Source of the DNA: Campylobacterales bacterium
GTDB lineage: Bacteria > Campylobacterota > Campylobacteria > Campylobacterales > Sulfurimonadaceae
Reading direction: 5' to 3'
DNA: 64,000 nt
NCBI GenBank assembly: GCA_026390115.1
Contig: JAPLGO010000009.1
Coordinates: forward strand, 1-64,000
Position numbers and translations under genes: made by a program. The notes beneath the pieces were generated by a model. The model saw only the letters and a list, made by a program, of their open reading frames with translations. It was not told the DNA's origin and searched no databases. Of this stretch, positions 1 to 64,000 are shown one piece after another; positions within the stretch are counted from its first letter, which is position 1; each line of letters begins with the position of its first letter.

Positions 1-1
1 A

Positions 2-169
2 AGAGGTGTCGAATTGGCAGAGGGAACAGTAAAAAGTTATTCCCAAAATGCTGCCAAAGCAGAGAAAATCATAGAAAATGTATCTAAAATCAATGAACTC
101 TCCAATAAGAGCGGACACAGCATAGATGTAATAAAAACAAGCGTTGACGAATTAACACGCATATTCTAG
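2..169 (+). CDS. Methyl-accepting chemotaxis protein, C-terminal fragment
   Basis: Only the last 55 codons lie in the window; the gene starts before base 1. The peptide (RGVELAEGTVKSY... to ...VDELTRIF) is a polar, Ala/Ser/Asn-rich amphipathic helix of the kind found at the end of the methyl-accepting signalling coiled coil. Such receptors signal to CheA/CheW at the inner membrane. The ligand cannot be deduced because the sensor domain is missing. It converges on the MotB-like gene, with a hairpin overlapping and following its stop. The family call is moderate because the diagnostic hairpin tip is outside the window. Confidence 0.6.
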   Translation, partial: RGVELAEGTVKSYSQNAAKAEKIIENVSKINELSNKSGHSIDVIKTSVDELTRIF

Positions 170-189
170 AGAGTTAATTATAACTCTCT
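168..189. terminator. Hairpin between convergent genes
   Basis: AGAGAGTTA and TAACTCTCT form a perfect 9-bp stem around a 4-nt loop, starting in the stop codon of the chemotaxis gene and followed by TTGTTATT. It lies between convergent genes and could serve both as a terminator. Confidence 0.55.
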
Positions 190-241
190 TGTTATTCCAA
201 AATTGTACAGTAGGAAATTAAATCTGTTTTTGAGTAAAGCT

Positions 242-1000
242 TCACTTTTCACTCAGCATTTCAGAAATTTCATTTATCGCCTCATCATTTTTTAGTCTGA
301 ATTTAATCTCTATTCTTCTGGATGCAAATTTGTCTTCAAGGCTGCTGTCGTTCATGTCATAAATCAAATCCGTATCTGATCTGCCGCTTGCGGCTATAAA
401 AACTTTTAAATCTTTCTCAAGTTTTGGCTGAAGCGTTAATATAAACTTCATAACTTCGAAAGCTCTTTTTTGAGAGAGTTCCAAATTATGAAGATACTCT
501 CCGTCACTGTTTGTATGCCCCTCTATAATTATTCTCTCTAAATTATCTCTTATCTCTTGCTCATTCATCATCACATCAATATATTCAGACAACACGCCCT
601 GAAGTGCCATCTTTGCATCACTTTTGAGTGTATATTCACCTTGGTCGAAAAGTATGTTTCCGGCAATACTGAGGGAGCCGTCTTTTGGATTGACGGCTAT
701 TTTGTTGCCTAGTTTGGTTCGTAACTTCTCTATTACCACTGCTTTTACGGATGTTAATTTGTTAATTGACTCTTTTGTCTGTTTAAGCTCTTCTCTTAAT
801 TTCTCTGCATCATTCTGTTTTTTTGCAGCCTCTTGAACAAGTTTTTCAATAGACTCTTTTTGAAGCTGAAGTTCGCTTGTCATATAGGAATATTTCATAA
901 CAACGACACCGACAACCAAGATAAATACAAAAAGTAATCCAGCCATCAAATCGGCATAAGAGATCCAGAAATTATTTTGAGAATCGTTAAGTTTTTTCAT
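242..1000 (-). CDS. MotB/ZorB-like OmpA-domain protein
   Basis: 252 aa. One N-terminal membrane helix (about residues 17-37) carries the MotB-type motif SYADLM, whose Asp (residue 17) is the expected proton-binding residue. A short coiled coil (about 40-95) follows, then an OmpA-like peptidoglycan-binding domain (about 110-240) with ILFDQGEYTLKSDAK and GHTNSDG. In this family the helix pairs with a MotA/ZorA partner and the OmpA domain anchors the stator to the cell wall. The gene follows the MotA-like gene with a 2-nt gap and is surely co-transcribed. Flagellar MotB, TolR-type and ZorB of Zorya antiphage systems are the relatives to weigh. No ZorC, ZorD or ZorE gene is next to it, so a defence role is unproven. 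Confidence 0.8.
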   Translation of the reverse strand: MKKLNDSQNNFWISYADLMAGLLFVFILVVGVVVMKYSYMTSELQLQKESIEKLVQEAAKKQNDAEKLREELKQTKESINKLTSVKAVVIEKLRTKLGNKIAVNPKDGSLSIAGNILFDQGEYTLKSDAKMALQGVLSEYIDVMMNEQEIRDNLERIIIEGHTNSDGEYLHNLELSQKRAFEVMKFILTLQPKLEKDLKVFIAASGRSDTDLIYDMNDSSLEDKFASRRIEIKFRLKNDEAINEISEMLSEK

Positions 1001-1002
1001 TC

Positions 1003-2850
1003 TTATTTCATTTCTTTTGCTTTGGATGTCGCATGTATCAATATATCCAGCTTTTCAAGAAGTTCTATATTGGAATCTTCCAAACTCTCTTCAAAAGATT
1101 TTACCGAGTCTATCATGCGTTCATTGCCATTTTTAATATTCAGGCTGTTTTGCTCAAAGGATTGGAGTGTATTTTCAATATTATCCTGAAACCTTGAGTA
1201 GAGCATTTCAAGTGAAGCAACTGATTTGTTAACCCCTTTCATCTGTTTTTCAGCTGTCTCAGAGTAAGCGTCATCAAGCCCATCGAGCAGCTTCAGCATT
1301 CCGTTTGAGAGGTCAAGCAACTTGTCGGACATGGAACCTATGCTTGTTTTTGCCTCGGCTAAATTGGTGCTAAATCCACCAAAAAAGTCGCTTAGTTCAT
1401 GCGTTTGCGAATTCAACTCAGTTAAAGATGTAGCCAAAATATTGGCAACTTTCGTGGATGATTCATTCTGTGAAACAATCAGTTTCTGGCTATTTTTAAA
1501 CACTTTACTTAACGATTCCAGCTCAGCAACATTGTGCGATAAAGTTTCATAGGAGTTGTTGGCTACATTAATTGATTTATCCAGTTTTTCACTTACGGTA
1601 ATTTGTTTATCCGTGCTGATTACAAGGCGGTCAACCAAATCATCCATTGCCTCCGAAACATGTAACAATCTTCCTGACACACCATCGATTGAAGATTGAG
1701 AGGTTCTAAAGTTATTTGTAGTAATTTCAAGGGTATGTGTAATATTTTCTGTCTGCATGTTAAAGGAAGATATTACCTTATCCAAGATTTCTGCAACTTC
1801 TTTAGATGACTCATTTTGGGATGTCATGGCATCATAATTCGATTGAAACAGTTGACTAAGGGATTGTAATTTATCTACATTATCAGATAAATTTGAATAG
1901 GATTGATTGGCTGCCGTAATTGAGAGATCTAATTTTTCGCTAATTGCTTCCTGCTTCTCTGTGATTGTTGAAAATTTTTCTACTACCGATTTATATGTTT
2001 TTCGTAGCTCTTCATGGAATACTCTATCTGCTTTTAATGTTTTGTAGAGCAATCCGGTCTGCACATTAATCGTATCATTGAGTTTTTGAATAAAGTCTGG
2101 GGAGAGCGACTGTTTTATTGTCTCTTGCAGACCGCGATTTAAGAGTTGCTGCTCTACAAACGTAGCTCTTTTAAGCTCCTCTTCGCTCCACAGCTTCTTC
2201 TCAAACACTTCCTTAATCTCTTGCAACTCTTTTTCTATAAAAGAGAACCCTTTTTTTTCAAAAAAGACCCACCAAAGTGACAAAAAAATTCCATAAATAG
2301 AGGCATAAAAAGCAGTTCCGACACCGCCGAGTAGTTTTGTTATCTCATGGTTTAAGGCATCCGCCGAGCCGGCACTAAAATCCGGCATGGAGAGAGCGAT
2401 ACTGATAAAAGTACCTAATATGCCCAAAGTCGGAAATGTTCCCGCCGCTACTGCAGCATAGTTATCGTTACGAAGTTTTTGTGAAAATCTGTCAAAAAAC
2501 TTATCCACTGAGCCGATAGCCTTTTTTTCTCCCATTAAAAGAGTAAGGTTCTCGTCAATATATTTAGAGACTTCCAATATAAGAGCTCTCTTAGTATTGT
2601 GAAAAGTACAGGTCGAATAACATGCATTATGTTTTACAAAAAAAGCAAAAACTGCATATATCACACCTATAATAAGAATAGAGTGCAGCTCCATCTGAAG
2701 AGGAATAATCCCCATGTAGGCAATCAAAACTATAAAAATCAAAAGCGTCGGGGCGGACATTATTTTAATTAAATTATCGATGCAATTTAATGTTTTTCCC
2801 TCTTGTTTTAACTGAAAAAATTTTTCTAAACTTTTTTTATTCATATTCAC
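1003..2850 (-). CDS. MotA/TolQ/ExbB-type channel with long coiled-coil tail (ZorA-like)
   Basis: 615 aa, far longer than flagellar MotA or ExbB. Membrane segments lie at about residues 31-50, 55-73, 136-155 and 174-196; the last two hold the channel-like stretches GTFPTLGILGTFISIAL and GGVGTAFYASIYGIFLSL. Everything after about residue 205 is predicted cytoplasmic coiled coil. It contains a tandem duplication: residues about 304-409 (SEKLDLSITAANQSY...) and 420-525 (SEKLDKSINVANNSY...) align with a 116-residue period. This architecture matches ZorA, whose tail protrudes into the cytoplasm. Only the MotB-like partner follows. A role in defence, motility or envelope energisation is open. Confidence 0.78.
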   Translation of the reverse strand: MNMNKKSLEKFFQLKQEGKTLNCIDNLIKIMSAPTLLIFIVLIAYMGIIPLQMELHSILIIGVIYAVFAFFVKHNACYSTCTFHNTKRALILEVSKYIDENLTLLMGEKKAIGSVDKFFDRFSQKLRNDNYAAVAAGTFPTLGILGTFISIALSMPDFSAGSADALNHEITKLLGGVGTAFYASIYGIFLSLWWVFFEKKGFSFIEKELQEIKEVFEKKLWSEEELKRATFVEQQLLNRGLQETIKQSLSPDFIQKLNDTINVQTGLLYKTLKADRVFHEELRKTYKSVVEKFSTITEKQEAISEKLDLSITAANQSYSNLSDNVDKLQSLSQLFQSNYDAMTSQNESSKEVAEILDKVISSFNMQTENITHTLEITTNNFRTSQSSIDGVSGRLLHVSEAMDDLVDRLVISTDKQITVSEKLDKSINVANNSYETLSHNVAELESLSKVFKNSQKLIVSQNESSTKVANILATSLTELNSQTHELSDFFGGFSTNLAEAKTSIGSMSDKLLDLSNGMLKLLDGLDDAYSETAEKQMKGVNKSVASLEMLYSRFQDNIENTLQSFEQNSLNIKNGNERMIDSVKSFEESLEDSNIELLEKLDILIHATSKAKEMK

Positions 2851-2927
2851 TCCTCATATGGCTATTTGTACATTTCTATTTTTTATTTGATATGATAACG
2901 ATTCTAAACTGCATATTGGGACACATC

Positions 2928-3182
2928 ATGAAAGCTGTAATCATAATTCTATTTTTTGAAGTTATAACTTTAAATCTCTATGCCCAAATAAAGTGGATTC
3001 CTATTGAACCAATAGCGCCTATCGCACCGATTGCACCTATAAACATGAATGAACCTAGCAAGCGTGAGAACAACACATCCAAGATGAAACCTGCAAATCA
3101 ACTGCTTGAAAATGTAAAAACTATTCAATACCTGCTTGACAGTACTCGCGATAGAGATGAATCAGATAGAGAGGGTGAATAG
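2928..3182 (+). CDS. Small exported Pro/Ile/Ala-repeat protein
   Basis: 84 aa, not recognised. I start it at the ATG at 2928 rather than the ORF-track start at 2790, because MKAVIIILFFEVITLNLYAQ is a standard signal peptide whereas the upstream codons overlap the 5' end of the ZorA-like gene. After the likely cleavage site comes a short repeat, IPIEPIAPIAPIAPI, then a charged tail rich in Asp, Glu and Arg. It is divergent from the ZorA-like gene and its 3' end overlaps bcp by 21 bp in convergent orientation. Function unknown. Confidence 0.5.
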   Translation: MKAVIIILFFEVITLNLYAQIKWIPIEPIAPIAPIAPINMNEPSKRENNTSKMKPANQLLENVKTIQYLLDSTRDRDESDREGE

Positions 3183-3647
3183 GGGTTGAACTCTTTGCAA
3201 TTCCTCTTTTACTATCTCCACATGCCCTTTAACTTTTACACTCTTCCATAGAGCTTTTATAACTACGTTTGGGTCAATAATCAGAGTTGTGCGAACGATT
3301 CCCATGTACTCTTTGCCGTAATTTTTTTTCAGCTGCCATACGCCGTAAAGCTGCATCATGTTTGTCTCTTCATCACTCAACAGCGTAATATTCAACTCTT
3401 GTTTTTCTATAAAATTGCGGTGTTTTTTTGTACTGTCTGCACTTACGCCGATGACGATGGCATCAAGTTCTGAAAAATCCGGCGCTGCTTCGCTGAACTC
3501 ACATGCCTCTGTTGTGCATCCCGGAGTGCTGTCTTTTGGATAAAAGTATAAAACTATCCACTTGCCTCTTAAATCTCTTAGGCATATCTCTATATCGTCT
3601 TGGTTTGGTAAGCAAAATTCTGGTGCTTGGCTGCCGATTTCTAACAT
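3162..3647 (-). CDS. bcp: Thiol peroxidase / peroxiredoxin Bcp
   Basis: 161 aa, normal length for Bcp/PrxQ. The thioredoxin fold carries FYPKDSTPGCTTEACEF, with the peroxidatic Cys at residue 44 and the resolving Cys five residues later at 49, the atypical 2-Cys arrangement. It reduces hydroperoxides in the cytoplasm using thioredoxin. The next gene downstream on this strand is the ZorA-like one, but a plus-strand small gene overlaps the 3' end, so it probably ends its own transcript. It is the last of a run of minus-strand genes beginning near ubiA. Confidence 0.93.
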   Translation of the reverse strand: MLEIGSQAPEFCLPNQDDIEICLRDLRGKWIVLYFYPKDSTPGCTTEACEFSEAAPDFSELDAIVIGVSADSTKKHRNFIEKQELNITLLSDEETNMMQLYGVWQLKKNYGKEYMGIVRTTLIIDPNVVIKALWKSVKVKGHVEIVKEELQRVQPLFTLSI

Positions 3648-3665
3648 TTAATTTCCTTTAATTGT

Positions 3666-4130
3666 TTAATATATAAAGAGCAACATGTAAACCCAGATGC
3701 CTGTAAGTGAAGTGAGAACGACACCTGTAAATGTCAAAAGACCCGCTTTTTTATGGTTGTGTGTTGCTAAAAAAATTTTTATCATAGCGAATGTGGTTAC
3801 CCACAAAATAAGAGTGGCTACCGATATTGCAATATGAAACATTAGCACGATAAAAACATAATTGTGTGATGCGGTAGTTCCTTCTATGAAATATTTATAA
3901 CCGCCACCCAGTCTCACTCCATACTCAAAATAAGTAAGCACTATAACCGAAAAAGCAAAGATTAATATTTGTAAAAAAGCATGATATTTGTACTTTTTAA
4001 TTCTCGCCAAATAAATAGCAGCCGACACCAAAAGAGGCAAAAGTGCCACAATAAGCGTAACCATGTCCATGAAAAATGGCGCTCTTGTTCCTAAAAAACC
4101 GTGATGAAACATATATTCCATGTTGCTCAT
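3666..4130 (-). CDS. DUF420 membrane protein
   Basis: 154 aa with four predicted membrane helices (about residues 20-42, 50-68, 88-114, 128-152). The N-terminal FLGTRAPFFMDMVTLIVALLP and the later histidines fit the DUF420 family, members of which are linked to haem-copper oxidase assembly. No oxidase gene is visible here, so that role is inferred from family knowledge only. It lies 3 nt downstream of the DedA gene and 18 nt upstream of bcp. Confidence 0.75.
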   Translation of the reverse strand: MSNMEYMFHHGFLGTRAPFFMDMVTLIVALLPLLVSAAIYLARIKKYKYHAFLQILIFAFSVIVLTYFEYGVRLGGGYKYFIEGTTASHNYVFIVLMFHIAISVATLILWVTTFAMIKIFLATHNHKKAGLLTFTGVVLTSLTGIWVYMLLFIY

Positions 4131-4133
4131 ATT

Positions 4134-4757
4134 TTAATCCTTTATAATCTTAATTTTAGCTACTTTTGCTTTTTGATAGTACGCATACATCGCGCCTAAA
4201 ATAACAATTGCAATCACAAGCACAATGATTATTTGGTGCAAATATTGGTTTATCAACTCTTGATTCTCGCCTATAAAATATCCGAGCATGACAAGGATAA
4301 AAGCCCAAATTGCCGAACCTAGTGTTGTGTAAATTGAAAAGACGAGCAAATTCATCCGGGCAAGTCCGGCAGGGATGGAGATAAGATGGCGAATGACTGG
4401 CAATAATCTTCCTATAAAAGTAGAGATATGCCCATGTTTTTCAAAGAACCCGTCCATTTTTGCCAAGGCATCTTCATTTACGAAAAAATATTTTCCATAT
4501 TTCTTGAGTATTCTTCGCCCAAGAGAGAGTGCTAAGTAATAGTTTACAAAGGCACCGGCGAGTGAGCCTGCCGTAGCACTTACGATTATCAAAGATATAT
4601 TCATCTGCCCCTGCGAAGCCAAATATCCGGCTGGAATTAAAACTATTTCACTTGGGAGAGGAATAAATGAACTCTCGATGCTCATGAGGATAAATATCCC
4701 CCAGTAGCCCCAATCAAAGATTAAATCAACTAAATTTTGTGCCAACTCTTTTATCAT
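4134..4757 (-). CDS. DedA family membrane protein
   Basis: 207 aa. DedA features: ESSFIPLPSEIVLIPAGYLA near residues 28-47, and the GRLLPVIRHLISIPAGLARM segment at about 116-135. Multiple membrane helices follow. DedA proteins are thought to translocate polyprenyl-phosphate or phospholipid across the inner membrane. The stop of murG overlaps its start (ATGA), so the two are translationally coupled, which would suit a lipid-carrier recycling role beside lipid II synthesis. That link is inference. Confidence 0.88.
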   Translation of the reverse strand: MIKELAQNLVDLIFDWGYWGIFILMSIESSFIPLPSEIVLIPAGYLASQGQMNISLIIVSATAGSLAGAFVNYYLALSLGRRILKKYGKYFFVNEDALAKMDGFFEKHGHISTFIGRLLPVIRHLISIPAGLARMNLLVFSIYTTLGSAIWAFILVMLGYFIGENQELINQYLHQIIIVLVIAIVILGAMYAYYQKAKVAKIKIIKD

Positions 4758-5773
4758 TTAATCGCATCCTCTACATCTTTTATCATCTTTTTTGCTACAT
4801 CTTTTTTGGAGTATTCTAAAAGTCTTTGGCTTTTATCTTCGAGCTTTTCATCCAAAATGGAGAAAATTTTTTCTCTCAAACTCTCGCCTTCTCGCTCGCA
4901 CCAGCCAAGGTTGTTCTGAACTATAAACTGTGCATTATAAAACTGATGGTCGCCCGCAGCATACGGATAGGGAATAAAGAGAGTCGGCACTCCACTGACA
5001 CAGAGTTCCCAGAGGGTACTTGCACCCGAGCGGCTCACTGCCAAGTCGGCATGTGAAATTAACTCTGGAAGCTCTTTTGTAAAGCCGTACAACTCCGCTT
5101 CGACATCTAAATTTTCATACTCTTTTTTAACTCTCTCATAATCACCCTCGCCCGCTTGATGGATAATTTTTATTCCTCGATTTTGAAGTTCTTTTGCCAC
5201 GCTTAGTGCCAATTCATTGATAGCTTTTGCCCCTTGAGAGCCGCCTAAGAAAATTATAGTTTTAAACTCTTTTCTCACTCTGGCATTTCTGTAGAAACTC
5301 TCATTTACGGGATAACCTTGAATAACAGAGTTTTTGTCATACGCCGATATAAATCTTTTCGCGTAGGGTTTTAGCAGAGAATTCAGCCTTCCCTCCACTG
5401 CATTTTGCTCATGGATAAAAAGAGGTATAAAACGGCTTAGAGAGGCGAATGACGCCGGTGCTGCCGAAAATCCGCCGACACTGTAAACCGCCTCGATTGC
5501 ATGTTTTTTTAAAATTCCTCTTGAAGCAAAAAAAGCTTTAAGGATTTTATAGAGTGCCTTGAACTTTTCAAAACCTTTTTGATTTACAACACCCGTAGTT
5601 TCCAAAAAATAGACAGCAGAAAATAGGCTGTTATGCTCAAAATATTTTTTATCCTGACCTGAAGCCGAACCTATAAATATTACCTCATGTCCATATTCCA
5701 CGGCGCTCTCAACCAAGGATTGTGCTATCATCAGATGACCGCCAGTTCCGCCACCCGTAATACAAAGTTTCAT
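4754..5773 (-). CDS. murG: UDP-GlcNAc:lipid I N-acetylglucosaminyltransferase MurG
   Basis: MurG makes lipid II from lipid I at the inner face of the membrane. The N-terminal glycine-rich loop TGGGTGGHL and the C-terminal sugar-nucleotide region (GGSQGAKAINELA; SRSGASTLWELCVSGVPTLFIPYPYAAGDHQFYNA) are clear. The ORF opens at 5785 with MERRMKLCIT; I prefer the second Met at 5773, which puts the P-loop near residue 8 as in the family. Length is then 339 aa, slightly short for MurG but complete. It follows ftsW, the usual division-cluster pairing. Confidence 0.95.
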   Translation of the reverse strand: MKLCITGGGTGGHLMIAQSLVESAVEYGHEVIFIGSASGQDKKYFEHNSLFSAVYFLETTGVVNQKGFEKFKALYKILKAFFASRGILKKHAIEAVYSVGGFSAAPASFASLSRFIPLFIHEQNAVEGRLNSLLKPYAKRFISAYDKNSVIQGYPVNESFYRNARVRKEFKTIIFLGGSQGAKAINELALSVAKELQNRGIKIIHQAGEGDYERVKKEYENLDVEAELYGFTKELPELISHADLAVSRSGASTLWELCVSGVPTLFIPYPYAAGDHQFYNAQFIVQNNLGWCEREGESLREKIFSILDEKLEDKSQRLLEYSKKDVAKKMIKDVEDAIK

Positions 5774-5798
5774 TCTTCTCTCCATTGCAACATGCCCG

Positions 5799-6962
5799 CT
5801 ACTGCGGCAAAACTTTTTTTGATGCCATAATTACCATGCCGACACCGATAGATGCTGCCAACATCGTAGAACCACCGTAGCTTATAAAAGGAACAGAGAT
5901 ACCCTTAATCGGTGTGATTCCACTGATTCCATAGGCATTTACCAAAAATGCAAAAGAGAGAAGAAGCCCTATTCCCAAACTAAAAAGATAAACACTTCTG
6001 TCATTGGAGCGGTTTGCAACCCTGAATATCCTCATCAACATCCACATAAATATAAAAACAACACCCACAACACCGACAAAACCAAATTCTTCGGCAATTC
6101 CCGCCAAAACAAAGTCTGTATGAACTTCACTCAAAAAGCCAAGCTTAAAGGTTCCGTTAGCCAATCCGACTCCAAAAATTCCCCCATTATGGATAGCATT
6201 GAGAGAGTGTCCAATCTGGTAAGGTTCAACCTCTGTGGGAATTCTCAACTTCTCTGCCATGGCAGCCGGAAAAAGTTCCAAGACACTGTTTTGAGCCAAT
6301 GCCCACCAAGATTTTATTCTGGTAATTCTATGCTCTGCCGCTAAAATAAAAAAGACAAAAAGCATTAAAACGACGGATAAAATAGTTAAGAAGAATCTAA
6401 AACTGCTTCCCGCAAACATCAACATAAAAAGGAGCGTAAGCCCGAGCACTACGACCTGCCCCAAATCATTCTGCACAAAAGCTATAATAAACATGGCAAC
6501 AACAAAAACAAGAGCGTAAGGCGTAAAGCGCTTCAATTCACTAAATATTCCCATGCCGTCATGGTGACCCAATTTCCTTGAAAAACTCCAGGCAAGAAAA
6601 TAGACAAAACCGATTTTAAAGAACTCAACGGGAGCTAAAGAGAATCCTCCGATTTTTATCCATCTTTTTGCTCCGCCTACGGCAGAAACCAGAAATTCTG
6701 GCAAAAACGGCATGGCTATCATCAAAATTGTTGAAACAAAGAAGAGTGTAAACCCTATAATTTTCAGCCATTTGTCAGGTTCTAGCTGAGATAACATCCA
6801 GATAATCACAATACTGAAAAGTCCAAAAGCAACCTGTCTGATAGCAAAATGAAATTCATTTACGCCAAAGAGCAGTGTTATATATTCGGATAAAGTATAT
6901 GAAAGGGCTATTCCAATACCGATAAGTGTCGAAACTAATGCAAAGAGAGTTCTATCTGCCAT
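5799..6962 (-). CDS. ftsW: FtsW, SEDS peptidoglycan glycosyltransferase
   Basis: 387 aa, about ten membrane helices. SEDS signatures include VNDLGQ-like QNDLGQVVVLGLTLL, GLANGTFKLGFLSEVHTDFVLAGIAEEFGF and the C-terminal PIKGISVPFISYGGS. It polymerises lipid II at the septum with FtsI. The neighbouring murG favours FtsW over its paralogue RodA. The gene is preceded by a membrane-anchored protein of unknown function with a 9-nt gap. Confidence 0.93.
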   Translation of the reverse strand: MADRTLFALVSTLIGIGIALSYTLSEYITLLFGVNEFHFAIRQVAFGLFSIVIIWMLSQLEPDKWLKIIGFTLFFVSTILMIAMPFLPEFLVSAVGGAKRWIKIGGFSLAPVEFFKIGFVYFLAWSFSRKLGHHDGMGIFSELKRFTPYALVFVVAMFIIAFVQNDLGQVVVLGLTLLFMLMFAGSSFRFFLTILSVVLMLFVFFILAAEHRITRIKSWWALAQNSVLELFPAAMAEKLRIPTEVEPYQIGHSLNAIHNGGIFGVGLANGTFKLGFLSEVHTDFVLAGIAEEFGFVGVVGVVFIFMWMLMRIFRVANRSNDRSVYLFSLGIGLLLSFAFLVNAYGISGITPIKGISVPFISYGGSTMLAASIGVGMVIMASKKVLPQ

Positions 6963-6971
6963 AAATCCAAA

Positions 6972-7520
6972 CTACTTAATTTTGTTGATTTTTAAAACAA
7001 ATTCAACTTCGGGTTGTGATAGGTGCAACTCTTTAGAGATGGTCTCTAGGGATACACCCTGCTTGAAAAGTGAAATAATTTTTTCATCATCGTTTGCATG
7101 GATTGAGGAGGGAATAGAAAACTGTTTTACTCCGCTTTCCAAAGATGAAATCCTTGAATCGACCTGCAGATCTATTGAATGAATAGTCTCCTGCATATGT
7201 TTCAGCCCGATTGTTAGAGGCTGAATCATATCATAGACGCTTCTTTCTATCTCTTGATAAATCTCCTCATCACTCATGCCTCTTGTGTTTTGCTGCAAAC
7301 TTTTTTGAGACTCTGTAATGTTCTTCTTGAGGTAAAATATTTCTCTTTGCAGCTCATCTACCACAGTAGCGATAGAGCGGATATTTCTACTGTAATCAGA
7401 ATCTTTGCTTGATACATAATAGATAAGGTAGAAAATCACAACTACCATCGCCCCTGCAATATACTCTGTGAGACTAAAACTGCTCATAAAGCCGCTAATA
7501 TTCAAAGATTCTAATTTCAT
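6972..7520 (-). CDS. Membrane-anchored coiled-coil protein with C-terminal HTH-like end
   Basis: 182 aa, function unknown. A single membrane helix lies at about residues 18-38 (EYIAGAMVVVIFYLIYYV). A cytoplasmic coiled coil (about 48-130) follows. The last 35 residues (SLFKQGVSLETISKELHLSQPEVEFVLKI) resemble a helix-turn-helix of the kind that ends several membrane-anchored DUF proteins. The start overlaps the preceding gene by 4 nt and it sits immediately upstream of ftsW, so a link with envelope growth is possible but not shown. Confidence 0.6.
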   Translation of the reverse strand: MKLESLNISGFMSSFSLTEYIAGAMVVVIFYLIYYVSSKDSDYSRNIRSIATVVDELQREIFYLKKNITESQKSLQQNTRGMSDEEIYQEIERSVYDMIQPLTIGLKHMQETIHSIDLQVDSRISSLESGVKQFSIPSSIHANDDEKIISLFKQGVSLETISKELHLSQPEVEFVLKINKIK

Positions 7521-8038
7521 TTTTTACTTTCTTTTGCTTCGCGGATGAGCAATCGCTCTCTTGATGTAAGGTAGGTTGCCCATTCTGCTTCATCTCTTTC
7601 ATGTGTTCTGACAATAGCAGCCAATGTTGGTGAGAGTGCTTCAAAAAAAATACCGATATCCCTTTTTGGATGAATTGGCATCTCAACTCTTCCATAATAC
7701 TGCACACCAACGGACAAAAGAGGCGCATCTAAATTAAAGTGTTCAAAGCCGATAGATTCGATTCGCCCCTTCATGATAAGCGGAACTCTTGAGGGTTCCT
7801 CATGTTTTATAAATCTCTCAAGGGCATCTATTTTGTTATGGAGTTCAACAAGAAGATTTAATAAAACAGGGTCTGTTTCATGTGTATCTCCCCTTGCTTT
7901 AGCATGTTTGACCCACTGATTTATAGGGCTGTTATCGGACTCAATCAGCTTATGGTACTCACCTTCATACGCCTCCGCTTCACTTGTTGCTTCGCTAAAA
8001 CTGATATTTATTTGTGCCGGAACTAAACGGGGATTCAT
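7517..8038 (-). CDS. Conserved protein of unknown function
   Basis: 173 aa, soluble. The N-terminal half is acidic and helical; the second half (about residues 85-150) looks beta-rich (RVPLIMKGRIESIGFEHFNLDAP), reminiscent of a PilZ-like barrel, but the RxxxR and DxSxxG signatures are not visible. It overlaps the prenyltransferase gene (ATGA) and the following coiled-coil gene by 4 nt each, so all three should be made together. I do not assign a function. Confidence 0.55.
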   Translation of the reverse strand: MNPRLVPAQINISFSEATSEAEAYEGEYHKLIESDNSPINQWVKHAKARGDTHETDPVLLNLLVELHNKIDALERFIKHEEPSRVPLIMKGRIESIGFEHFNLDAPLLSVGVQYYGRVEMPIHPKRDIGIFFEALSPTLAAIVRTHERDEAEWATYLTSRERLLIREAKESKK

Positions 8039-8898
8039 GCACTCACCTTATCTAAAATAATAAAAATCAAAAATGCAACACCCAAGTAACCATTCACCGT
8101 AAAAAATGCACGGTCTATTTTTGTAAAATCTTTTCGTACCAGAAAGTGTTCATAGCCCAGCATAACTGCACTTGCAACCACCGCGGCAAAGGCAAAAAAG
8201 CCAAGCCCTGAACTCCAAACAAAAAGAGCCCAAAAGAGTACGCTCAGCATGTGAAAAAGCGATGAGATAAAAAGGGTAGCCTCAGCCCCGTAGCGTGATG
8301 GAATGGAGTGGAGATTATTTTTTTTATCAAATTCTATATCTTGAAGTGAGTAGAGCAGATCAAACCCTGCAACCCAAAAAATCACACCCAAACTCAGCAA
8401 AACTGACCAGAGCGATACTTCTCCGCTCACGGCAACAACCCCAGCAATGGGTGCAAGTCCGAGTGAAATACCAAGTACAACATGTGCTAAAGATGAAAAT
8501 CTTTTAAAGTAGGAGTAACTCCCCAAAATAAAAAGAATCGGAATACTAAGAGCAAAAGCCAATTTGTTTATCATAAATGCCACAGCTACAAAAATAAAGG
8601 CATTTGTAACGATAAAAATCATAATACTGGCACTGTCTAATCTTCCATCCACATTCGGTCTGCCTGAAGTTCTAGGGTTAAGTGCGTCTATGTCTCTATC
8701 TGCGTATCTGTTGAGTCCCATGGCGAAGTTTCTTGCACTGACGGCTGCCAAAGCACCCATAAAAAGAAGCCAGAATCCAAACCATCCGTTTGCTGCAACT
8801 ATCATTGCTATAAAAATAAAAGGGAGAGAGAATATAGAGTGTTCAAACATAACCAACTCGTTAAAATCTCTTAATTTTTTAATATATCTTTGCACCAT
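8035..8898 (-). CDS. UbiA-family prenyltransferase (menaquinone, MqnP-like)
   Basis: 287 aa, about eight membrane helices. The two Asp-rich prenyl-diphosphate sites are present: NRYADRDIDALNPRTSGRP near residues 62-80 and YSLQDIEFDKKN near 184-195. UbiA enzymes attach a polyprenyl tail to an aromatic ring. Campylobacterota make menaquinone through the futalosine route, where MqnP does this step, so MqnP is more likely than 4-hydroxybenzoate prenyltransferase; the substrate is inferred. It heads a minus-strand series and is divergent from miaA. Confidence 0.85.
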   Translation of the reverse strand: MVQRYIKKLRDFNELVMFEHSIFSLPFIFIAMIVAANGWFGFWLLFMGALAAVSARNFAMGLNRYADRDIDALNPRTSGRPNVDGRLDSASIMIFIVTNAFIFVAVAFMINKLAFALSIPILFILGSYSYFKRFSSLAHVVLGISLGLAPIAGVVAVSGEVSLWSVLLSLGVIFWVAGFDLLYSLQDIEFDKKNNLHSIPSRYGAEATLFISSLFHMLSVLFWALFVWSSGLGFFAFAAVVASAVMLGYEHFLVRKDFTKIDRAFFTVNGYLGVAFLIFIILDKVSA

Positions 8899-8951
8899 TT
8901 TACCTTACCCAATAATTGAGGCTTATTCTATCCAAAGTTGTTTTAAAATGA

Positions 8952-8957
8952 TATAAT
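8952..8957 (+). promoter_or_regulatory. -10 element of the miaA promoter
   Basis: GATATAAT lies 6 nt before the miaA ATG. No -35 box is obvious at the right distance, which is usual for sigma70 promoters of this phylum. The transcript would have almost no leader if this is used. Confidence 0.4.
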
Positions 8958-8963
8958 TTCCGG

Positions 8964-9869
8964 ATGAACAATGAGATAAAACAACTGGCAATTATAGGTG
9001 CAACGGCGTCTGGAAAGAGTGATTTAGCAATAAAAATTGCACAAAAGACAGACGCATATATTCTCTCAATCGACTCGCTCAGCATCTACAAAGAGATTGA
9101 CATAGTCTCTGCAAAACCCTCCCCTGACGAGCTCTCTTTGATAAAACATTTTGGCATAGATGTTTTACGCCCAGATGAGCATTTCAATGTTGATATATTT
9201 ATGGATTTATATAAAAAAGTACTTTTCATCTGCCAGGAAGAGGGCAAAAATCTTGTTATAGTCGGCGGCACCTCCTTTTATCTGAAGTCACTCATGCAGG
9301 GCTTGTCAGAGCTTCCAAAAATCACAAAAGAGGTCTCTTCTCTTGTGGAAACAAAACTTGCAAATTTAGAGAGTGCACATGCCTTTTTATCTGCACTTGA
9401 CCCGCACTATATGAAAAATATTACACCAAATGACAGCTACAGAATCGAGAAGATGCTTCTGATTTATGAGGCTTCAAATCTCACCCCCTCGCAGTGGTTT
9501 GAAGCAAATCCTCCAAAACCGATTATTGAGAATTTAGCCATTTACAACATTGAAGTCGAAAGAGCTATTTTGAGAGAAAGAATTTCAAAAAGAACGAACA
9601 AGATGCTGCAATATGGTCTGATAGATGAAGTTTGTTATTTAGAACAAAAATACACGAGGCTTCCCAATGCCATGGGTTCCATAGGGATAGTAGAAGTTTT
9701 AGAGTTTTTAGATGGCAAAACAACCAAAGAAAAGATGCTTGAAAATATCTCCATGCACACGGCACAACTGGCAAAAAGACAGCAGACTTTCAACCGCACA
9801 CAATTTGAAACTATTACCTCAGCACCGCTTGAAACACTTGAAAGAATTATACTGACTGCTCAGTTTTAA
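8964..9869 (+). CDS. miaA: tRNA dimethylallyltransferase MiaA
   Basis: 301 aa. The P-loop GATASGKS is at residues 12-19, followed by DSLSIYKEIDIVSAKPS, VGGTSFYLKSLMQG and the NDSYRIEKMLLIYEAS helix, all diagnostic. It transfers a dimethylallyl group to A37 of tRNAs reading UNN codons. The isoprenoid donor depends on the pathway in which ispG, two genes downstream, takes part. It is divergent from the prenyltransferase gene. Confidence 0.96.
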   Translation: MNNEIKQLAIIGATASGKSDLAIKIAQKTDAYILSIDSLSIYKEIDIVSAKPSPDELSLIKHFGIDVLRPDEHFNVDIFMDLYKKVLFICQEEGKNLVIVGGTSFYLKSLMQGLSELPKITKEVSSLVETKLANLESAHAFLSALDPHYMKNITPNDSYRIEKMLLIYEASNLTPSQWFEANPPKPIIENLAIYNIEVERAILRERISKRTNKMLQYGLIDEVCYLEQKYTRLPNAMGSIGIVEVLEFLDGKTTKEKMLENISMHTAQLAKRQQTFNRTQFETITSAPLETLERIILTAQF

Positions 9870-9906
9870 GATACAATCTCAATATATCGATTATGGAATA
9901 ATTTGA

Positions 9907-12102
9907 ATGATTAAAATAACAAACTTTGCAGGTAATTTTTGGGGCGGTACTGCTGCCATGCTTGTTGCTATGCCTGCTGCTATCGCTTTTGGTGTTACAA
10001 TTTATGCGACCATAGGCGGGCATTTTGCTGCATACGGTGCAATTGCAGGTATCTTAGGTGTTGCCGCAATCGGAATTGTTGCCTCGCTCTTAGGCGGAAC
10101 ACAAAGGCTCATATCTGCTCCAAGCGCTCCAGCGGCAGCTGTTTTATCGGCTTTTGCAATGGAGCATATCTCAAAAGGAGTTCATGCAGACAGTGTGTTT
10201 GTAATGCTCATGGTAATCGCTCTTATAGCAGCCATTATACAAGTGCTTTTTGGGGTTGCAGGACTTGGGAGACTTATAAAATATATGCCATTTCCTGTTG
10301 TAAGCGGTTATTTAAGTGGGGTGGGACTGTATATTGTTGCCGCACAAACACCTAACTTTCTGGGTTTATCCCAAGGTGAACATTTTTTAGAATCAATTCA
10401 ATCCCCTGCACTATGGCAGTGGGAAAGTTTTATTGTTGGAGCGGTAACAATTGCAACTATGATATATGGGGAAAAGCTTTTCAAGGCTATTCCGGCTGTT
10501 ATTATGGCATTAGCCATGGGTATTGGAACCTATTTTTTACTAGGTCTGCTGAAACCTTCTCTATTTGAGCCTAACAATATTTTTATCATAGGAACGCTCG
10601 GCGGAAATGATGGAATCGATTTTTTCAAGATGATGTCATGGCGTTTTAATACACTTTTGGAACTCTCTTGGGAGAATATCGGAATGCTTTTTTTTCCTGC
10701 GCTCACCCTTGCCGCACTTCTCTCAATCGATACACTCAAAACATGCGTTATCCTTGACTCTATGACCCACTCTTTTCATAATTCTAACAAAGAGTTAATT
10801 GCTCAAGGCTCGGGAAACCTTCTCTCTGTCCTTATCGGTGGAATGCCCGGTTCGGGAACCATGGGTGCAACTATGGTAAATATCTCAAGCGGTGCAACAA
10901 CGCGATTATCTGGACTTATTGAAGGAGTTATGGCAGTCGTTGCTTTTGTTCTTTTGGGTACATTTATCGCGTGGATTCCTGTTGCCTCACTCGCTGCCAT
11001 TTTGATTGTAATCGGTTTTAGGATGATTGACACCCATAGTATTCAACTCTTAAAATCTAAAAAAACAGCACTTGATTTTTTTATTATCATTGCCGTTGCA
11101 GTGACTGCACTTTTTGTAAGTCTTATTGCAGCCGCCGGAGTTGGTTTGTTGCTGGCAATTGCTCTTTATATTACACAACAGATAGGGGCTTCCGTCGTGT
11201 ATCGTCATCTTGATGGAAATGATGTCCGAAGCAAGGTTATTCGCAGTGAAGAGGAGTCAGTTATCTTAACGACAAAGGGCGGAAATTTTTCTGTTTATGA
11301 GCTGCATGGAAGCCTTTTTTTTGGAACTGCCAATCAACTCTATACGATGCTGCGTGATGATCTGAAAGAGAAAAAATACATCATCATGGATATGAAACGA
11401 GTGCAAACCGTTGATTTAACGGCAGCACATATTTTGCTACAGATTAAGGATATTCTGCATGACAACAACGGCTATCTTTTACTGAGCAGACTGCCGCACA
11501 AACTCCCGACAGGGGATGATATGGAGAGCTACTTTAACCATGTCGGGCTCTTGAAACACTTAAGCCCTATAAAAGTTTTTGATGATTTAGAGTACGCAAT
11601 TGAGTGGGTTGAAGAGAGAGTTCTTAGTGAAAATCGCTCAGCAATTACAGAGGAGCTACCCTATGATCTTAAAGATTTTTCTCTTTTAGGGCACAGAAAA
11701 CAGGAGACAATAGATGAAATACAAGACTCATTTGAATGCAGAACTTTCAAAAAGGGAGAGATTATTTTTAAGCAGGGAGATTTAGCGGGAGAGCTTTACT
11801 TAATCCGTCGAGGGCTGGTTCGGATTGTTCTTAGAATTTCAGAACATAGTATAGTCCATTTAAGCACCTTGGGACAGGGTAATTTTTTTGGAGAGTTCTC
11901 TTTTTTAGAGGGAAGCCCTCAATACAGTGAAGCTTTCGCAACCATGGATACCGATCTGTTTGTCATATCCCGTGAAGCATTTGACGAATTTTCTCAGCGA
12001 CACCACAGAGCCTCTTTTCGTTTTATGCAGAGCCTCGCTACCGTATTGGCAGAAAGACTCCACCTCACAAGTTCCGAATTGGGTGCCGAGTATGATGTTT
12101 AG
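9907..12102 (+). CDS. SulP anion transporter with STAS and cyclic-nucleotide-binding domains
   Basis: 731 aa, three modules. Residues about 1-430 are the SulP membrane domain (GGTQRLISAPSAPAAAVLSA; GGMPGSGTMGATMVNISSGATTRLSGLIEG). Residues about 455-560 form a STAS domain (MDMKRVQTVDLTAAHILLQIKD). Residues about 605-720 form a cAMP-receptor-like domain (FKKGEIIFKQGDLAGELYLIRRG; GNFFGEFSFLEGSPQYSEAFA). Family members move sulfate, bicarbonate or other anions; the substrate is not readable. The C-terminal domain suggests gating by a small ligand. It stands alone between miaA and ispG. Confidence 0.9.
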   Translation: MIKITNFAGNFWGGTAAMLVAMPAAIAFGVTIYATIGGHFAAYGAIAGILGVAAIGIVASLLGGTQRLISAPSAPAAAVLSAFAMEHISKGVHADSVFVMLMVIALIAAIIQVLFGVAGLGRLIKYMPFPVVSGYLSGVGLYIVAAQTPNFLGLSQGEHFLESIQSPALWQWESFIVGAVTIATMIYGEKLFKAIPAVIMALAMGIGTYFLLGLLKPSLFEPNNIFIIGTLGGNDGIDFFKMMSWRFNTLLELSWENIGMLFFPALTLAALLSIDTLKTCVILDSMTHSFHNSNKELIAQGSGNLLSVLIGGMPGSGTMGATMVNISSGATTRLSGLIEGVMAVVAFVLLGTFIAWIPVASLAAILIVIGFRMIDTHSIQLLKSKKTALDFFIIIAVAVTALFVSLIAAAGVGLLLAIALYITQQIGASVVYRHLDGNDVRSKVIRSEEESVILTTKGGNFSVYELHGSLFFGTANQLYTMLRDDLKEKKYIIMDMKRVQTVDLTAAHILLQIKDILHDNNGYLLLSRLPHKLPTGDDMESYFNHVGLLKHLSPIKVFDDLEYAIEWVEERVLSENRSAITEELPYDLKDFSLLGHRKQETIDEIQDSFECRTFKKGEIIFKQGDLAGELYLIRRGLVRIVLRISEHSIVHLSTLGQGNFFGEFSFLEGSPQYSEAFATMDTDLFVISREAFDEFSQRHHRASFRFMQSLATVLAERLHLTSSELGAEYDV

Positions 12103-12200
12103 TCGCAGATTTATAAAAATCTGCTTCATGACAAAAGTTCTTTTTAAAGAGCCAAATGTTCAAAGCGACCTTTCAAGTCAAAAGAGATAAAATCCCTTCT

Positions 12201-13262
12201 ATGATTAAAAGAATTCCCACTAAACAAATTTTTGTCGGTAATGTTGCTGTTGGCGGTGATGCGCCTATCTCTACACAATCTATGACATTCTCGCAAACTG
12301 CGGATGTCGCTAGCACGGTTGAGCAGATTAATAGGCTCCATTTTGCGGGGTGTGACATCGTGCGTGTTGCCGTTCCCAACATGGAGGATGCACTTGCTCT
12401 CAAGGCTATCAAAGAGCAGATATCTCTGCCTCTTGTTGCAGATATTCACTTCAATCATAAATTAGCCCTCATCGCTGCGGAAGTTGTAGATTGTATCCGC
12501 ATCAATCCCGGAAACATCGGTTCAAAAGAGAAAGTTGCGGAGGTTGTAAAGGCATGTCAGGCGCGCAATATTCCTATCCGCATCGGTGTAAATGCAGGGA
12601 GTTTGGAAAAAGAGTTTTTGAACAAATATGGACAGACTGCCGAGGGGATGGTCGCTTCTGCGGAGTACAACATCAAATATTTAGAAGATTTGGGTTTTAG
12701 CAACATAAAAATCTCTCTCAAAGCCAGCGATGTGCAAAGAACCGTCGTGGCGTACAGAATGCTCCGACCGAAAAACAGCTACCCTTTTCATCTTGGAGTC
12801 ACAGAGGCGGGAACACTTTTTCATGCGACGGTTAAAAGCTCTATCGGGCTTGGTGCACTTCTGCTTGACGGCATCGGCGACACCATGCGAGTCTCAATAA
12901 CGGGAGAACTTGAAGAGGAGATAAAAGTTGCACGGGCGATTTTAAAAGACAGCGGTGCAATGCCCGATGGGCTCAACATCATCTCCTGCCCGACATGCGG
13001 ACGCATCGAAGCCGACTTGGTGAGTGCCGTGAGCGAAATAGAAAAACGAACAGCGCACATCAAAACTCCGCTCAATGTCTCTGTCATGGGATGCGTGGTC
13101 AATGCGATAGGCGAAGCCGCACATGCCGATGTTGCCATTGCCTACGGAAAAGGAAAAGGGCTTGTTATGGTCAAAGGCGAAGTTGTAGCGAATCTTGATG
13201 AACGAGAGCTTGTGGATAGATTTGTTTATGAGATAGAAAAAATGTCGAAAGAGAATAACTGA
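12201..13262 (+). CDS. ispG: 4-hydroxy-3-methylbut-2-enyl diphosphate synthase IspG
   Basis: 353 aa from the ATG at 12201. The ORF track starts at 12156, but the first 15 codons have no family similarity, while [23 protein letters not shown] is the usual IspG N-terminus. The protein converts MEcPP to HMBPP in the MEP isoprenoid pathway and needs a 4Fe-4S cluster; SCPTCGR and [11 protein letters not shown] provide the three Cys and the Glu. Its stop overlaps the dnaB start (ATGA), so the two are coupled. Confidence 0.95.
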
Positions 13263-14713
13263 TGCAAGACAACCTATACAACCTAGCCTTTGAGCGCTCG
13301 ATTTTAAGCTCGATTGTTTTTGAACCTCAGCAGTTTGATGAACTTAGCACCGCCCTGAAAAAAGATGATTTCTATCTTTCTGCGCATCAGGATATTTTTG
13401 CCTCGATGCTGAAACTGTTGCAAAAAGATGAGCCGATTGATGAGGAGTTTATCAAAAAAGAGCTTCTCAAAGTCAAAAAATTTGATGAACAGGTTATGCT
13501 TGAAATTCTCTCCGCAAACCCTATCTCAAATACAAAAGCCTATGTAAATGAAATAAAAGACAAGTCGCTCAAACGCCACCTTTTAACCCTTACAACGGAG
13601 ATAAAAAGAGTAACCGTTGAAGAGGAACTCACAAGTGCCGAAGTGATTGACATAGTTGAAAAAAAGCTCTATGAAATCACGCAAGACAACCAGACAAGCG
13701 ATTTTAAAGACTCTCCAAAGATGACCTTTGACACTATGGAGTACATCAAAGAGATGAAGGCTCGTGGAAACACGGTTTTGGTCGGGGTGGATACGGGCTA
13801 CCATGAACTCAATAAAATGACAACTGGTTTTGGAAAGGGCGACCTTGTAATTATTGCAGCAAGACCTGCCATGGGGAAAACCTCTTTTGTGCTGAACACA
13901 GTAAACTCTCTTATTATGCAGGGAAAAGGTGTTGCTTTTTTCTCTTTGGAGATGCCGGCAGAGCAGCTGATGCTGAGACTTCTCTCAATTCAGACCTCCA
14001 TTCCTCTTCAAAAACTTCGTGTCGGAGATATGAACGATGACCAGTGGAGCAGCCTGAGCAGTGCAATCAACAAGATGAACAGTGCCAAACTTTATGTGGA
14101 CGACCATGGAAGTATCAATATAAATCAGCTCCGCTCCAAACTGAGAAAACTTAAAAACCAACATCCTGAGATTGAGATAGCGGTAATTGATTATTTGCAG
14201 ATTATGAGCGGTGTGGGAACACAAGATAGACACTTACAAGTCTCAGAAATCTCAAGAGGTCTGAAGATGTTGGCAAGAGAGCTAAACATGCCAATCGTCG
14301 CACTCTCTCAGCTCAACCGCGGGCTTGAGAGCAGAAACGACAAACGACCGATGCTCAGCGATATTCGTGAATCTGGTTCTATTGAGCAGGATGCGGACAT
14401 TATTCTCTTCGTTTACCGCGACGATGTTTATCTCTACAAAGAGGAAAAAGAGAGAGAAAAAGCTGCAAAAGCCGATGGCAAAGAGTTTAACTCCTCCTAT
14501 GTTGAAAAAGAGGAGGAGGAGGCTGAGATTATCATAGGCAAACAAAGAAATGGACCTACCGGACATGTAAAGCTTATATTTCAGAAAAAACTCACCCGCT
14601 TTATTGATACTCCCTCTTTTGCAAAAGGGGTGGAAACTGTGTATGAAAATATTGATACACGCTCCGCTCAGGTTGATTTTGGAGACTCCTCCATCTCGAT
14701 GCCCACCCTTTAG
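13262..14713 (+). CDS. dnaB: Replicative DNA helicase DnaB
   Basis: 483 aa. An N-terminal DnaB domain (residues about 8-105), a linker, and a RecA-like helicase core with Walker A RPAMGKTS at 201-208, Walker B IAVIDYLQIMSG and the SQLNRGLESR loop. It unwinds DNA ahead of the replisome as a hexamer. An acidic/basic insert (EEKEREKAAKADGKEF, YVEKEEEEAEI) near residues 395-425 is charged but in the usual DnaB variable position. It is followed 2 nt later by comEC, an order also found in H. pylori. Confidence 0.97.
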   Translation: MQDNLYNLAFERSILSSIVFEPQQFDELSTALKKDDFYLSAHQDIFASMLKLLQKDEPIDEEFIKKELLKVKKFDEQVMLEILSANPISNTKAYVNEIKDKSLKRHLLTLTTEIKRVTVEEELTSAEVIDIVEKKLYEITQDNQTSDFKDSPKMTFDTMEYIKEMKARGNTVLVGVDTGYHELNKMTTGFGKGDLVIIAARPAMGKTSFVLNTVNSLIMQGKGVAFFSLEMPAEQLMLRLLSIQTSIPLQKLRVGDMNDDQWSSLSSAINKMNSAKLYVDDHGSININQLRSKLRKLKNQHPEIEIAVIDYLQIMSGVGTQDRHLQVSEISRGLKMLARELNMPIVALSQLNRGLESRNDKRPMLSDIRESGSIEQDADIILFVYRDDVYLYKEEKEREKAAKADGKEFNSSYVEKEEEEAEIIIGKQRNGPTGHVKLIFQKKLTRFIDTPSFAKGVETVYENIDTRSAQVDFGDSSISMPTL

Positions 14714-14715
14714 CC

Positions 14716-15261
14716 ATGCTCGAAAAAGTCTCGCTCTTTAATGCAAAGCGAGACTTTTTAAACTTCTTCTTTGCATGCGGATTTATCCTTTTTTACACTC
14801 TACTTATGGAGTATCAGAACTACAAAAATTTTACAAAGTTTGATACAGCACTGGTCAATGCTACCGTTTTAAGCCAATACACAAAAACAAAAGAGTCAAA
14901 AACATATCAGATTCTGAAGCTAAAAAGTGACACAGGATTTGTTTTTTATACCATGAAAAACAGCTCATTTCCAGAATCACTTGGCAAAACACTTAAGCTT
15001 GAGATAACTACTGATAAGATTAGTTTTTATAACTACTTCACCTCTTTTTTTTCATACAGCACTATCTTGGACAGTAGTTATAATGAGACTCTGAAGCAGA
15101 AATTAAATAACTTTATTGCATCCCAACATGAAAACAGAGAGATGGCGAATATATATCAAGCACTCTTTTTAGCCATGCCGGTCGATAAAAGTTTACAAGC
15201 AAACTTCTCCGTTTTAGGGGTCTCTGACAATAGTCTGAGTTTTTTGTACAATTCAAATTAA
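14716..15261 (+). pseudogene. comEC: comEC, 5' part (disrupted by Tn7-like insertion)
   Basis: This is the N-terminal part of the ComEC/Rec2 DNA-uptake channel. Two hydrophobic stretches near residues 17-32 surround an OB-like region. The native frame runs to GTCTC at 15220-15224 (VLGVS); the last 12 codons (DNSLSFLYNSN and stop) are transposon DNA. Joining 15224 to 23366 gives 1,263 nt, i.e. 420 codons plus stop, and restores VLGVSHIVAISGFHLG. A lone N-terminal fragment lacks the competence-domain channel, so it should not work. Confidence 0.9.
15220..15224. repeat. 5-bp target-site duplication, left copy
   Basis: GTCTC directly precedes the TGACAATA end of the element. The same GTCTC follows the right end at 23361-23365. 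A 5-bp duplication is the usual footprint of Tn7-type transposition. Confidence 0.88.
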
Positions 15262-15357
15262 ACTATTAAGTTTTATAGCTTTTTTAGTCATACTAAGTTG
15301 TACTAAAATTCTAGCTCATTGTATTAGTTTGTAAATTGTCATATTAATTTGTATAAG
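15225..15357. repeat. Left transposon end with repeated TnsB-site-like motifs
   Basis: Besides the terminal copy (15225-15248), three further copies of the motif are seen: AGTCATACTAAGTTGTACTA (15286-15305), ATTGTATTAGTTTGTAA (15318-15334) and TGTCATATTAATTTGTATAAG (15337-15357). A shared core of about ATTAGTTTGTA recurs. Spaced, same-direction copies at an end are what Tn7 TnsB binds. The tnsA ribosome site AAGGAG follows at once. Confidence 0.7.
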
Positions 15358-15372
15358 TTTTAAGGAGCTTAG

Positions 15373-16080
15373 ATGTTTGATAAACCTTCAAGAGTAATAC
15401 CAAAGAATTATAGAAACATAACGGGTAAGTTTTCTAGCAAAAAGTCTGACAGGCTTATCAGCTATGAATCAAAACTCGAACGTGATTTTCTATATCTTTT
15501 TGAGCTTAACAATATTGTTTTGAAAATACTTGAACAGCCTTTTACAGTTGAATATACTATGGATCAGCAAGAATACAAATATACACCAGATTTTTATTTA
15601 AAAACACCTATGGGATATAAAGATATCGTTGTTGAAGTTAAGTATCATAATGAGCTAAAAACAATATTTCCCACCTCAAAATACAAATATAGGGCTGCAC
15701 AACAACATATAAAAGATGCAGATATTGAATTTCATATTTATACCGATAGATGCAGTTTCATTCAAAGTGATGAGTATAAATTCAACACACATTTTTTGCT
15801 AAATTACAATTTTCTACCTACTGATGATCTACAGATAATTCAAGAACTATTTTTTCCATACATTAGTATCGAACAACTACTTAATCTGTATAGCAGTGAT
15901 AAATACAAACAACTAAATTTGTTAAATAGTCTCTGGACAATGATTAGGAGAAACATCATTAGAGTTGATCTATTTGAAAAATTAACGTTGGATACTCAGT
16001 TGTTGGAACTTAAAAGATATGACGAGGAAACTTATATGGCTCATCTTGATGGAAAAATATTAAAAGGGTATTTATTATGA
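15373..16080 (+). CDS. tnsA: TnsA-like transposon endonuclease
   Basis: 235 aa, slightly short of Tn7 TnsA. The N-terminal restriction-endonuclease-like fold shows SYESKLERDFL (Glu32, Glu36), EQPFTVEY, YTPDFYL (Asp73) and VVEVK (Glu88, Lys90), the set of catalytic residues of TnsA. TnsA cuts the 5' ends of the element while TnsB cuts the 3' ends, giving cut-and-paste transposition. The C-terminal half (about 110-235) fits the TnsA C-terminal domain that contacts TnsC. Strong ribosome site AAGGAG. Its stop overlaps the ATG of the tnsB remnant (ATGA), the usual coupling. Confidence 0.85.
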   Translation: MFDKPSRVIPKNYRNITGKFSSKKSDRLISYESKLERDFLYLFELNNIVLKILEQPFTVEYTMDQQEYKYTPDFYLKTPMGYKDIVVEVKYHNELKTIFPTSKYKYRAAQQHIKDADIEFHIYTDRCSFIQSDEYKFNTHFLLNYNFLPTDDLQIIQELFFPYISIEQLLNLYSSDKYKQLNLLNSLWTMIRRNIIRVDLFEKLTLDTQLLELKRYDEETYMAHLDGKILKGYLL

Positions 16081-16283
16081 GTTTAGAGATCAAAGAAAAT
16101 GCCAAAGTATATAAATTGGATCAGGAATACATTATTACTAAAGTTATTCCACAGGTTTTGCAAATAGTGTTAATATTTTATTACTCATTTATCATCTCTA
16201 GGAATCAGAATAATATATTAAACTTTAAAGAGATAGAATTTTTAAAAATACAGAGGAGCGAAAAATGTCAAATAATTTTATAG
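16077..16283 (+). pseudogene. tnsB: tnsB remnant (5' end only)
   Basis: 68 codons where a gene of more than 550 codons is expected. The N-terminal stretch MSLEIKENAKVYKLDQEYIITKVI resembles the start of Tn7-like TnsB transposases, and it overlaps tnsA by 4 nt as tnsB does in intact elements. After about residue 30 the reading becomes hydrophobic and unlike TnsB, then NILNFKEIEFLKIQ looks family-like again, suggesting an internal deletion. No DDE catalytic core is present anywhere in the element. Identity rests mainly on position, so confidence is moderate. Confidence 0.55.
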
Positions 16284-16426
16284 ACGATGACTTAGTATCT
16301 GACGAAAAAGAGCAGGATGATGATGTTGCTTATGACTATTTGAATGAAAAACCTATAGATGAGGATGATTATGAAGATGAGGACGGATATGAGCATGAAG
16401 AAAATGACGATAGGTTTTATTTTTAA
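16265..16426 (+). CDS. Small highly acidic protein
   Basis: 53 aa, of which about 24 are Asp or Glu (MSNNFIDDDLVSDEKEQDDD..., ending DDRFYF). The ATG follows a good ribosome site (GAGGAGCG, spacing about 7), in favour of expression. It overlaps the end of the tnsB remnant in another frame. It could be a true small gene, for example a DNA-mimic-like acidic protein, or the tail of a deleted transposon gene. No function is assigned. Confidence 0.4.
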   Translation: MSNNFIDDDLVSDEKEQDDDVAYDYLNEKPIDEDDYEDEDGYEHEENDDRFYF

Positions 16427-16454
16427 ATATACAAATCGTTCATAAAATTCGAGC

Positions 16455-16466
16455 TGTGATACAATA
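16455..16466 (+). promoter_or_regulatory. Extended -10 promoter candidate
   Basis: GTGATACAAT carries a TGn extension before a TACAAT hexamer and lies about 6 nt before the ATG of the next gene. No clear -35 box. It would separate the cargo genes from the tns remnant. Confidence 0.35.
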
Positions 16467-16471
16467 CATCT

Positions 16472-16702
16472 ATGAAATCAGTATTCGATGAACCCATTCC
16501 TTTTAGCGACTATGTAATATTCTACTTTGTAGATAAGTTTGGAGTTGGCTGGCTAGACTTTTACTATGCCATACTTGTGATAATTGTCGGCATTACAATA
16601 GGTGGGTGGGTAACAGCTTTTTATGCTTACTCAAAATGCCAACGAGCTATTCAAGAAGCAGTAGAAGACGAACAAGCCTCTAGAAGCAGAAGGAAGAAAT
16701 AA
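16472..16702 (+). CDS. Small single-span membrane protein
   Basis: 76 aa, not recognised. One membrane helix (about residues 29-54, FYYAILVIIVGITIGGWVTAFYAY) followed by a cytoplasmic-looking charged tail ending SRSRRKK. Its stop codon directly abuts the ATG of the pilin-like gene (TAAATG), so the two are co-translated. An accessory function for the pilin-like protein is possible but nothing in the sequence proves it. Confidence 0.5.
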   Translation: MKSVFDEPIPFSDYVIFYFVDKFGVGWLDFYYAILVIIVGITIGGWVTAFYAYSKCQRAIQEAVEDEQASRSRRKK

Positions 16703-17239
16703 ATGAAAAGAGCCTTTACTCTATTAGAACTTGTGTTCGTAACTGTAGCAATAGGTATATTAGCGGCTATTATTATCCCAAGAGTGAGTAGTCACTCTGT
16801 CCCAGAAGCTGCTATACAATTAAAAGACCACATCAGATACACACAGCACTTAGCGATGGTGAATGATAAGTTTGATGCTGCAAACCCGACTTGGCATAGA
16901 AACAGATGGCAGATTAAATTTACTGGTAATCAATACTCCATAGTAAGTGATAATAATACAGTATTCGCTAAAGACCCTCAAAACAACGGTAAAAATCTAC
17001 AAAACTTAGATCTCAATAGCAAATATGGTGTTACAGTTGCATTAAGTGGCAGTTGCGGGGCAAATGCAATAATTAGCTTTGACCACTTGGGAAGACCGCT
17101 TGTTGGAGATTTAAGTGCTACAACTAAAGCGTATGATGCTACAAAACTAATGACAGCAAATTGTGTCATTACTCTCTCAAATGGCAGTGAAGCTGATCAG
17201 AACCTTACTATCATTCCTGAAACGGGGTATGTTCGATGA
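16703..17239 (+). CDS. Type IV pilin-like / pseudopilin protein
   Basis: 178 aa. The N-terminus MKRAFTLLELVFVTVAIGIL is a class III prepilin leader with short basic leader, cleavage before Phe and Glu at mature position 5. The remaining part is beta-rich with two Cys (SGSCGANAIISFDHLGRPL, TANCVITLSNG), like minor pilins of the FimT/GspH type. Such proteins are assembled by the type IV pilus or transformation pilus machinery in the envelope. Here it is transposon cargo, unlike the two chromosomal pilin-like genes at 33.2-34.2 kb. Confidence 0.8.
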   Translation: MKRAFTLLELVFVTVAIGILAAIIIPRVSSHSVPEAAIQLKDHIRYTQHLAMVNDKFDAANPTWHRNRWQIKFTGNQYSIVSDNNTVFAKDPQNNGKNLQNLDLNSKYGVTVALSGSCGANAIISFDHLGRPLVGDLSATTKAYDATKLMTANCVITLSNGSEADQNLTIIPETGYVR

Positions 17240-17292
17240 GTATAAGTTACTTTGGGCTTACCCTGCATAAAAAAACACATTAAGAAAATTGA

Positions 17293-17742
17293 ATGCAATC
17301 GGTAAAAACAAAGAGTAGAAAAATAAGGCTCAATAAAAAATATCAGCCAATTGCCACTGAGTCAGATGAAATTTATATCAATGGCTTCTTTCATTTTAAT
17401 GTATCCCAAATAATAAAAGATATTGATTCTAAAAAACTTATTGTTCAATCAGAAAAAATCAACTTGAAGCATTGGCTCAAAGACCATTCTCTTGAATTTA
17501 GTGTTATAGACAAAGAGCATCTTAAAACAGTTGATACAAATAAGCCTATTTTACAAGCAGAAATCAGAATCAACAAATATGAAATTATTGATGGCAATCA
17601 TAGAATCCAAAAAGCTTTTGATGATGGCTTGAAATTTATAGACTCCTATAAGCTCCAGGGAGAGCAACTTCTACCCTATTTTATGGAAACTGTGCAGTAT
17701 GAAGCGTATGTGCGATATTGGAATGAAAAGTTACTTGATTAA
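17293..17742 (+). CDS. ParB/sulfiredoxin-fold-like protein
   Basis: 149 aa. The stretch ILQAEIRINKYEIIDGNHRIQKAFDDGL has the beta-strand plus (I/V)xDGxHR motif of ParB-like nuclease and sulfiredoxin-like domains. A helical C-terminus follows. No helix-turn-helix or partner ParA gene is visible, so this is not a partition gene. A nuclease or ATPase role is possible in the superfamily but cannot be assigned. No strong ribosome site precedes the chosen ATG. Confidence 0.5.
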   Translation: MQSVKTKSRKIRLNKKYQPIATESDEIYINGFFHFNVSQIIKDIDSKKLIVQSEKINLKHWLKDHSLEFSVIDKEHLKTVDTNKPILQAEIRINKYEIIDGNHRIQKAFDDGLKFIDSYKLQGEQLLPYFMETVQYEAYVRYWNEKLLD

Positions 17743-17927
17743 ATGAATAAGAATTGATTATCTGCATAGTAACATGAAATTTTGCAAGAACTCTAATGAA
17801 TAAAAAAATTAAAATTAAGTTATTAATAAGTAACAACTTATTTCAAATAAATATTTTTTGTTAAAATACATCTATAAATTTTAATTATATAAGATACAAT
17901 CATTTTATTCACACATTAGGATTCAAA

Positions 17928-18143
17928 ATGAAAAAATTGTTGTTAAGTTTATTTATCTTGTTTGGATTGTTTAGTCCAGCATCAGCTGCGACTCATGTTA
18001 AGGGTTATACAAAGTCAAACGGTACACATGTTACATCACACATGAGAAGTAACTCAAACTCATCTAAAAAAGACAACTATTCTACAAAAGGAAATGTAAA
18101 TCCATATACTGGAGCTGTTGGCACTAAACCTGCATATAAATAA
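17928..18143 (+). CDS. Small secreted protein with HVKGYTKSNGTHV motif
   Basis: 71 aa. Clear signal peptide (MKKLLLSLFILFGLFSPASA, cleavage likely before Ala-Thr-His). The mature part begins THVKGYTKSNGTHVTSHMRS, a motif shared by many small exported or phage-linked proteins of unknown role, then a Ser/Asn/Lys-rich tail. A degenerate relative of this motif is found 350 nt downstream. It is preceded by 185 bp of very AT-rich DNA likely to hold its promoter. Confidence 0.6.
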   Translation: MKKLLLSLFILFGLFSPASAATHVKGYTKSNGTHVTSHMRSNSNSSKKDNYSTKGNVNPYTGAVGTKPAYK

Positions 18144-18197
18144 AGATGGAGAAGGCATTAATAGACTGAGACTTAAAATTATTATGTAAGGTAGATT

Positions 18198-18455
18198 ATG
18201 AAAAAGATTATACTGTCACTATCTTTGCTTTTTATATTTGTGCAAGCTGATCTTAACATTTTAGTAATTGATAAAAAAGATTCAAGTGAGCAGTCGCTTT
18301 GCAGGAAAAATTTGGATACTCAGAGTATTCAACAAAGAGGTTGCTGTTCACATCATGGTGGGGTTAGTGGATGCTCTAATGGAAAAATTGTTTGCAATGA
18401 CGGTACTTATAGTCCATCTTGTACATGTGCTATACCATTAAATCCATTAGGCTAA
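18198..18455 (+). CDS. Small secreted Cys-rich protein
   Basis: 85 aa with a signal peptide (MKKIILSLSLLFIFVQA). The C-terminal half has seven Cys in QRGCCSHHGGVSGCSNGK, then IVCNDGTYSPSCTC, a recurrent CCSHHGG module seen in small exported and phage-encoded proteins. The closely spaced Cys suggest disulfides or metal binding outside the cytoplasm. It follows the HVKGY-motif gene and precedes a third, degenerate secreted-protein ORF. Confidence 0.6.
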   Translation: MKKIILSLSLLFIFVQADLNILVIDKKDSSEQSLCRKNLDTQSIQQRGCCSHHGGVSGCSNGKIVCNDGTYSPSCTCAIPLNPLG

Positions 18456-18467
18456 TAGAAGGAAAAA

Positions 18468-18617
18468 ATTATTCATCTATTTTTGATATCTACTCTATAT
18501 GCGAAAGATGTTAGTGTTAAAGGTTATTATCGAAGCAATGGCATCCTTGTCAGTCCACACATTAGAAGTTCGCCAGATTCTTCCAAACAGTATCGACGAG
18601 CTAAAAGACACTTATAA
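18468..18617 (+). pseudogene. Degenerate or non-ATG relative of the secreted HVKGY protein
   Basis: The frame reads IIHLFLISTLYAKDVSVKGY then YRSNGILVSPHIRSSPDSSK to a TAA. It repeats the motif of the gene at 17928 (VKGYTKSNGTHVTSHMRSN), including a hydrophobic leader. There is no ATG: the first codon after the GAAGGA ribosome site is ATT, and a TTG lies at 18483. Either the start has been lost by mutation or it uses a rare start codon. Confidence 0.45.
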
Positions 18618-18621
18618 TATG

Positions 18622-19215
18622 TTATGTATGGCTCAATCTTTGTGATAATTTTTCTACCCATTCAATTTGCTTTTTATATATTCTTGGCAAAGGATGATAA
18701 TAGGCATATTGCTTAGTATCTTTTTTTATCCCAATAGGTGATGGATGATTTATTGTTTCAATAGCCAACTTAGCAAGTTCGGTTAGTAATGAGTTCACAC
18801 CCCATCCATATATTATAGGAACGTCTTTAACAAATAATGAGTTAAAATCATCTATTCTATCGCTGTCAAAAATCGTGTGGGGAACAGTCTTTGAGTCTTC
18901 CGATTTTACAAACTTATATAACTTGTTTGAATCAGGTGTTCTTAAATCAGAAAGATTTAGAATGCGTGCATATTTAAACGAAGTATTTTTCATTACTTTC
19001 ATAATTTGATCTTGTGTATTGTCAGGTGCAGCAAATGAAGGCTTAGTGTTATTATCTATTCCATCTAATGGATATGATGATCCCGGGTTCATCATGACAA
19101 CCATGAGATCAGGATTTGTGATTTGTGATGATTTGAGTTTTATATCGAGATATTTTCTGCATTTATAATCACAAATTTTATAAAACAGGCCGGTTATTTC
19201 ATATTCATTTCTCAT
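18622..19215 (-). CDS. DUF1643 family protein
   Basis: 197 aa. VVMMNPGSSYPLDG (about residues 39-52), ARILNLSDLRTPDS (83-96), IIYGWG (134-139) and YYHPLPRIYKK (172-182) are the spaced blocks of DUF1643. The same layout (Pro-Gly loop, Asn strand, Gly loop, late His-Pro) recalls the uracil-DNA glycosylase fold, which is my inference. Family members often sit in mobile or defence islands; function is unproven. It is the last gene on the minus-strand cargo run, 78 nt after kwaB. Confidence 0.65.
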   Translation of the reverse strand: MRNEYEITGLFYKICDYKCRKYLDIKLKSSQITNPDLMVVMMNPGSSYPLDGIDNNTKPSFAAPDNTQDQIMKVMKNTSFKYARILNLSDLRTPDSNKLYKFVKSEDSKTVPHTIFDSDRIDDFNSLFVKDVPIIYGWGVNSLLTELAKLAIETINHPSPIGIKKDTKQYAYYHPLPRIYKKQIEWVEKLSQRLSHT

Positions 19216-19293
19216 CTAATTTATCCCTTTTGGAATGACCCCCACTTATATAGACAGAAACTTATTCAGTTAACACCTAATTTTTTGAAGCCT

Positions 19294-20232
19294 CTAAATT
19301 TTATCTTTATTCAAACTATCATAAAGTAAATCAGTTAGTTCAGATTTTAGATAATCATCATCTAGTAATTTTAAGAATTTTTCCACGCTTACTTTACTCT
19401 TTAATTCTAATTTACCATCCTCACCAAACTTTAAACTTTTTTTCAATTCAGGATGGTTTTCTATAAAAGAGATGACTTTTGACTGATTATCTCTAATTAT
19501 ATTTATTACAGGAGAATTTTTAACAAGATTGACTTTCTTTGCTATTTTTTTTGATTTAACCATTTCTTCTAATTTGCTTATATCATCTAAAAAGTCTATT
19601 GCACCGATAGTTGCCAATGCTTCTTCTGCTTTTTTGACAATAACACTTTCATAACCAAGAGAGCTTTCTAACATATCAAGCTTTATAACTAAAATATGTT
19701 CATTTAACACAAGAAATTGAAAATTTCTATCAATCTTCAAGATATCTTCTTTTAGTTCATCAATATTTTCATCACTTTGTTTAAAAAATAAAGTTTTTCC
19801 ACGCTTTAAAAGATTTATAGGATAGTTCTTTTTGTATAAAAGAATATTCTTTTCGCTTGTTCCTATTTTTATGATGAAGGTTTCAATATCTGAAAAGCTT
19901 GTATCTTTAAATGAAAAAGTATCATGCCCTTCACTGTCAAAATTTGCTAGATGTGAAATTTTCTCATATACATTTTCGCTATCAAAATAATAATAAGTTT
20001 TTGCATCTTCATCATTCGCACTATCTATTGATTTTAATCTATACTCATTTTCGTCGTTTAATAAAGTATCACTAATACTTTCTTTAAATAATTTCAATAA
20101 ACTACCAGAAGCCTCATCTGAAATAGATGAAAATGTTATCTCGTTTTCTTTTGAAATTAAATACAACTCCAAAGTGACTTCATCACAACCTAAAATTTCT
20201 TCTAATGATTTTTTTAAACTACTTACTTCCAT
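19294..20232 (-). CDS. kwaB: KwaB-like (DUF4868) subunit of a Kiwa defence system
   Basis: 312 aa, close to the 315 aa typical of KwaB. The DUF4868 pattern is visible: FIIKIGTSEKNILLYKKNYPINLL (about residues 122-145), FFKQSDENIDELKEDILKI, then FQFLVLNEHILVIKLDMLES (about 171-190) and a helical C-terminus. In described Kiwa systems KwaB binds DNA and works with the membrane protein KwaA against phage. The start follows the kwaA stop by 1 nt, the canonical two-gene arrangement. Named by pattern recognition; no search was run. Confidence 0.75.
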   Translation of the reverse strand: MEVSSLKKSLEEILGCDEVTLELYLISKENEITFSSISDEASGSLLKLFKESISDTLLNDENEYRLKSIDSANDEDAKTYYYFDSENVYEKISHLANFDSEGHDTFSFKDTSFSDIETFIIKIGTSEKNILLYKKNYPINLLKRGKTLFFKQSDENIDELKEDILKIDRNFQFLVLNEHILVIKLDMLESSLGYESVIVKKAEEALATIGAIDFLDDISKLEEMVKSKKIAKKVNLVKNSPVINIIRDNQSKVISFIENHPELKKSLKFGEDGKLELKSKVSVEKFLKLLDDDYLKSELTDLLYDSLNKDKI

Positions 20233-20233
20233 A

Positions 20234-20809
20234 CTATAATCCTTTTATTAAATATATGTTATTACCTAAATCTTTGTATTTATACCTTTGCGTATTATTA
20301 GTTATTGTTCCTTTTATTATCAGTACAACAGACTTATTATCACTTTTTGCTTTATAAATCTTATAGCCAAACAATAGTAATGTTGGGTTTAAATAATATA
20401 AATTCGATTTTATATAAATTACACCTATCATTATCAATAAAACTATCACTACAACAAAGCTTCTTGGCTCATTAAGGTTAAATGTAATAAGAGGAATTAT
20501 ATAAGTTGATAAAAATGTTAAATGATCAAAATCAGCAGGTGTAATCTCAATAAAAGTTTTAGCGGCTCTTTCTCCATATCCACTATTATTTTGAAATACA
20601 ACATAGGACAACAATGCTAATGATATTAAGAAAATAAAAAAAGTAACTTGCCAATTACAAATTATTAATTGTGAAAAATATTCTACTTTAGTAGCATAGA
20701 AATCCCACTTTAAGAAAGGCTCAATCTTTATGTATTGCACCACAAAAATCATATATAAAGGGATTAGTGATAAATTATATAAATTTGATTTATAAAAAAT
20801 ATTATTCAA
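20234..20809 (-). CDS. kwaA: KwaA-like membrane subunit of a Kiwa defence system
   Basis: 191 aa with four predicted membrane helices (about residues 10-29, 53-72, 98-113, 117-133), the topology of KwaA. The block DHLTFLSTYIIPLITF is the most family-like. A cytoplasmic C-terminal segment of about 50 residues follows. KwaA is the membrane sensor thought to detect phage infection at the envelope and to recruit KwaB. It is immediately followed by the kwaB-like gene, which supports the call more than its own sequence does. Confidence 0.7.
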   Translation of the reverse strand: MNNIFYKSNLYNLSLIPLYMIFVVQYIKIEPFLKWDFYATKVEYFSQLIICNWQVTFFIFLISLALLSYVVFQNNSGYGERAAKTFIEITPADFDHLTFLSTYIIPLITFNLNEPRSFVVVIVLLIMIGVIYIKSNLYYLNPTLLLFGYKIYKAKSDNKSVVLIIKGTITNNTQRYKYKDLGNNIYLIKGL

Positions 20810-20949
20810 CTTTTAACTACCCTCAATATGTTTGTATACTTAACTCGGCATTAGTTTTTAATTATTAATCAAAGTTACACTTTTTATATTGTATCTAAAA
20901 ACAATAGATATTTATATCCTCATGATAAAAGGGCGCATTTTATTTTCAG

Positions 20950-20992
20950 GATAAGAGCAAGGGAGATTTAGACCATTCAAATGCCTCTTATC
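20950..20992 (-). terminator. Possible hairpin at the end of the radical SAM gene
   Basis: GATAAGAG and CTCTTATC form an 8-bp stem with a 27-nt loop, overlapping the stop codon of the radical SAM gene. There is no clean U-run. It may separate that gene from kwaA. Confidence 0.3.
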
Positions 20993-22385
20993 AGCAAAGC
21001 AAATTACTTATAATTGGAAGATTAAAAATAGAACTTTCAACGCCCTCATTAAGAAGTAATGTTGTTTTTATGAAATAATTTATTTCATTTTGTGACATAT
21101 TTCCATAATTGCCAGCATTAAAATTAAATTGACTTCTGCCTATTTCTGCACTTAAAAATAAATCTTCACCCATTTCTTTTATCAATAAGTTTTCTTCAGC
21201 AAGATAGTTATAAAGTTCTGTCCCATGATAAGGCCTAAATTGAAAAACACTTGTTCTGAATACAACACCATATATACGTGCCATATTAGTTAGCTCTAAA
21301 GCAAGAGATAATGTTTTATTAGCATCAGATACCTCTTCAGTAGGAAAACCATATATAAAGTATCCTTTTACGTTAATGCCGGCAAAAAATATTTTTTTAA
21401 AAATATCTTTAATATTGTCTATTTGGTTTGGCTTGTGTATCATTCTTAAAATTTTCTCTGAACCGGATTCAATACCTATTGAAAGTTCGTAACAACCACT
21501 TTTTTTAAGGGAATTTATACCTTCTTGAGAACTTTTAGTAAATGACATGGTGTGAGCCATTGAACGCCATAGTAGCTCTTTCCTTGGTGAAAAAATATCA
21601 ATTGCTTTTTTAATATTTTGATTATTTTTTAAAAAAAGATCATCTAAAATTCTTATTGATCGCACGTTAATATAAGTTTTCTCAATGTAGTCTAATTCTT
21701 TCATTATACTTTGTGCACTTCTTTCTCGAACTGAACTATGTTTATTTAGTTTTCTGGCAGCACCACAAAAGGCACAGTTATAGATGCAACCTCTACTTGT
21801 AATTATTGAAATCTCACGCAGGTTATTAATTTTACTTGTTAAAGGTTCATTTGTAAAAAAACTTCTATCAAGGGTTATATCCGAAATATCTTTTGGAAAA
21901 TATACAGAGGTACTATCAACTTTATACAAAGTTCTATTTGTATAAATTTCATTAATTGTTATTGGGCTTTGCTTGATATTTTGCTTCACAATATCAATAG
22001 TTATGAGTTCGCCATCACCAATTACTCCTATGATTTTATTTTTAGTTACGAAGCTAAATATTTCTGTATATAAAAATTGTACAGAATTTCCACCAGCGAT
22101 AAATGTCGTTTCAAAAGAAATGCTTTCAACTATTTCTTTTGTAATGGACAGATTTGTTGAAAAAAAATTCATTCCTATAAATATAGGTTTCATACTATTT
22201 AATTGTTCTATAAGGTTATACATAGATATATTATTCACTACAGCATCAATCAACAAGCAATCAATATTATTTTCTCTTAATTTAGTGGCAATATAACCTA
22301 GTCCAATAGGTGGTAAAAAGTCATCTGGGTCATGGTTTTCTTTTTTTTCTCTAAAGAGCGGAGAATTGACAAGTACTATTTCCAT
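20991..22385 (-). CDS. B12-binding-type radical SAM protein
   Basis: 464 aa. An N-terminal cobalamin-binding-like domain (about residues 1-135, with PPIGLGYIATKLRENNIDCLLIDA) is followed by a radical SAM core with the cluster motif CIYNCAFC (Cys200, 204, 207) and GIESGSEKILRMIHKPNQ. These enzymes cleave SAM to a radical and often methylate or rearrange unreactive carbons; the substrate here is unknown. It is cargo of the Tn7-like element, upstream of kwaAB on the same strand and divergent from the UDG-like gene. No methyltransferase or biosynthetic operon surrounds it. Confidence 0.8.
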   Translation of the reverse strand: MEIVLVNSPLFREKKENHDPDDFLPPIGLGYIATKLRENNIDCLLIDAVVNNISMYNLIEQLNSMKPIFIGMNFFSTNLSITKEIVESISFETTFIAGGNSVQFLYTEIFSFVTKNKIIGVIGDGELITIDIVKQNIKQSPITINEIYTNRTLYKVDSTSVYFPKDISDITLDRSFFTNEPLTSKINNLREISIITSRGCIYNCAFCGAARKLNKHSSVRERSAQSIMKELDYIEKTYINVRSIRILDDLFLKNNQNIKKAIDIFSPRKELLWRSMAHTMSFTKSSQEGINSLKKSGCYELSIGIESGSEKILRMIHKPNQIDNIKDIFKKIFFAGINVKGYFIYGFPTEEVSDANKTLSLALELTNMARIYGVVFRTSVFQFRPYHGTELYNYLAEENLLIKEMGEDLFLSAEIGRSQFNFNAGNYGNMSQNEINYFIKTTLLLNEGVESSIFNLPIISNLLC

Positions 22386-22577
22386 CCAACCCCTTTTATC
22401 AGTAAATTATAATTTATTATAACAGAATTACAATTTATTTACACGAGTAGATAATTACAGGAATAATAATTGCTGGTGTATAACTATTATAAAAAAATAT
22501 GATATAAAATTTATTATAAGCTTTATTTAAGATATATAAAGTTATAAATAACTTTATATATCTTATTTGGACTTTTA
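22386..22577. other. Divergent AT-rich promoter region
   Basis: 192 bp between the radical SAM gene and the UDG-like gene, almost all A and T, probably holding both promoters. It contains the long inverted repeat listed separately. No other gene is seen in it. Confidence 0.5.
22528..22565. promoter_or_regulatory. Perfect 17-bp inverted repeat before the UDG-like gene
   Basis: TAAGATATATAAAGTTA and TAACTTTATATATCTTA are exact reverse complements around the 4-nt TAAA, ending 12 nt before the ATG at 22578. It could be an operator for a dimeric repressor or an RNA hairpin that blocks the ribosome site. Confidence 0.6.
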
Positions 22578-23147
22578 ATGAAAAATATTTCAGAATGTGA
22601 AAAATGTGGTTTATGTAATAATCAAAAACCTTTACTAGATAATTGCAATCGTGCGGATGTAATGTGGGTTGGTCTTTCTGCTAAAAAAGTTGAAAGTTTA
22701 TTTGACGAAATACCTTTAGCAAACAACACGAATACAGGAAAAATAATAGCTGATATAGAGGAAGGCTTGGACGATATTTTATTTTATAAAACAAACATTG
22801 TAAAATGTCTCCCTTTGGATGAAAAGGGAAAAATCCGCTATCCAAACGTTGATGAAATGAGTGCGTGCCAAGATAATTTTAACAAAGAGCTAGAACAAGT
22901 AAAACCAAGTGTTGTATTTTTACTTGGGAAAAAAGTTAGTGATTTTTTATTTAAACTACATAAGAAACAAGACAAAACCATAAAGACAGTAGATGATAGT
23001 TGGTTTTATAATAATATAACTTTCATATCTATTCATCATCCTTCATATATTTATGTGTATAAGAGAAAATTTATTGCGGAATACGTTAAAAGTGTTCAGT
23101 CAATTATTGAACGAGAATTACCATACATACTAAGAGAAGCTAGTTAA
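22578..23147 (+). CDS. UDG-superfamily Fe-S protein with altered catalytic motif
   Basis: 189 aa. The four Fe-S Cys of family-4 uracil-DNA glycosylases are in place: Cys10 and Cys13 (CEKCGLC), Cys77 in NIVKCLPL and Cys97 in MSACQDNF. The late ISIHHPSYIY block matches the family His-Pro-Ser motif. The catalytic GEAPG...D loop is replaced by VGLSAKKVESLFDEIPLANN. It therefore probably has the fold and cluster but not ordinary uracil excision. It is divergent from the radical SAM gene, on the right edge of the element. Exact activity unknown. Confidence 0.72.
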   Translation: MKNISECEKCGLCNNQKPLLDNCNRADVMWVGLSAKKVESLFDEIPLANNTNTGKIIADIEEGLDDILFYKTNIVKCLPLDEKGKIRYPNVDEMSACQDNFNKELEQVKPSVVFLLGKKVSDFLFKLHKKQDKTIKTVDDSWFYNNITFISIHHPSYIYVYKRKFIAEYVKSVQSIIERELPYILREAS

Positions 23148-23194
23148 AATATTAATTGCCCAATTTTAGAGTTCGTTTGACACCTTAAGAGGTT

Positions 23195-23287
23195 ATGGAA
23201 CAAAAAAATGACCTTTCAAATCAGATATTTAAAGCTTCATCTAACCTACCTTCAAAAAATATAGCCAATCGAGAAAGTGTTAATTAA
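23195..23287 (+). CDS. Possible 30-aa ORF or gene remnant
   Basis: The frame MEQKNDLSNQIFKASSNLPSK... follows an AAGAGG ribosome site. The LSNQIFKASSNLPSKNIAN stretch faintly recalls four-helix-bundle (S23-like) proteins, which contain LTxQIRRAxxSxPxNIAEG, but most of that protein would be missing. It may be a remnant or chance. Confidence 0.25.
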   Translation: MEQKNDLSNQIFKASSNLPSKNIANRESVN

Positions 23288-23360
23288 AACTCTACTTAGA
23301 ATACCCTTCAGAATTGTACACTTTACTTTGAAAGAATACAATTAACTATGATTATTGACA
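23270..23360. repeat. Right transposon end
   Basis: Read from the outside, TGTCAATAATCATAGTTAAT begins the right end. A second motif copy, GTGTACAATTC (reverse complement at 23311-23321), shares TGTACAATTC exactly with the left end. Only about 90 bp separates it from the last candidate ORF. Confidence 0.7.
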
Positions 23361-23365
23361 GTCTC
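23361..23365. repeat. 5-bp target-site duplication, right copy
   Basis: GTCTC directly follows the TTGACA end of the element and duplicates 15220-15224. Confidence 0.88.
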
Positions 23366-24119
23366 GCATATCGTTGCTATTAGCGGTTTTCATCTTGGTA
23401 TTTTAAGTGCTCTGCTCTACCTTTTGCTTTCTAAGCCTTACAAAATTTTACAGAACAGATACTTTGTTTACAGAAATTCAAAAGTCGATCTGTTTCTCAT
23501 CATAACTACTATCTTGCTCTTTTATATGCTGTTTTTAGACTCACCAGATTCACTTTTGCGCTCTTTTGCCATGCTGATTGTCGGCTTTGTTTTGTATGAC
23601 AGAGGTTTTAAAATCATCTCCATGCAAACACTTTTTTTAACAGTAATACTCCTCTTAGTTTTTTCTCCTCGGCTTCTCTTTTCGCTTGGATTCTGGCTCT
23701 CTGTTTTTGGTGTTTTTTACATATTTTTATTTTTAATCCACTTCAAACATCTCAGCAAAATTTGGCAATTTTTTTTAGTAGAATTTAGCACCTACCTTTT
23801 AATGCTCCCGCTCGCTTTGGCTCTTTTTGGAGCTTTCGGAATCTACCACCCATTTTCTATTATTTTAAGTATGCTTTTTATCCTTTTTTATCCGCTGAGT
23901 ATATTTCTGCATATTATAGGTTTGGGGAATCTGTTTGATGGCTTGCTGCAAAGTTTGATTTTATTAGGAGAAACGAAACATGTCGTACCTCTGAGCATGC
24001 CGTTTTTAGCACTTCATATTGCCTTCTCATTTTGGGCAATATTTAAAAAGCTTGGAATGTGGGTTTTGTTGGCATATTCATGCGGAATTTTTGTTTATGC
24101 TCTTTACATGCTTTATTGA
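23361..24119 (+). pseudogene. comEC: comEC, 3' part (competence domain)
   Basis: The fragment begins at the duplicated GTCTC. It encodes SHIVAISGFHLGILSALLY, the conserved HxxAISGxH motif of the ComEC competence domain, followed by about seven membrane helices to the end. The ORF track starts it at a TTG inside the transposon (23355), which is not a native start. It is cut off from its promoter and first 170 residues. Campylobacterota ComEC is about 420 aa, which matches the joined gene exactly. The beta-lactamase-like extension of longer ComEC proteins is absent, as usual for this phylum. Confidence 0.9.
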
Positions 24120-24120
24120 A

Positions 24121-24150
24121 TTGACTAACACTCACTGTTTGCACTATACT
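24121..24150 (+). promoter_or_regulatory. Promoter candidate for the beta-propeller gene
   Basis: TTGACT, an 18-bp spacer and TATACT lie between the comEC stop and the next gene, 34 nt before its ATG. Confidence 0.45.
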
Positions 24151-24183
24151 TGTCACGATATAAAATAAAAGGTGGGAACATCT

Positions 24184-26697
24184 ATGAAAGCGCTTATTTT
24201 TTTGGTTTTTGCATGGAGCTTTATCTACGCAAATACAATGGTACACTTTGACAAGGGATGGAAACTCGTCGGGGTTCTCTCTAGCATGGACACTATGAAG
24301 AACTTTGACAACTCCCATGTTGAATTAATGTGGGGATTTAATGCAGACGAGCAAAAGTGGGAGGGGTACTCTCCGGATTCTGCAATAAGTAAAAAAATAA
24401 GTGATAACAATATTTCAACTCTCGGCTCGCTTCAACCTTATCAAGCCGTATGGATTTTGAGCAAAGAGGCGTGGAGTTTAGAAATCGTAAACAGTACTCC
24501 GCAAAGCGAACCTGCAAACGACTCTATTGTTTTAAAAAAAGGGTGGAATCTTGTAACGATTCCAAATAAAACCATTGTCTGGAAGAACTTTTTTGGCGAT
24601 GCAGTTGTGTGGAAGTACGATGAAGCTTGGATCGTGAACGATGCATCTCTAAACTTTCCGACCATTACCAATATTAAAGAAAGCGAAGGTATTTGGGTTA
24701 ATTCTAAAGAAGAAACAAGCATTAGCATGGGAAACCAACTCTCAAAACTTACCACCTTTGATTCAAGCGAGGAGATGCTCTCCTATTTGAGAGAGATGAA
24801 AAAAAGCAACTATTATAGATATAGCTTCATGCCTGTGCATGATACAAATAATACAGATATTGCTTTGCCAACCGCTGACGCTTCTGCTAATGAGAATCCA
24901 AAAGTAGCAGATGCAACTAGCACAAATCTTCAGGAGTCAGGGGTAGATGAGTCGGACATATTAAAGCATGACGGCAAATATATTTTTAGTTTAGACAGCA
25001 TTAATAAGCAGATATTTATCACATCTTTTGAAAATATCGCGCTCAAAAACTATAAGGCTCTAAATACCATATCTACAACTGAGAAAGGTTCTATTGTGAG
25101 CATGTATCTGCAAAACAACCGTTTAATTCTTATCTCCAGTGACACAAACTTCTTGTTTGTGGTTGGAGGAGCTGACGATGGCACGGTGATAAAATCCGCT
25201 CTCTATCCCTATTCAAGTTCTGCAAATGCAAAAGTTACAATCTATGATACGACGGATATAAACAACATTGTAGAGTTGTCTTCACATGCAATTGATGGCA
25301 CTTATGAAGAGAGTCGCCTGATTAATGGAAAACTCTTTTTTATAACAAAGTTTTACCCGGATGTGCAATATGATTATCCAAAAATTTATGCAGATACAAT
25401 CTGCTCAAAACTAAATTTACAGAAGATATATGGTGCTTGCAGTAGCACAACTCCAGTCCTTATGGGCGATATTGCAGTCACAAATCAAGTAGAGAGTTGC
25501 ACCTATGGAGCGGATTATTATACCTATCAAGACAATCAATGTTACATCTACAACTATGATAGTGATGGCAGAACATGGAAATATGATTATGAAAATCCAA
25601 TCGTAACAAGCGAAAACTTCACTCCTAAGATAGTCTCAAACGGAGCAAGCAGCGAGCTTATTGAGCCATCCAAATTTTATGTACCGCAAAAGCTTGACCA
25701 AGATTCTGCCATTACGACTATCAGCACTTTTGATATTGCAAGCGCAATTTACAAAGAGAGTATCTCATTTTTGGGGAACACCCAAACTTATTATGCCTCT
25801 CAAACATCTCTCTATTTAATCTCAAATGAGTATCCTCTCTATTACAATTTTTATGATTTTACCGAGAGACAGATGATATATAAATTTGCTCTTGGTGATA
25901 CTCTGAGCTATAAAGGGAGAGGTTTTGTGGATGGAACCATGCTCAATCAGTTTAGCATGAGTGAAAAAGATGACTACCTGAGAGTAGCAACAACAAAAGG
26001 CAACACATGGAGCGGAGCAGGAACTGAAAATTCTGTATTTACACTCAAAGAGAATAACGAAACGCTTGAAGTCAAAGGTACATTGAGTGGACTAGGAAAA
26101 GAGAATGAGAGGATTATGGCTGTCAGATTTATGGGTGACAGAGGCTTTGTGGTTACATTTAAGCAAACAGATCCGCTTTACACACTGGACATGAGCGATC
26201 CGCTCCATCCAAAAGCCGTAGGCGAACTTTCTATTCCCGGATTCTCAAGATACCTCCATGTAGTGGATGAAAACAGGGTTCTGAGTATAGGCAGAGATGC
26301 AAACACGATTACCGGTCAAGCGCTTGGATTGCAACTGCAACTCTTTGATGTTACAGATTTTACAAATCCGCTCCTTGTAGATAAAACCACTATCGGGGGG
26401 AGTTATACATATAGTTCAGCCGAATACAACCATAAAGCCTTTGTTTATCGCCCGAGTGACTTGATGTTTGGATTACAATACTCTAACCTTGAAACAACAG
26501 GTTCCACCAATAATTTCGGTATTTTTCAGATGGACGGAATGTCTATTAAAAAAGTTCATACAATGAGTAAAGCTCTCGTTGATTACTACTGGGGAGATGC
26601 AAATAGAGGTCTAATATTTGACCTGAACAGTACGACCTATGGGGCACTTTTTGAAGGTTCAAATATTTTGAGCGATACTATTTTAAACGGAGAATAA
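24184..26697 (+). CDS. Exported beta-propeller domain protein
   Basis: 837 aa from the ATG at 24184; the ORF track begins at an upstream GTG, but MKALIFLVFAWSFIYA is the natural signal peptide. Residues about 20-190 hold two similar blocks (HFDKGWKLVGV, LKKGWNLVTI) with Trp-rich repeats. The rest fits the secreted beta-propeller family with GVDESDILKHDGKYIFSLD, a hallmark block, and later LYTLDMSDPLHPKAVGELSIPGFSRYLH. Members are thought to be extracellular, possibly calcium- or protease-related; the precise function is unknown. It is followed 1 nt later by a small lipoprotein gene, likely co-expressed. Confidence 0.8.
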   Translation: MKALIFLVFAWSFIYANTMVHFDKGWKLVGVLSSMDTMKNFDNSHVELMWGFNADEQKWEGYSPDSAISKKISDNNISTLGSLQPYQAVWILSKEAWSLEIVNSTPQSEPANDSIVLKKGWNLVTIPNKTIVWKNFFGDAVVWKYDEAWIVNDASLNFPTITNIKESEGIWVNSKEETSISMGNQLSKLTTFDSSEEMLSYLREMKKSNYYRYSFMPVHDTNNTDIALPTADASANENPKVADATSTNLQESGVDESDILKHDGKYIFSLDSINKQIFITSFENIALKNYKALNTISTTEKGSIVSMYLQNNRLILISSDTNFLFVVGGADDGTVIKSALYPYSSSANAKVTIYDTTDINNIVELSSHAIDGTYEESRLINGKLFFITKFYPDVQYDYPKIYADTICSKLNLQKIYGACSSTTPVLMGDIAVTNQVESCTYGADYYTYQDNQCYIYNYDSDGRTWKYDYENPIVTSENFTPKIVSNGASSELIEPSKFYVPQKLDQDSAITTISTFDIASAIYKESISFLGNTQTYYASQTSLYLISNEYPLYYNFYDFTERQMIYKFALGDTLSYKGRGFVDGTMLNQFSMSEKDDYLRVATTKGNTWSGAGTENSVFTLKENNETLEVKGTLSGLGKENERIMAVRFMGDRGFVVTFKQTDPLYTLDMSDPLHPKAVGELSIPGFSRYLHVVDENRVLSIGRDANTITGQALGLQLQLFDVTDFTNPLLVDKTTIGGSYTYSSAEYNHKAFVYRPSDLMFGLQYSNLETTGSTNNFGIFQMDGMSIKKVHTMSKALVDYYWGDANRGLIFDLNSTTYGALFEGSNILSDTILNGE

Positions 26698-26698
26698 A

Positions 26699-26854
26699 AT
26701 GAGATATTTACTAGGAGTCATGATGATTTTAATTTTTTTAGGATGCGGTGATAATAAAAGCAGCGGTGGTCAGGCGAGTATCTCTAACACGGATGCTCTT
26801 GTGCCAAATATAGAAAATAAAGAGATGCAACCGCCAAAACCACCTGCGCTATAA
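26699..26854 (+). CDS. Small lipoprotein
   Basis: 51 aa, too short for the ORF track. MRYLLGVMMILIFLGCGDNK is a lipoprotein signal peptide with lipobox IFLGC, the Cys at residue 16. The mature 36 residues are Ser/Asn-rich and end QPPKPPAL. It begins 1 nt after the stop of the beta-propeller gene and may act with it at the envelope. Its stop overlaps the convergent YihY gene by 6 bp. Confidence 0.65.
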   Translation: MRYLLGVMMILIFLGCGDNKSSGGQASISNTDALVPNIENKEMQPPKPPAL

Positions 26855-27748
26855 GGGAGTATTTTCCATAATAATATGGATGTCCTTTTGTTTTAGCACC
26901 CTTTTTTGATAGAGACGGTTTATCAGATAGCAGAGCTTGAGTCCATAAATAAAGATAATCCATGAGAGATAAATCCATAAAAATAGAAATATTAAAGTAG
27001 CAAACGAGCCGTACATTGTTGTGTAAGATTTATTGTAAAAAATATAATAGATAAAAGCGTTTTTTGAGATGCTAAAAACTATTGATATAATAAATGAGCT
27101 TATGAGTGATGCTTTTGGCTCTATCTTTGTGTTTGCAGCGATTTGAAAGAGAAGAAAAAAGAGCGCCCAGATAATTATGTAAGGAATAATCGGAAGAATA
27201 TTTATACCGGAGGTTATCTCGTTTGATTCAATAACGGTTGCCAGCATGGCACTCATGTAAAAGGAAACTCCAAGAGCGACGGGTGTGAGAGTAAGCATAG
27301 TCCAATATATTGTAATCGACTCCCAGAGAGTTCTCTTTTTTGCATGAAAAATTTTGTTTGCAATATACTCGAAATTCTTAAAAAAAAGAAGTGAGGCAAT
27401 CAATACCATGACCAAACCGATAACACCCATTTTTGCAGAGTTGAGTAAAAAACTGTCTATGTAACCCATAATGGATTCCGAATTTACAGGCATAAGATTG
27501 GAGACTATAAATGTTTTGACACTCTCATAATGTTCGGCAAACGAGGGCAAAGATGTCAGAAGAGTAAGCGTAATCAAAAGAAGCGGAATAAGTGTAAAGA
27601 TAGTGTAAAAGCTGAGACTCGCGGCGTAGAGCGTCAGCTCTTTATCAAAAAAAATGCCTATAAGAAAGGATACATGTTTAAAAAAATGCTTTACACCTAT
27701 TTTGTTTATCGGCACCCCGAGGGGAGTTGTCGCTTTGCTCGGGCGCAT
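26849..27748 (-). CDS. YihY/BrkB family membrane protein
   Basis: 299 aa, about six membrane helices. Family features: DKELTLYAASLSFYTIFTLIPLLLI near residues 35-59 and the C-terminal TTMYGSFATLIFLFLWIYLSWIIFIYG. It was once called a ribonuclease BN, which is now known to be wrong; the function is unclear, perhaps transport of envelope lipid. The start is uncertain: the first 20 residues are basic and poorly family-like, so a later start is possible. Confidence 0.85.
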   Translation of the reverse strand: MRPSKATTPLGVPINKIGVKHFFKHVSFLIGIFFDKELTLYAASLSFYTIFTLIPLLLITLTLLTSLPSFAEHYESVKTFIVSNLMPVNSESIMGYIDSFLLNSAKMGVIGLVMVLIASLLFFKNFEYIANKIFHAKKRTLWESITIYWTMLTLTPVALGVSFYMSAMLATVIESNEITSGINILPIIPYIIIWALFFLLFQIAANTKIEPKASLISSFIISIVFSISKNAFIYYIFYNKSYTTMYGSFATLIFLFLWIYLSWIIFIYGLKLCYLINRLYQKRVLKQKDIHIIMENTPL

Positions 27749-27769
27749 TATTGCATACTCCGGATGAGT

Positions 27770-29155
27770 TTAATTCAGCCCCATTTTTGCAGGGTTTAAA
27801 ATATTGTTCGGGTCAAACGCCATTTTGATGGATTTAAAAAGAGCCATCTCCTCGGGCGTGAATGCCATATGCATATAAGGAGCTTTTGCCAACCCTATTC
27901 CATGCTCTCCGCTGAGAGTTCCGCCCAAATCTATAGTTGCTTGGAAAACCTCTTCTATTGCTTTGTAGGCGATTTTTACCTGTTCTGGGTCTTTTCCATC
28001 CACCATAACATTCGTGTGAACATTTCCATCACCCGTATGACCGAAACATGGTATTTTAATATTGTACTTTTCTGCAATTGCGTAAAATTTCTCAAGCAGT
28101 TCCGGAAGAGCTGAGCGGGGAACGGTTACATCTTCGTTAAGCTTTTTGCTTCCGTAAACACTCAGTGCAGGCGAGGCGTTACGACGGGCAAACCAAATAT
28201 CTTTCGCCTCTTTATCATTCGCTGCTATCTTAAATTCACTGCATCCGTTTTCACGAAAAACCTTCTCTATTTGAGCGAGCTGAAAGTTCAAATCCTCTTC
28301 TAAGTTTCCGTCAACATCCGTTATAAGCAGAGCTCCGGCATCCACCGGCAAGCCTTTGTGAAAAGTCTGTTCAACCGCTCTAATTGTCAAGTTATCCAAA
28401 AATTCCATGGCAACAGGAGTAATTCCGCTCGCCATAGTTTTATAGACAGCTTCCATCGCCATATGAACCGTGGCAAATATCCCCATCGCTGTTTTTGTCA
28501 TTTTAGGTTTTGGAATCAGTTTGAGAGTAATCTCTGTTAAAACTGCCAAAGTTCCCTCGCTCGCAATCAAAATACCGCTGATGTTATAACCTGCCACATC
28601 TTTAATAGTGCGTTTTCCGGCTTTGATAACATCACCGTTTGGCAGAACTGCACGCGTTGCCATCACATAATCTTTTGTAATTCCATACTTTGCAGCTCGC
28701 ATGCCGCCGGCATTCTCACTTACATTTCCACCGATGGTTGAGTACTCTTGACTCGCCGGATCCGGCGGATAAAACAGTCCCAACTCTTCAACTGCCTTTT
28801 GCAAATCCATATTTATCACACCCGGCTGCACGACTGCAACCATGTTTTTCATATCAATCTCTAAAATTTTGTTCATATGCTTTTCCATGGCAAGCACAAT
28901 TCCGCCACTGCTAGGAAGCGCTCCGCCCGTAAAACCGCTTCCGGCTCCGCGAGGAACTATAATAATTTTATGTTCGTTGCAATACTTTAAAATCTGGCTG
29001 ATATCATCCTCATTTTTAGGAAATATTACAGCATCCGGCTCAAAATGTTCTCTCGTAGCATCATATGAATAGGCAATTAAGTGTGCTTTGTCACTATAAA
29101 TATTCTCTGAGCCGACAATGGAGGTAAAGTGTTTTATATGTGTTGTTTCTATCAT
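27770..29155 (-). CDS. glcD: FAD-linked oxidase, glycolate oxidase subunit GlcD type
   Basis: 461 aa. An N-terminal FAD-binding PCMH domain shows IIVPRGAGSGFTGGALPSSGGIV and YSTIGGNVSENAGGMRAAKYG; the C-terminal domain shows CFGHTGDGNVHTNVMV and GTLSGEHGIGLAK. Relatives oxidise glycolate or D-lactate, passing electrons to the respiratory chain; the substrate is not certain. The PgbA-like gene lies 2 nt upstream of its next neighbour on the same strand, the same pair as in H. pylori (HP0508/HP0509). Confidence 0.88.
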   Translation of the reverse strand: MIETTHIKHFTSIVGSENIYSDKAHLIAYSYDATREHFEPDAVIFPKNEDDISQILKYCNEHKIIIVPRGAGSGFTGGALPSSGGIVLAMEKHMNKILEIDMKNMVAVVQPGVINMDLQKAVEELGLFYPPDPASQEYSTIGGNVSENAGGMRAAKYGITKDYVMATRAVLPNGDVIKAGKRTIKDVAGYNISGILIASEGTLAVLTEITLKLIPKPKMTKTAMGIFATVHMAMEAVYKTMASGITPVAMEFLDNLTIRAVEQTFHKGLPVDAGALLITDVDGNLEEDLNFQLAQIEKVFRENGCSEFKIAANDKEAKDIWFARRNASPALSVYGSKKLNEDVTVPRSALPELLEKFYAIAEKYNIKIPCFGHTGDGNVHTNVMVDGKDPEQVKIAYKAIEEVFQATIDLGGTLSGEHGIGLAKAPYMHMAFTPEEMALFKSIKMAFDPNNILNPAKMGLN

Positions 29156-29157
29156 GA

Positions 29158-29934
29158 TTATTTCTTATTTTTAAATTCTTCGTACAACTTATGAAGCTCT
29201 TTGTTCTCTTCATTAAATTTAAGTAAAAGCTCATAATAGTACGGCTCATACTCTTTTATAGGGCTGCTTCCTGCTCCCCACCATGCCTTATCTATCTCCA
29301 AAACTCTACTGTAAAAGGGGAGTTGTTTATCATCATCTTTGAGTGGAGCATCAGATATATTTAAGAGTTTAAATGTTTTTGAATCAACTGTAAAAAGTTT
29401 TTTATTGATAAAGAAAAATAGCACACCGACAGAAGCTGAGTTTGACATCTCATCAAAATCTTTTTTCTGCGGGGAAGGGTGACCGTTGATAGATAAAATT
29501 GCTGCAAATATATCGGGATGTACCCATTGGATTCCCTCGGAAGCTTTTGTAGTGCGATGAAAAATTTCTTCGTTAGGTGCAATCAATAGAGCTCTTGAAT
29601 ATCCAAATGCCAAAAGAGCCGTATCACCAACCTCTACGTGCCATTGACCTTTTGGAAGTGAATTATGTTTAAGCAGCACAAAATCACTCATTTTAAGCGT
29701 AGCAATTTTGTTTTTTTCATCATATTTTGTTACAACTATCTCTTTTAAAACAGTGCTATGACCCTCAGCTAAGCTGTGAATAATAAATCCACTCATTCCG
29801 ACATTTACCATCTCAATCTTTATCGTTGCTTCATTTAAAGAGTCATCTACACCGATAATAGGCGATTTCAGCGTATTGGCAAATATGCTTGAAACAAAAA
29901 TAAAAAGTAAAAAAACATATTTAATCAACTTCAA
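29158..29934 (-). CDS. PgbA-like N-terminal domain envelope protein
   Basis: 258 aa. Signal peptide MKLIKYVFLLFIFVSSIFA, then a beta-rich domain (NTLKSPIIGVDDSLNEATIKIEMVNVGMSGFIIHSL) of the kind in the N-terminus of the Helicobacter plasminogen-binding protein PgbA, with a charged C-terminal helix (FNEENKELHKLYEEFKNKK). The long Lys-rich plasminogen-binding tail of PgbA is missing, so in a free-living bacterium the role is probably another. It lies directly upstream of glcD on the minus strand. Confidence 0.65.
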   Translation of the reverse strand: MKLIKYVFLLFIFVSSIFANTLKSPIIGVDDSLNEATIKIEMVNVGMSGFIIHSLAEGHSTVLKEIVVTKYDEKNKIATLKMSDFVLLKHNSLPKGQWHVEVGDTALLAFGYSRALLIAPNEEIFHRTTKASEGIQWVHPDIFAAILSINGHPSPQKKDFDEMSNSASVGVLFFFINKKLFTVDSKTFKLLNISDAPLKDDDKQLPFYSRVLEIDKAWWGAGSSPIKEYEPYYYELLLKFNEENKELHKLYEEFKNKK

Positions 29935-30031
29935 TTCCTAATTATAAATCTACCGTGATTATAGCAAACAAATCTCATACTAAGCCAAATTTTGTTAATC
30001 TTTCAAAATTATTTTATTCAGGATTATATTT

Positions 30032-31228
30032 ATGATACGATTTTTCATGCTTTTATTTTTCTCAACCATACTTTTTGGTTCAGAGGTAAAAGACTTTAAA
30101 TGGGAGGAGGGTGTGCCCTATTCTGTCTTTTTAGAAAAACAGAACTTACCTACTAAAGAACTCCTAACTAACATAGATGATGATGACAAAAAACTTGTGG
30201 AAGAGATTCGTGCAGGTGTAAACTGCCAGATGCTTAGAGGTGCCGACAATAAAATAGAACAAGTATTAATCCCTCTCAATGACGAACTTCAAATCCACAT
30301 ATACCAAGATGAAGAGTCCTACAGTTTTGAAGCCATTCCCATTATATATGATTTAAAAACAGAGGCATTTTCGTTAAAAATAAATGCAAATCCATCTGTA
30401 GATATTTTAAACGAAACCGGTTCTATAGGAATAGTAAGCGTTTTTATTAATGCATTTAAAAAATCAGTCAACTTTACCGCAATACAAAAAAGCGATAGAT
30501 TAGCCATGCTTTATGAGCAAAAATATAGACTCGGAAGACCCTTCTCCATGCCAACTTTGAATGCTGCCATGGTAGAGATAAACGGAGAAAGACACTTTAT
30601 ATATTTAAATAGCGACGGTGTTTACTATAATGAAAAAGGTGCTCAGATTGAGAGCTTTTTACTTGTGAATCCAGTGGCAAATACCAGAATTTCCTCCACT
30701 TTCACGCTTAGTCGATACCATCCTATTCTTAAAAAATATCGTGCTCATCTAGGTATTGATTATGCCGCAAGAACCGGAACACCAATTATGGCGGCCGGAG
30801 ATGGAAAAGTCGTTTTTGCGAGCACAACCAATGGATATGGAAATCTTATCAAGATTCAGCATGCTGATGGATTTATGACACTTTATGCACACCAGAAATC
30901 CTTTCGACCAGGTATAAAAGTAGGTCTGAAAGTATCAAAAAATCAAGTGATCGGCTACGTAGGAAGTACAGGATTATCAACCGGTCCACACCTCCATTTT
31001 GGTCTTTATAAAGACAATCAGGCAATTGACCCTCTTAAAGTTGTACAGGTTACTACTAAAAAATTAAGTGATAAAGAGAGAAATGATTTTATAAAACTAA
31101 GAAAAAAATATGATGATACTATTATTTCACATATTCAAAATAATACAAAATTTGTAAAATTAAACGAGACAGGAAACAGCTGTTTTATCAACAATAAAAC
31201 TCAAGAAAAAGTCGCAGCTTCATTATAG
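30032..31228 (+). CDS. M23 metallopeptidase, Csd3/Pgp3-like
   Basis: 398 aa. Signal peptide (MIRFFMLLFFSTILFGSE), an N-terminal region (about 25-200) like the inhibitory and latent domains of Helicobacter Csd3, then a LytM domain (about 225-330) with zinc-ligand blocks HLGIDYAARTGTPI (His239, Asp243) and GPHLHFGL (His near 320). Csd3/Pgp3 trims peptidoglycan cross-links and stems and sets cell shape in the periplasm. Neighbours pgbA-like and glcD match the H. pylori locus, which supports orthology. Confidence 0.87.
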   Translation: MIRFFMLLFFSTILFGSEVKDFKWEEGVPYSVFLEKQNLPTKELLTNIDDDDKKLVEEIRAGVNCQMLRGADNKIEQVLIPLNDELQIHIYQDEESYSFEAIPIIYDLKTEAFSLKINANPSVDILNETGSIGIVSVFINAFKKSVNFTAIQKSDRLAMLYEQKYRLGRPFSMPTLNAAMVEINGERHFIYLNSDGVYYNEKGAQIESFLLVNPVANTRISSTFTLSRYHPILKKYRAHLGIDYAARTGTPIMAAGDGKVVFASTTNGYGNLIKIQHADGFMTLYAHQKSFRPGIKVGLKVSKNQVIGYVGSTGLSTGPHLHFGLYKDNQAIDPLKVVQVTTKKLSDKERNDFIKLRKKYDDTIISHIQNNTKFVKLNETGNSCFINNKTQEKVAASL

Positions 31229-31262
31229 TAAATCTCGAAAAACTTGTTTTACTAAAAAAACA

Positions 31263-31279
31263 TTTTCGCTTTGCGAAAA
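31263..31279. terminator. Hairpin after the M23 peptidase gene
   Basis: TTTTCGC and GCGAAAA pair around TTT, 34 nt after the stop and before the convergent priA gene. A second, looser element (CGCTTCGCTTGTTTTCG) follows. Confidence 0.45.
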
Positions 31280-31328
31280 ACGCTTCGCTTGTTTTCGTAG
31301 CTTTAGTGTATAACATCAGATATTAAAT

Positions 31329-33188
31329 CTAACCAAACTCGATAGGATCCATATCCACTTCAGCCAAATCTGCCCTACATGTGGAGATAGCTTTAATTAA
31401 ATCAGTACTCTTGTCTGAACGAAGCAAAATCTCAAATCTATACTTATCTGCAACTCTCTCAATTGCACATTTTCCGTATCCTACAATCTCTATATTTGAA
31501 AATTTAACTAACTTTTCTTGCATATGAATCATCTCATTTTTTGCTTTGAGTCCATTTTTGTGTGAGAATAGAACTCTGCACAATTTTTTATAAGGAGGAT
31601 ATAACTCTTTACGATACTCCATTTCATCTTTTAAGAACTCTTCGTAATTTTCAACAAAAGTGCTGAAAAACTCCTCATTAAAACTCTGCACCAGAACCTT
31701 TGCATTTTTAGCCCGCCCACTCCGTCCTGCTACCTGAATCAAAGATGAAAGAGCTTTCTCTCTTGAGCGGTAATCACTCATATTCAACATGTTATCCATA
31801 CCCAAAACCACTGCCAAAGTGACCCCATGATAGTCGTGTCCCTTGCTTAACATCTGAGTTCCTACAAGTACATCTATCTCTTCATCATTAAAGCGTTTCA
31901 ACGCTTTTTTAAGCTTATTTGCAGTTGTGATAACATCTCTGTCAAACTGTTCAATTTTTGCCTCTGGAAATGTTTCACTAATATTTTTTGTAGCCTCAGC
32001 GGTTCCAAGACGAGAGCTTGTCAGATTAGAACTTCCGCATGCGGAGCAAACTTGAGGAATAGCCTGAGTAAAATTACAGTAGTGGCACTTAAGTGCATGA
32101 GACTTTTGATGGATACTCATACCGATACTACAAAAAACACACTCATAGGTGTGACCGCAATCACCGCAAATAAGGTACTTAAAATTTGCACGGGTCGGAA
32201 GAAAAACTATAGATTGCTCTTTTGCATCTATTGTATTTTTAAGATTTTGTAAAATCATTGGCGATAAATTCTCAGCCGAGCGTTCATAAATAAACTCTTT
32301 TTGAGAGCTGAAGTGACCGCCCTTGAGTCTTACATGCGGAAACTTTACAAAGGAGTTTAAGGATGGCGTAGCACTTCCTAAAACCACAGGAATATCATAA
32401 AGTTTTCCCATATAAATCGCTATATCTCTTGCGTTATAGCGAGGTCTTGAAGAGGATTTGTAACTGTCGTCATGCTCCTCATCGACCACAATAAGTCCCA
32501 AATCCTTTACTGGCAAAAAGAGAGCCGAGCGAGGTCCTGCGATTATATAAGCACTTCCGTCATAAATCTTTGTAAGTGCTTTTTTCTTTTGGAGAGGAGT
32601 GAGCTTTGAGTGCCACATAACAACTTTATCACCAAAATGCTCCTCTAACCTTTTACCCATCTGCGGCGTTAGAGAAATTTCCGGCATTAAAAATATACTT
32701 CTATTTCCAGACTCCGACATCTGCTCAAAATATTTCATGTATATTTCTGTTTTACCGCTTCCCGTATCACCGAAAAGAAGAGAGGTTTTGTGTTGCTGTA
32801 AAAAGAAGAGTGCTTCGTTTTGCTTTTGCGAAAGATTTATCGTAGATACGACTTTAGTTGCATTTACTTTATTCTGCTGACACAAAACTGAAATCTTGGC
32901 TCTGAGATAGGGAACCATCAGCCCAAGTGCCTCACCTAAGGATGAAAAATAGTAGGTTGCTATAAATTGTGCTAACTTTATTTGTTTATCAGAGTAGTAA
33001 AACTCACCTACACCTAAAATTTCACTCGTTTTAAACTCAGGCTTTTGACATGTGGAAATTATTACTGCTTTATAGTTTTTGTTTTTGACCGCTATTTCTA
33101 CAGCAGCTCCTATCTCTAAAAGAGGATCATAATTATATGTAAGTAAAGATAAGGGGGATGAGAGAATTGCTACTTCATAAAAATACAA
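31329..33188 (-). CDS. priA: Primosomal helicase PriA
   Basis: 619 aa, short but typical for Campylobacterota. An N-terminal DNA-binding part, then a helicase core with Walker A FGDTGSGKTEIY (about 139-150), DEEH box, and a zinc-binding insert of eight Cys (about 344-395: CGDCGHTYECVFC ... CHYC ... CSACG). The motif GTQMLSKGHDYHGVTLA is motif V. PriA restarts stalled forks and loads DnaB. It is convergent with the peptidase gene and lies upstream of nothing obviously linked. Confidence 0.94.
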   Translation of the reverse strand: MYFYEVAILSSPLSLLTYNYDPLLEIGAAVEIAVKNKNYKAVIISTCQKPEFKTSEILGVGEFYYSDKQIKLAQFIATYYFSSLGEALGLMVPYLRAKISVLCQQNKVNATKVVSTINLSQKQNEALFFLQQHKTSLLFGDTGSGKTEIYMKYFEQMSESGNRSIFLMPEISLTPQMGKRLEEHFGDKVVMWHSKLTPLQKKKALTKIYDGSAYIIAGPRSALFLPVKDLGLIVVDEEHDDSYKSSSRPRYNARDIAIYMGKLYDIPVVLGSATPSLNSFVKFPHVRLKGGHFSSQKEFIYERSAENLSPMILQNLKNTIDAKEQSIVFLPTRANFKYLICGDCGHTYECVFCSIGMSIHQKSHALKCHYCNFTQAIPQVCSACGSSNLTSSRLGTAEATKNISETFPEAKIEQFDRDVITTANKLKKALKRFNDEEIDVLVGTQMLSKGHDYHGVTLAVVLGMDNMLNMSDYRSREKALSSLIQVAGRSGRAKNAKVLVQSFNEEFFSTFVENYEEFLKDEMEYRKELYPPYKKLCRVLFSHKNGLKAKNEMIHMQEKLVKFSNIEIVGYGKCAIERVADKYRFEILLRSDKSTDLIKAISTCRADLAEVDMDPIEFG

Positions 33189-33208
33189 GAGAATTCTCTA
33201 CTTTGATT

Positions 33209-33652
33209 TTAGTCAACAAGATTTGAACAATATGTTCCAACACATGTGAATGTTCCATCAGCCGGATTATATGTAAAAGTATTATCCGTATTTAAAACTT
33301 TAAAAATATAGGTGCCGCTTGCAGAGGAGCTCCAGTGCCCATTCGTTGCGGAGCTTGTAATAGGATACATAAGCAAACCACCGAACAATCCGCCGTTATC
33401 AATTTGTTTGTATGTTGCGCCGTTCACTGTGTAAGTGCCTGTGCCAATAGGGATATAAGAGTTACTTCCAACAATCAGTCGGGCCTGTCGCTCGGTAATA
33501 ATTGCAGAGCGAATAGCCGAAATATCTGCACGCCCTTTCGTTATTTCGGCATCCGTACGAGTTGCAGCAAATTTTGGAACTGCAATTGCCGCTAAAATAC
33601 CTAAGACTACAATTACAAATATCATCTCTATCATAGTGAATGCATTTTTCAT
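33209..33652 (-). CDS. Type II secretion/type IV pilin-like protein
   Basis: 147 aa. Prepilin leader MKNAFTMIEMIFVIVVLGIL with Glu5 of the mature protein, then AAIAVPKFAATRTDAEITKG. Two C-terminal Cys (FTCVGTYCSN) probably form a disulfide. It is a minor-pilin or pseudopilin component exported and assembled at the inner membrane. It is the second of two paralogues in tandem, 131 nt after the first. Confidence 0.85.
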   Translation of the reverse strand: MKNAFTMIEMIFVIVVLGILAAIAVPKFAATRTDAEITKGRADISAIRSAIITERQARLIVGSNSYIPIGTGTYTVNGATYKQIDNGGLFGGLLMYPITSSATNGHWSSSASGTYIFKVLNTDNTFTYNPADGTFTCVGTYCSNLVD

Positions 33653-33753
33653 AATAGTATCCTTCTTAAATTTAAAATATTATAGCAAAAAATTGATTGT
33701 CGCAGTTGAAGAGGAAGTGAAAGTTTCAGGAGAAGATGTACTTAGGTATGCAT

Positions 33754-33775
33754 TCCACCTCAGGAGAGGTGGAAC
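33754..33775. other. 9-bp stem-loop between two pilin-like genes
   Basis: TTCCACCTC and GAGGTGGAA pair around AGGA in the region between the paralogous genes, 9 nt after the stop of the upstream one. There is no U-run on the transcribed strand; it may protect the 3' end of the upstream message. Confidence 0.4.
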
Positions 33776-33783
33776 GAGGAAAA

Positions 33784-34188
33784 TTAACGAGTAACAGCTG
33801 AACCAATTAGAGTGATATTGCCGTCCATAACACTAGTAAACAAAGAACAAGTGCCAGCAGTTTGTGTGCCACTAATAACTAAATTGTTACCATTTATCGT
33901 ACCAAGGGCACAAGTAACACCTGCTTTATCCATAGCTTTTATTGTAGTAGCAGTTACTGCCATTACATCACTCGGACTAATTAAAGTTTGCAAATCAGCA
34001 GGCGCAAGACCTGTCGCAACAGCTGTTGCTTGAATCTGACCCACAGCCGTTTTCCAATTAGCCAACGAAGCACTCGCCTTTGCATCATCTCTTGTTGCAG
34101 CAAGCTTAGGAACTGCAACCGCAGCCAAAATACCTAAAATAACAATAACGAAAATTAACTCTATCATAGTAAAACCAGCTCTTTTCAT
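33784..34188 (-). CDS. Type IV pilin-like protein
   Basis: 134 aa. Leader MKRAGFTMIELIFVIVILGI with Glu5 of the mature protein and AAVAVPKLAATRDDAKASAS. Two Cys (VTCALG, GTCSLFT) lie in the C-terminal half. It shares the leader and the PK.AATR.DA segment with the downstream gene, so the two are paralogues. A strong ribosome site (AAGGAG) precedes the ATG. Probably a pilus or secretion pseudopilin. Confidence 0.87.
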   Translation of the reverse strand: MKRAGFTMIELIFVIVILGILAAVAVPKLAATRDDAKASASLANWKTAVGQIQATAVATGLAPADLQTLISPSDVMAVTATTIKAMDKAGVTCALGTINGNNLVISGTQTAGTCSLFTSVMDGNITLIGSAVTR

Positions 34189-34323
34189 AAGAACTCCTTA
34201 GAGGTAAAAAATTTGGGTTACACTAGCAACCTTGGTAGGCATTATGAAGCATACCGAATAAAATCTTGCTTAATAAATTCATCTACAACAAAAAAACCAC
34301 AGACCTGCTCAAACAATACAAAC

Positions 34324-34340
34324 TTGGAACTCTATTTGCT
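34324..34340 (+). promoter_or_regulatory. Sigma54 promoter of the flgB operon
   Basis: TTGGAACTCTATTTGCT matches the sigma54 (RpoN) consensus: GG at -24 (34326-34327) and GC at -12 (34338-34339) with exactly 10 nt between. It lies 31 nt upstream of the flgB GTG. Flagellar rod genes are RpoN-dependent in related genera. Confidence 0.75.
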
Positions 34341-34370
34341 TAATACATTTAACTTTAAAAGGGGTTCACA

Positions 34371-34802
34371 GTGGGCATTCAAGAATATAATACACGCGAT
34401 ATAGTAGCAAGTGCGTTAGATTACCGCTCTATCCGTCAAGATATGATTTCATCAAACATTGCAAATGCCGACACTCCTTTTTATAGACCGAGAGATATAA
34501 GTTTTGGGGATACTTTGGCAGCAAAGCAAGCAGAACTTTATAAAAATGAGAAAATAACGCTTGATTTGGCTCAGACAAACAGCTCTCACATGCCACTTAA
34601 CAATGAAAAAGATATCTCCAAAGCTACAATGTTTTATAGAGATGGGCATATGGCTAGAAATGATGGAAATAGTGTTGATTTGGATGTTGAAACAACCGAA
34701 ATGAGTAAAAACTCTATCATGTTTAACGCACTTGTAAATGCTGATAAAAAAATGTCTATGATGTACAAAAGTGTTATTGACTCTTCATCTAAAGTTTCAT
34801 AA
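34371..34802 (+). CDS. flgB: Flagellar basal-body rod protein FlgB
   Basis: 143 aa, GTG start after AAAAGGGG. The N-terminal rod-family block SNIANADTPFYRPRDI and the C-terminal VETTEMSKNSIMFNALV are diagnostic. FlgB is a proximal rod subunit exported by the flagellar type III apparatus. It opens the operon flgB-flgC-fliE and is driven by the sigma54 site upstream. Gap to flgC is 10 nt. Confidence 0.94.
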   Translation: MGIQEYNTRDIVASALDYRSIRQDMISSNIANADTPFYRPRDISFGDTLAAKQAELYKNEKITLDLAQTNSSHMPLNNEKDISKATMFYRDGHMARNDGNSVDLDVETTEMSKNSIMFNALVNADKKMSMMYKSVIDSSSKVS

Positions 34803-34812
34803 AGGATGACAT

Positions 34813-35307
34813 GTGAGTGATTTCTTAAGCAGTTTCGATATTAGCGGTTATGGTTTATCGGCTCAAAGAGTTCGTGTAAATACCATCTCTTCAAACATTG
34901 CGAATGCTCAAACAACTCGCACAGATGAGGGTGGACCCTACAGAAGAAAAGAAGTAGTATTTAAAGCAATGGATTTTGGTCAGCACCTCAATGAAGCACT
35001 AGGAGAGTCAACAAATAGCGCCAAATATCAAGACCCGCTTAACGAGGGTGATTTTGGCAAAAAAGTAAATCCTGCTATAATGAGTGTAATAGTTGATAAA
35101 ATTTCAAGAGATGATAAAGAGCCAAAACTCAAATTTGACCCAAGCCATCCGGACGCAGATGTAAATGGTTATGTTGCCTATCCAAATATTAATCCTGTTA
35201 TAGAAATGGCCGATTTAGTCGAGGCAACGCGTTCTTACCAAGCAAATGTCGCCGCATTTGAGAGTGCTAAAAATATGGCAAGCAGTGCTATTTCACTGCT
35301 ACAGTAA
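34813..35307 (+). CDS. flgC: Flagellar basal-body rod protein FlgC
   Basis: 164 aa, GTG start. It has the rod signature SSNIANAQTTRTDEGGPYRRKEVVF, the central DPSHPDADVNGYVAYPNINPVIEMADLVEATRSYQANV, and the C-terminal coiled coil shared by axial proteins. It forms the rod with FlgB. The ATG just upstream is followed by a stop, so the GTG is the only start. Confidence 0.95.
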   Translation: MSDFLSSFDISGYGLSAQRVRVNTISSNIANAQTTRTDEGGPYRRKEVVFKAMDFGQHLNEALGESTNSAKYQDPLNEGDFGKKVNPAIMSVIVDKISRDDKEPKLKFDPSHPDADVNGYVAYPNINPVIEMADLVEATRSYQANVAAFESAKNMASSAISLLQ

Positions 35308-35382
35308 AAATAAAAAATATATGAGAGGAGTAGGAATGTTTACATTAAGTAGCAATGATTCTCCTTGCACAAGGAGAGTTTT

Positions 35383-35679
35383 ATGAGCATTAGCGGTATA
35401 TCGGGCACATCAACTGCCGAACTTTTAAAACAAAAAGGCAAGCCCCAAGAGAGTGGAGAAACTGATTTTGCGCAGCATCTAAAAACAGCACTTAATGAAG
35501 AAAACGACCGTCAGGTTTCAGCAGAACAAGCCGTTGGAGATATAGCAACCGGACAGGTTAAAGACCTCCATCAAGCTGCACTTGCTATCGGCAAAGCAGA
35601 AACAAGCATGAAATTAATGCTTGAAATAAGAAATAAAGCCCTAAGCGCTTACAAAGAGATAGGCAGAACACAACTATAA
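35383..35679 (+). CDS. fliE: Flagellar hook-basal body protein FliE
   Basis: 98 aa from the ATG at 35383. The ORF track starts at a TTG six codons earlier, but AAGGAGAG lies just before the ATG and fits it. The C-terminal DLHQAALAIGKAETSMKLMLEIRNKALSAYKEI is the FliE family block. FliE joins the rod to the MS ring. It follows flgC by 75 nt. Confidence 0.93.
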   Translation: MSISGISGTSTAELLKQKGKPQESGETDFAQHLKTALNEENDRQVSAEQAVGDIATGQVKDLHQAALAIGKAETSMKLMLEIRNKALSAYKEIGRTQL

Positions 35680-35706
35680 ATCCACTATTAAAGTATATAC
35701 TACTCA

Positions 35707-37530
35707 ATGCTTAACGAAAACAAAAATAAAAAGATATTTTTACTTTATGCCCTTATCGGGCTTGGCTTTACCATCTTTTTAAGTGTTATGCTTGTGACGG
35801 TGCTAAAATCTCGTAATCTACCCTCACTCTATACGGATGATACTTCAAAAGCTGAACGAGGAAGTATCATCAGTGCAGATGGATTTCATATTGCAACTAC
35901 AAAAAAACTTTATAAAGTAGTTGTAAATAACAACTATATTGATCCGGAAAAAGAGGATCTTTTTATACAGCTTTTTAGTATCTACTCCGGAATGGATGCA
36001 CTAGAGGTAAGAGAGAAGCTTAAAGAAAAAAAAGGTGTTATTGTTTTAAGCTACTCTATACCGGAAAAAGAGGCGCAATATCTAAAGAATCTGGCAAAAG
36101 AACTAAGAAAGTATAAAGTTTTCATAGAAAGAAAAGATCACAAAACAGGTACTAGGATGCTCCATGGGTTAAGCATTATAGAGAGTGGAGAGAGCAGAGA
36201 GTATCCATATGGAAAACTTTTAACGCCAATCATAGGATATACACATAAACAAGAAGATAACGGATATACGCGAATCAAAGGTGTTAAAGGGCTAGAAAAA
36301 AGGTTTGACGAAGAGCTTTCAGCCAGACAAGATGGCTCTAGCATTGGTCCACGAGATGTCAATAGCTATATAATACTCAATAGAGACAGTTTTACAAAAC
36401 CGAATATAAATGGACTAGATATAAAACTTACAATTCCCATTGCTCTTCAAATAAAAATGGAAAACATGTGCGACCTGATGAAAAAAGAGCTTGGAGCCGA
36501 GCAGGTAATGCTTGCCGTTATGAACTCAAAAAACGGCAAAGTTTTATCCATGGCAACCTCAAATAGGTTTTTTCCAAAAGATATAAAAAAAAGTGACTAT
36601 CCCTACTTAAATAGCGGAATCATTGAATATAGCTTTGAACCGGGAAGTGTTATAAAAGCAGTGACATTCTCTCTATTGCTAGATAAAGATTTAATAAATC
36701 CGTACGACATGGTCAATGGATACTTCGGGAAATATACCATCGGAAATAAAACAATAACGGATGAACATAAATTTGATAGGCTCTCTGCCGAAGACGTAAT
36801 CGTCCACTCATCAAATATTGGTATGGCTCAACTCTCACAAAAACTCTCCGGCGCTGAGTTTTATGAGGGTTTAATGAAGTTTGGTTTATCTCAAAAATCT
36901 ACAAATGACTTTATTTATGAAAGAATGGGCTCTGTACCAAATAGCAATAAACTAGACAATGAAATATATAAAGCCACATGTTCTTATGGCTATGGAATGA
37001 CAGCAAATCTTATGCAGTTAATTCGTGCTTACGGTGTTTTTAACAACAACGGAAAAATAGTATATCCTCAAATTGCTGCTAGCTATGTTGATGCTTTTAA
37101 CAGAGAAACAGTTATAAAAAATGATGAGCAAACCCAAGTAATAAAAAGTTCTACAGCGTCAAGAATGCAAAAAATTCTTATAAAAACTGTAAATGAGGGA
37201 ACCGGCTACAAAGCCAGAACTGAAGGTTTAGTCATAGGCGGAAAAACAGGAACGGCGCACATCGTTGAAGAGGGAACATATGTAAATAAATATAATACTG
37301 CTTTTGTGGGATTTGCAAATGATGCAACAAATAATTATACAATCGGAGTTATTACCGTTCAACCTACATCAAGCCAATTTGCGGCTCAAACCTCTGTTCC
37401 TGTTTTTAAAAGGGCTGTTAATATTATGATTGAAGATGGCTATCTGACACCGCTAAAGACAGAGGCTACTACACTCAAACAAGATGTTGACTTGAAGCCG
37501 GATATTCTTGAAGAGATAGCACCGCATTAA
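35707..37530 (+). CDS. ftsI: Division transpeptidase FtsI (PBP3-type)
   Basis: 607 aa. One N-terminal membrane helix (about residues 9-30), a pedestal domain, and a penicillin-binding transpeptidase domain with SVIK (SxxK, about residue 314), HSSN (SxN, about 366) and KTGT (about 511). It cross-links septal peptidoglycan with FtsW. Its place after flgB-flgC-fliE matches H. pylori. It is 27 nt after fliE and may be co-transcribed with it. The stop overlaps convergent panC by 4 bp. Confidence 0.93.
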   Translation: MLNENKNKKIFLLYALIGLGFTIFLSVMLVTVLKSRNLPSLYTDDTSKAERGSIISADGFHIATTKKLYKVVVNNNYIDPEKEDLFIQLFSIYSGMDALEVREKLKEKKGVIVLSYSIPEKEAQYLKNLAKELRKYKVFIERKDHKTGTRMLHGLSIIESGESREYPYGKLLTPIIGYTHKQEDNGYTRIKGVKGLEKRFDEELSARQDGSSIGPRDVNSYIILNRDSFTKPNINGLDIKLTIPIALQIKMENMCDLMKKELGAEQVMLAVMNSKNGKVLSMATSNRFFPKDIKKSDYPYLNSGIIEYSFEPGSVIKAVTFSLLLDKDLINPYDMVNGYFGKYTIGNKTITDEHKFDRLSAEDVIVHSSNIGMAQLSQKLSGAEFYEGLMKFGLSQKSTNDFIYERMGSVPNSNKLDNEIYKATCSYGYGMTANLMQLIRAYGVFNNNGKIVYPQIAASYVDAFNRETVIKNDEQTQVIKSSTASRMQKILIKTVNEGTGYKARTEGLVIGGKTGTAHIVEEGTYVNKYNTAFVGFANDATNNYTIGVITVQPTSSQFAAQTSVPVFKRAVNIMIEDGYLTPLKTEATTLKQDVDLKPDILEEIAPH

Positions 37531-38348
37531 AGCCAAATATTATCAAGCAATCTTGTTGTTCCTACTTTAGCCTCTACTAAAATAATTGTGTTTCCTATCT
37601 CTACATGCATCAGTTTTTCGAAATCACGACTCAGTATCTCGACATAAGATATTTCAAGCGGTTCAAGAGTAGCTCGCATCTCTTTTATAATCTCTTTGCA
37701 ATCCAAAATATTTTTACTCACCATTTTGCCTGCCATGTAGAGTGAAGCTGAGATTTTCAGAGCCTCTTTTCTCTCATTTTTATTTAAATAGATATTTCTA
37801 CTGCTGAGTGCCAAACCATCACTCTCTCGAACCGTATCCACCGCCACAATAGTAACACTCATAAAAAATTGTTTGACCATTAGAGTGATTAGGTTGAGCT
37901 GTTGCGCATCCTTCTTCCCAAAGTAAGCATTTGTTGGAGCAACAATATTCAGAAGCTTCATGACAACAGTTAAAACACCGTTAAAATGCCCAGGACGAGT
38001 GGCTCCTTCAAGAATATATCCTCTCACTTTTGGAGCCAGTATGCTTGCTTCATCACTGCCATAGATATCATTTACAAGAGGGAAAAAGAGAACATCAACG
38101 CCGGCGAGTTCGCATATCCTCTTGTCCGCCTCATCTTTTTTTGGATATTTATCTAAATCTTCACCCTTTAGAAACTGTGTCGGATTTAGAAAAATAGAAA
38201 CAACAACCATCTCATTCTCTTTTTTTGCTCTTTTAATAAGTGATATGTGCCCTTCATGCAAAGCACCCATAGTCGGGACAAATCCAACGCTTTGATTTTT
38301 ATCTTTTATAAATGCTTTTAACTCCAGTGCGTGAGTGATAATCTTCAT
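37527..38348 (-). CDS. panC: Pantothenate synthetase PanC
   Basis: 273 aa. The nucleotidyltransferase signature PTMGALHEGHISL (His31 and His34), FLNPTQF, GYILEGATRPGHFNGVLTVV, YFGKKDAQQ and SSRN are all in place. It joins pantoate and beta-alanine with ATP in the cytoplasm, towards CoA. It stands alone, convergent with ftsI and divergent from prfB. Confidence 0.95.
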   Translation of the reverse strand: MKIITHALELKAFIKDKNQSVGFVPTMGALHEGHISLIKRAKKENEMVVVSIFLNPTQFLKGEDLDKYPKKDEADKRICELAGVDVLFFPLVNDIYGSDEASILAPKVRGYILEGATRPGHFNGVLTVVMKLLNIVAPTNAYFGKKDAQQLNLITLMVKQFFMSVTIVAVDTVRESDGLALSSRNIYLNKNERKEALKISASLYMAGKMVSKNILDCKEIIKEMRATLEPLEISYVEILSRDFEKLMHVEIGNTIILVEAKVGTTRLLDNIWL

Positions 38349-38400
38349 TTTAAGCCTCTATTTAATATAATCACAATTATAACAATATTGGAATAATTTT

Positions 38401-39525
38401 ATGGATAACTACGAATATACCGAACTTTTAAAAAGTACAGCAATTAAAATGAAGAATATTACGAGTGTTGTTGAGCCTGATAAACTTCAACAAAGACTTG
38501 ATGATATAGAGACTATGGAGAATGAACAAGGATTTTGGAATGATGCGGCAAATGCAGCAGTAATACAAAAAGAAAAAACACAAATTCAAAGAAAATTAAA
38601 AAAATATTTTGCAGCAAAAAATGCGATAGATGACGCAATAGAACTTTATGAGATGGCAACGGATGAGGGTGATGATGCATCAGTTCAAGCTCTTTATGAT
38701 GATGCAAATAAACTTGAAGAGTTCATAAGAAACATGGAGATAGAAGTTCTGTTAAGCGGAGAGAGTGATGCAAATAATGCAATTTTATCTATTCACCCTG
38801 GAGCCGGCGGAACCGAGAGCCAAGATTGGGCGTCCATGCTTCTTAGAATGTACAAAAGATTTGCTGAAAGACGAGGATTTAGCGTTGAAGTTCTTGACTA
38901 TCAGTCTGGCGAAGAAGCGGGGATAAAAGATGTTTCACTGCTCATTAAAGGTGAAAATGCATATGGATATTTAAAAGTCGAAAACGGCATCCACAGACTT
39001 GTGAGAATCTCTCCTTTTGACTCAAACGCAAAACGACACACCTCTTTTAGCTCTGTCATGGTCTCTCCCGAGGTTGATGATGACATAAACATAGTTGTGG
39101 AAGACAAAGATATAAGAGTCGATACCTACAGATCAAGCGGGGCCGGAGGGCAACATGTTAACAAAACAGAGTCCGCAATTAGAATCACTCACATCAAAAC
39201 CAATGTAGTTGTTCAATGTCAGAATGACAGAAGTCAGCATAAAAACAGAGCAACTGCCATGAAAATGTTAAAATCTCGTCTGTATGAGCTGGAACTTGAG
39301 ATGCAAAAAGCAGAAAAAGATGGAGTTGCAAAGAGCGAAATTGGATGGGGACATCAGATTCGCTCCTATGTTATGCAGCCCTATCAGCAGATTAAAGACA
39401 CAAGAAGCAACATGGCTTATTCAAATATCTCTGCCATACTTGATGGCGATATAGATACGATGATAGAAGATGTACTTATCTCTCAAAACAGATCTCAACC
39501 TACCTCCTCAGAGCAGAAGCAATAG
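38401..39525 (+). CDS. prfB: Peptide chain release factor 2
   Basis: 374 aa. RISPFDS (the SPF tripeptide that reads UGA, about residue 203) and [11 protein letters not shown] (GGQ at about 247-249) show RF2 rather than RF1. The ORF is continuous from the ATG, so there is no programmed +1 frameshift as in E. coli; the frame is open through the position where it would lie. It frees the peptide at UGA and UAA stops. It lies 30 nt upstream of bpt. Confidence 0.95.
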
Positions 39526-39554
39526 TAGCTTTGTGAAGAAAACATTTCTCTAGA

Positions 39555-40268
39555 ATGAATTTACTTAAAGAGTTTGCTTTGAATGACAAATGCTCTTATC
39601 TAAAAGATAAAGAACAGACCACTCACTACAAAATAATCGACGGCTGTGATGCCATGCACTGCCATAATTTAGTAGAGAGTGGATTTAGAAGATTTGGAAA
39701 GATGTATTTCAGACCAATTTGTGGTGATTGCAACGAGTGCCAAAGTATAAAAATCGATGTAGATAATTTTATTTTTTCAAAATCACATAGAAGAGCCATG
39801 AAGAAAGCTGAGCATTTCAGTAGCTACATTCAAACCCCTACTCTTACAAAAGCACATATAACTCTGTTTAAAAAATATCATCTCTACATGAGCGAGAAGA
39901 AGGGCTGGAACTATCAAGAGACAAGTCCGGAGCACTACTACAACTCTTTTGTGAGCGGACATGAAAACTACGGATATGAAGTTTTGTACTACGATAAAGA
40001 TAAACTTATCGGTGTTGATTTAATAGATATTCTTGAAGATGGAATCTCATCTATCTATTTTTATTACGATCCGGATTATATTGACTTTTCCTTAGGAAAA
40101 CTCTCGCTTTTGTTTCAAATAAAATATGCGAAGAGCTCTCATAAAAAGTGGATTTACCTAGGCTATTATGTTGAAGAGTGTTCGAGTTTATCTTATAAAT
40201 CGGACTATAAACCCTATCTTACTCTTCATGGAAGACCCACAGAGTATGAGAACAGCATGTGGAGCTAA
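39555..40268 (+). CDS. bpt: Leucyl/arginyl-tRNA-protein transferase (Bpt/Ate family)
   Basis: 237 aa. The N-terminal region with GFRRFGKMYFRPICGDCNECQSIKI, Cys-rich as in Bpt/Ate enzymes, and the later LSLLFQIKYAKSSHKKWIYLGYYVEECSSLSYKSDYKPY are family blocks. Such enzymes attach leucine to N-terminal Asp or Glu and feed the N-degron pathway in the cytoplasm. It may be co-transcribed with prfB. Confidence 0.88.
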   Translation: MNLLKEFALNDKCSYLKDKEQTTHYKIIDGCDAMHCHNLVESGFRRFGKMYFRPICGDCNECQSIKIDVDNFIFSKSHRRAMKKAEHFSSYIQTPTLTKAHITLFKKYHLYMSEKKGWNYQETSPEHYYNSFVSGHENYGYEVLYYDKDKLIGVDLIDILEDGISSIYFYYDPDYIDFSLGKLSLLFQIKYAKSSHKKWIYLGYYVEECSSLSYKSDYKPYLTLHGRPTEYENSMWS

Positions 40269-40275
40269 AACACAC

Positions 40276-40929
40276 TTAATTACTAAGTTCCTTCATTTTC
40301 TCATCGTTTATAGCGCTCTTCTTTTTGGCAGCTTCCTCTTCTAAGGATTGTTCCAGTGCCTCTTGATTCAATCTGTTGCTCTCTCTAATTCTTAAAATCT
40401 TCTCCTCTTGGCGTTTTTTTTCAGATTTTTTTGCAGGCACATTATTTTGTACTTTTTTATCTGTTGCTAAAAAATCTTGCATAATATCAAAAGGAGTAAT
40501 CTCATCACTATAAAGGTTGTAATATTTCATTATTTCACTTCTATATTTCTCTGTGTCTAACATTTTACTGTTTACCATCTGTAAGAAGAGTTTACTATCA
40601 ACGCTTTTAATTGAAAAGAAAAAGTTACTGCTAACACTTTTAACAAAAAAATCATTAGTCTTAGAGAGTTCTCTTAGCCTATTGAGATACCGTTTTTTTT
40701 CATCGCTGTTATCTGCTTTATCCACTTCAAAACCAAGCTCTTTTACACTTTTTATATCATTTAAATATCCCTCAATCTTGTCGCCATATTGCGCATAGAT
40801 CTCAATCTCTTTAAGCTTTTCAATATTAAGGCTATTGTCATATAAAATATCACCCAAAGAGGAATAAGTTTTAGGATTTTGTGCTATCAAAAGTGCTGAT
40901 ATAACGCAGAGAATAAATATCCTTACCAT
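40276..40929 (-). CDS. Hypothetical exported helical protein
   Basis: 217 aa. Signal peptide or anchor (MVRIFILCVISALLIAQ) then an all-helical, charged protein (LKEIEIYAQYGDKIEGYLND; KRQEEKILRIRESNRLNQEA). The C-terminus is coiled coil. I recognise no family. It is convergent with bpt (7-nt gap), and its upstream region faces the end of the fusA operon. Confidence 0.5.
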   Translation of the reverse strand: MVRIFILCVISALLIAQNPKTYSSLGDILYDNSLNIEKLKEIEIYAQYGDKIEGYLNDIKSVKELGFEVDKADNSDEKKRYLNRLRELSKTNDFFVKSVSSNFFFSIKSVDSKLFLQMVNSKMLDTEKYRSEIMKYYNLYSDEITPFDIMQDFLATDKKVQNNVPAKKSEKKRQEEKILRIRESNRLNQEALEQSLEEEAAKKKSAINDEKMKELSN

Positions 40930-41044
40930 TTGCTACTCCATCTCGTTTATTGAAAATTATATCAAATTATAGAGAGACAATTTCGAATAATAAAAAAGTA
41001 AGTTAATGATTTAGATGTAATAATAAAATTTATCTGGGAGAGAG

Positions 41045-41071
41045 AAGTTACTTCCGAACTGGAAGTAACTT
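41045..41071 (-). terminator. Terminator after fusA
   Basis: AAGTTACTTCC and GGAAGTAACTT form an 11-bp stem around a 5-nt loop, starting 11 nt after the fusA stop. It lies at the end of the long str/rpo cluster. Confidence 0.6.
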
Positions 41072-41081
41072 ATAGGCTGAA

Positions 41082-43172
41082 TTAGCCGTTTCGTTTTTTG
41101 ATAATTTCTTCAGATACATTTCTTGGAACTTCTTCATAATGATCAAATTCCATAGCGTAAGTAGCACGACCTTGAGTAGCAGAGCGAAGGTCAGTTGAGT
41201 AACCAAACATCTCAGCAAGAGGAACAAATGCATCCACAATTTTGTTACCTGAACGGTCACTCATGTTGCTGATTTGTCCACGACGACGGTTAAGGTCTCC
41301 GATAACATCTCCCATATAATCTTCAGGAACTTCAACTTCAACTTTCATCATTGGCTCTAAGATAGCTGGTTTAGCTTTTCTACAGCCCTCTTTGAATCCC
41401 ATTGAAGCAGCAAGTTTAAATGCCATCTCATTTGAATCCACGTCATGGTATGAACCGTCATAAAGAGTAACATCGATATCTTCCATTGGATAGCCGGCAA
41501 GAACACCATTAGCCATAGACTCTTTACAACCCTTTTCAACTGCAGGAATGTACTCTTTTGGAACTGTTCCACCCTTGATATCATTATGGAACACAAAGCC
41601 CGTACCAATATCACCCGGCTTAATTGTTAGGTAAACATGTCCGAATGCACCACGACCACCTGATTGTTTAGCATACTTATACTCTTGATTCACTTGCTCT
41701 CTGATAGTTTCACGGTAAGAAACTTGTGGAGCACCAACTTCGGCTTCTACTTTAAACTCTCTCTTCATACGATCGACAAGAATTTCAAGGTGTAACTCAC
41801 CCATTCCAGAGATAATAGTTTGACCTGTCTCTTCATCAGTATTTACTCTGAAAGATGGATCCTCAGCAGCAAGTTTACCTAGGGCAATACCCATTTTTTC
41901 TTGATCCGCTTTTGTTTTTGGCTCAACAGCAACAGATATAACCGGCTCTGGGAACACCATACGCTCTAATACAACTGTATCATCCGGATCACAAAGAGTA
42001 TCCCCAGTAGTTGTATATTTAAGACCAACAACCGCACCGATTTCACCGGCATAAATCTCTTTAATCTCTTCACGCTTAATCGCATGCATCTTCACAATAC
42101 GACCGATACGCTCTCTTTTATCTTTCGTAGAGTTATGAACAAATGAGCCAGCTTCTAGTGAACCACGATAAACACGGATAAAAGTCAATGTTCCAACAAA
42201 TGGGTCAGTCATAATTTTAAATGCCAAAGATGCAAATTTACCATCATCTGTTGATGGAACGATAACTTCAATTTCTTCGTCATCCATCATGGTTCCCTTA
42301 ATCGGAGCACACTCAGTTGGAGCGGGAAGATACGCGACAACGGCATCAAGAAGAGTTTGAACACCTTTGTTTTTAAATGCAGTACCTGCCGTCATAGGAA
42401 CGATATGCATAGCAAGGGTGGCCGCTTTAATACCTGCGACAATCTCCTCTTCAGTTAATGCTTCTCCCTCTAAGTATTTTTCAGCAAGTGCTTCATTACC
42501 ATCAACTTCAGAAATTGATTCAATCATCTTCTCACGATACTCTTCAGCTCTTTCTTGCATATCAGATGGAATCTCTTCTACATGGTAGTTAGATCCCATT
42601 TCAGCATCAATATCCCAAACAATTGCTTTCATTTTTACAAGGTCAACAATACCTTTAAAAGTATCTTCAGCACCGATTGGCAACTGAATTGGAACCGGAT
42701 TACCTTTTAGACGCGTACGAATCTGCTCTTCAACTTGGTAAAAATCTGCTCCTGTTCTATCCATTTTGTTAACAAAAACAATTGATGGTACGCCATAACG
42801 ATTTCTTTGTCTCCAAACAGTTTCAGATTGAGGTTGAACACCACCAACTGCACAAAAGACTGAAACGGCTCCATCAAGAACACGCATAGATCTCTCAACT
42901 TCAATAGTAAAGTCAACGTGACCCGGAGTATCAATAATGTTAATCTGCTTCCCAGCCCATTCACATGTTGTAGCAGCAGAAGTAATCGTGATACCCCTCT
43001 CTTGCTCTTGCTCCATCCAGTCCATGGTAGCTGCACCATCATGAACCTCACCAATCTTATGCTCAACACCTGTGTAGAATAGAATTCTCTCCGTTGTTGT
43101 AGTTTTACCTGCATCGATGTGCGCAGCAATACCAATATTTCTTACATCTTCTAGTTTATGTGATCTTGCCAT
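41082..43172 (-). CDS. fusA: Elongation factor G
   Basis: 696 aa. GTP-binding motifs: [14 protein letters not shown] (residues 17-30), [33 protein letters not shown]. Domains II to V follow through to [17 protein letters not shown] near the end. It translocates tRNA and mRNA on the ribosome. It is the last gene of the minus-strand cluster and is preceded by rpsG and a long intergenic hairpin. Confidence 0.97.
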
Positions 43173-43207
43173 TTTTATAATGCCTTAAGTAATTTATTTA
43201 TAGAGTT

Positions 43208-43253
43208 AACCTCTTTTATAAATGGGCATCTGTACCTATTTATAAAAGAGGTT
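43208..43253 (-). other. 16-bp stem-loop between rpsG and fusA
   Basis: AACCTCTTTTATAAAT and ATTTATAAAAGAGGTT are perfect reverse complements around a 14-nt loop, in the rpsG-fusA gap. With a U-poor flank it is more likely an RNA processing or attenuation element than a full terminator. Confidence 0.55.
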
Positions 43254-43308
43254 TTTAAAGTGCATCCCAAAACTATTTCTAGCTAAGGGATATGCAATTA
43301 TTTAGATA

Positions 43309-43788
<480 letters not shown>

Positions 43789-43883
43789 TTACTTCAATTT
43801 TTTCAAATTTACTCAAAATATACCATCTTGGATATATCCTGTGCTAGCTTGACATTTATCTATTTTGAATTTCTTTGTAGAAA

Positions 43884-44264
43884 TTATTTTTTTACTTTTG
43901 CTTTTTTAGTTCCATATTTAGAACGAGCAACTTTACGATTAGCAACACCTGCAGTATCCAATGCACCACGAACGATATGGTACTTAACACCCGGTAAATC
44001 TTTGATACGACCGCCACGAACAAGAACAATTGAGTGCTCTTGAAGGTTGTGACCCTCACCACCGATATAAGAAATAACTTCAAAACCTGAAGTTAAACGA
44101 ACTTTAGCAACTTTTCTTAAAGCTGAGTTTGGTTTTTTTGGTGTAGTTGTGTAAACACGAGTACAAACACCACGACGTTGTGGACACGAAACAAGCGCAG
44201 GTGATTTTGATTTCTTAACCACTTTTTTACGCTCATTACGAATCAGTTGATTGATTGTAGGCAT
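43884..44264 (-). CDS. rpsL: 30S ribosomal protein S12
   Basis: 126 aa. [39 protein letters not shown] and [32 protein letters not shown] are S12 signatures; [10 protein letters not shown] holds the position where streptomycin resistance arises, and it carries the wild-type Lys. Important for decoding. The likely promoter TATAAT is 55 nt upstream, allowing independent expression from rpoC. Confidence 0.97.
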
Positions 44265-44318
44265 ACAATTCCTTTCTTAATTTGTTCCAGTAGAATTTAA
44301 CTCTCTGTTTTTTAGAGA

Positions 44319-44324
44319 ATTATA
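44319..44324 (-). promoter_or_regulatory. -10 element before rpsL
   Basis: On the minus strand GTTTATAATTC gives a perfect TATAAT about 55 nt before the rpsL ATG. No good -35 box is seen. It would let rpsL-rpsG-fusA be read apart from rpoBC. Confidence 0.4.
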
Positions 44325-44414
44325 AACACGAAATGTTACATAAAAAGTATTTAAAGTTAGCTTATTTTAAGTGCAAATTAATATTAATTGATGGATGTGT
44401 GAAGATATAGTAGT

Positions 44415-44440
44415 TGGCATGTGAAAATTTTCACATGCCA
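44415..44440. terminator. 13-bp perfect palindrome after rpoC
   Basis: TGGCATGTGAAAA and TTTTCACATGCCA are exact reverse complements with no spacer, 25 nt after the rpoC stop. The stem is AT-rich towards the tip. It may act as terminator or as a 3'-end stabiliser between rpoC and rpsL. Confidence 0.55.
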
Positions 44441-44464
44441 GATATAAATAGAGGTGGCTACTTG

Positions 44465-53123
<8,659 letters not shown>

Positions 53124-53148
53124 CTACCTCGATGAGTTGTTAATTAGG

Positions 53149-53196
53149 ACTCAATCTTTAAAGATTGAGTATATTATATCTAGACGTCTCTAGATA
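53149..53196 (-). other. Two short palindromes before rpoB
   Basis: The exact palindrome ACTCAATCTTTAAAGATTGAGT (11 bp each half, 53149-53170), then TATCTAGACGTCTCTAGATA (8-bp arms, 4-nt loop, 53177-53196). They lie within the rplL-rpoB leader, 29 nt or more upstream of the rpoB start. Confidence 0.55.
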
Positions 53197-53227
53197 AATT
53201 GTAATATAGTGCTTATAAACGACATAA

Positions 53228-53271
53228 GGGCACTTTTACGGTGTGACATATATCACACCGTAAAAGCGCCC
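53228..53271 (-). other. 19-bp stem-loop in the rplL-rpoB leader
   Basis: GGGCACTTTTACGGTGTGA and TCACACCGTAAAAGCGCCC pair around CATATA. The single mismatch on the plus strand (A against C) becomes a G-U wobble in the minus-strand transcript, so the RNA stem is complete at 19 pairs. This supports an RNA role such as RNase III processing or attenuation. Confidence 0.75.
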
Positions 53272-53283
53272 ATAAACAGTAAG

Positions 53284-53313
53284 TTCAGCCATAAATTAAT
53301 ATTTATGGCTGAA
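53284..53313 (-). other. 13-bp stem-loop just after rplL
   Basis: TTCAGCCATAAAT and ATTTATGGCTGAA pair exactly around TAAT, ending 14 nt after the rplL stop. It is likely the attenuator or processing site between the L7/L12 and rpoB cistrons. No strong U-run. Confidence 0.6.
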
Positions 53314-53327
53314 CCCAAAAGTTAAAA

Positions 53328-53696
53328 CTATTTAACTTCTACTTTTGCGCCAGCTTCTTCAAGTTGTTTTTTAGCATCCATAGCAGTATCTTTATCTACA
53401 CCATCTTTGATGATTGAAGGTAAATTTTCTGTTGCATCTTTTGCTTCTTTAAGACCTAAGCCAGTAAGAGCACGAACAACTTTAATTACGTTAATTTTTT
53501 TGTCACCTGAGTCAGTGATTACAACAGTAAATTCTGTCTGCTCTTCAGCAACTGGACCAGCAGCAGCGCCACCAGCAACAGCTACAGGCTGAGCAGAAAC
53601 ACCAAATTTTTCTTCAAACTCTTTTACAAGTACAGATAATTCTAAAACAGAAAGTCCTGATATAAATTCTAATACATCTTCTTTAGTTACAGCCAT
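53328..53696 (-). CDS. rplL: 50S ribosomal protein L7/L12
   Basis: 122 aa. Helical N-terminal dimerisation part ([31 protein letters not shown]), an Ala/Gly/Pro hinge ([15 protein letters not shown]), and the C-terminal domain with [27 protein letters not shown] that contacts translation factors. It is present in several copies on the L10 stalk. It follows rplJ and precedes the rpoB leader. Confidence 0.97.
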
Positions 53697-53725
53697 ATTG
53701 TTTCTCCAATATTAAATTTTGTTTT

Positions 53726-53761
53726 ACCTGATAATTCAGGTTTTAAAGTGATAAGATCACT
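53726..53761 (-). other. Two small hairpins between rplJ and rplL
   Basis: ACCTGA-TAAT-TCAGGT (53726-53741) and AGTGAT-AAG-ATCACT (53747-53761) lie in the 84-nt gap between rplJ and rplL. They may act in transcript processing or stability. Confidence 0.4.
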
Positions 53762-53780
53762 GCTAGATTAAAGAGACTTA

Positions 53781-54263
53781 TTAAGCCTCTTGCTCTTTTT
53801 TCTGTCTTAATGCGTCAAGTCCGATAGTGAAACATGCAACTGGCGCCATCCAAGTAGCAGCAAGCATTGCAAGCAACTCATCGCGACCTGGAAGTTTAGC
53901 AAATGCTTCAACTTTAGCAGTATCAGATAGTTCACGGTCAATATATGCAGACTTAATTACAAATTTGTCATTATCTTTTGCAAAGTCAGATACTATTTTA
54001 GAAGTAGTGATAGAATCATCACCCCAAACTAAAATGTTTGTATCTTTTAACTCTACACCTGTTAATTCAGCATTAGTAAGTGCTATTGTTGCTAAAGTAT
54101 TTTTAACAACTTGTACTTTTGCTTCTTTAAGTTTTGCTGCTTTTCTTAAGCCTTCTAATTTAGAAACTGTCAAGCCTTTGTAATCACAAAAGATTACAGC
54201 TTGGGCAGTTTTAAATTCACCAGAAAGCACTTCAATAATTTCAGCTTTTTGTGTTTTTGTCAT
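53781..54263 (-). CDS. rplJ: 50S ribosomal protein L10
   Basis: 160 aa. MTKTQKAEIIEVLSGEFKTAQAVIFCDYKGLTVSKLEGLRK, typical of L10, and a C-terminal helix (PVACFTIGLDALRQKKEQE) that binds L7/L12. L10 carries the stalk and represses its own mRNA by binding the leader, which is present upstream. Ribosome site AGGAG. Confidence 0.96.
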   Translation of the reverse strand: MTKTQKAEIIEVLSGEFKTAQAVIFCDYKGLTVSKLEGLRKAAKLKEAKVQVVKNTLATIALTNAELTGVELKDTNILVWGDDSITTSKIVSDFAKDNDKFVIKSAYIDRELSDTAKVEAFAKLPGRDELLAMLAATWMAPVACFTIGLDALRQKKEQEA

Positions 54264-54285
54264 AGATTATCTCCTTTCCAGACAA

Positions 54286-54332
54286 CACTTCAAATAGGAA
54301 GATTAAGCTTTCGCACCTATTATCTTCAGTCC
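54286..54332 (-). ncRNA. L10 leader RNA (autoregulatory element)
   Basis: The minus-strand transcript reads GGACTGAAGATAATAGGTGC, then GAAAGCTTAATCTTCCTATT. The blocks GAAGA...AUAGGUGC and GCUUAAU...CUUCCUA match the conserved core of the bacterial L10 leader, in which L10 binding blocks rplJ-rplL expression. It lies 22 nt upstream of rplJ. Recognised from memory of the consensus; a covariance-model scan would settle it. Confidence 0.65.
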
Positions 54333-54366
54333 ATAAAATGCAGTTACTAAAGTAAATTAGAGTAAC

Positions 54367-54427
54367 TTTAGGATACTTTATTTTTAAAGTATCCTAAAAT
54401 CACTTTAATCCGCAAAAGCGGATTAAA
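54367..54427 (-). terminator. Tandem hairpins after rplA
   Basis: TTTAATCCGC-AAAA-GCGGATTAAA (54404-54427) and TTTAGGATACTTTA-TTTT-TAAAGTATCCTAAA (14-bp arms, 54367-54398) stand directly downstream of rplA and upstream of the L10 leader. They may attenuate between L1/L11 and L10/L12, as in other L10 operons. Confidence 0.6.
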
Positions 54428-54428
54428 A

Positions 54429-55121
54429 TTATTTCATATCCATTAAGGACATAACATCTAGTTTTAGAGCTGGACTCATAGTAAGTGATAATGCAGCATT
54501 TTTAATATATTTACCTTTAGCAGACGCTGGCTTGTGCTTATTAATAGCTCTTACAAAAGATTTTAAATTCTCAGCAATTTTATCTGCATCAAAGCTCACT
54601 TTTCCTATTCCGGCGTGGATATTACCTTTTTTGTCAACACGGAAAGTTACTTGACCGCCTTTAACATTTTTAACAGCTGTTGCTACATCTGGAGTAACAG
54701 TACCTGTTTTAGGATTTGGCATTAAACCTTTTGGTCCTAAAATACGGCCGATTTGACCAACAAGACCCATACAATCAGGTGCTGCAACAACTACATCAAA
54801 ATTAAAAATTCCATCTTTAATTTGTTGTACTAAATCATCTGTTCCAACAATATCAGCACCAGCAGCCTTAGCTTCATCAGCTTTAACGCCTTTAGCAAAT
54901 ACAGCAACACGAACCGTTTTACCAGTACCATGCGGTAAAATAACTGCACCACGAACCATTTGGTCCGCATGTCTTGGGTCTACATTCAAATTAAGTGCTA
55001 TTTCAACTGTTTCATCAAATTTTGCACTTTTTAAATCTCTAACTAATGAAGAAGCCTCTTCAGAAGAATATACCTTACTTGTATCAATTTTTTCAATTAA
55101 TTGTTTGTATCTTTTACTCAT
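54429..55121 (-). CDS. rplA: 50S ribosomal protein L1
   Basis: 230 aa from the ATG at 55121 ([11 protein letters not shown]). The ORF-track start ten codons earlier ([10 protein letters not shown]) is not L1-like. [34 protein letters not shown] and [12 protein letters not shown] are L1 signatures. L1 binds the 23S rRNA E-site stalk. It follows rplK by 67 nt. Confidence 0.96.
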
Positions 55122-55188
55122 TTTCAAATTCTCCATATAAAATTCTGCCACAAAGTTTTAAATCATTGTGGTCGATGATTTTTTTAAA

Positions 55189-55614
55189 CTAGTCTATAAT
55201 TTGAATACCTATTGAACGAGCTGACCCAGAGATTGTATTAGCTGCCATTTCTCTATCAGTAGTATTTAAATCTTCAATTTTTCTATCAACAACTTCCATC
55301 AACTGAGCACGAGTTATTTTTCCAATTATATTTTTAAGTGGATTATCCGTACCTTTTTTAAGTCCAGCTGCATGCATTAACAATGCAGATGCCGGAGGCT
55401 GTTTTGTTATAAATGAAAAGCTCTTATCACTATAAACTGTAATTACAACAGGAACTTTAAACCCCATTTTATCTTTTGTTTTTTCGTTAAACGCTTTACA
55501 AAATTCCATGATATTAACACCTCTTTGACCCAATGCTGGTCCAACCGGAGGTGCCGGTGTTGCTGCAGCAGCATTAATTTGTAGCTTGATGTAGCCTGTA
55601 ACTTTTTTTGCCAT
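55189..55614 (-). CDS. rplK: 50S ribosomal protein L11
   Basis: 141 aa. [43 protein letters not shown] is the proline-rich N-terminus of L11, and TMKEFC-like [14 protein letters not shown] ends it. It forms part of the GTPase-associated centre with L10/L12. It lies 19 nt after nusG. Confidence 0.97.
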
Positions 55615-55633
55615 TTTGATTCCTTTTGTTTGA

Positions 55634-56161
55634 TTAAATTATTTTTTCTACTTGATTATATGAAATATCCACAGGTGTTGCTCTACCGAATATTGAAACA
55701 TTCAATTTTAGAGTGCCGTGTTCCAAATCATACTCATCAACTGTCGCTGTAAAGTTTGCAAATGGTCCATCTGTTATACGAACCATTTCACCGCTATCAA
55801 AAAATACTTTTGGTTTTGGTGCGGCACGATTATGAACACGGTCTAAAATAACATTAATATCATGCTCACTTAGTGGAGTAGGCGTATTAGCTTCTCCAAT
55901 GAAGCCAGATACTTTTGGCAGTGATTGGATTAAATGCTGTATTTTTGTATTTAAATCTATTTTTGCAAAAACATATCCGGAATAAAGAGACCTTTCTGAT
56001 ATCTTTTTCTTGCCGTCTTTTACTTCTATAACATCTTCTGTTGGGACGATTACTTCTTCAATATAATCTTGTAGTCCCATCTCTTGAATCATATTTAAAA
56101 TAGCTAAGCGAACCGCTCTTTCACTTCCATAGGTTTGAATCGAGTACCATTGATGTGCCAT
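55634..56161 (-). CDS. nusG: Transcription antitermination protein NusG
   Basis: 175 aa. N-terminal NGN domain ([33 protein letters not shown]) and a C-terminal KOW domain ([22 protein letters not shown]). It couples RNA polymerase with ribosome or Rho. It follows secE by 9 nt, in the conserved secE-nusG order. Confidence 0.95.
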
Positions 56162-56170
56162 ATTGGCTCC

Positions 56171-56350
56171 TTAACCTAAAATCAGTGACATGATTGACGA
56201 CATAAATAAATCAACTAGTGCCAAAAATGTTGCTATAACAGAAACAACAATAACAACAGCAATATATGCCTGCTTAACCTGACCTTTTGTAGGAAAGATT
56301 ACTTTCGTTAGTTCTGCTTTTGCATTTCTAATATGTGTATTTAATTTCAT
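56171..56350 (-). CDS. secE: Preprotein translocase subunit SecE
   Basis: 59 aa, too short for the ORF track. MKLNTHIRNAKAELTKVIFP then a single membrane helix (about residues 30-52, AYIAVVIVVSVIATFLALVDLFMS). The AELTKVIFPTKGQV cytoplasmic helix before the span is characteristic. It sits between tRNA-Trp and nusG, the invariant place of secE in this cluster, and completes SecYEG. Confidence 0.9.
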   Translation of the reverse strand: MKLNTHIRNAKAELTKVIFPTKGQVKQAYIAVVIVVSVIATFLALVDLFMSSIMSLILG

Positions 56351-56414
56351 TATTACTTTCCCAAAACTACATTAATTATAAATAAAGCTCTAAAGCTTTA
56401 CTAATAACTAATGG

Positions 56415-56490
56415 TGGCAGGCGTAGAGAGACTCGAACTCCCATCACCCGGATTTGGAATCCGGTGCTCTACCATTGGAGCTATACGCCT
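56415..56490 (-). tRNA. tRNA-Trp (CCA)
   Basis: 76 nt with encoded CCA. Cloverleaf: acceptor AGGCGTA/TACGCCT, D arm GCTCCAATGGTAGAGC, anticodon loop with CCA, T arm GGGAGTTCGAGTCTCTC. The only tRNA in the secE-rpmG gap, as in related bacteria. Confidence 0.96.
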
Positions 56491-56543
56491 ACATTAATAC
56501 AATAAGCTCAAATCTAAAGACTTGAGCTTTCATGCAACTATGA

Positions 56544-56696
56544 TTATAATTTCATCTCTTTGTGAACAGTATGCTCACGACAAAATTTACAATATTTTCT
56601 TACTGAAAATTTTTCAGTATGAGTTTTTTTATTTTTACTAGTGTGATAGTTACGACGAGTACACTTTTCACATCCTAAATGTATTGTTTCACGCAT
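56544..56696 (-). CDS. rpmG: 50S ribosomal protein L33
   Basis: 50 aa, too short for the ORF track. MRETIHLGCEKCTRRNYHTSKNK, with Cys9, Cys12, Cys36 and Cys39 (zinc-binding C+ paralogue; CKFC near the end). It lies between tuf and tRNA-Trp, the standard position. Confidence 0.93.
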   Translation of the reverse strand: MRETIHLGCEKCTRRNYHTSKNKKTHTEKFSVRKYCKFCREHTVHKEMKL

Positions 56697-56731
56697 TTAT
56701 TAACCTTTAGTTGGTAATCCAGAAATCCGAA

Positions 56732-57931
56732 TTACGCAAGAATCTCAGCTACAACACCAGCACCAACAGTTCTTCCACCCTCACGAATAGCAAACTTAGT
56801 ACCTTTTTCCATAGCAATTGGGTGAATTAACTCAGCAGTAATGCTTACATTATCACCTGGCATAACCATCTCAGTACCTTCTGGTAAAGTGATTGCACCT
56901 GTTACATCCGTTGTACGAACATAGAATTGTGGACGGTAACCATTAAAGAATGGAGTATGACGACCACCCTCATCTTTACTCAATACATAAATTTCAGCTG
57001 TAAATTTAGTATGAGGAGTAATTGTTTTTGGCTTACAAAGAACTTGACCACGTTCAACAGCTTCTTTAGCAATACCACGAACTAGAAGTCCACAGTTATC
57101 ACCAGCAACACCTTGATCCATCTCTTTACGAAACATTTCAATACCTGTTACAGTAGTTGTTTGTGTATCTCTAATACCAACAATTTCGATTGACTCGCCA
57201 ATTTTAACTGTACCACGCTCAATACGACCTGTTACAACTGTTCCACGACCAGAAATTGAGAATACATCTTCAACTGGCATTAAGAAATCTCTATCTACTT
57301 CACGAACCGGTTGAGGAATGTAATCATCAACAGTTTTCATAAGTTTTTGTATTTTAGCTGACCACTCACCTAAAGTACCTGTTTTTGCTTCTTCAAGAGC
57401 TTTAAGAGCTGAACCGGCTGTAATTGGAGTATCATCGCCTGGGAAATCATATTGATCAAGAAGTTCACGAATTTCCATCTCAACTAATTCTAATAACTCT
57501 TCATCATCAACCATATCTTCTTTGTTCATGAAAACAACTAGGTATGGAACACCAACTTGCTTTGACAGAAGGATATGCTCACGAGTTTGTGGCATTGGAC
57601 CATCAGCTGCAGAAACAACTAAAATAGCACCATCCATTTGAGCAGCACCTGTAATCATATTTTTAACATAATCCGCGTGACCTGGACAGTCAACATGCGC
57701 ATAGTGACGAGCATCTGTTTCGTACTCTACATGTGAAGTAGAAATTGTGATACCACGCTCTCTCTCTTCTGGTGCATTATCGATTGCATCGTAATCCATC
57801 ATTTTTGCACCATTTGTAACTGCAAGCACTGCTGTAATAGCCGCTGTTAAAGTAGTCTTACCATGGTCAACGTGACCAATTGTTCCAATATTACAATGCG
57901 GTTTATTACGCAGAAACTTTTCTTTTGCCAT
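56732..57931 (-). CDS. tuf: Elongation factor Tu
   Basis: 399 aa. GTP-binding motifs [11 protein letters not shown] (residues 18-28), [15 protein letters not shown] and NKEDMVDD; domain II/III conserved to the end (AGVVAEILA). It delivers aminoacyl-tRNA to the ribosome. The strong ribosome site GGAGGAC precedes the ATG. It follows four tRNA genes. A weak TACAAT lies about 36 nt upstream and may add to its expression. Confidence 0.98.
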
Positions 57932-57982
57932 TGTGTCCTCCGACTTTATTTATGAATTGAAATGGAATTGTATCCAAAAATC

Positions 57983-58125
<143 letters not shown>

Positions 58126-58229
58126 AGTTCTTAAATAATATTAGTATTGGGTGTAGATAATGATATGATAAATCATATAATCATTTATGAAGTAAGGTAG
58201 AAATTGTACTTCAGCTTCCAGATTTTCAA

Positions 58230-58306
58230 TGGAGCGGGTGAAGGGACTCGAACCCTCGACCCTCAGCTTGGAAGGCTGACGCTCTAGCCAACTGAGCTAC
58301 GCCCGC
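58230..58306 (-). tRNA. tRNA-Gly (TCC)
   Basis: 77 nt with encoded CCA. Acceptor GCGGGCG/CACCCGC, anticodon loop CTTCCAA (anticodon TCC), T arm GAGGGTTCGAGTCCCTT. Confidence 0.96.
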
Positions 58307-58320
58307 ATATGCCATTGAAA

Positions 58321-58405
58321 TGGTGGTGAGAAGAGGAGTCGAACCTCTGAACCCGTAGGGAGCGGATTTACAGTCCGCCGTCGTTGGCCACTTGACTATC
58401 TCACC
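58321..58405 (-). tRNA. tRNA-Tyr (GTA)
   Basis: 85 nt with a long variable arm and encoded CCA. Acceptor GGTGAGA/TCTCACC, anticodon loop ACTGTAAAT (anticodon GTA), variable stem TCCCTACGGGTTC. The long arm is typical of class II tRNA-Tyr. Confidence 0.96.
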
Positions 58406-58464
58406 ATATACATAATTTAAATGTTTTATCTGGTCTAACACTGTTTCTAATATTCAAAATTCAA

Positions 58465-58541
58465 TGGTGCCGACACGAGGATTCGAACCCCGGGCCTGCT
58501 GATTACAAATCAGCTGCTCTAGCCAACTGAGCTATGTCGGC
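58465..58541 (-). tRNA. tRNA-Thr (TGT)
   Basis: 77 nt with encoded CCA. Acceptor GCCGACA/TGTCGGC, anticodon loop TTTGTAA (anticodon TGT), T arm CGGGGTTCGAATCCTCG. First transcribed of the cluster. Confidence 0.96.
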
Positions 58542-58558
58542 ATCGAATTTGAGCCAGA

Positions 58559-58587
58559 ATTATAGTAAAACAGATTATAAATGTCAA
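58559..58587 (-). promoter_or_regulatory. Strong sigma70 promoter of the tRNA-tuf-rpoBC cluster
   Basis: On the minus strand TTGACA, 17 nt, TATAAT lies just upstream of tRNA-Thr(TGT). Both hexamers are perfect with ideal spacing, unusual in this phylum where -35 boxes are weak. It heads the translation cluster. Confidence 0.85.
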
Positions 58588-58711
58588 GTATTTCATAGCA
58601 AATTACATATTATTTTTCAATTTTATATTTTTATTCCCTATTCTTCCCTATTTTATGGCTTATGTTGGTACAATTTAAAAATTATTTATCGACATTTTTA
58701 CGAGGTTTCAC

Positions 58712-59437
58712 ATGTTAAAAATACTATTTTCACCATCTGAAGGCAAAAAAAGCGGGGGAGATGAAGATAAAAAAGAGTTGCTTTGCTCATACAAAGCGAG
58801 GGAAGAAATTTTAAATGAATATATGCATGTCATAGAAAGCAAAAATGAAAAAGAGATATCAAAACTTTTTGGATTAAAAAAATTTAGTGATTGTGTACCC
58901 TATATGCATGATATATTTTCATCTCCATTAATGTTTGCGATTGAGAGATATCAAGGAGTTGCCTATGATTATCTTAGGTATACATCGCTTCAAGATGAAG
59001 AAAAAGAGTATCTCAAGCAAAACACTCTAATTTTTTCTAATCTTTACGGTGCAATATTAGGAGGGGACACTATAGCAAACTACAAGGTGCATCAAGGAAA
59101 TAGTATCGGAAAATTTGTTCCTGATAAATTTTATAGTGGCAGATTTACCTATCAACTGGATTTATATTTGGCAAAAGATGAAATTTTAGACCTTCGAGCA
59201 GGGTACTATGATAAATTTTATAAGATTATAAAGCCCTACACAACACTAAAATTCTTAAAAGACGGGAAAACTGTAAGTCACTGGGCAAAAGCGTACAGAG
59301 GCATTGTGCTAAGAGAGCTTGCAAAACATAATATCTGCTCGATAGCTGAGTTTATGACTCTTGAAATTGATGGACTCTCTATTAAAGAGATTAAAGTTAT
59401 CAAGAATAAAACAGAAATCATATACAATATCGTATAA
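58712..59437 (+). CDS. yaaA: YaaA-family peroxide-stress protein
   Basis: 241 aa. LFSPSEGKKSGG at the N-terminus, FSNLYGAILGGD and the late YRGIVLRELAKH are YaaA (DUF328) signatures. YaaA lowers free iron and protects DNA from peroxide. The start follows GAGG with a 10-nt spacer. It is divergent from the tRNA-tuf cluster and 17 nt upstream of the methyltransferase gene. Confidence 0.88.
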   Translation: MLKILFSPSEGKKSGGDEDKKELLCSYKAREEILNEYMHVIESKNEKEISKLFGLKKFSDCVPYMHDIFSSPLMFAIERYQGVAYDYLRYTSLQDEEKEYLKQNTLIFSNLYGAILGGDTIANYKVHQGNSIGKFVPDKFYSGRFTYQLDLYLAKDEILDLRAGYYDKFYKIIKPYTTLKFLKDGKTVSHWAKAYRGIVLRELAKHNICSIAEFMTLEIDGLSIKEIKVIKNKTEIIYNIV

Positions 59438-59454
59438 AAAATTAAGGAACTCCA

Positions 59455-60204
59455 TTGCAAGACTCTCAAGAATATTTAGATAAAAAAGCCTATTTTGACA
59501 AAATAATTACTCTCTACGGGAGGAATGTGGTTGTTGAAGTTTTGCAAGATAAAAACGTAGAGATTCACAAAATACACATGGCAAATTCTAATAAAACAGA
59601 TGGTGCGATAAAAGAGATTCTCTCTCTCGCACAAAAAAGAGGAATAGAAGTTACCTACCATGACAAAGTAGCCCTCAGTCGTATCAGTAAAAATGCTCAA
59701 CAGGATCAAGGTGTAGCTATTGATATTATTGCTCAAAGCTATAGAAATGCAAATGAGATAAAAGAGTTACACTCCTACAAACTTATTGCGCTTGACGGAA
59801 TTCAAAACCCACAAAATCTTGGCATGATTATCCGCTCATGTGCCGCCGGAAATGTGGATGGAATCATTTTACCAAAAAAAAACAGTGCTAAAATATCGCC
59901 GCTTGTAATAAAAGCAAGTGCCGGAACACTTTTTAAACTTCCAATCTACTACTGTAATACGATTGAAGAGGCTCTCAAATCCCTTACCGATACAAAAATT
60001 TATTCCCTCTCTTCCCATGCGAATAAAAGTATTTACGATATTATTCCAACCGCCAAGAGTATCTATGTTTTAGGTAACGAAAGCGAAGGGATAAGTGCTG
60101 AAGTTGAAAAACTTTGTAATAACTCACTTCAAATTCCAATGAACCGTGGAGTTGAATCACTCAATGTTGCAGTTACCGCTTCTTTACTAGCCTTTATGAA
60201 ATAA
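59455..60204 (+). CDS. TrmH/RlmB-family rRNA or tRNA 2'-O-methyltransferase
   Basis: 249 aa. It starts at TTG after AAGGA at 59440s. The N-terminal substrate-binding part (YGRNVVVEVLQDKNVEIHKIHMAN) precedes a SPOUT knot with DGIQNPQNLGMIIRSCAAGNVDGIILPKKN, VLGNESEGIS and IPMNRGVESLNVAVTASLL, all of the SpoU family. It methylates the 2'-OH of a nucleotide in rRNA or tRNA with SAM; RlmB is likely. It follows yaaA by 17 nt. Confidence 0.9.
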   Translation: MQDSQEYLDKKAYFDKIITLYGRNVVVEVLQDKNVEIHKIHMANSNKTDGAIKEILSLAQKRGIEVTYHDKVALSRISKNAQQDQGVAIDIIAQSYRNANEIKELHSYKLIALDGIQNPQNLGMIIRSCAAGNVDGIILPKKNSAKISPLVIKASAGTLFKLPIYYCNTIEEALKSLTDTKIYSLSSHANKSIYDIIPTAKSIYVLGNESEGISAEVEKLCNNSLQIPMNRGVESLNVAVTASLLAFMK

Positions 60205-60224
60205 ATATACTTTGACATGAAAAA

Positions 60225-60259
60225 CATTATTTTTAAACAAATAATATTTAAAAATAATG
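60225..60259. terminator. 13-bp stem-loop after the TrmH-type gene
   Basis: CATTATTTTTAAA and TTTAAAAATAATG pair around 9 nt, 20 nt after the stop. It is AT-rich and its role as a terminator is probable. Confidence 0.5.
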
Positions 60260-60330
60260 CATTTGCTATTTTTTATTATATATTAGCTATAATGGCGCTC
60301 AATTTTAAAAAAAACAAAGGATTGCTTTAA

Positions 60331-60396
60331 ATGAATTCACTTAATTGTGGCGACAGGTGTTATAACTTCAAAAATTTTATTGGAAGTGCTATATGA
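60331..60396 (+). CDS. 21-aa leader ORF coupled to the CNNM gene
   Basis: MNSLNCGDRCYNFKNFIGSAI. Its TGA overlaps the ATG of the next gene (ATATGA). It has two Cys. It may be a regulatory leader peptide rather than a functional protein. No strong ribosome site of its own beyond AAAGGATTG, about 11 nt upstream. Confidence 0.35.
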   Translation: MNSLNCGDRCYNFKNFIGSAI

Positions 60397-61466
60397 CACT
60401 TTTAATTACCTATCTTATCCTTGCTCTAACAGTCTCTTTTATATGCTCAATTTTAGAAGCTGTTTTGCTCTCTAGTACACACTCTTATATAGAAACACTA
60501 CCTAAGACCAATGAGAAGGCTATTTCTATTCTTAAAGAACACAAAGCCAACATCGATAGACCTATTGCTTCGATTTTAACTTTTAATACATTTGCCCATA
60601 CAATGGGAGCAGCAGGAGTTGGTGCGCAAGCTCAAATACTCTTTGGTGTAGAATGGCAGACCGCCATAGCTTTTATTCTTACTTTACTCATTTTATATCT
60701 TGCAGAGATTGTTCCAAAAACTATTGGGGCACTCTATTGGAAATCGCTACTGATTCCATCCGCTTATTTCATCGAATTTCTGATTAAAATCACATTTCCG
60801 CTTGTATGGCTTTCTTCAAAAATTACAGATGTGATTTCAAAAGGTAAAGCAAAACATACTAATTTTTCTCGTGATGAGATTATGGCGATTGTAACCATGG
60901 GAGAGAAAGAGGGTTCAATTCTCAGTAAAGAGAGCCATCTCATCGAAAATCTTCTCAAGCTCAAACATATAAAAGCAAAAGATATTATGACGCCAAGAAG
61001 TGTTGTTTTTGCTCTTCCTTCAGCCATGACTGTAGGTGATGCGATTGAAGATGACAAACTCTATATTCACTCTCGCATTCCTATTTATGATGAATCAATT
61101 GATCATATCAGCGGAGTAGTTTTTAATCAAAATATTCTCGAAGAGAGCCTTGAGGATAATAATGACAAACTGTTAAGCTCAATCGCGTTTCCTATTCATA
61201 AAGTTTCAGAAAACATCCCTGTATCAGCGATAATTGATGTTTTTATCAAAAAGAAAACGCACCTCTTTATAGTGCATGACAACTATGGGCAAACGAGTGG
61301 TGTTGTAACGCTAGAAGACGCAATTGAAGCTCTTTTGGGTGTTGAAATAGTTGATGAGATGGATGAAGTTGAAGACATGCAGGCATTTGCAAAAGATAAA
61401 AGTAAAATTTTTCAAGATAGAATGCTACTTGATAAAAAAAGACTTGAGAGAACCTCTACAAAATAG
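60393..61466 (+). CDS. CNNM/CorC-type protein with CBS domains (DUF21)
   Basis: 357 aa. An N-terminal DUF21 membrane domain (about residues 1-150: EAVLLSSTHSYIETL, IVPKTIGALYWKSLLIPSAY), then two CBS motifs (about 190-320: MTPRSVVFALPSAMTVGDAI, SRIPIYDESIDHISGVV, HLFIVHDNYGQTSGVVTLEDAIEALLG). Family members export Mg2+ or Co2+. The usual C-terminal transporter-associated (CorC-HlyC) domain is absent. The start overlaps the leader ORF by 4 nt. Confidence 0.88.
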   Translation: MTLLITYLILALTVSFICSILEAVLLSSTHSYIETLPKTNEKAISILKEHKANIDRPIASILTFNTFAHTMGAAGVGAQAQILFGVEWQTAIAFILTLLILYLAEIVPKTIGALYWKSLLIPSAYFIEFLIKITFPLVWLSSKITDVISKGKAKHTNFSRDEIMAIVTMGEKEGSILSKESHLIENLLKLKHIKAKDIMTPRSVVFALPSAMTVGDAIEDDKLYIHSRIPIYDESIDHISGVVFNQNILEESLEDNNDKLLSSIAFPIHKVSENIPVSAIIDVFIKKKTHLFIVHDNYGQTSGVVTLEDAIEALLGVEIVDEMDEVEDMQAFAKDKSKIFQDRMLLDKKRLERTSTK

Positions 61467-61489
61467 TTTCCACAGCAGTGGAAACTATT
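61462..61489. terminator. Bidirectional terminator
   Basis: AATAGTTTCCAC and GTGGAAACTATT are exact 12-bp arms around AGCA, between convergent CNNM and thioredoxin genes and overlapping the CNNM stop. Confidence 0.7.
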
Positions 61490-61495
61490 CTCAAA

Positions 61496-61816
61496 CTACG
61501 ACATCATAATTTCATAAGGTCTTTTTATTTCTCTAATAACTTCATCAACACTCATATAACGAGACTTTCTCAAAAACTCTCTACCATCCAAAAAAATTAG
61601 AACAGTCGGAATAGCAAATACACTAAAATATGCTGCTATCTCTTGAGATGTAGAAATATCTATACTAATTATTTTAAACTTCTCAAAATTTTTACCTATT
61701 GCTTCGAGAAGTTTTGGTTTTAATGCATGACAAACATTACATGTTGGAGCTGAAAAATAGAGCATTACTGCTGGATTTTCTTTTACTATGAGTTGTATCT
61801 CTTCTATATTTCGCAT
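61496..61816 (-). CDS. Thioredoxin-like protein
   Basis: 106 aa. The thioredoxin fold has FSAPTCNVCHALKP (Cys26, Cys29), a non-standard CxxC (CNVC rather than CGPC), and a cis-Pro segment AIPTVLIFLDG. It is probably a cytoplasmic thiol-disulfide reductase with a specialised partner. No signal peptide. Confidence 0.85.
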   Translation of the reverse strand: MRNIEEIQLIVKENPAVMLYFSAPTCNVCHALKPKLLEAIGKNFEKFKIISIDISTSQEIAAYFSVFAIPTVLIFLDGREFLRKSRYMSVDEVIREIKRPYEIMMS

Positions 61817-61868
61817 AAAATACCTTTAATTAAAAATGCAATTATATCCAAATGGGTATAATCCCAAG

Positions 61869-62777
61869 ATGAGTTCAGTACTATTTTCAGTTTTAAGCGT
61901 CTATATTTTTATACTTCTTGGCTACATCTCAAAAATGAGTTTTAAAGAAGAGATAGATGATAAAACAATCACCCTAATAAATGTATATTTTCTACAAGTT
62001 TTTCTCACCTTTTGGGGGCTTTTAATCCGTCCTATTGATATCACTCTACTTTATGCACCAAGTATATACATGTTTGTCGTAGTTTTAGTGCTTGTATTCT
62101 CCGCTTTTGTTGCTAAAAAAATTTTTGATGATAATAAAGAGTACTCTATAGCCACTGTTGCAGCCATAATCGGGAATACAGGAAACCTTGGCATACCGAT
62201 TAATATAGCAATTTTTGGTGAAGAGTCGATTCCTTATACGACAGTTGTGAATCTAGTCAATGTTTTTGTTGTTTACACTTTTGGCGTTTTTTATTACTCT
62301 CGAGGAAATTTTGATGTTAAAACTTCGCTTATAAATATCGTAAAACTCCCTATACTCTGGGCGGCGATAATTGCGATATTCCTGAGTGCAAACCATTATG
62401 AGGCTCCAAAAGTCGTAATAGATACTCTTATGATGGGCGCATACGCTTCTATGACAATGCAGCTCTTTTTGTTTGGAATTTATCTCTACGGAACAAAGAT
62501 AAATGAAATAAGCAAATCTTTGACGCTCTGGGTAATGATTATTAAATTTATACTGCTCCCATCTATCACATTTATAGTCCTCTACTTCATCGAATTAGAC
62601 AAAATGGTAAAAGGAATTATTTTTATAGAAATCATGATGCCCTTAGCCGTTGCAAATGTAAACTTAGCCTCACTTTATGACTGTACACCAAGGGCAGTGA
62701 CAGTGTTGGTATTTCTCTCTTCTGTTATATTTTTGGGATGTATTTTTATTGGGGTTTGGAGCTTAAAATTTTTCTAA
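61869..62777 (+). CDS. AEC-family transporter
   Basis: 302 aa from the ATG at 61869. The ORF track starts at 61836, but the intervening region holds a promoter-like GGGTATAAT and non-family residues. MSSVLFSVLSVYIFILLGYISKM begins the first of about ten membrane helices; IIGNTGNLGIPINIAIFGEE is the AEC signature. These are secondary transporters of organic acids, auxin in plants; the substrate is unknown here. Confidence 0.8.
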   Translation: MSSVLFSVLSVYIFILLGYISKMSFKEEIDDKTITLINVYFLQVFLTFWGLLIRPIDITLLYAPSIYMFVVVLVLVFSAFVAKKIFDDNKEYSIATVAAIIGNTGNLGIPINIAIFGEESIPYTTVVNLVNVFVVYTFGVFYYSRGNFDVKTSLINIVKLPILWAAIIAIFLSANHYEAPKVVIDTLMMGAYASMTMQLFLFGIYLYGTKINEISKSLTLWVMIIKFILLPSITFIVLYFIELDKMVKGIIFIEIMMPLAVANVNLASLYDCTPRAVTVLVFLSSVIFLGCIFIGVWSLKFF

Positions 62778-62879
62778 ATTTCATAATAACAAAAATCTTG
62801 ATATAAGTCAACATTATAAGATTAATAAAACAAACCTTAAATAAATTCATAATTCAAAAAAGGAAATAAAGTATAAAAG

Positions 62880-62908
62880 TTAAATCGGATAAAATTACTC
62901 CGATTTAA
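62880..62908. terminator. 10-bp stem-loop between AEC transporter and small secreted protein
   Basis: TTAAATCGGA and TCCGATTTAA pair around a 9-nt loop, 102 nt after the AEC stop and 40 nt upstream of the next small gene. It could be an operator or a terminator. Confidence 0.45.
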
Positions 62909-62948
62909 AATTTTAGAGGGTAATGCTCTCTTACCAAAGGACAAAAAA

Positions 62949-63092
62949 ATGAAAAAAATCATTTTATTACTGACATTAACACTAGTTGCTCTTCAGGCAG
63001 AAGATATAGTACATTACGATACACCTGATACTATAAAACCGGGAATAGAAAAACCTAACCACCCGAACAATGATATTCACTCAGTTAAATAA
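62949..63092 (+). CDS. Small exported peptide
   Basis: 47 aa, not in the ORF track. Ribosome site AAAGGA precedes the ATG. Signal peptide MKKIILLLTLTLVALQAED; the mature 28 residues (DIVHYDTPDTIKPGIEKPNH and HPNNDIHSVK) are polar, with Pro and His. It stands alone between the AEC transporter and tkt. Not recognised. Confidence 0.5.
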   Translation: MKKIILLLTLTLVALQAEDIVHYDTPDTIKPGIEKPNHPNNDIHSVK

Positions 63093-63209
63093 AAAGTAGA
63101 GTTTACTCACATAACTGCACATCATTTTTTGTGATGTGCCTATAAAAATCTCCACTTGCCTATATAAGTCTTTGACATGTGGAGTTTTACTCAACTTATA
63201 TGAGTTTTA

Positions 63210-64000
63210 TTATTTGATTCTTTCTAAGATATTGGCAACGGAGAAACCAAACTTCTCAAATAGTTGATCCGCTGGAGCGGATGCGCCGAATGTCTCCATT
63301 CCAATTACCTGCTCAGCAAATTTATACCACTCTAAACCTCTTGCAGCTTCAATTGCTACCTTCTTTGTACTAGACACAATTATAGAGTCTATATATGATT
63401 TATCCTGTTCTATAAAAAGGTCAAAACATGGCACTGAAACCACATTAACCTTAACGCCTTTCGCATTTAATGCCTCTTTAGTTTTAAGAGCTAGCTCAAC
63501 TTCACTTCCTGAAGCCATCAAAGTTATAGTCGCACTCTCATCCTTCGCGACTAAATATCCGCCTCTGCTGGCTTCCCCAGTTACAGCTTTTGGAAGCTGT
63601 GCAAGATTTTGTCTTGAGCATACAAAAGCTGATGGAGATTTTTTCATGCTGAGTGCTGTTTTCCAAGCTTCGATATTTTCTACTCCATCCGCCGGACGCC
63701 ATACATAAAAATTTGGCAGTGCACGGAACTGGCTTAAATGCTCTATTGGCTGGTGTGTCGGTCCATCTTCACCCACTCCGATACTGTCATGCGTCCAGAT
63801 AAAAAATTGCTGAATTCCAGTTAATGCCGCAATTCTGGCAGCCGGTTTGAGATAATCCGAAAAAACAAAGAATGTAGCAGAAAAAGGCATTAGCGGCCCA
63901 TAAAGTGCCATTGCATTTACGATTGAAGCCATAGCATGTTCACGAATTCCAAAGTAAATATTTCGACCTTTCGGATATACACCCATGTCAACAAGCTCAG
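63210..64000 (-). CDS. tkt: Transketolase, C-terminal part (partial)
   Basis: The gene continues past the window end; the frame is open to base 64000 (ELVDMGVYPKGRNIYFGIREHAM). GIREHAMASIVNAMALYGPLMPFSATFFVFSDY and THDSIGVGEDGPTHQPIEHLSQFRALPNF are the pyrimidine domain of transketolase with its thiamine-diphosphate Glu and the conserved His. The C-terminal domain follows to ERIK and stop. It transfers two-carbon units in the pentose phosphate and reductive pathways. Confidence 0.95.
   Translation of the reverse strand, partial: ELVDMGVYPKGRNIYFGIREHAMASIVNAMALYGPLMPFSATFFVFSDYLKPAARIAALTGIQQFFIWTHDSIGVGEDGPTHQPIEHLSQFRALPNFYVWRPADGVENIEAWKTALSMKKSPSAFVCSRQNLAQLPKAVTGEASRGGYLVAKDESATITLMASGSEVELALKTKEALNAKGVKVNVVSVPCFDLFIEQDKSYIDSIIVSSTKKVAIEAARGLEWYKFAEQVIGMETFGASAPADQLFEKFGFSVANILERIK

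Follow-up and report, generated by a model that had tools for sequence, protein, structure and literature searches.

Positions 242–2850 of the window, i.e. the whole 64,000 nt stretch of DNA that was analyzed, hold two intact genes on the reverse strand. A zorA-like gene is transcribed first and is followed, after an intergenic gap of two bases, by a zorB-like gene. The window starts at the end of its contig (contig C15 of G000, the genome of the window), thus the chemoreceptor gene at this end is only partly seen. The features of the region are:

1–168, forward strand: part of a chemoreceptor gene, convergent with the zorB-like gene
168–189, forward strand: terminator-like hairpin between the chemoreceptor gene and the zorB-like gene, a consensus match of a kind found in numbers not above those in shuffled sequences
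242–1000, reverse strand: zorB-like gene, 252 aa
1003–2844, reverse strand: zorA-like gene, 613 aa from the ATG at 2844 (615 aa from the GTG at 2850)
1282–1614, reverse strand: second copy of the tail repeat, residues 413–523 counted from the GTG at 2850
1630–1962, reverse strand: first copy of the tail repeat, residues 297–407 counted from the GTG at 2850
3162–3647, reverse strand: bcp-like peroxiredoxin gene, a syntenic neighbor given as context only and not as a part of the machine

The ZorA-like protein displays a motor domain and a helical tail of ~385 residues. It has a match to the MotA_ExbB domain (PF01618, E = 1.3e-8) at residues 126–213. The ATG at 2844 is probably the start codon rather than the GTG at 2850, because the sequence AGGAG is found just 5′ of it; the resulting chain length of 613 aa is also that of the nearest orthologue. 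The ZorB-like protein has one transmembrane helix, which carries the sequence FWISYADLM with the motor aspartate Asp17, a helical linker, and a C-terminal OmpA-like, putatively peptidoglycan-binding domain (OmpA match at residues 117–214, E = 2.7e-9). A preliminary description of this DNA, made from the sequence alone, had proposed a MotA/ExbB-type protein with a partner that contains SYADLM and an OmpA domain, and both open reading frames are indeed present at these positions and on this strand. In alignments, ZorB Asp17 and ZorA Thr147 and Ser184 match the ion-path residues of Zorya. Across the family discussed below, Thr147 of ZorA is invariant, and Asp17 of ZorB and Ser184 of ZorA are conserved in at least 90% of members. 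The AlphaFold model of the ZorB-like protein has a pLDDT of 86.7. That of the ZorA-like monomer shows about 75–91 in the motor part and low values in the tail, where the prediction is helical from end to end but at a confidence too weak to interpret.

The two copies of the tail repeat (residues 297–407 and 413–523) align without gaps at a period of 116 residues and are about 41% identical by manual count. The Smith-Waterman score at the best split of the tail is 204. On the coarser split grid that was used for the shuffle control the score is 194, compared with 49 ± 7 and a maximum of 78 in 200 shuffles of the tail. The tandem repeat of period 116 that had been noted in the long tail is therefore real, its score being far above those of shuffled tails. 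It is present in all five members of the subclade of the window pair (here termed window-type), the weakest case being locus L040 with a score of 89 against a maximum of 72, and is not a general trait of the wider effector-free ZorAB family.

The window pair belongs to the ZorAB lineage, whether inside or beside Zorya, since sequence comparison, structure search and a concatenated tree agree. With the PADLOC models the pair gives 198 bits for ZorB1 and ~50 bits for several ZorA models (51 bits for ZorA), and all 29 members of the ZorB family that were tested match PADLOC ZorB models. The NCBIfam Zorya models also match, but at scores far below their cut-offs (at most 30 bits for ZorA against 100–500, and 74 bits for ZorB1 against 400). 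ZorAB chains top the lists when the PDB is searched with family profiles. In Foldseek searches, the top five PDB matches of the ZorB-like model are ZorB chains, and the six best matches of the ZorA-like model are ZorA chains (E from 2e-4 to 3e-3), whereas TolQ, ExbB and unrelated helical proteins only appear at E-values of 0.2 or higher.

The phylogenetic comparison with MotAB, TolQR, ExbBD and ZorAB that had been suggested at the outset does not place the pair inside MotAB or ExbBD, the result that had been named in advance as refuting the proposal. A quick ZorA tree separates the family together with Zorya ZorA from MotA, TolQ and ExbB with a support of 94, and the family and the Zorya ZorA proteins each form one group (88 and 85). 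In the concatenated tree of the ZorA motor domain and ZorB, the family members form a single clade (96/99), which is joined to Zorya with the Mot proteins outside (100/99). Deep branches of this tree are long; by AU tests, a single Zorya clade is neither rejected nor proven, and the same applies to a position of the window-type outside the remaining family. The trees and Foldseek thus reject a MotAB or ExbBD identity. The match to PF01618 is what an ordinary ExbBD or TolQR energizer with an unusual tail would give, but this explanation is very improbable: separate ExbB and TolQ genes are present in the same genome, the ZorB-like protein has an OmpA domain, and tree and Foldseek place the pair with ZorAB.

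Among characterized systems, Zorya type I ZorAB (PDB 8qyd, 8vvn; PMC11890865) shares with the window pair the motor domain, the conserved aspartate and threonine/serine residues, the long ZorA tail, the OmpA-like peptidoglycan-binding domain of ZorB and the tight zorA-zorB pairing. The window pair differs in that no zorC or zorD is near, in its distinct clade, in its chromosomal housekeeping locus, in the tail duplication, and in an extra conserved N-terminal segment of ZorA at about residues 20–75. Zorya type II ZorAB (PDB 8vvi, from Sulfuricurvum kujiense; PMC11890865) has the same motor build and is likewise found in Campylobacterales. However it is accompanied by zorE, an HNH nickase gene, and has a smaller ZorA; the window pair has no zorE and falls in a separate clade. 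Flagellar MotAB is of the same superfamily, with a 5:2 architecture by homology, but differs from the window pair in tree position, structure search, tail and locus, and the genome has its own MotAB.

The preliminary description had reported a chemoreceptor gene next door and had listed a motility motor among the possible functions. The neighboring gene is present, convergent and partial; as a clue to function it carries little weight, since the slot is variable in relatives, where it is occupied by rpsB, a GGDEF protein gene or a porin-like gene. The chemoreceptor was accordingly rejected as a functional partner. A stator linked to motility or chemotaxis would be in keeping with the MotA/MotB-type fold and with the receptor gene fragment at 1–168. 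It is nevertheless improbable: genes for MotAB are found separately in this genome, a MotAB identity is ruled out by the tree and by the structure search, and the receptor gene is convergent and not a common neighbor in relatives.

The window pair lies where a murG-ftsW locus ends, next to bcp, which is upstream of zorA; in two relatives (L038 and L039) bcp abuts or overlaps zorA. No gene for ZorC, ZorD, ZorE, ZorF, ZorG or another effector is found among the open reading frames next to the window pair. The earlier statement that Zorya effectors are missing nearby is therefore correct, the end of the chemoreceptor gene being downstream and bcp upstream. There is no Rfam match in window positions 1–12000. 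A small open reading frame at 2928–3182 on the forward strand, divergent from zorA, encodes a secreted proline-rich peptide, which among window-type loci is shared only by L037.

The window-type subclade comprises five genomes (G000, G123, G034, G067 and G103) out of 135 genomes of the genus. In four of the five, zorAB follows murG-ftsW-bcp and there are no effectors (the L037 sequence ends inside zorB). In L038, zorAB is found exactly between bcp and rpsB. In other Sulfurimonas bcp is followed directly by the rpsB region, i.e. an empty site, or by a porin-like gene. Compared with the orthologues in G123, which are 94–95% identical, dN/dS is 0.073 for zorA, 0.073 for the zorA tail alone and 0.025 for zorB; among relatives it ranges over 0.03–0.15. 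The window pair is under strong purifying selection. The absence of ZorC and ZorE could also mean that the pair is left over from a Zorya system that was lost and is itself in decay, but the genes are intact, the motor residues are conserved and the dN/dS values among relatives are low. Decay is rejected by this selection test and is an extremely unlikely explanation.

The fifth window-type locus, L040 in G103, is different. Here genes for an SNF2 helicase (956 aa), zorA, zorB and a 415 aa protein are consecutive. The 415 aa protein displays a divergent C-terminal EH signature and matches PADLOC ZorC1 with E = 2.9e-4, PF15611 with E = 0.0058, which is below the cut-off, and a profile made here from five ZorC sequences with E = 4.3e-4. 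An hhalign comparison to four ZorC proteins gives E = 5.6e-5 and a probability of 66%, and the motif VEYIDVGNATYLY ... HRGSW lines up with known ZorC. When compared directly with two ZorC proteins by BLAST it yielded no usable match, and the link was found by profile comparisons only. No convincing homologue was found elsewhere in the genus sample, in the order sample or in plasmids. With fair but not full confidence, the 415 aa protein appears to be a ZorC homologue, and the G103 locus may be described as Zorya I-like. The wider region (L040:2435–16034, on G103:C98) resembles a defence island and contains genes for an FRG protein, a DrmD/ZorD-like SNF2 helicase, the window-type zorAB, the divergent ZorC, an AAA ATPase and a PcfJ-like protein.

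Inspection of other Sulfurimonas neighborhoods, also suggested in the preliminary description, shows four of five window-type loci free of effectors and that of G103 Zorya I-like. Because the G103 member lies in such a locus, a defence role for the window-type is possible. The effectors may have been gained in G103 or lost in the other members. A count of the changes along the tree favors an effector-free family with a gain in G103, but only weakly so because of horizontal exchange. Of the earlier idea of a stripped Zorya relative, the relationship is supported by the nearest families, the solved structures, the tree and G103, whereas the stripping, i.e. loss of effectors, is plausible but the direction of change is not established.

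The pair could accordingly be a Zorya defence module whose effectors have been lost or moved to another place, and which remains protective either by itself or together with the products of other loci. The SNF2 helicase, zorA, zorB and ZorC-like protein of L040, with the FRG protein and AAA ATPase nearby, are consistent with this. The rarity of the window-type subclade (5 of 135 genus genomes) counts against a housekeeping function. Effectors elsewhere in the genome could also act in trans. However, four of the five window-type pairs are in one housekeeping locus without effectors, and neither ZorC (PF15611) nor ZorE has a match anywhere in G000. In Zorya itself, deletion of the other components is reported to abolish protection (PMC11890865). 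Such a defence module is considered less likely than the reading given below, but it is the main alternative to it and has to be taken seriously.

The distribution of the family bears on this question. Of the 398 Campylobacterales genomes in the sample, 185 have a ZorA relative, usually a single one, and they represent 30 of 85 genera; some of the lowest-scoring matches, few in number, may be true Zorya or fragments. In the genus sample a ZorA relative is found in 38 of 135 genomes. In comparison, ZorC (PF15611) is above cut-off in only one of the 398 genomes, which lacks the family, and ZorE-like genes are found in 11. Two genomes (G211 and G411) have both a ZorE-like gene and a family pair, but on different contigs. 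Both effectors are thus uncommon, and their occurrence does not follow that of the family. A ZorA query found no match in 50,697 phage records. A ZorB query gave 24 weak plasmid matches, and the four that were inspected show gene orders of zorABC plus helicase or of zorABE type and are true Zorya.

Family members outside the window-type are also effector-free. They have 27–36% aa identity to the window ZorA and about 38–51% to the window ZorB, but ZorA is usually shorter (mostly 356–456 aa), ZorB is longer (316–491 aa), and there is no tail duplication. The window-type combines an extended cytoplasmic tail with a short linker in the periplasm, and most other members show the opposite. ZorA and ZorB lengths are inversely related (Spearman −0.42, p 0.008, for 39 pairs not corrected for relatedness). 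G000 itself has a second effector-free pair of the shorter type (L006:10505–13414 on G000:C16; ZorA 386 aa, ZorB 371 aa). It is downstream of a MORN-repeat protein gene and near a split RND pump, an arrangement that recurs in other Sulfurimonas. In this genus the shorter type often has genes for a split RND pump, a membrane-fusion protein and a MORN-repeat protein nearby, or it follows genes for two secreted proteins.

In a family with small genomes, presumably Campylobacteraceae, the pair comes after nth, a PpiC-type gene (peb4) and fba. This order presumably corresponds to Cj0595–Cj0597 of C. jejuni, and from gene order we take Cj0598–Cj0599 to be the probable orthologues. Very little has been published on these two: Cj0598 is listed as hypothetical in one paper, and Cj0599 is called a “major outer membrane protein” in another, a label that is not trusted here. 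The cj0595-cj0596-cj0597 neighborhood and a putative cj0596-cj0597 transcript have been mentioned (PMC2782263). PADLOC has relaxed “other” classes (PMC8565338), which would probably flag effector-free pairs. No description of an effector-free Campylobacterales ZorAB family was found in the literature searched, which included only a minority of subscription papers and preprints.

The most likely reading, held with moderate confidence, is that the window pair is an ion-driven motor of the ZorAB lineage without Zorya effectors, which probably serves a housekeeping or envelope function by way of a client whose gene lies elsewhere. This view rests on the conservation of the pair, on purifying selection, on the position in a housekeeping locus, and on the wide distribution of the family without ZorC or ZorE. 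A new envelope machine, another possibility named in the preliminary description, would be compatible with the data. By homology, the inner membrane would contain two ZorB-like helices at the center of five ZorA-like subunits, and the OmpA-like domains of ZorB would grip peptidoglycan. Ion flow past ZorB Asp17 and the ring of ZorA Thr147 and Ser184 may turn ZorA, and with it the long five-helix cytoplasmic tail, which the 116-residue duplication would lengthen. For Zorya it has been proposed that ZorB senses peptidoglycan and opens the channel, and that the ZorA rod is turned to recruit nucleases (PMC11890865). The nucleases recruited in Zorya are not encoded at this locus. The most parsimonious view is therefore that the motor, in the service of the cell itself, signals or acts on the state of the envelope, via a client that is not encoded adjacent to it.

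To our knowledge, the one role described for ZorAB is that of sensor and motor within an anti-phage system. An effector-free relative with a wide distribution would mean that this type of motor has another job, and would offer a route to study the conversion between a cellular motor and a defence system. If the family is real in this sense, matches to ZorA or ZorB profiles alone would not mean defence. More tentatively, it is possible that Campylobacterales keep, by vertical descent, a widespread effector-free ZorAB motor for envelope housekeeping, and that one Sulfurimonas lineage has crossed to or from a Zorya-like defence operon. Such a crossing would give insight into the recruitment or domestication of a defence motor.

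Several other arrangements were observed. Six genomes encode candidate partners directly 5′ of zorAB in an operon-like array (L042:8511–11570, L043, L044 and L049–L051): two secreted proteins without an assigned family, the first of about 340 aa and the second, rich in repeats and similar to apolipoproteins, of about 290 aa. Long open frames hinted at a zorA-zorB fusion by stop codon read-through; this was rejected, as about a third of 40 pairs are in frame, which is the chance expectation. The IMG/VR contig L203 has a complete Zorya I (ZorA, ZorB, an EH-type ZorC and an SNF2 ZorD) shortly downstream of apparent cas1 and cas2, and although filed as viral this contig is more likely bacterial. 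L100:6146–7120 (G178) encodes a ZorB-family protein without the motor aspartate (FWLSFAGLM) and on a long branch, possibly a motor-dead version. One Campylobacterales genome (G455) has two tandem ZorAB-like pairs at L139:1266–5359, and the first ZorB of these is shortened.
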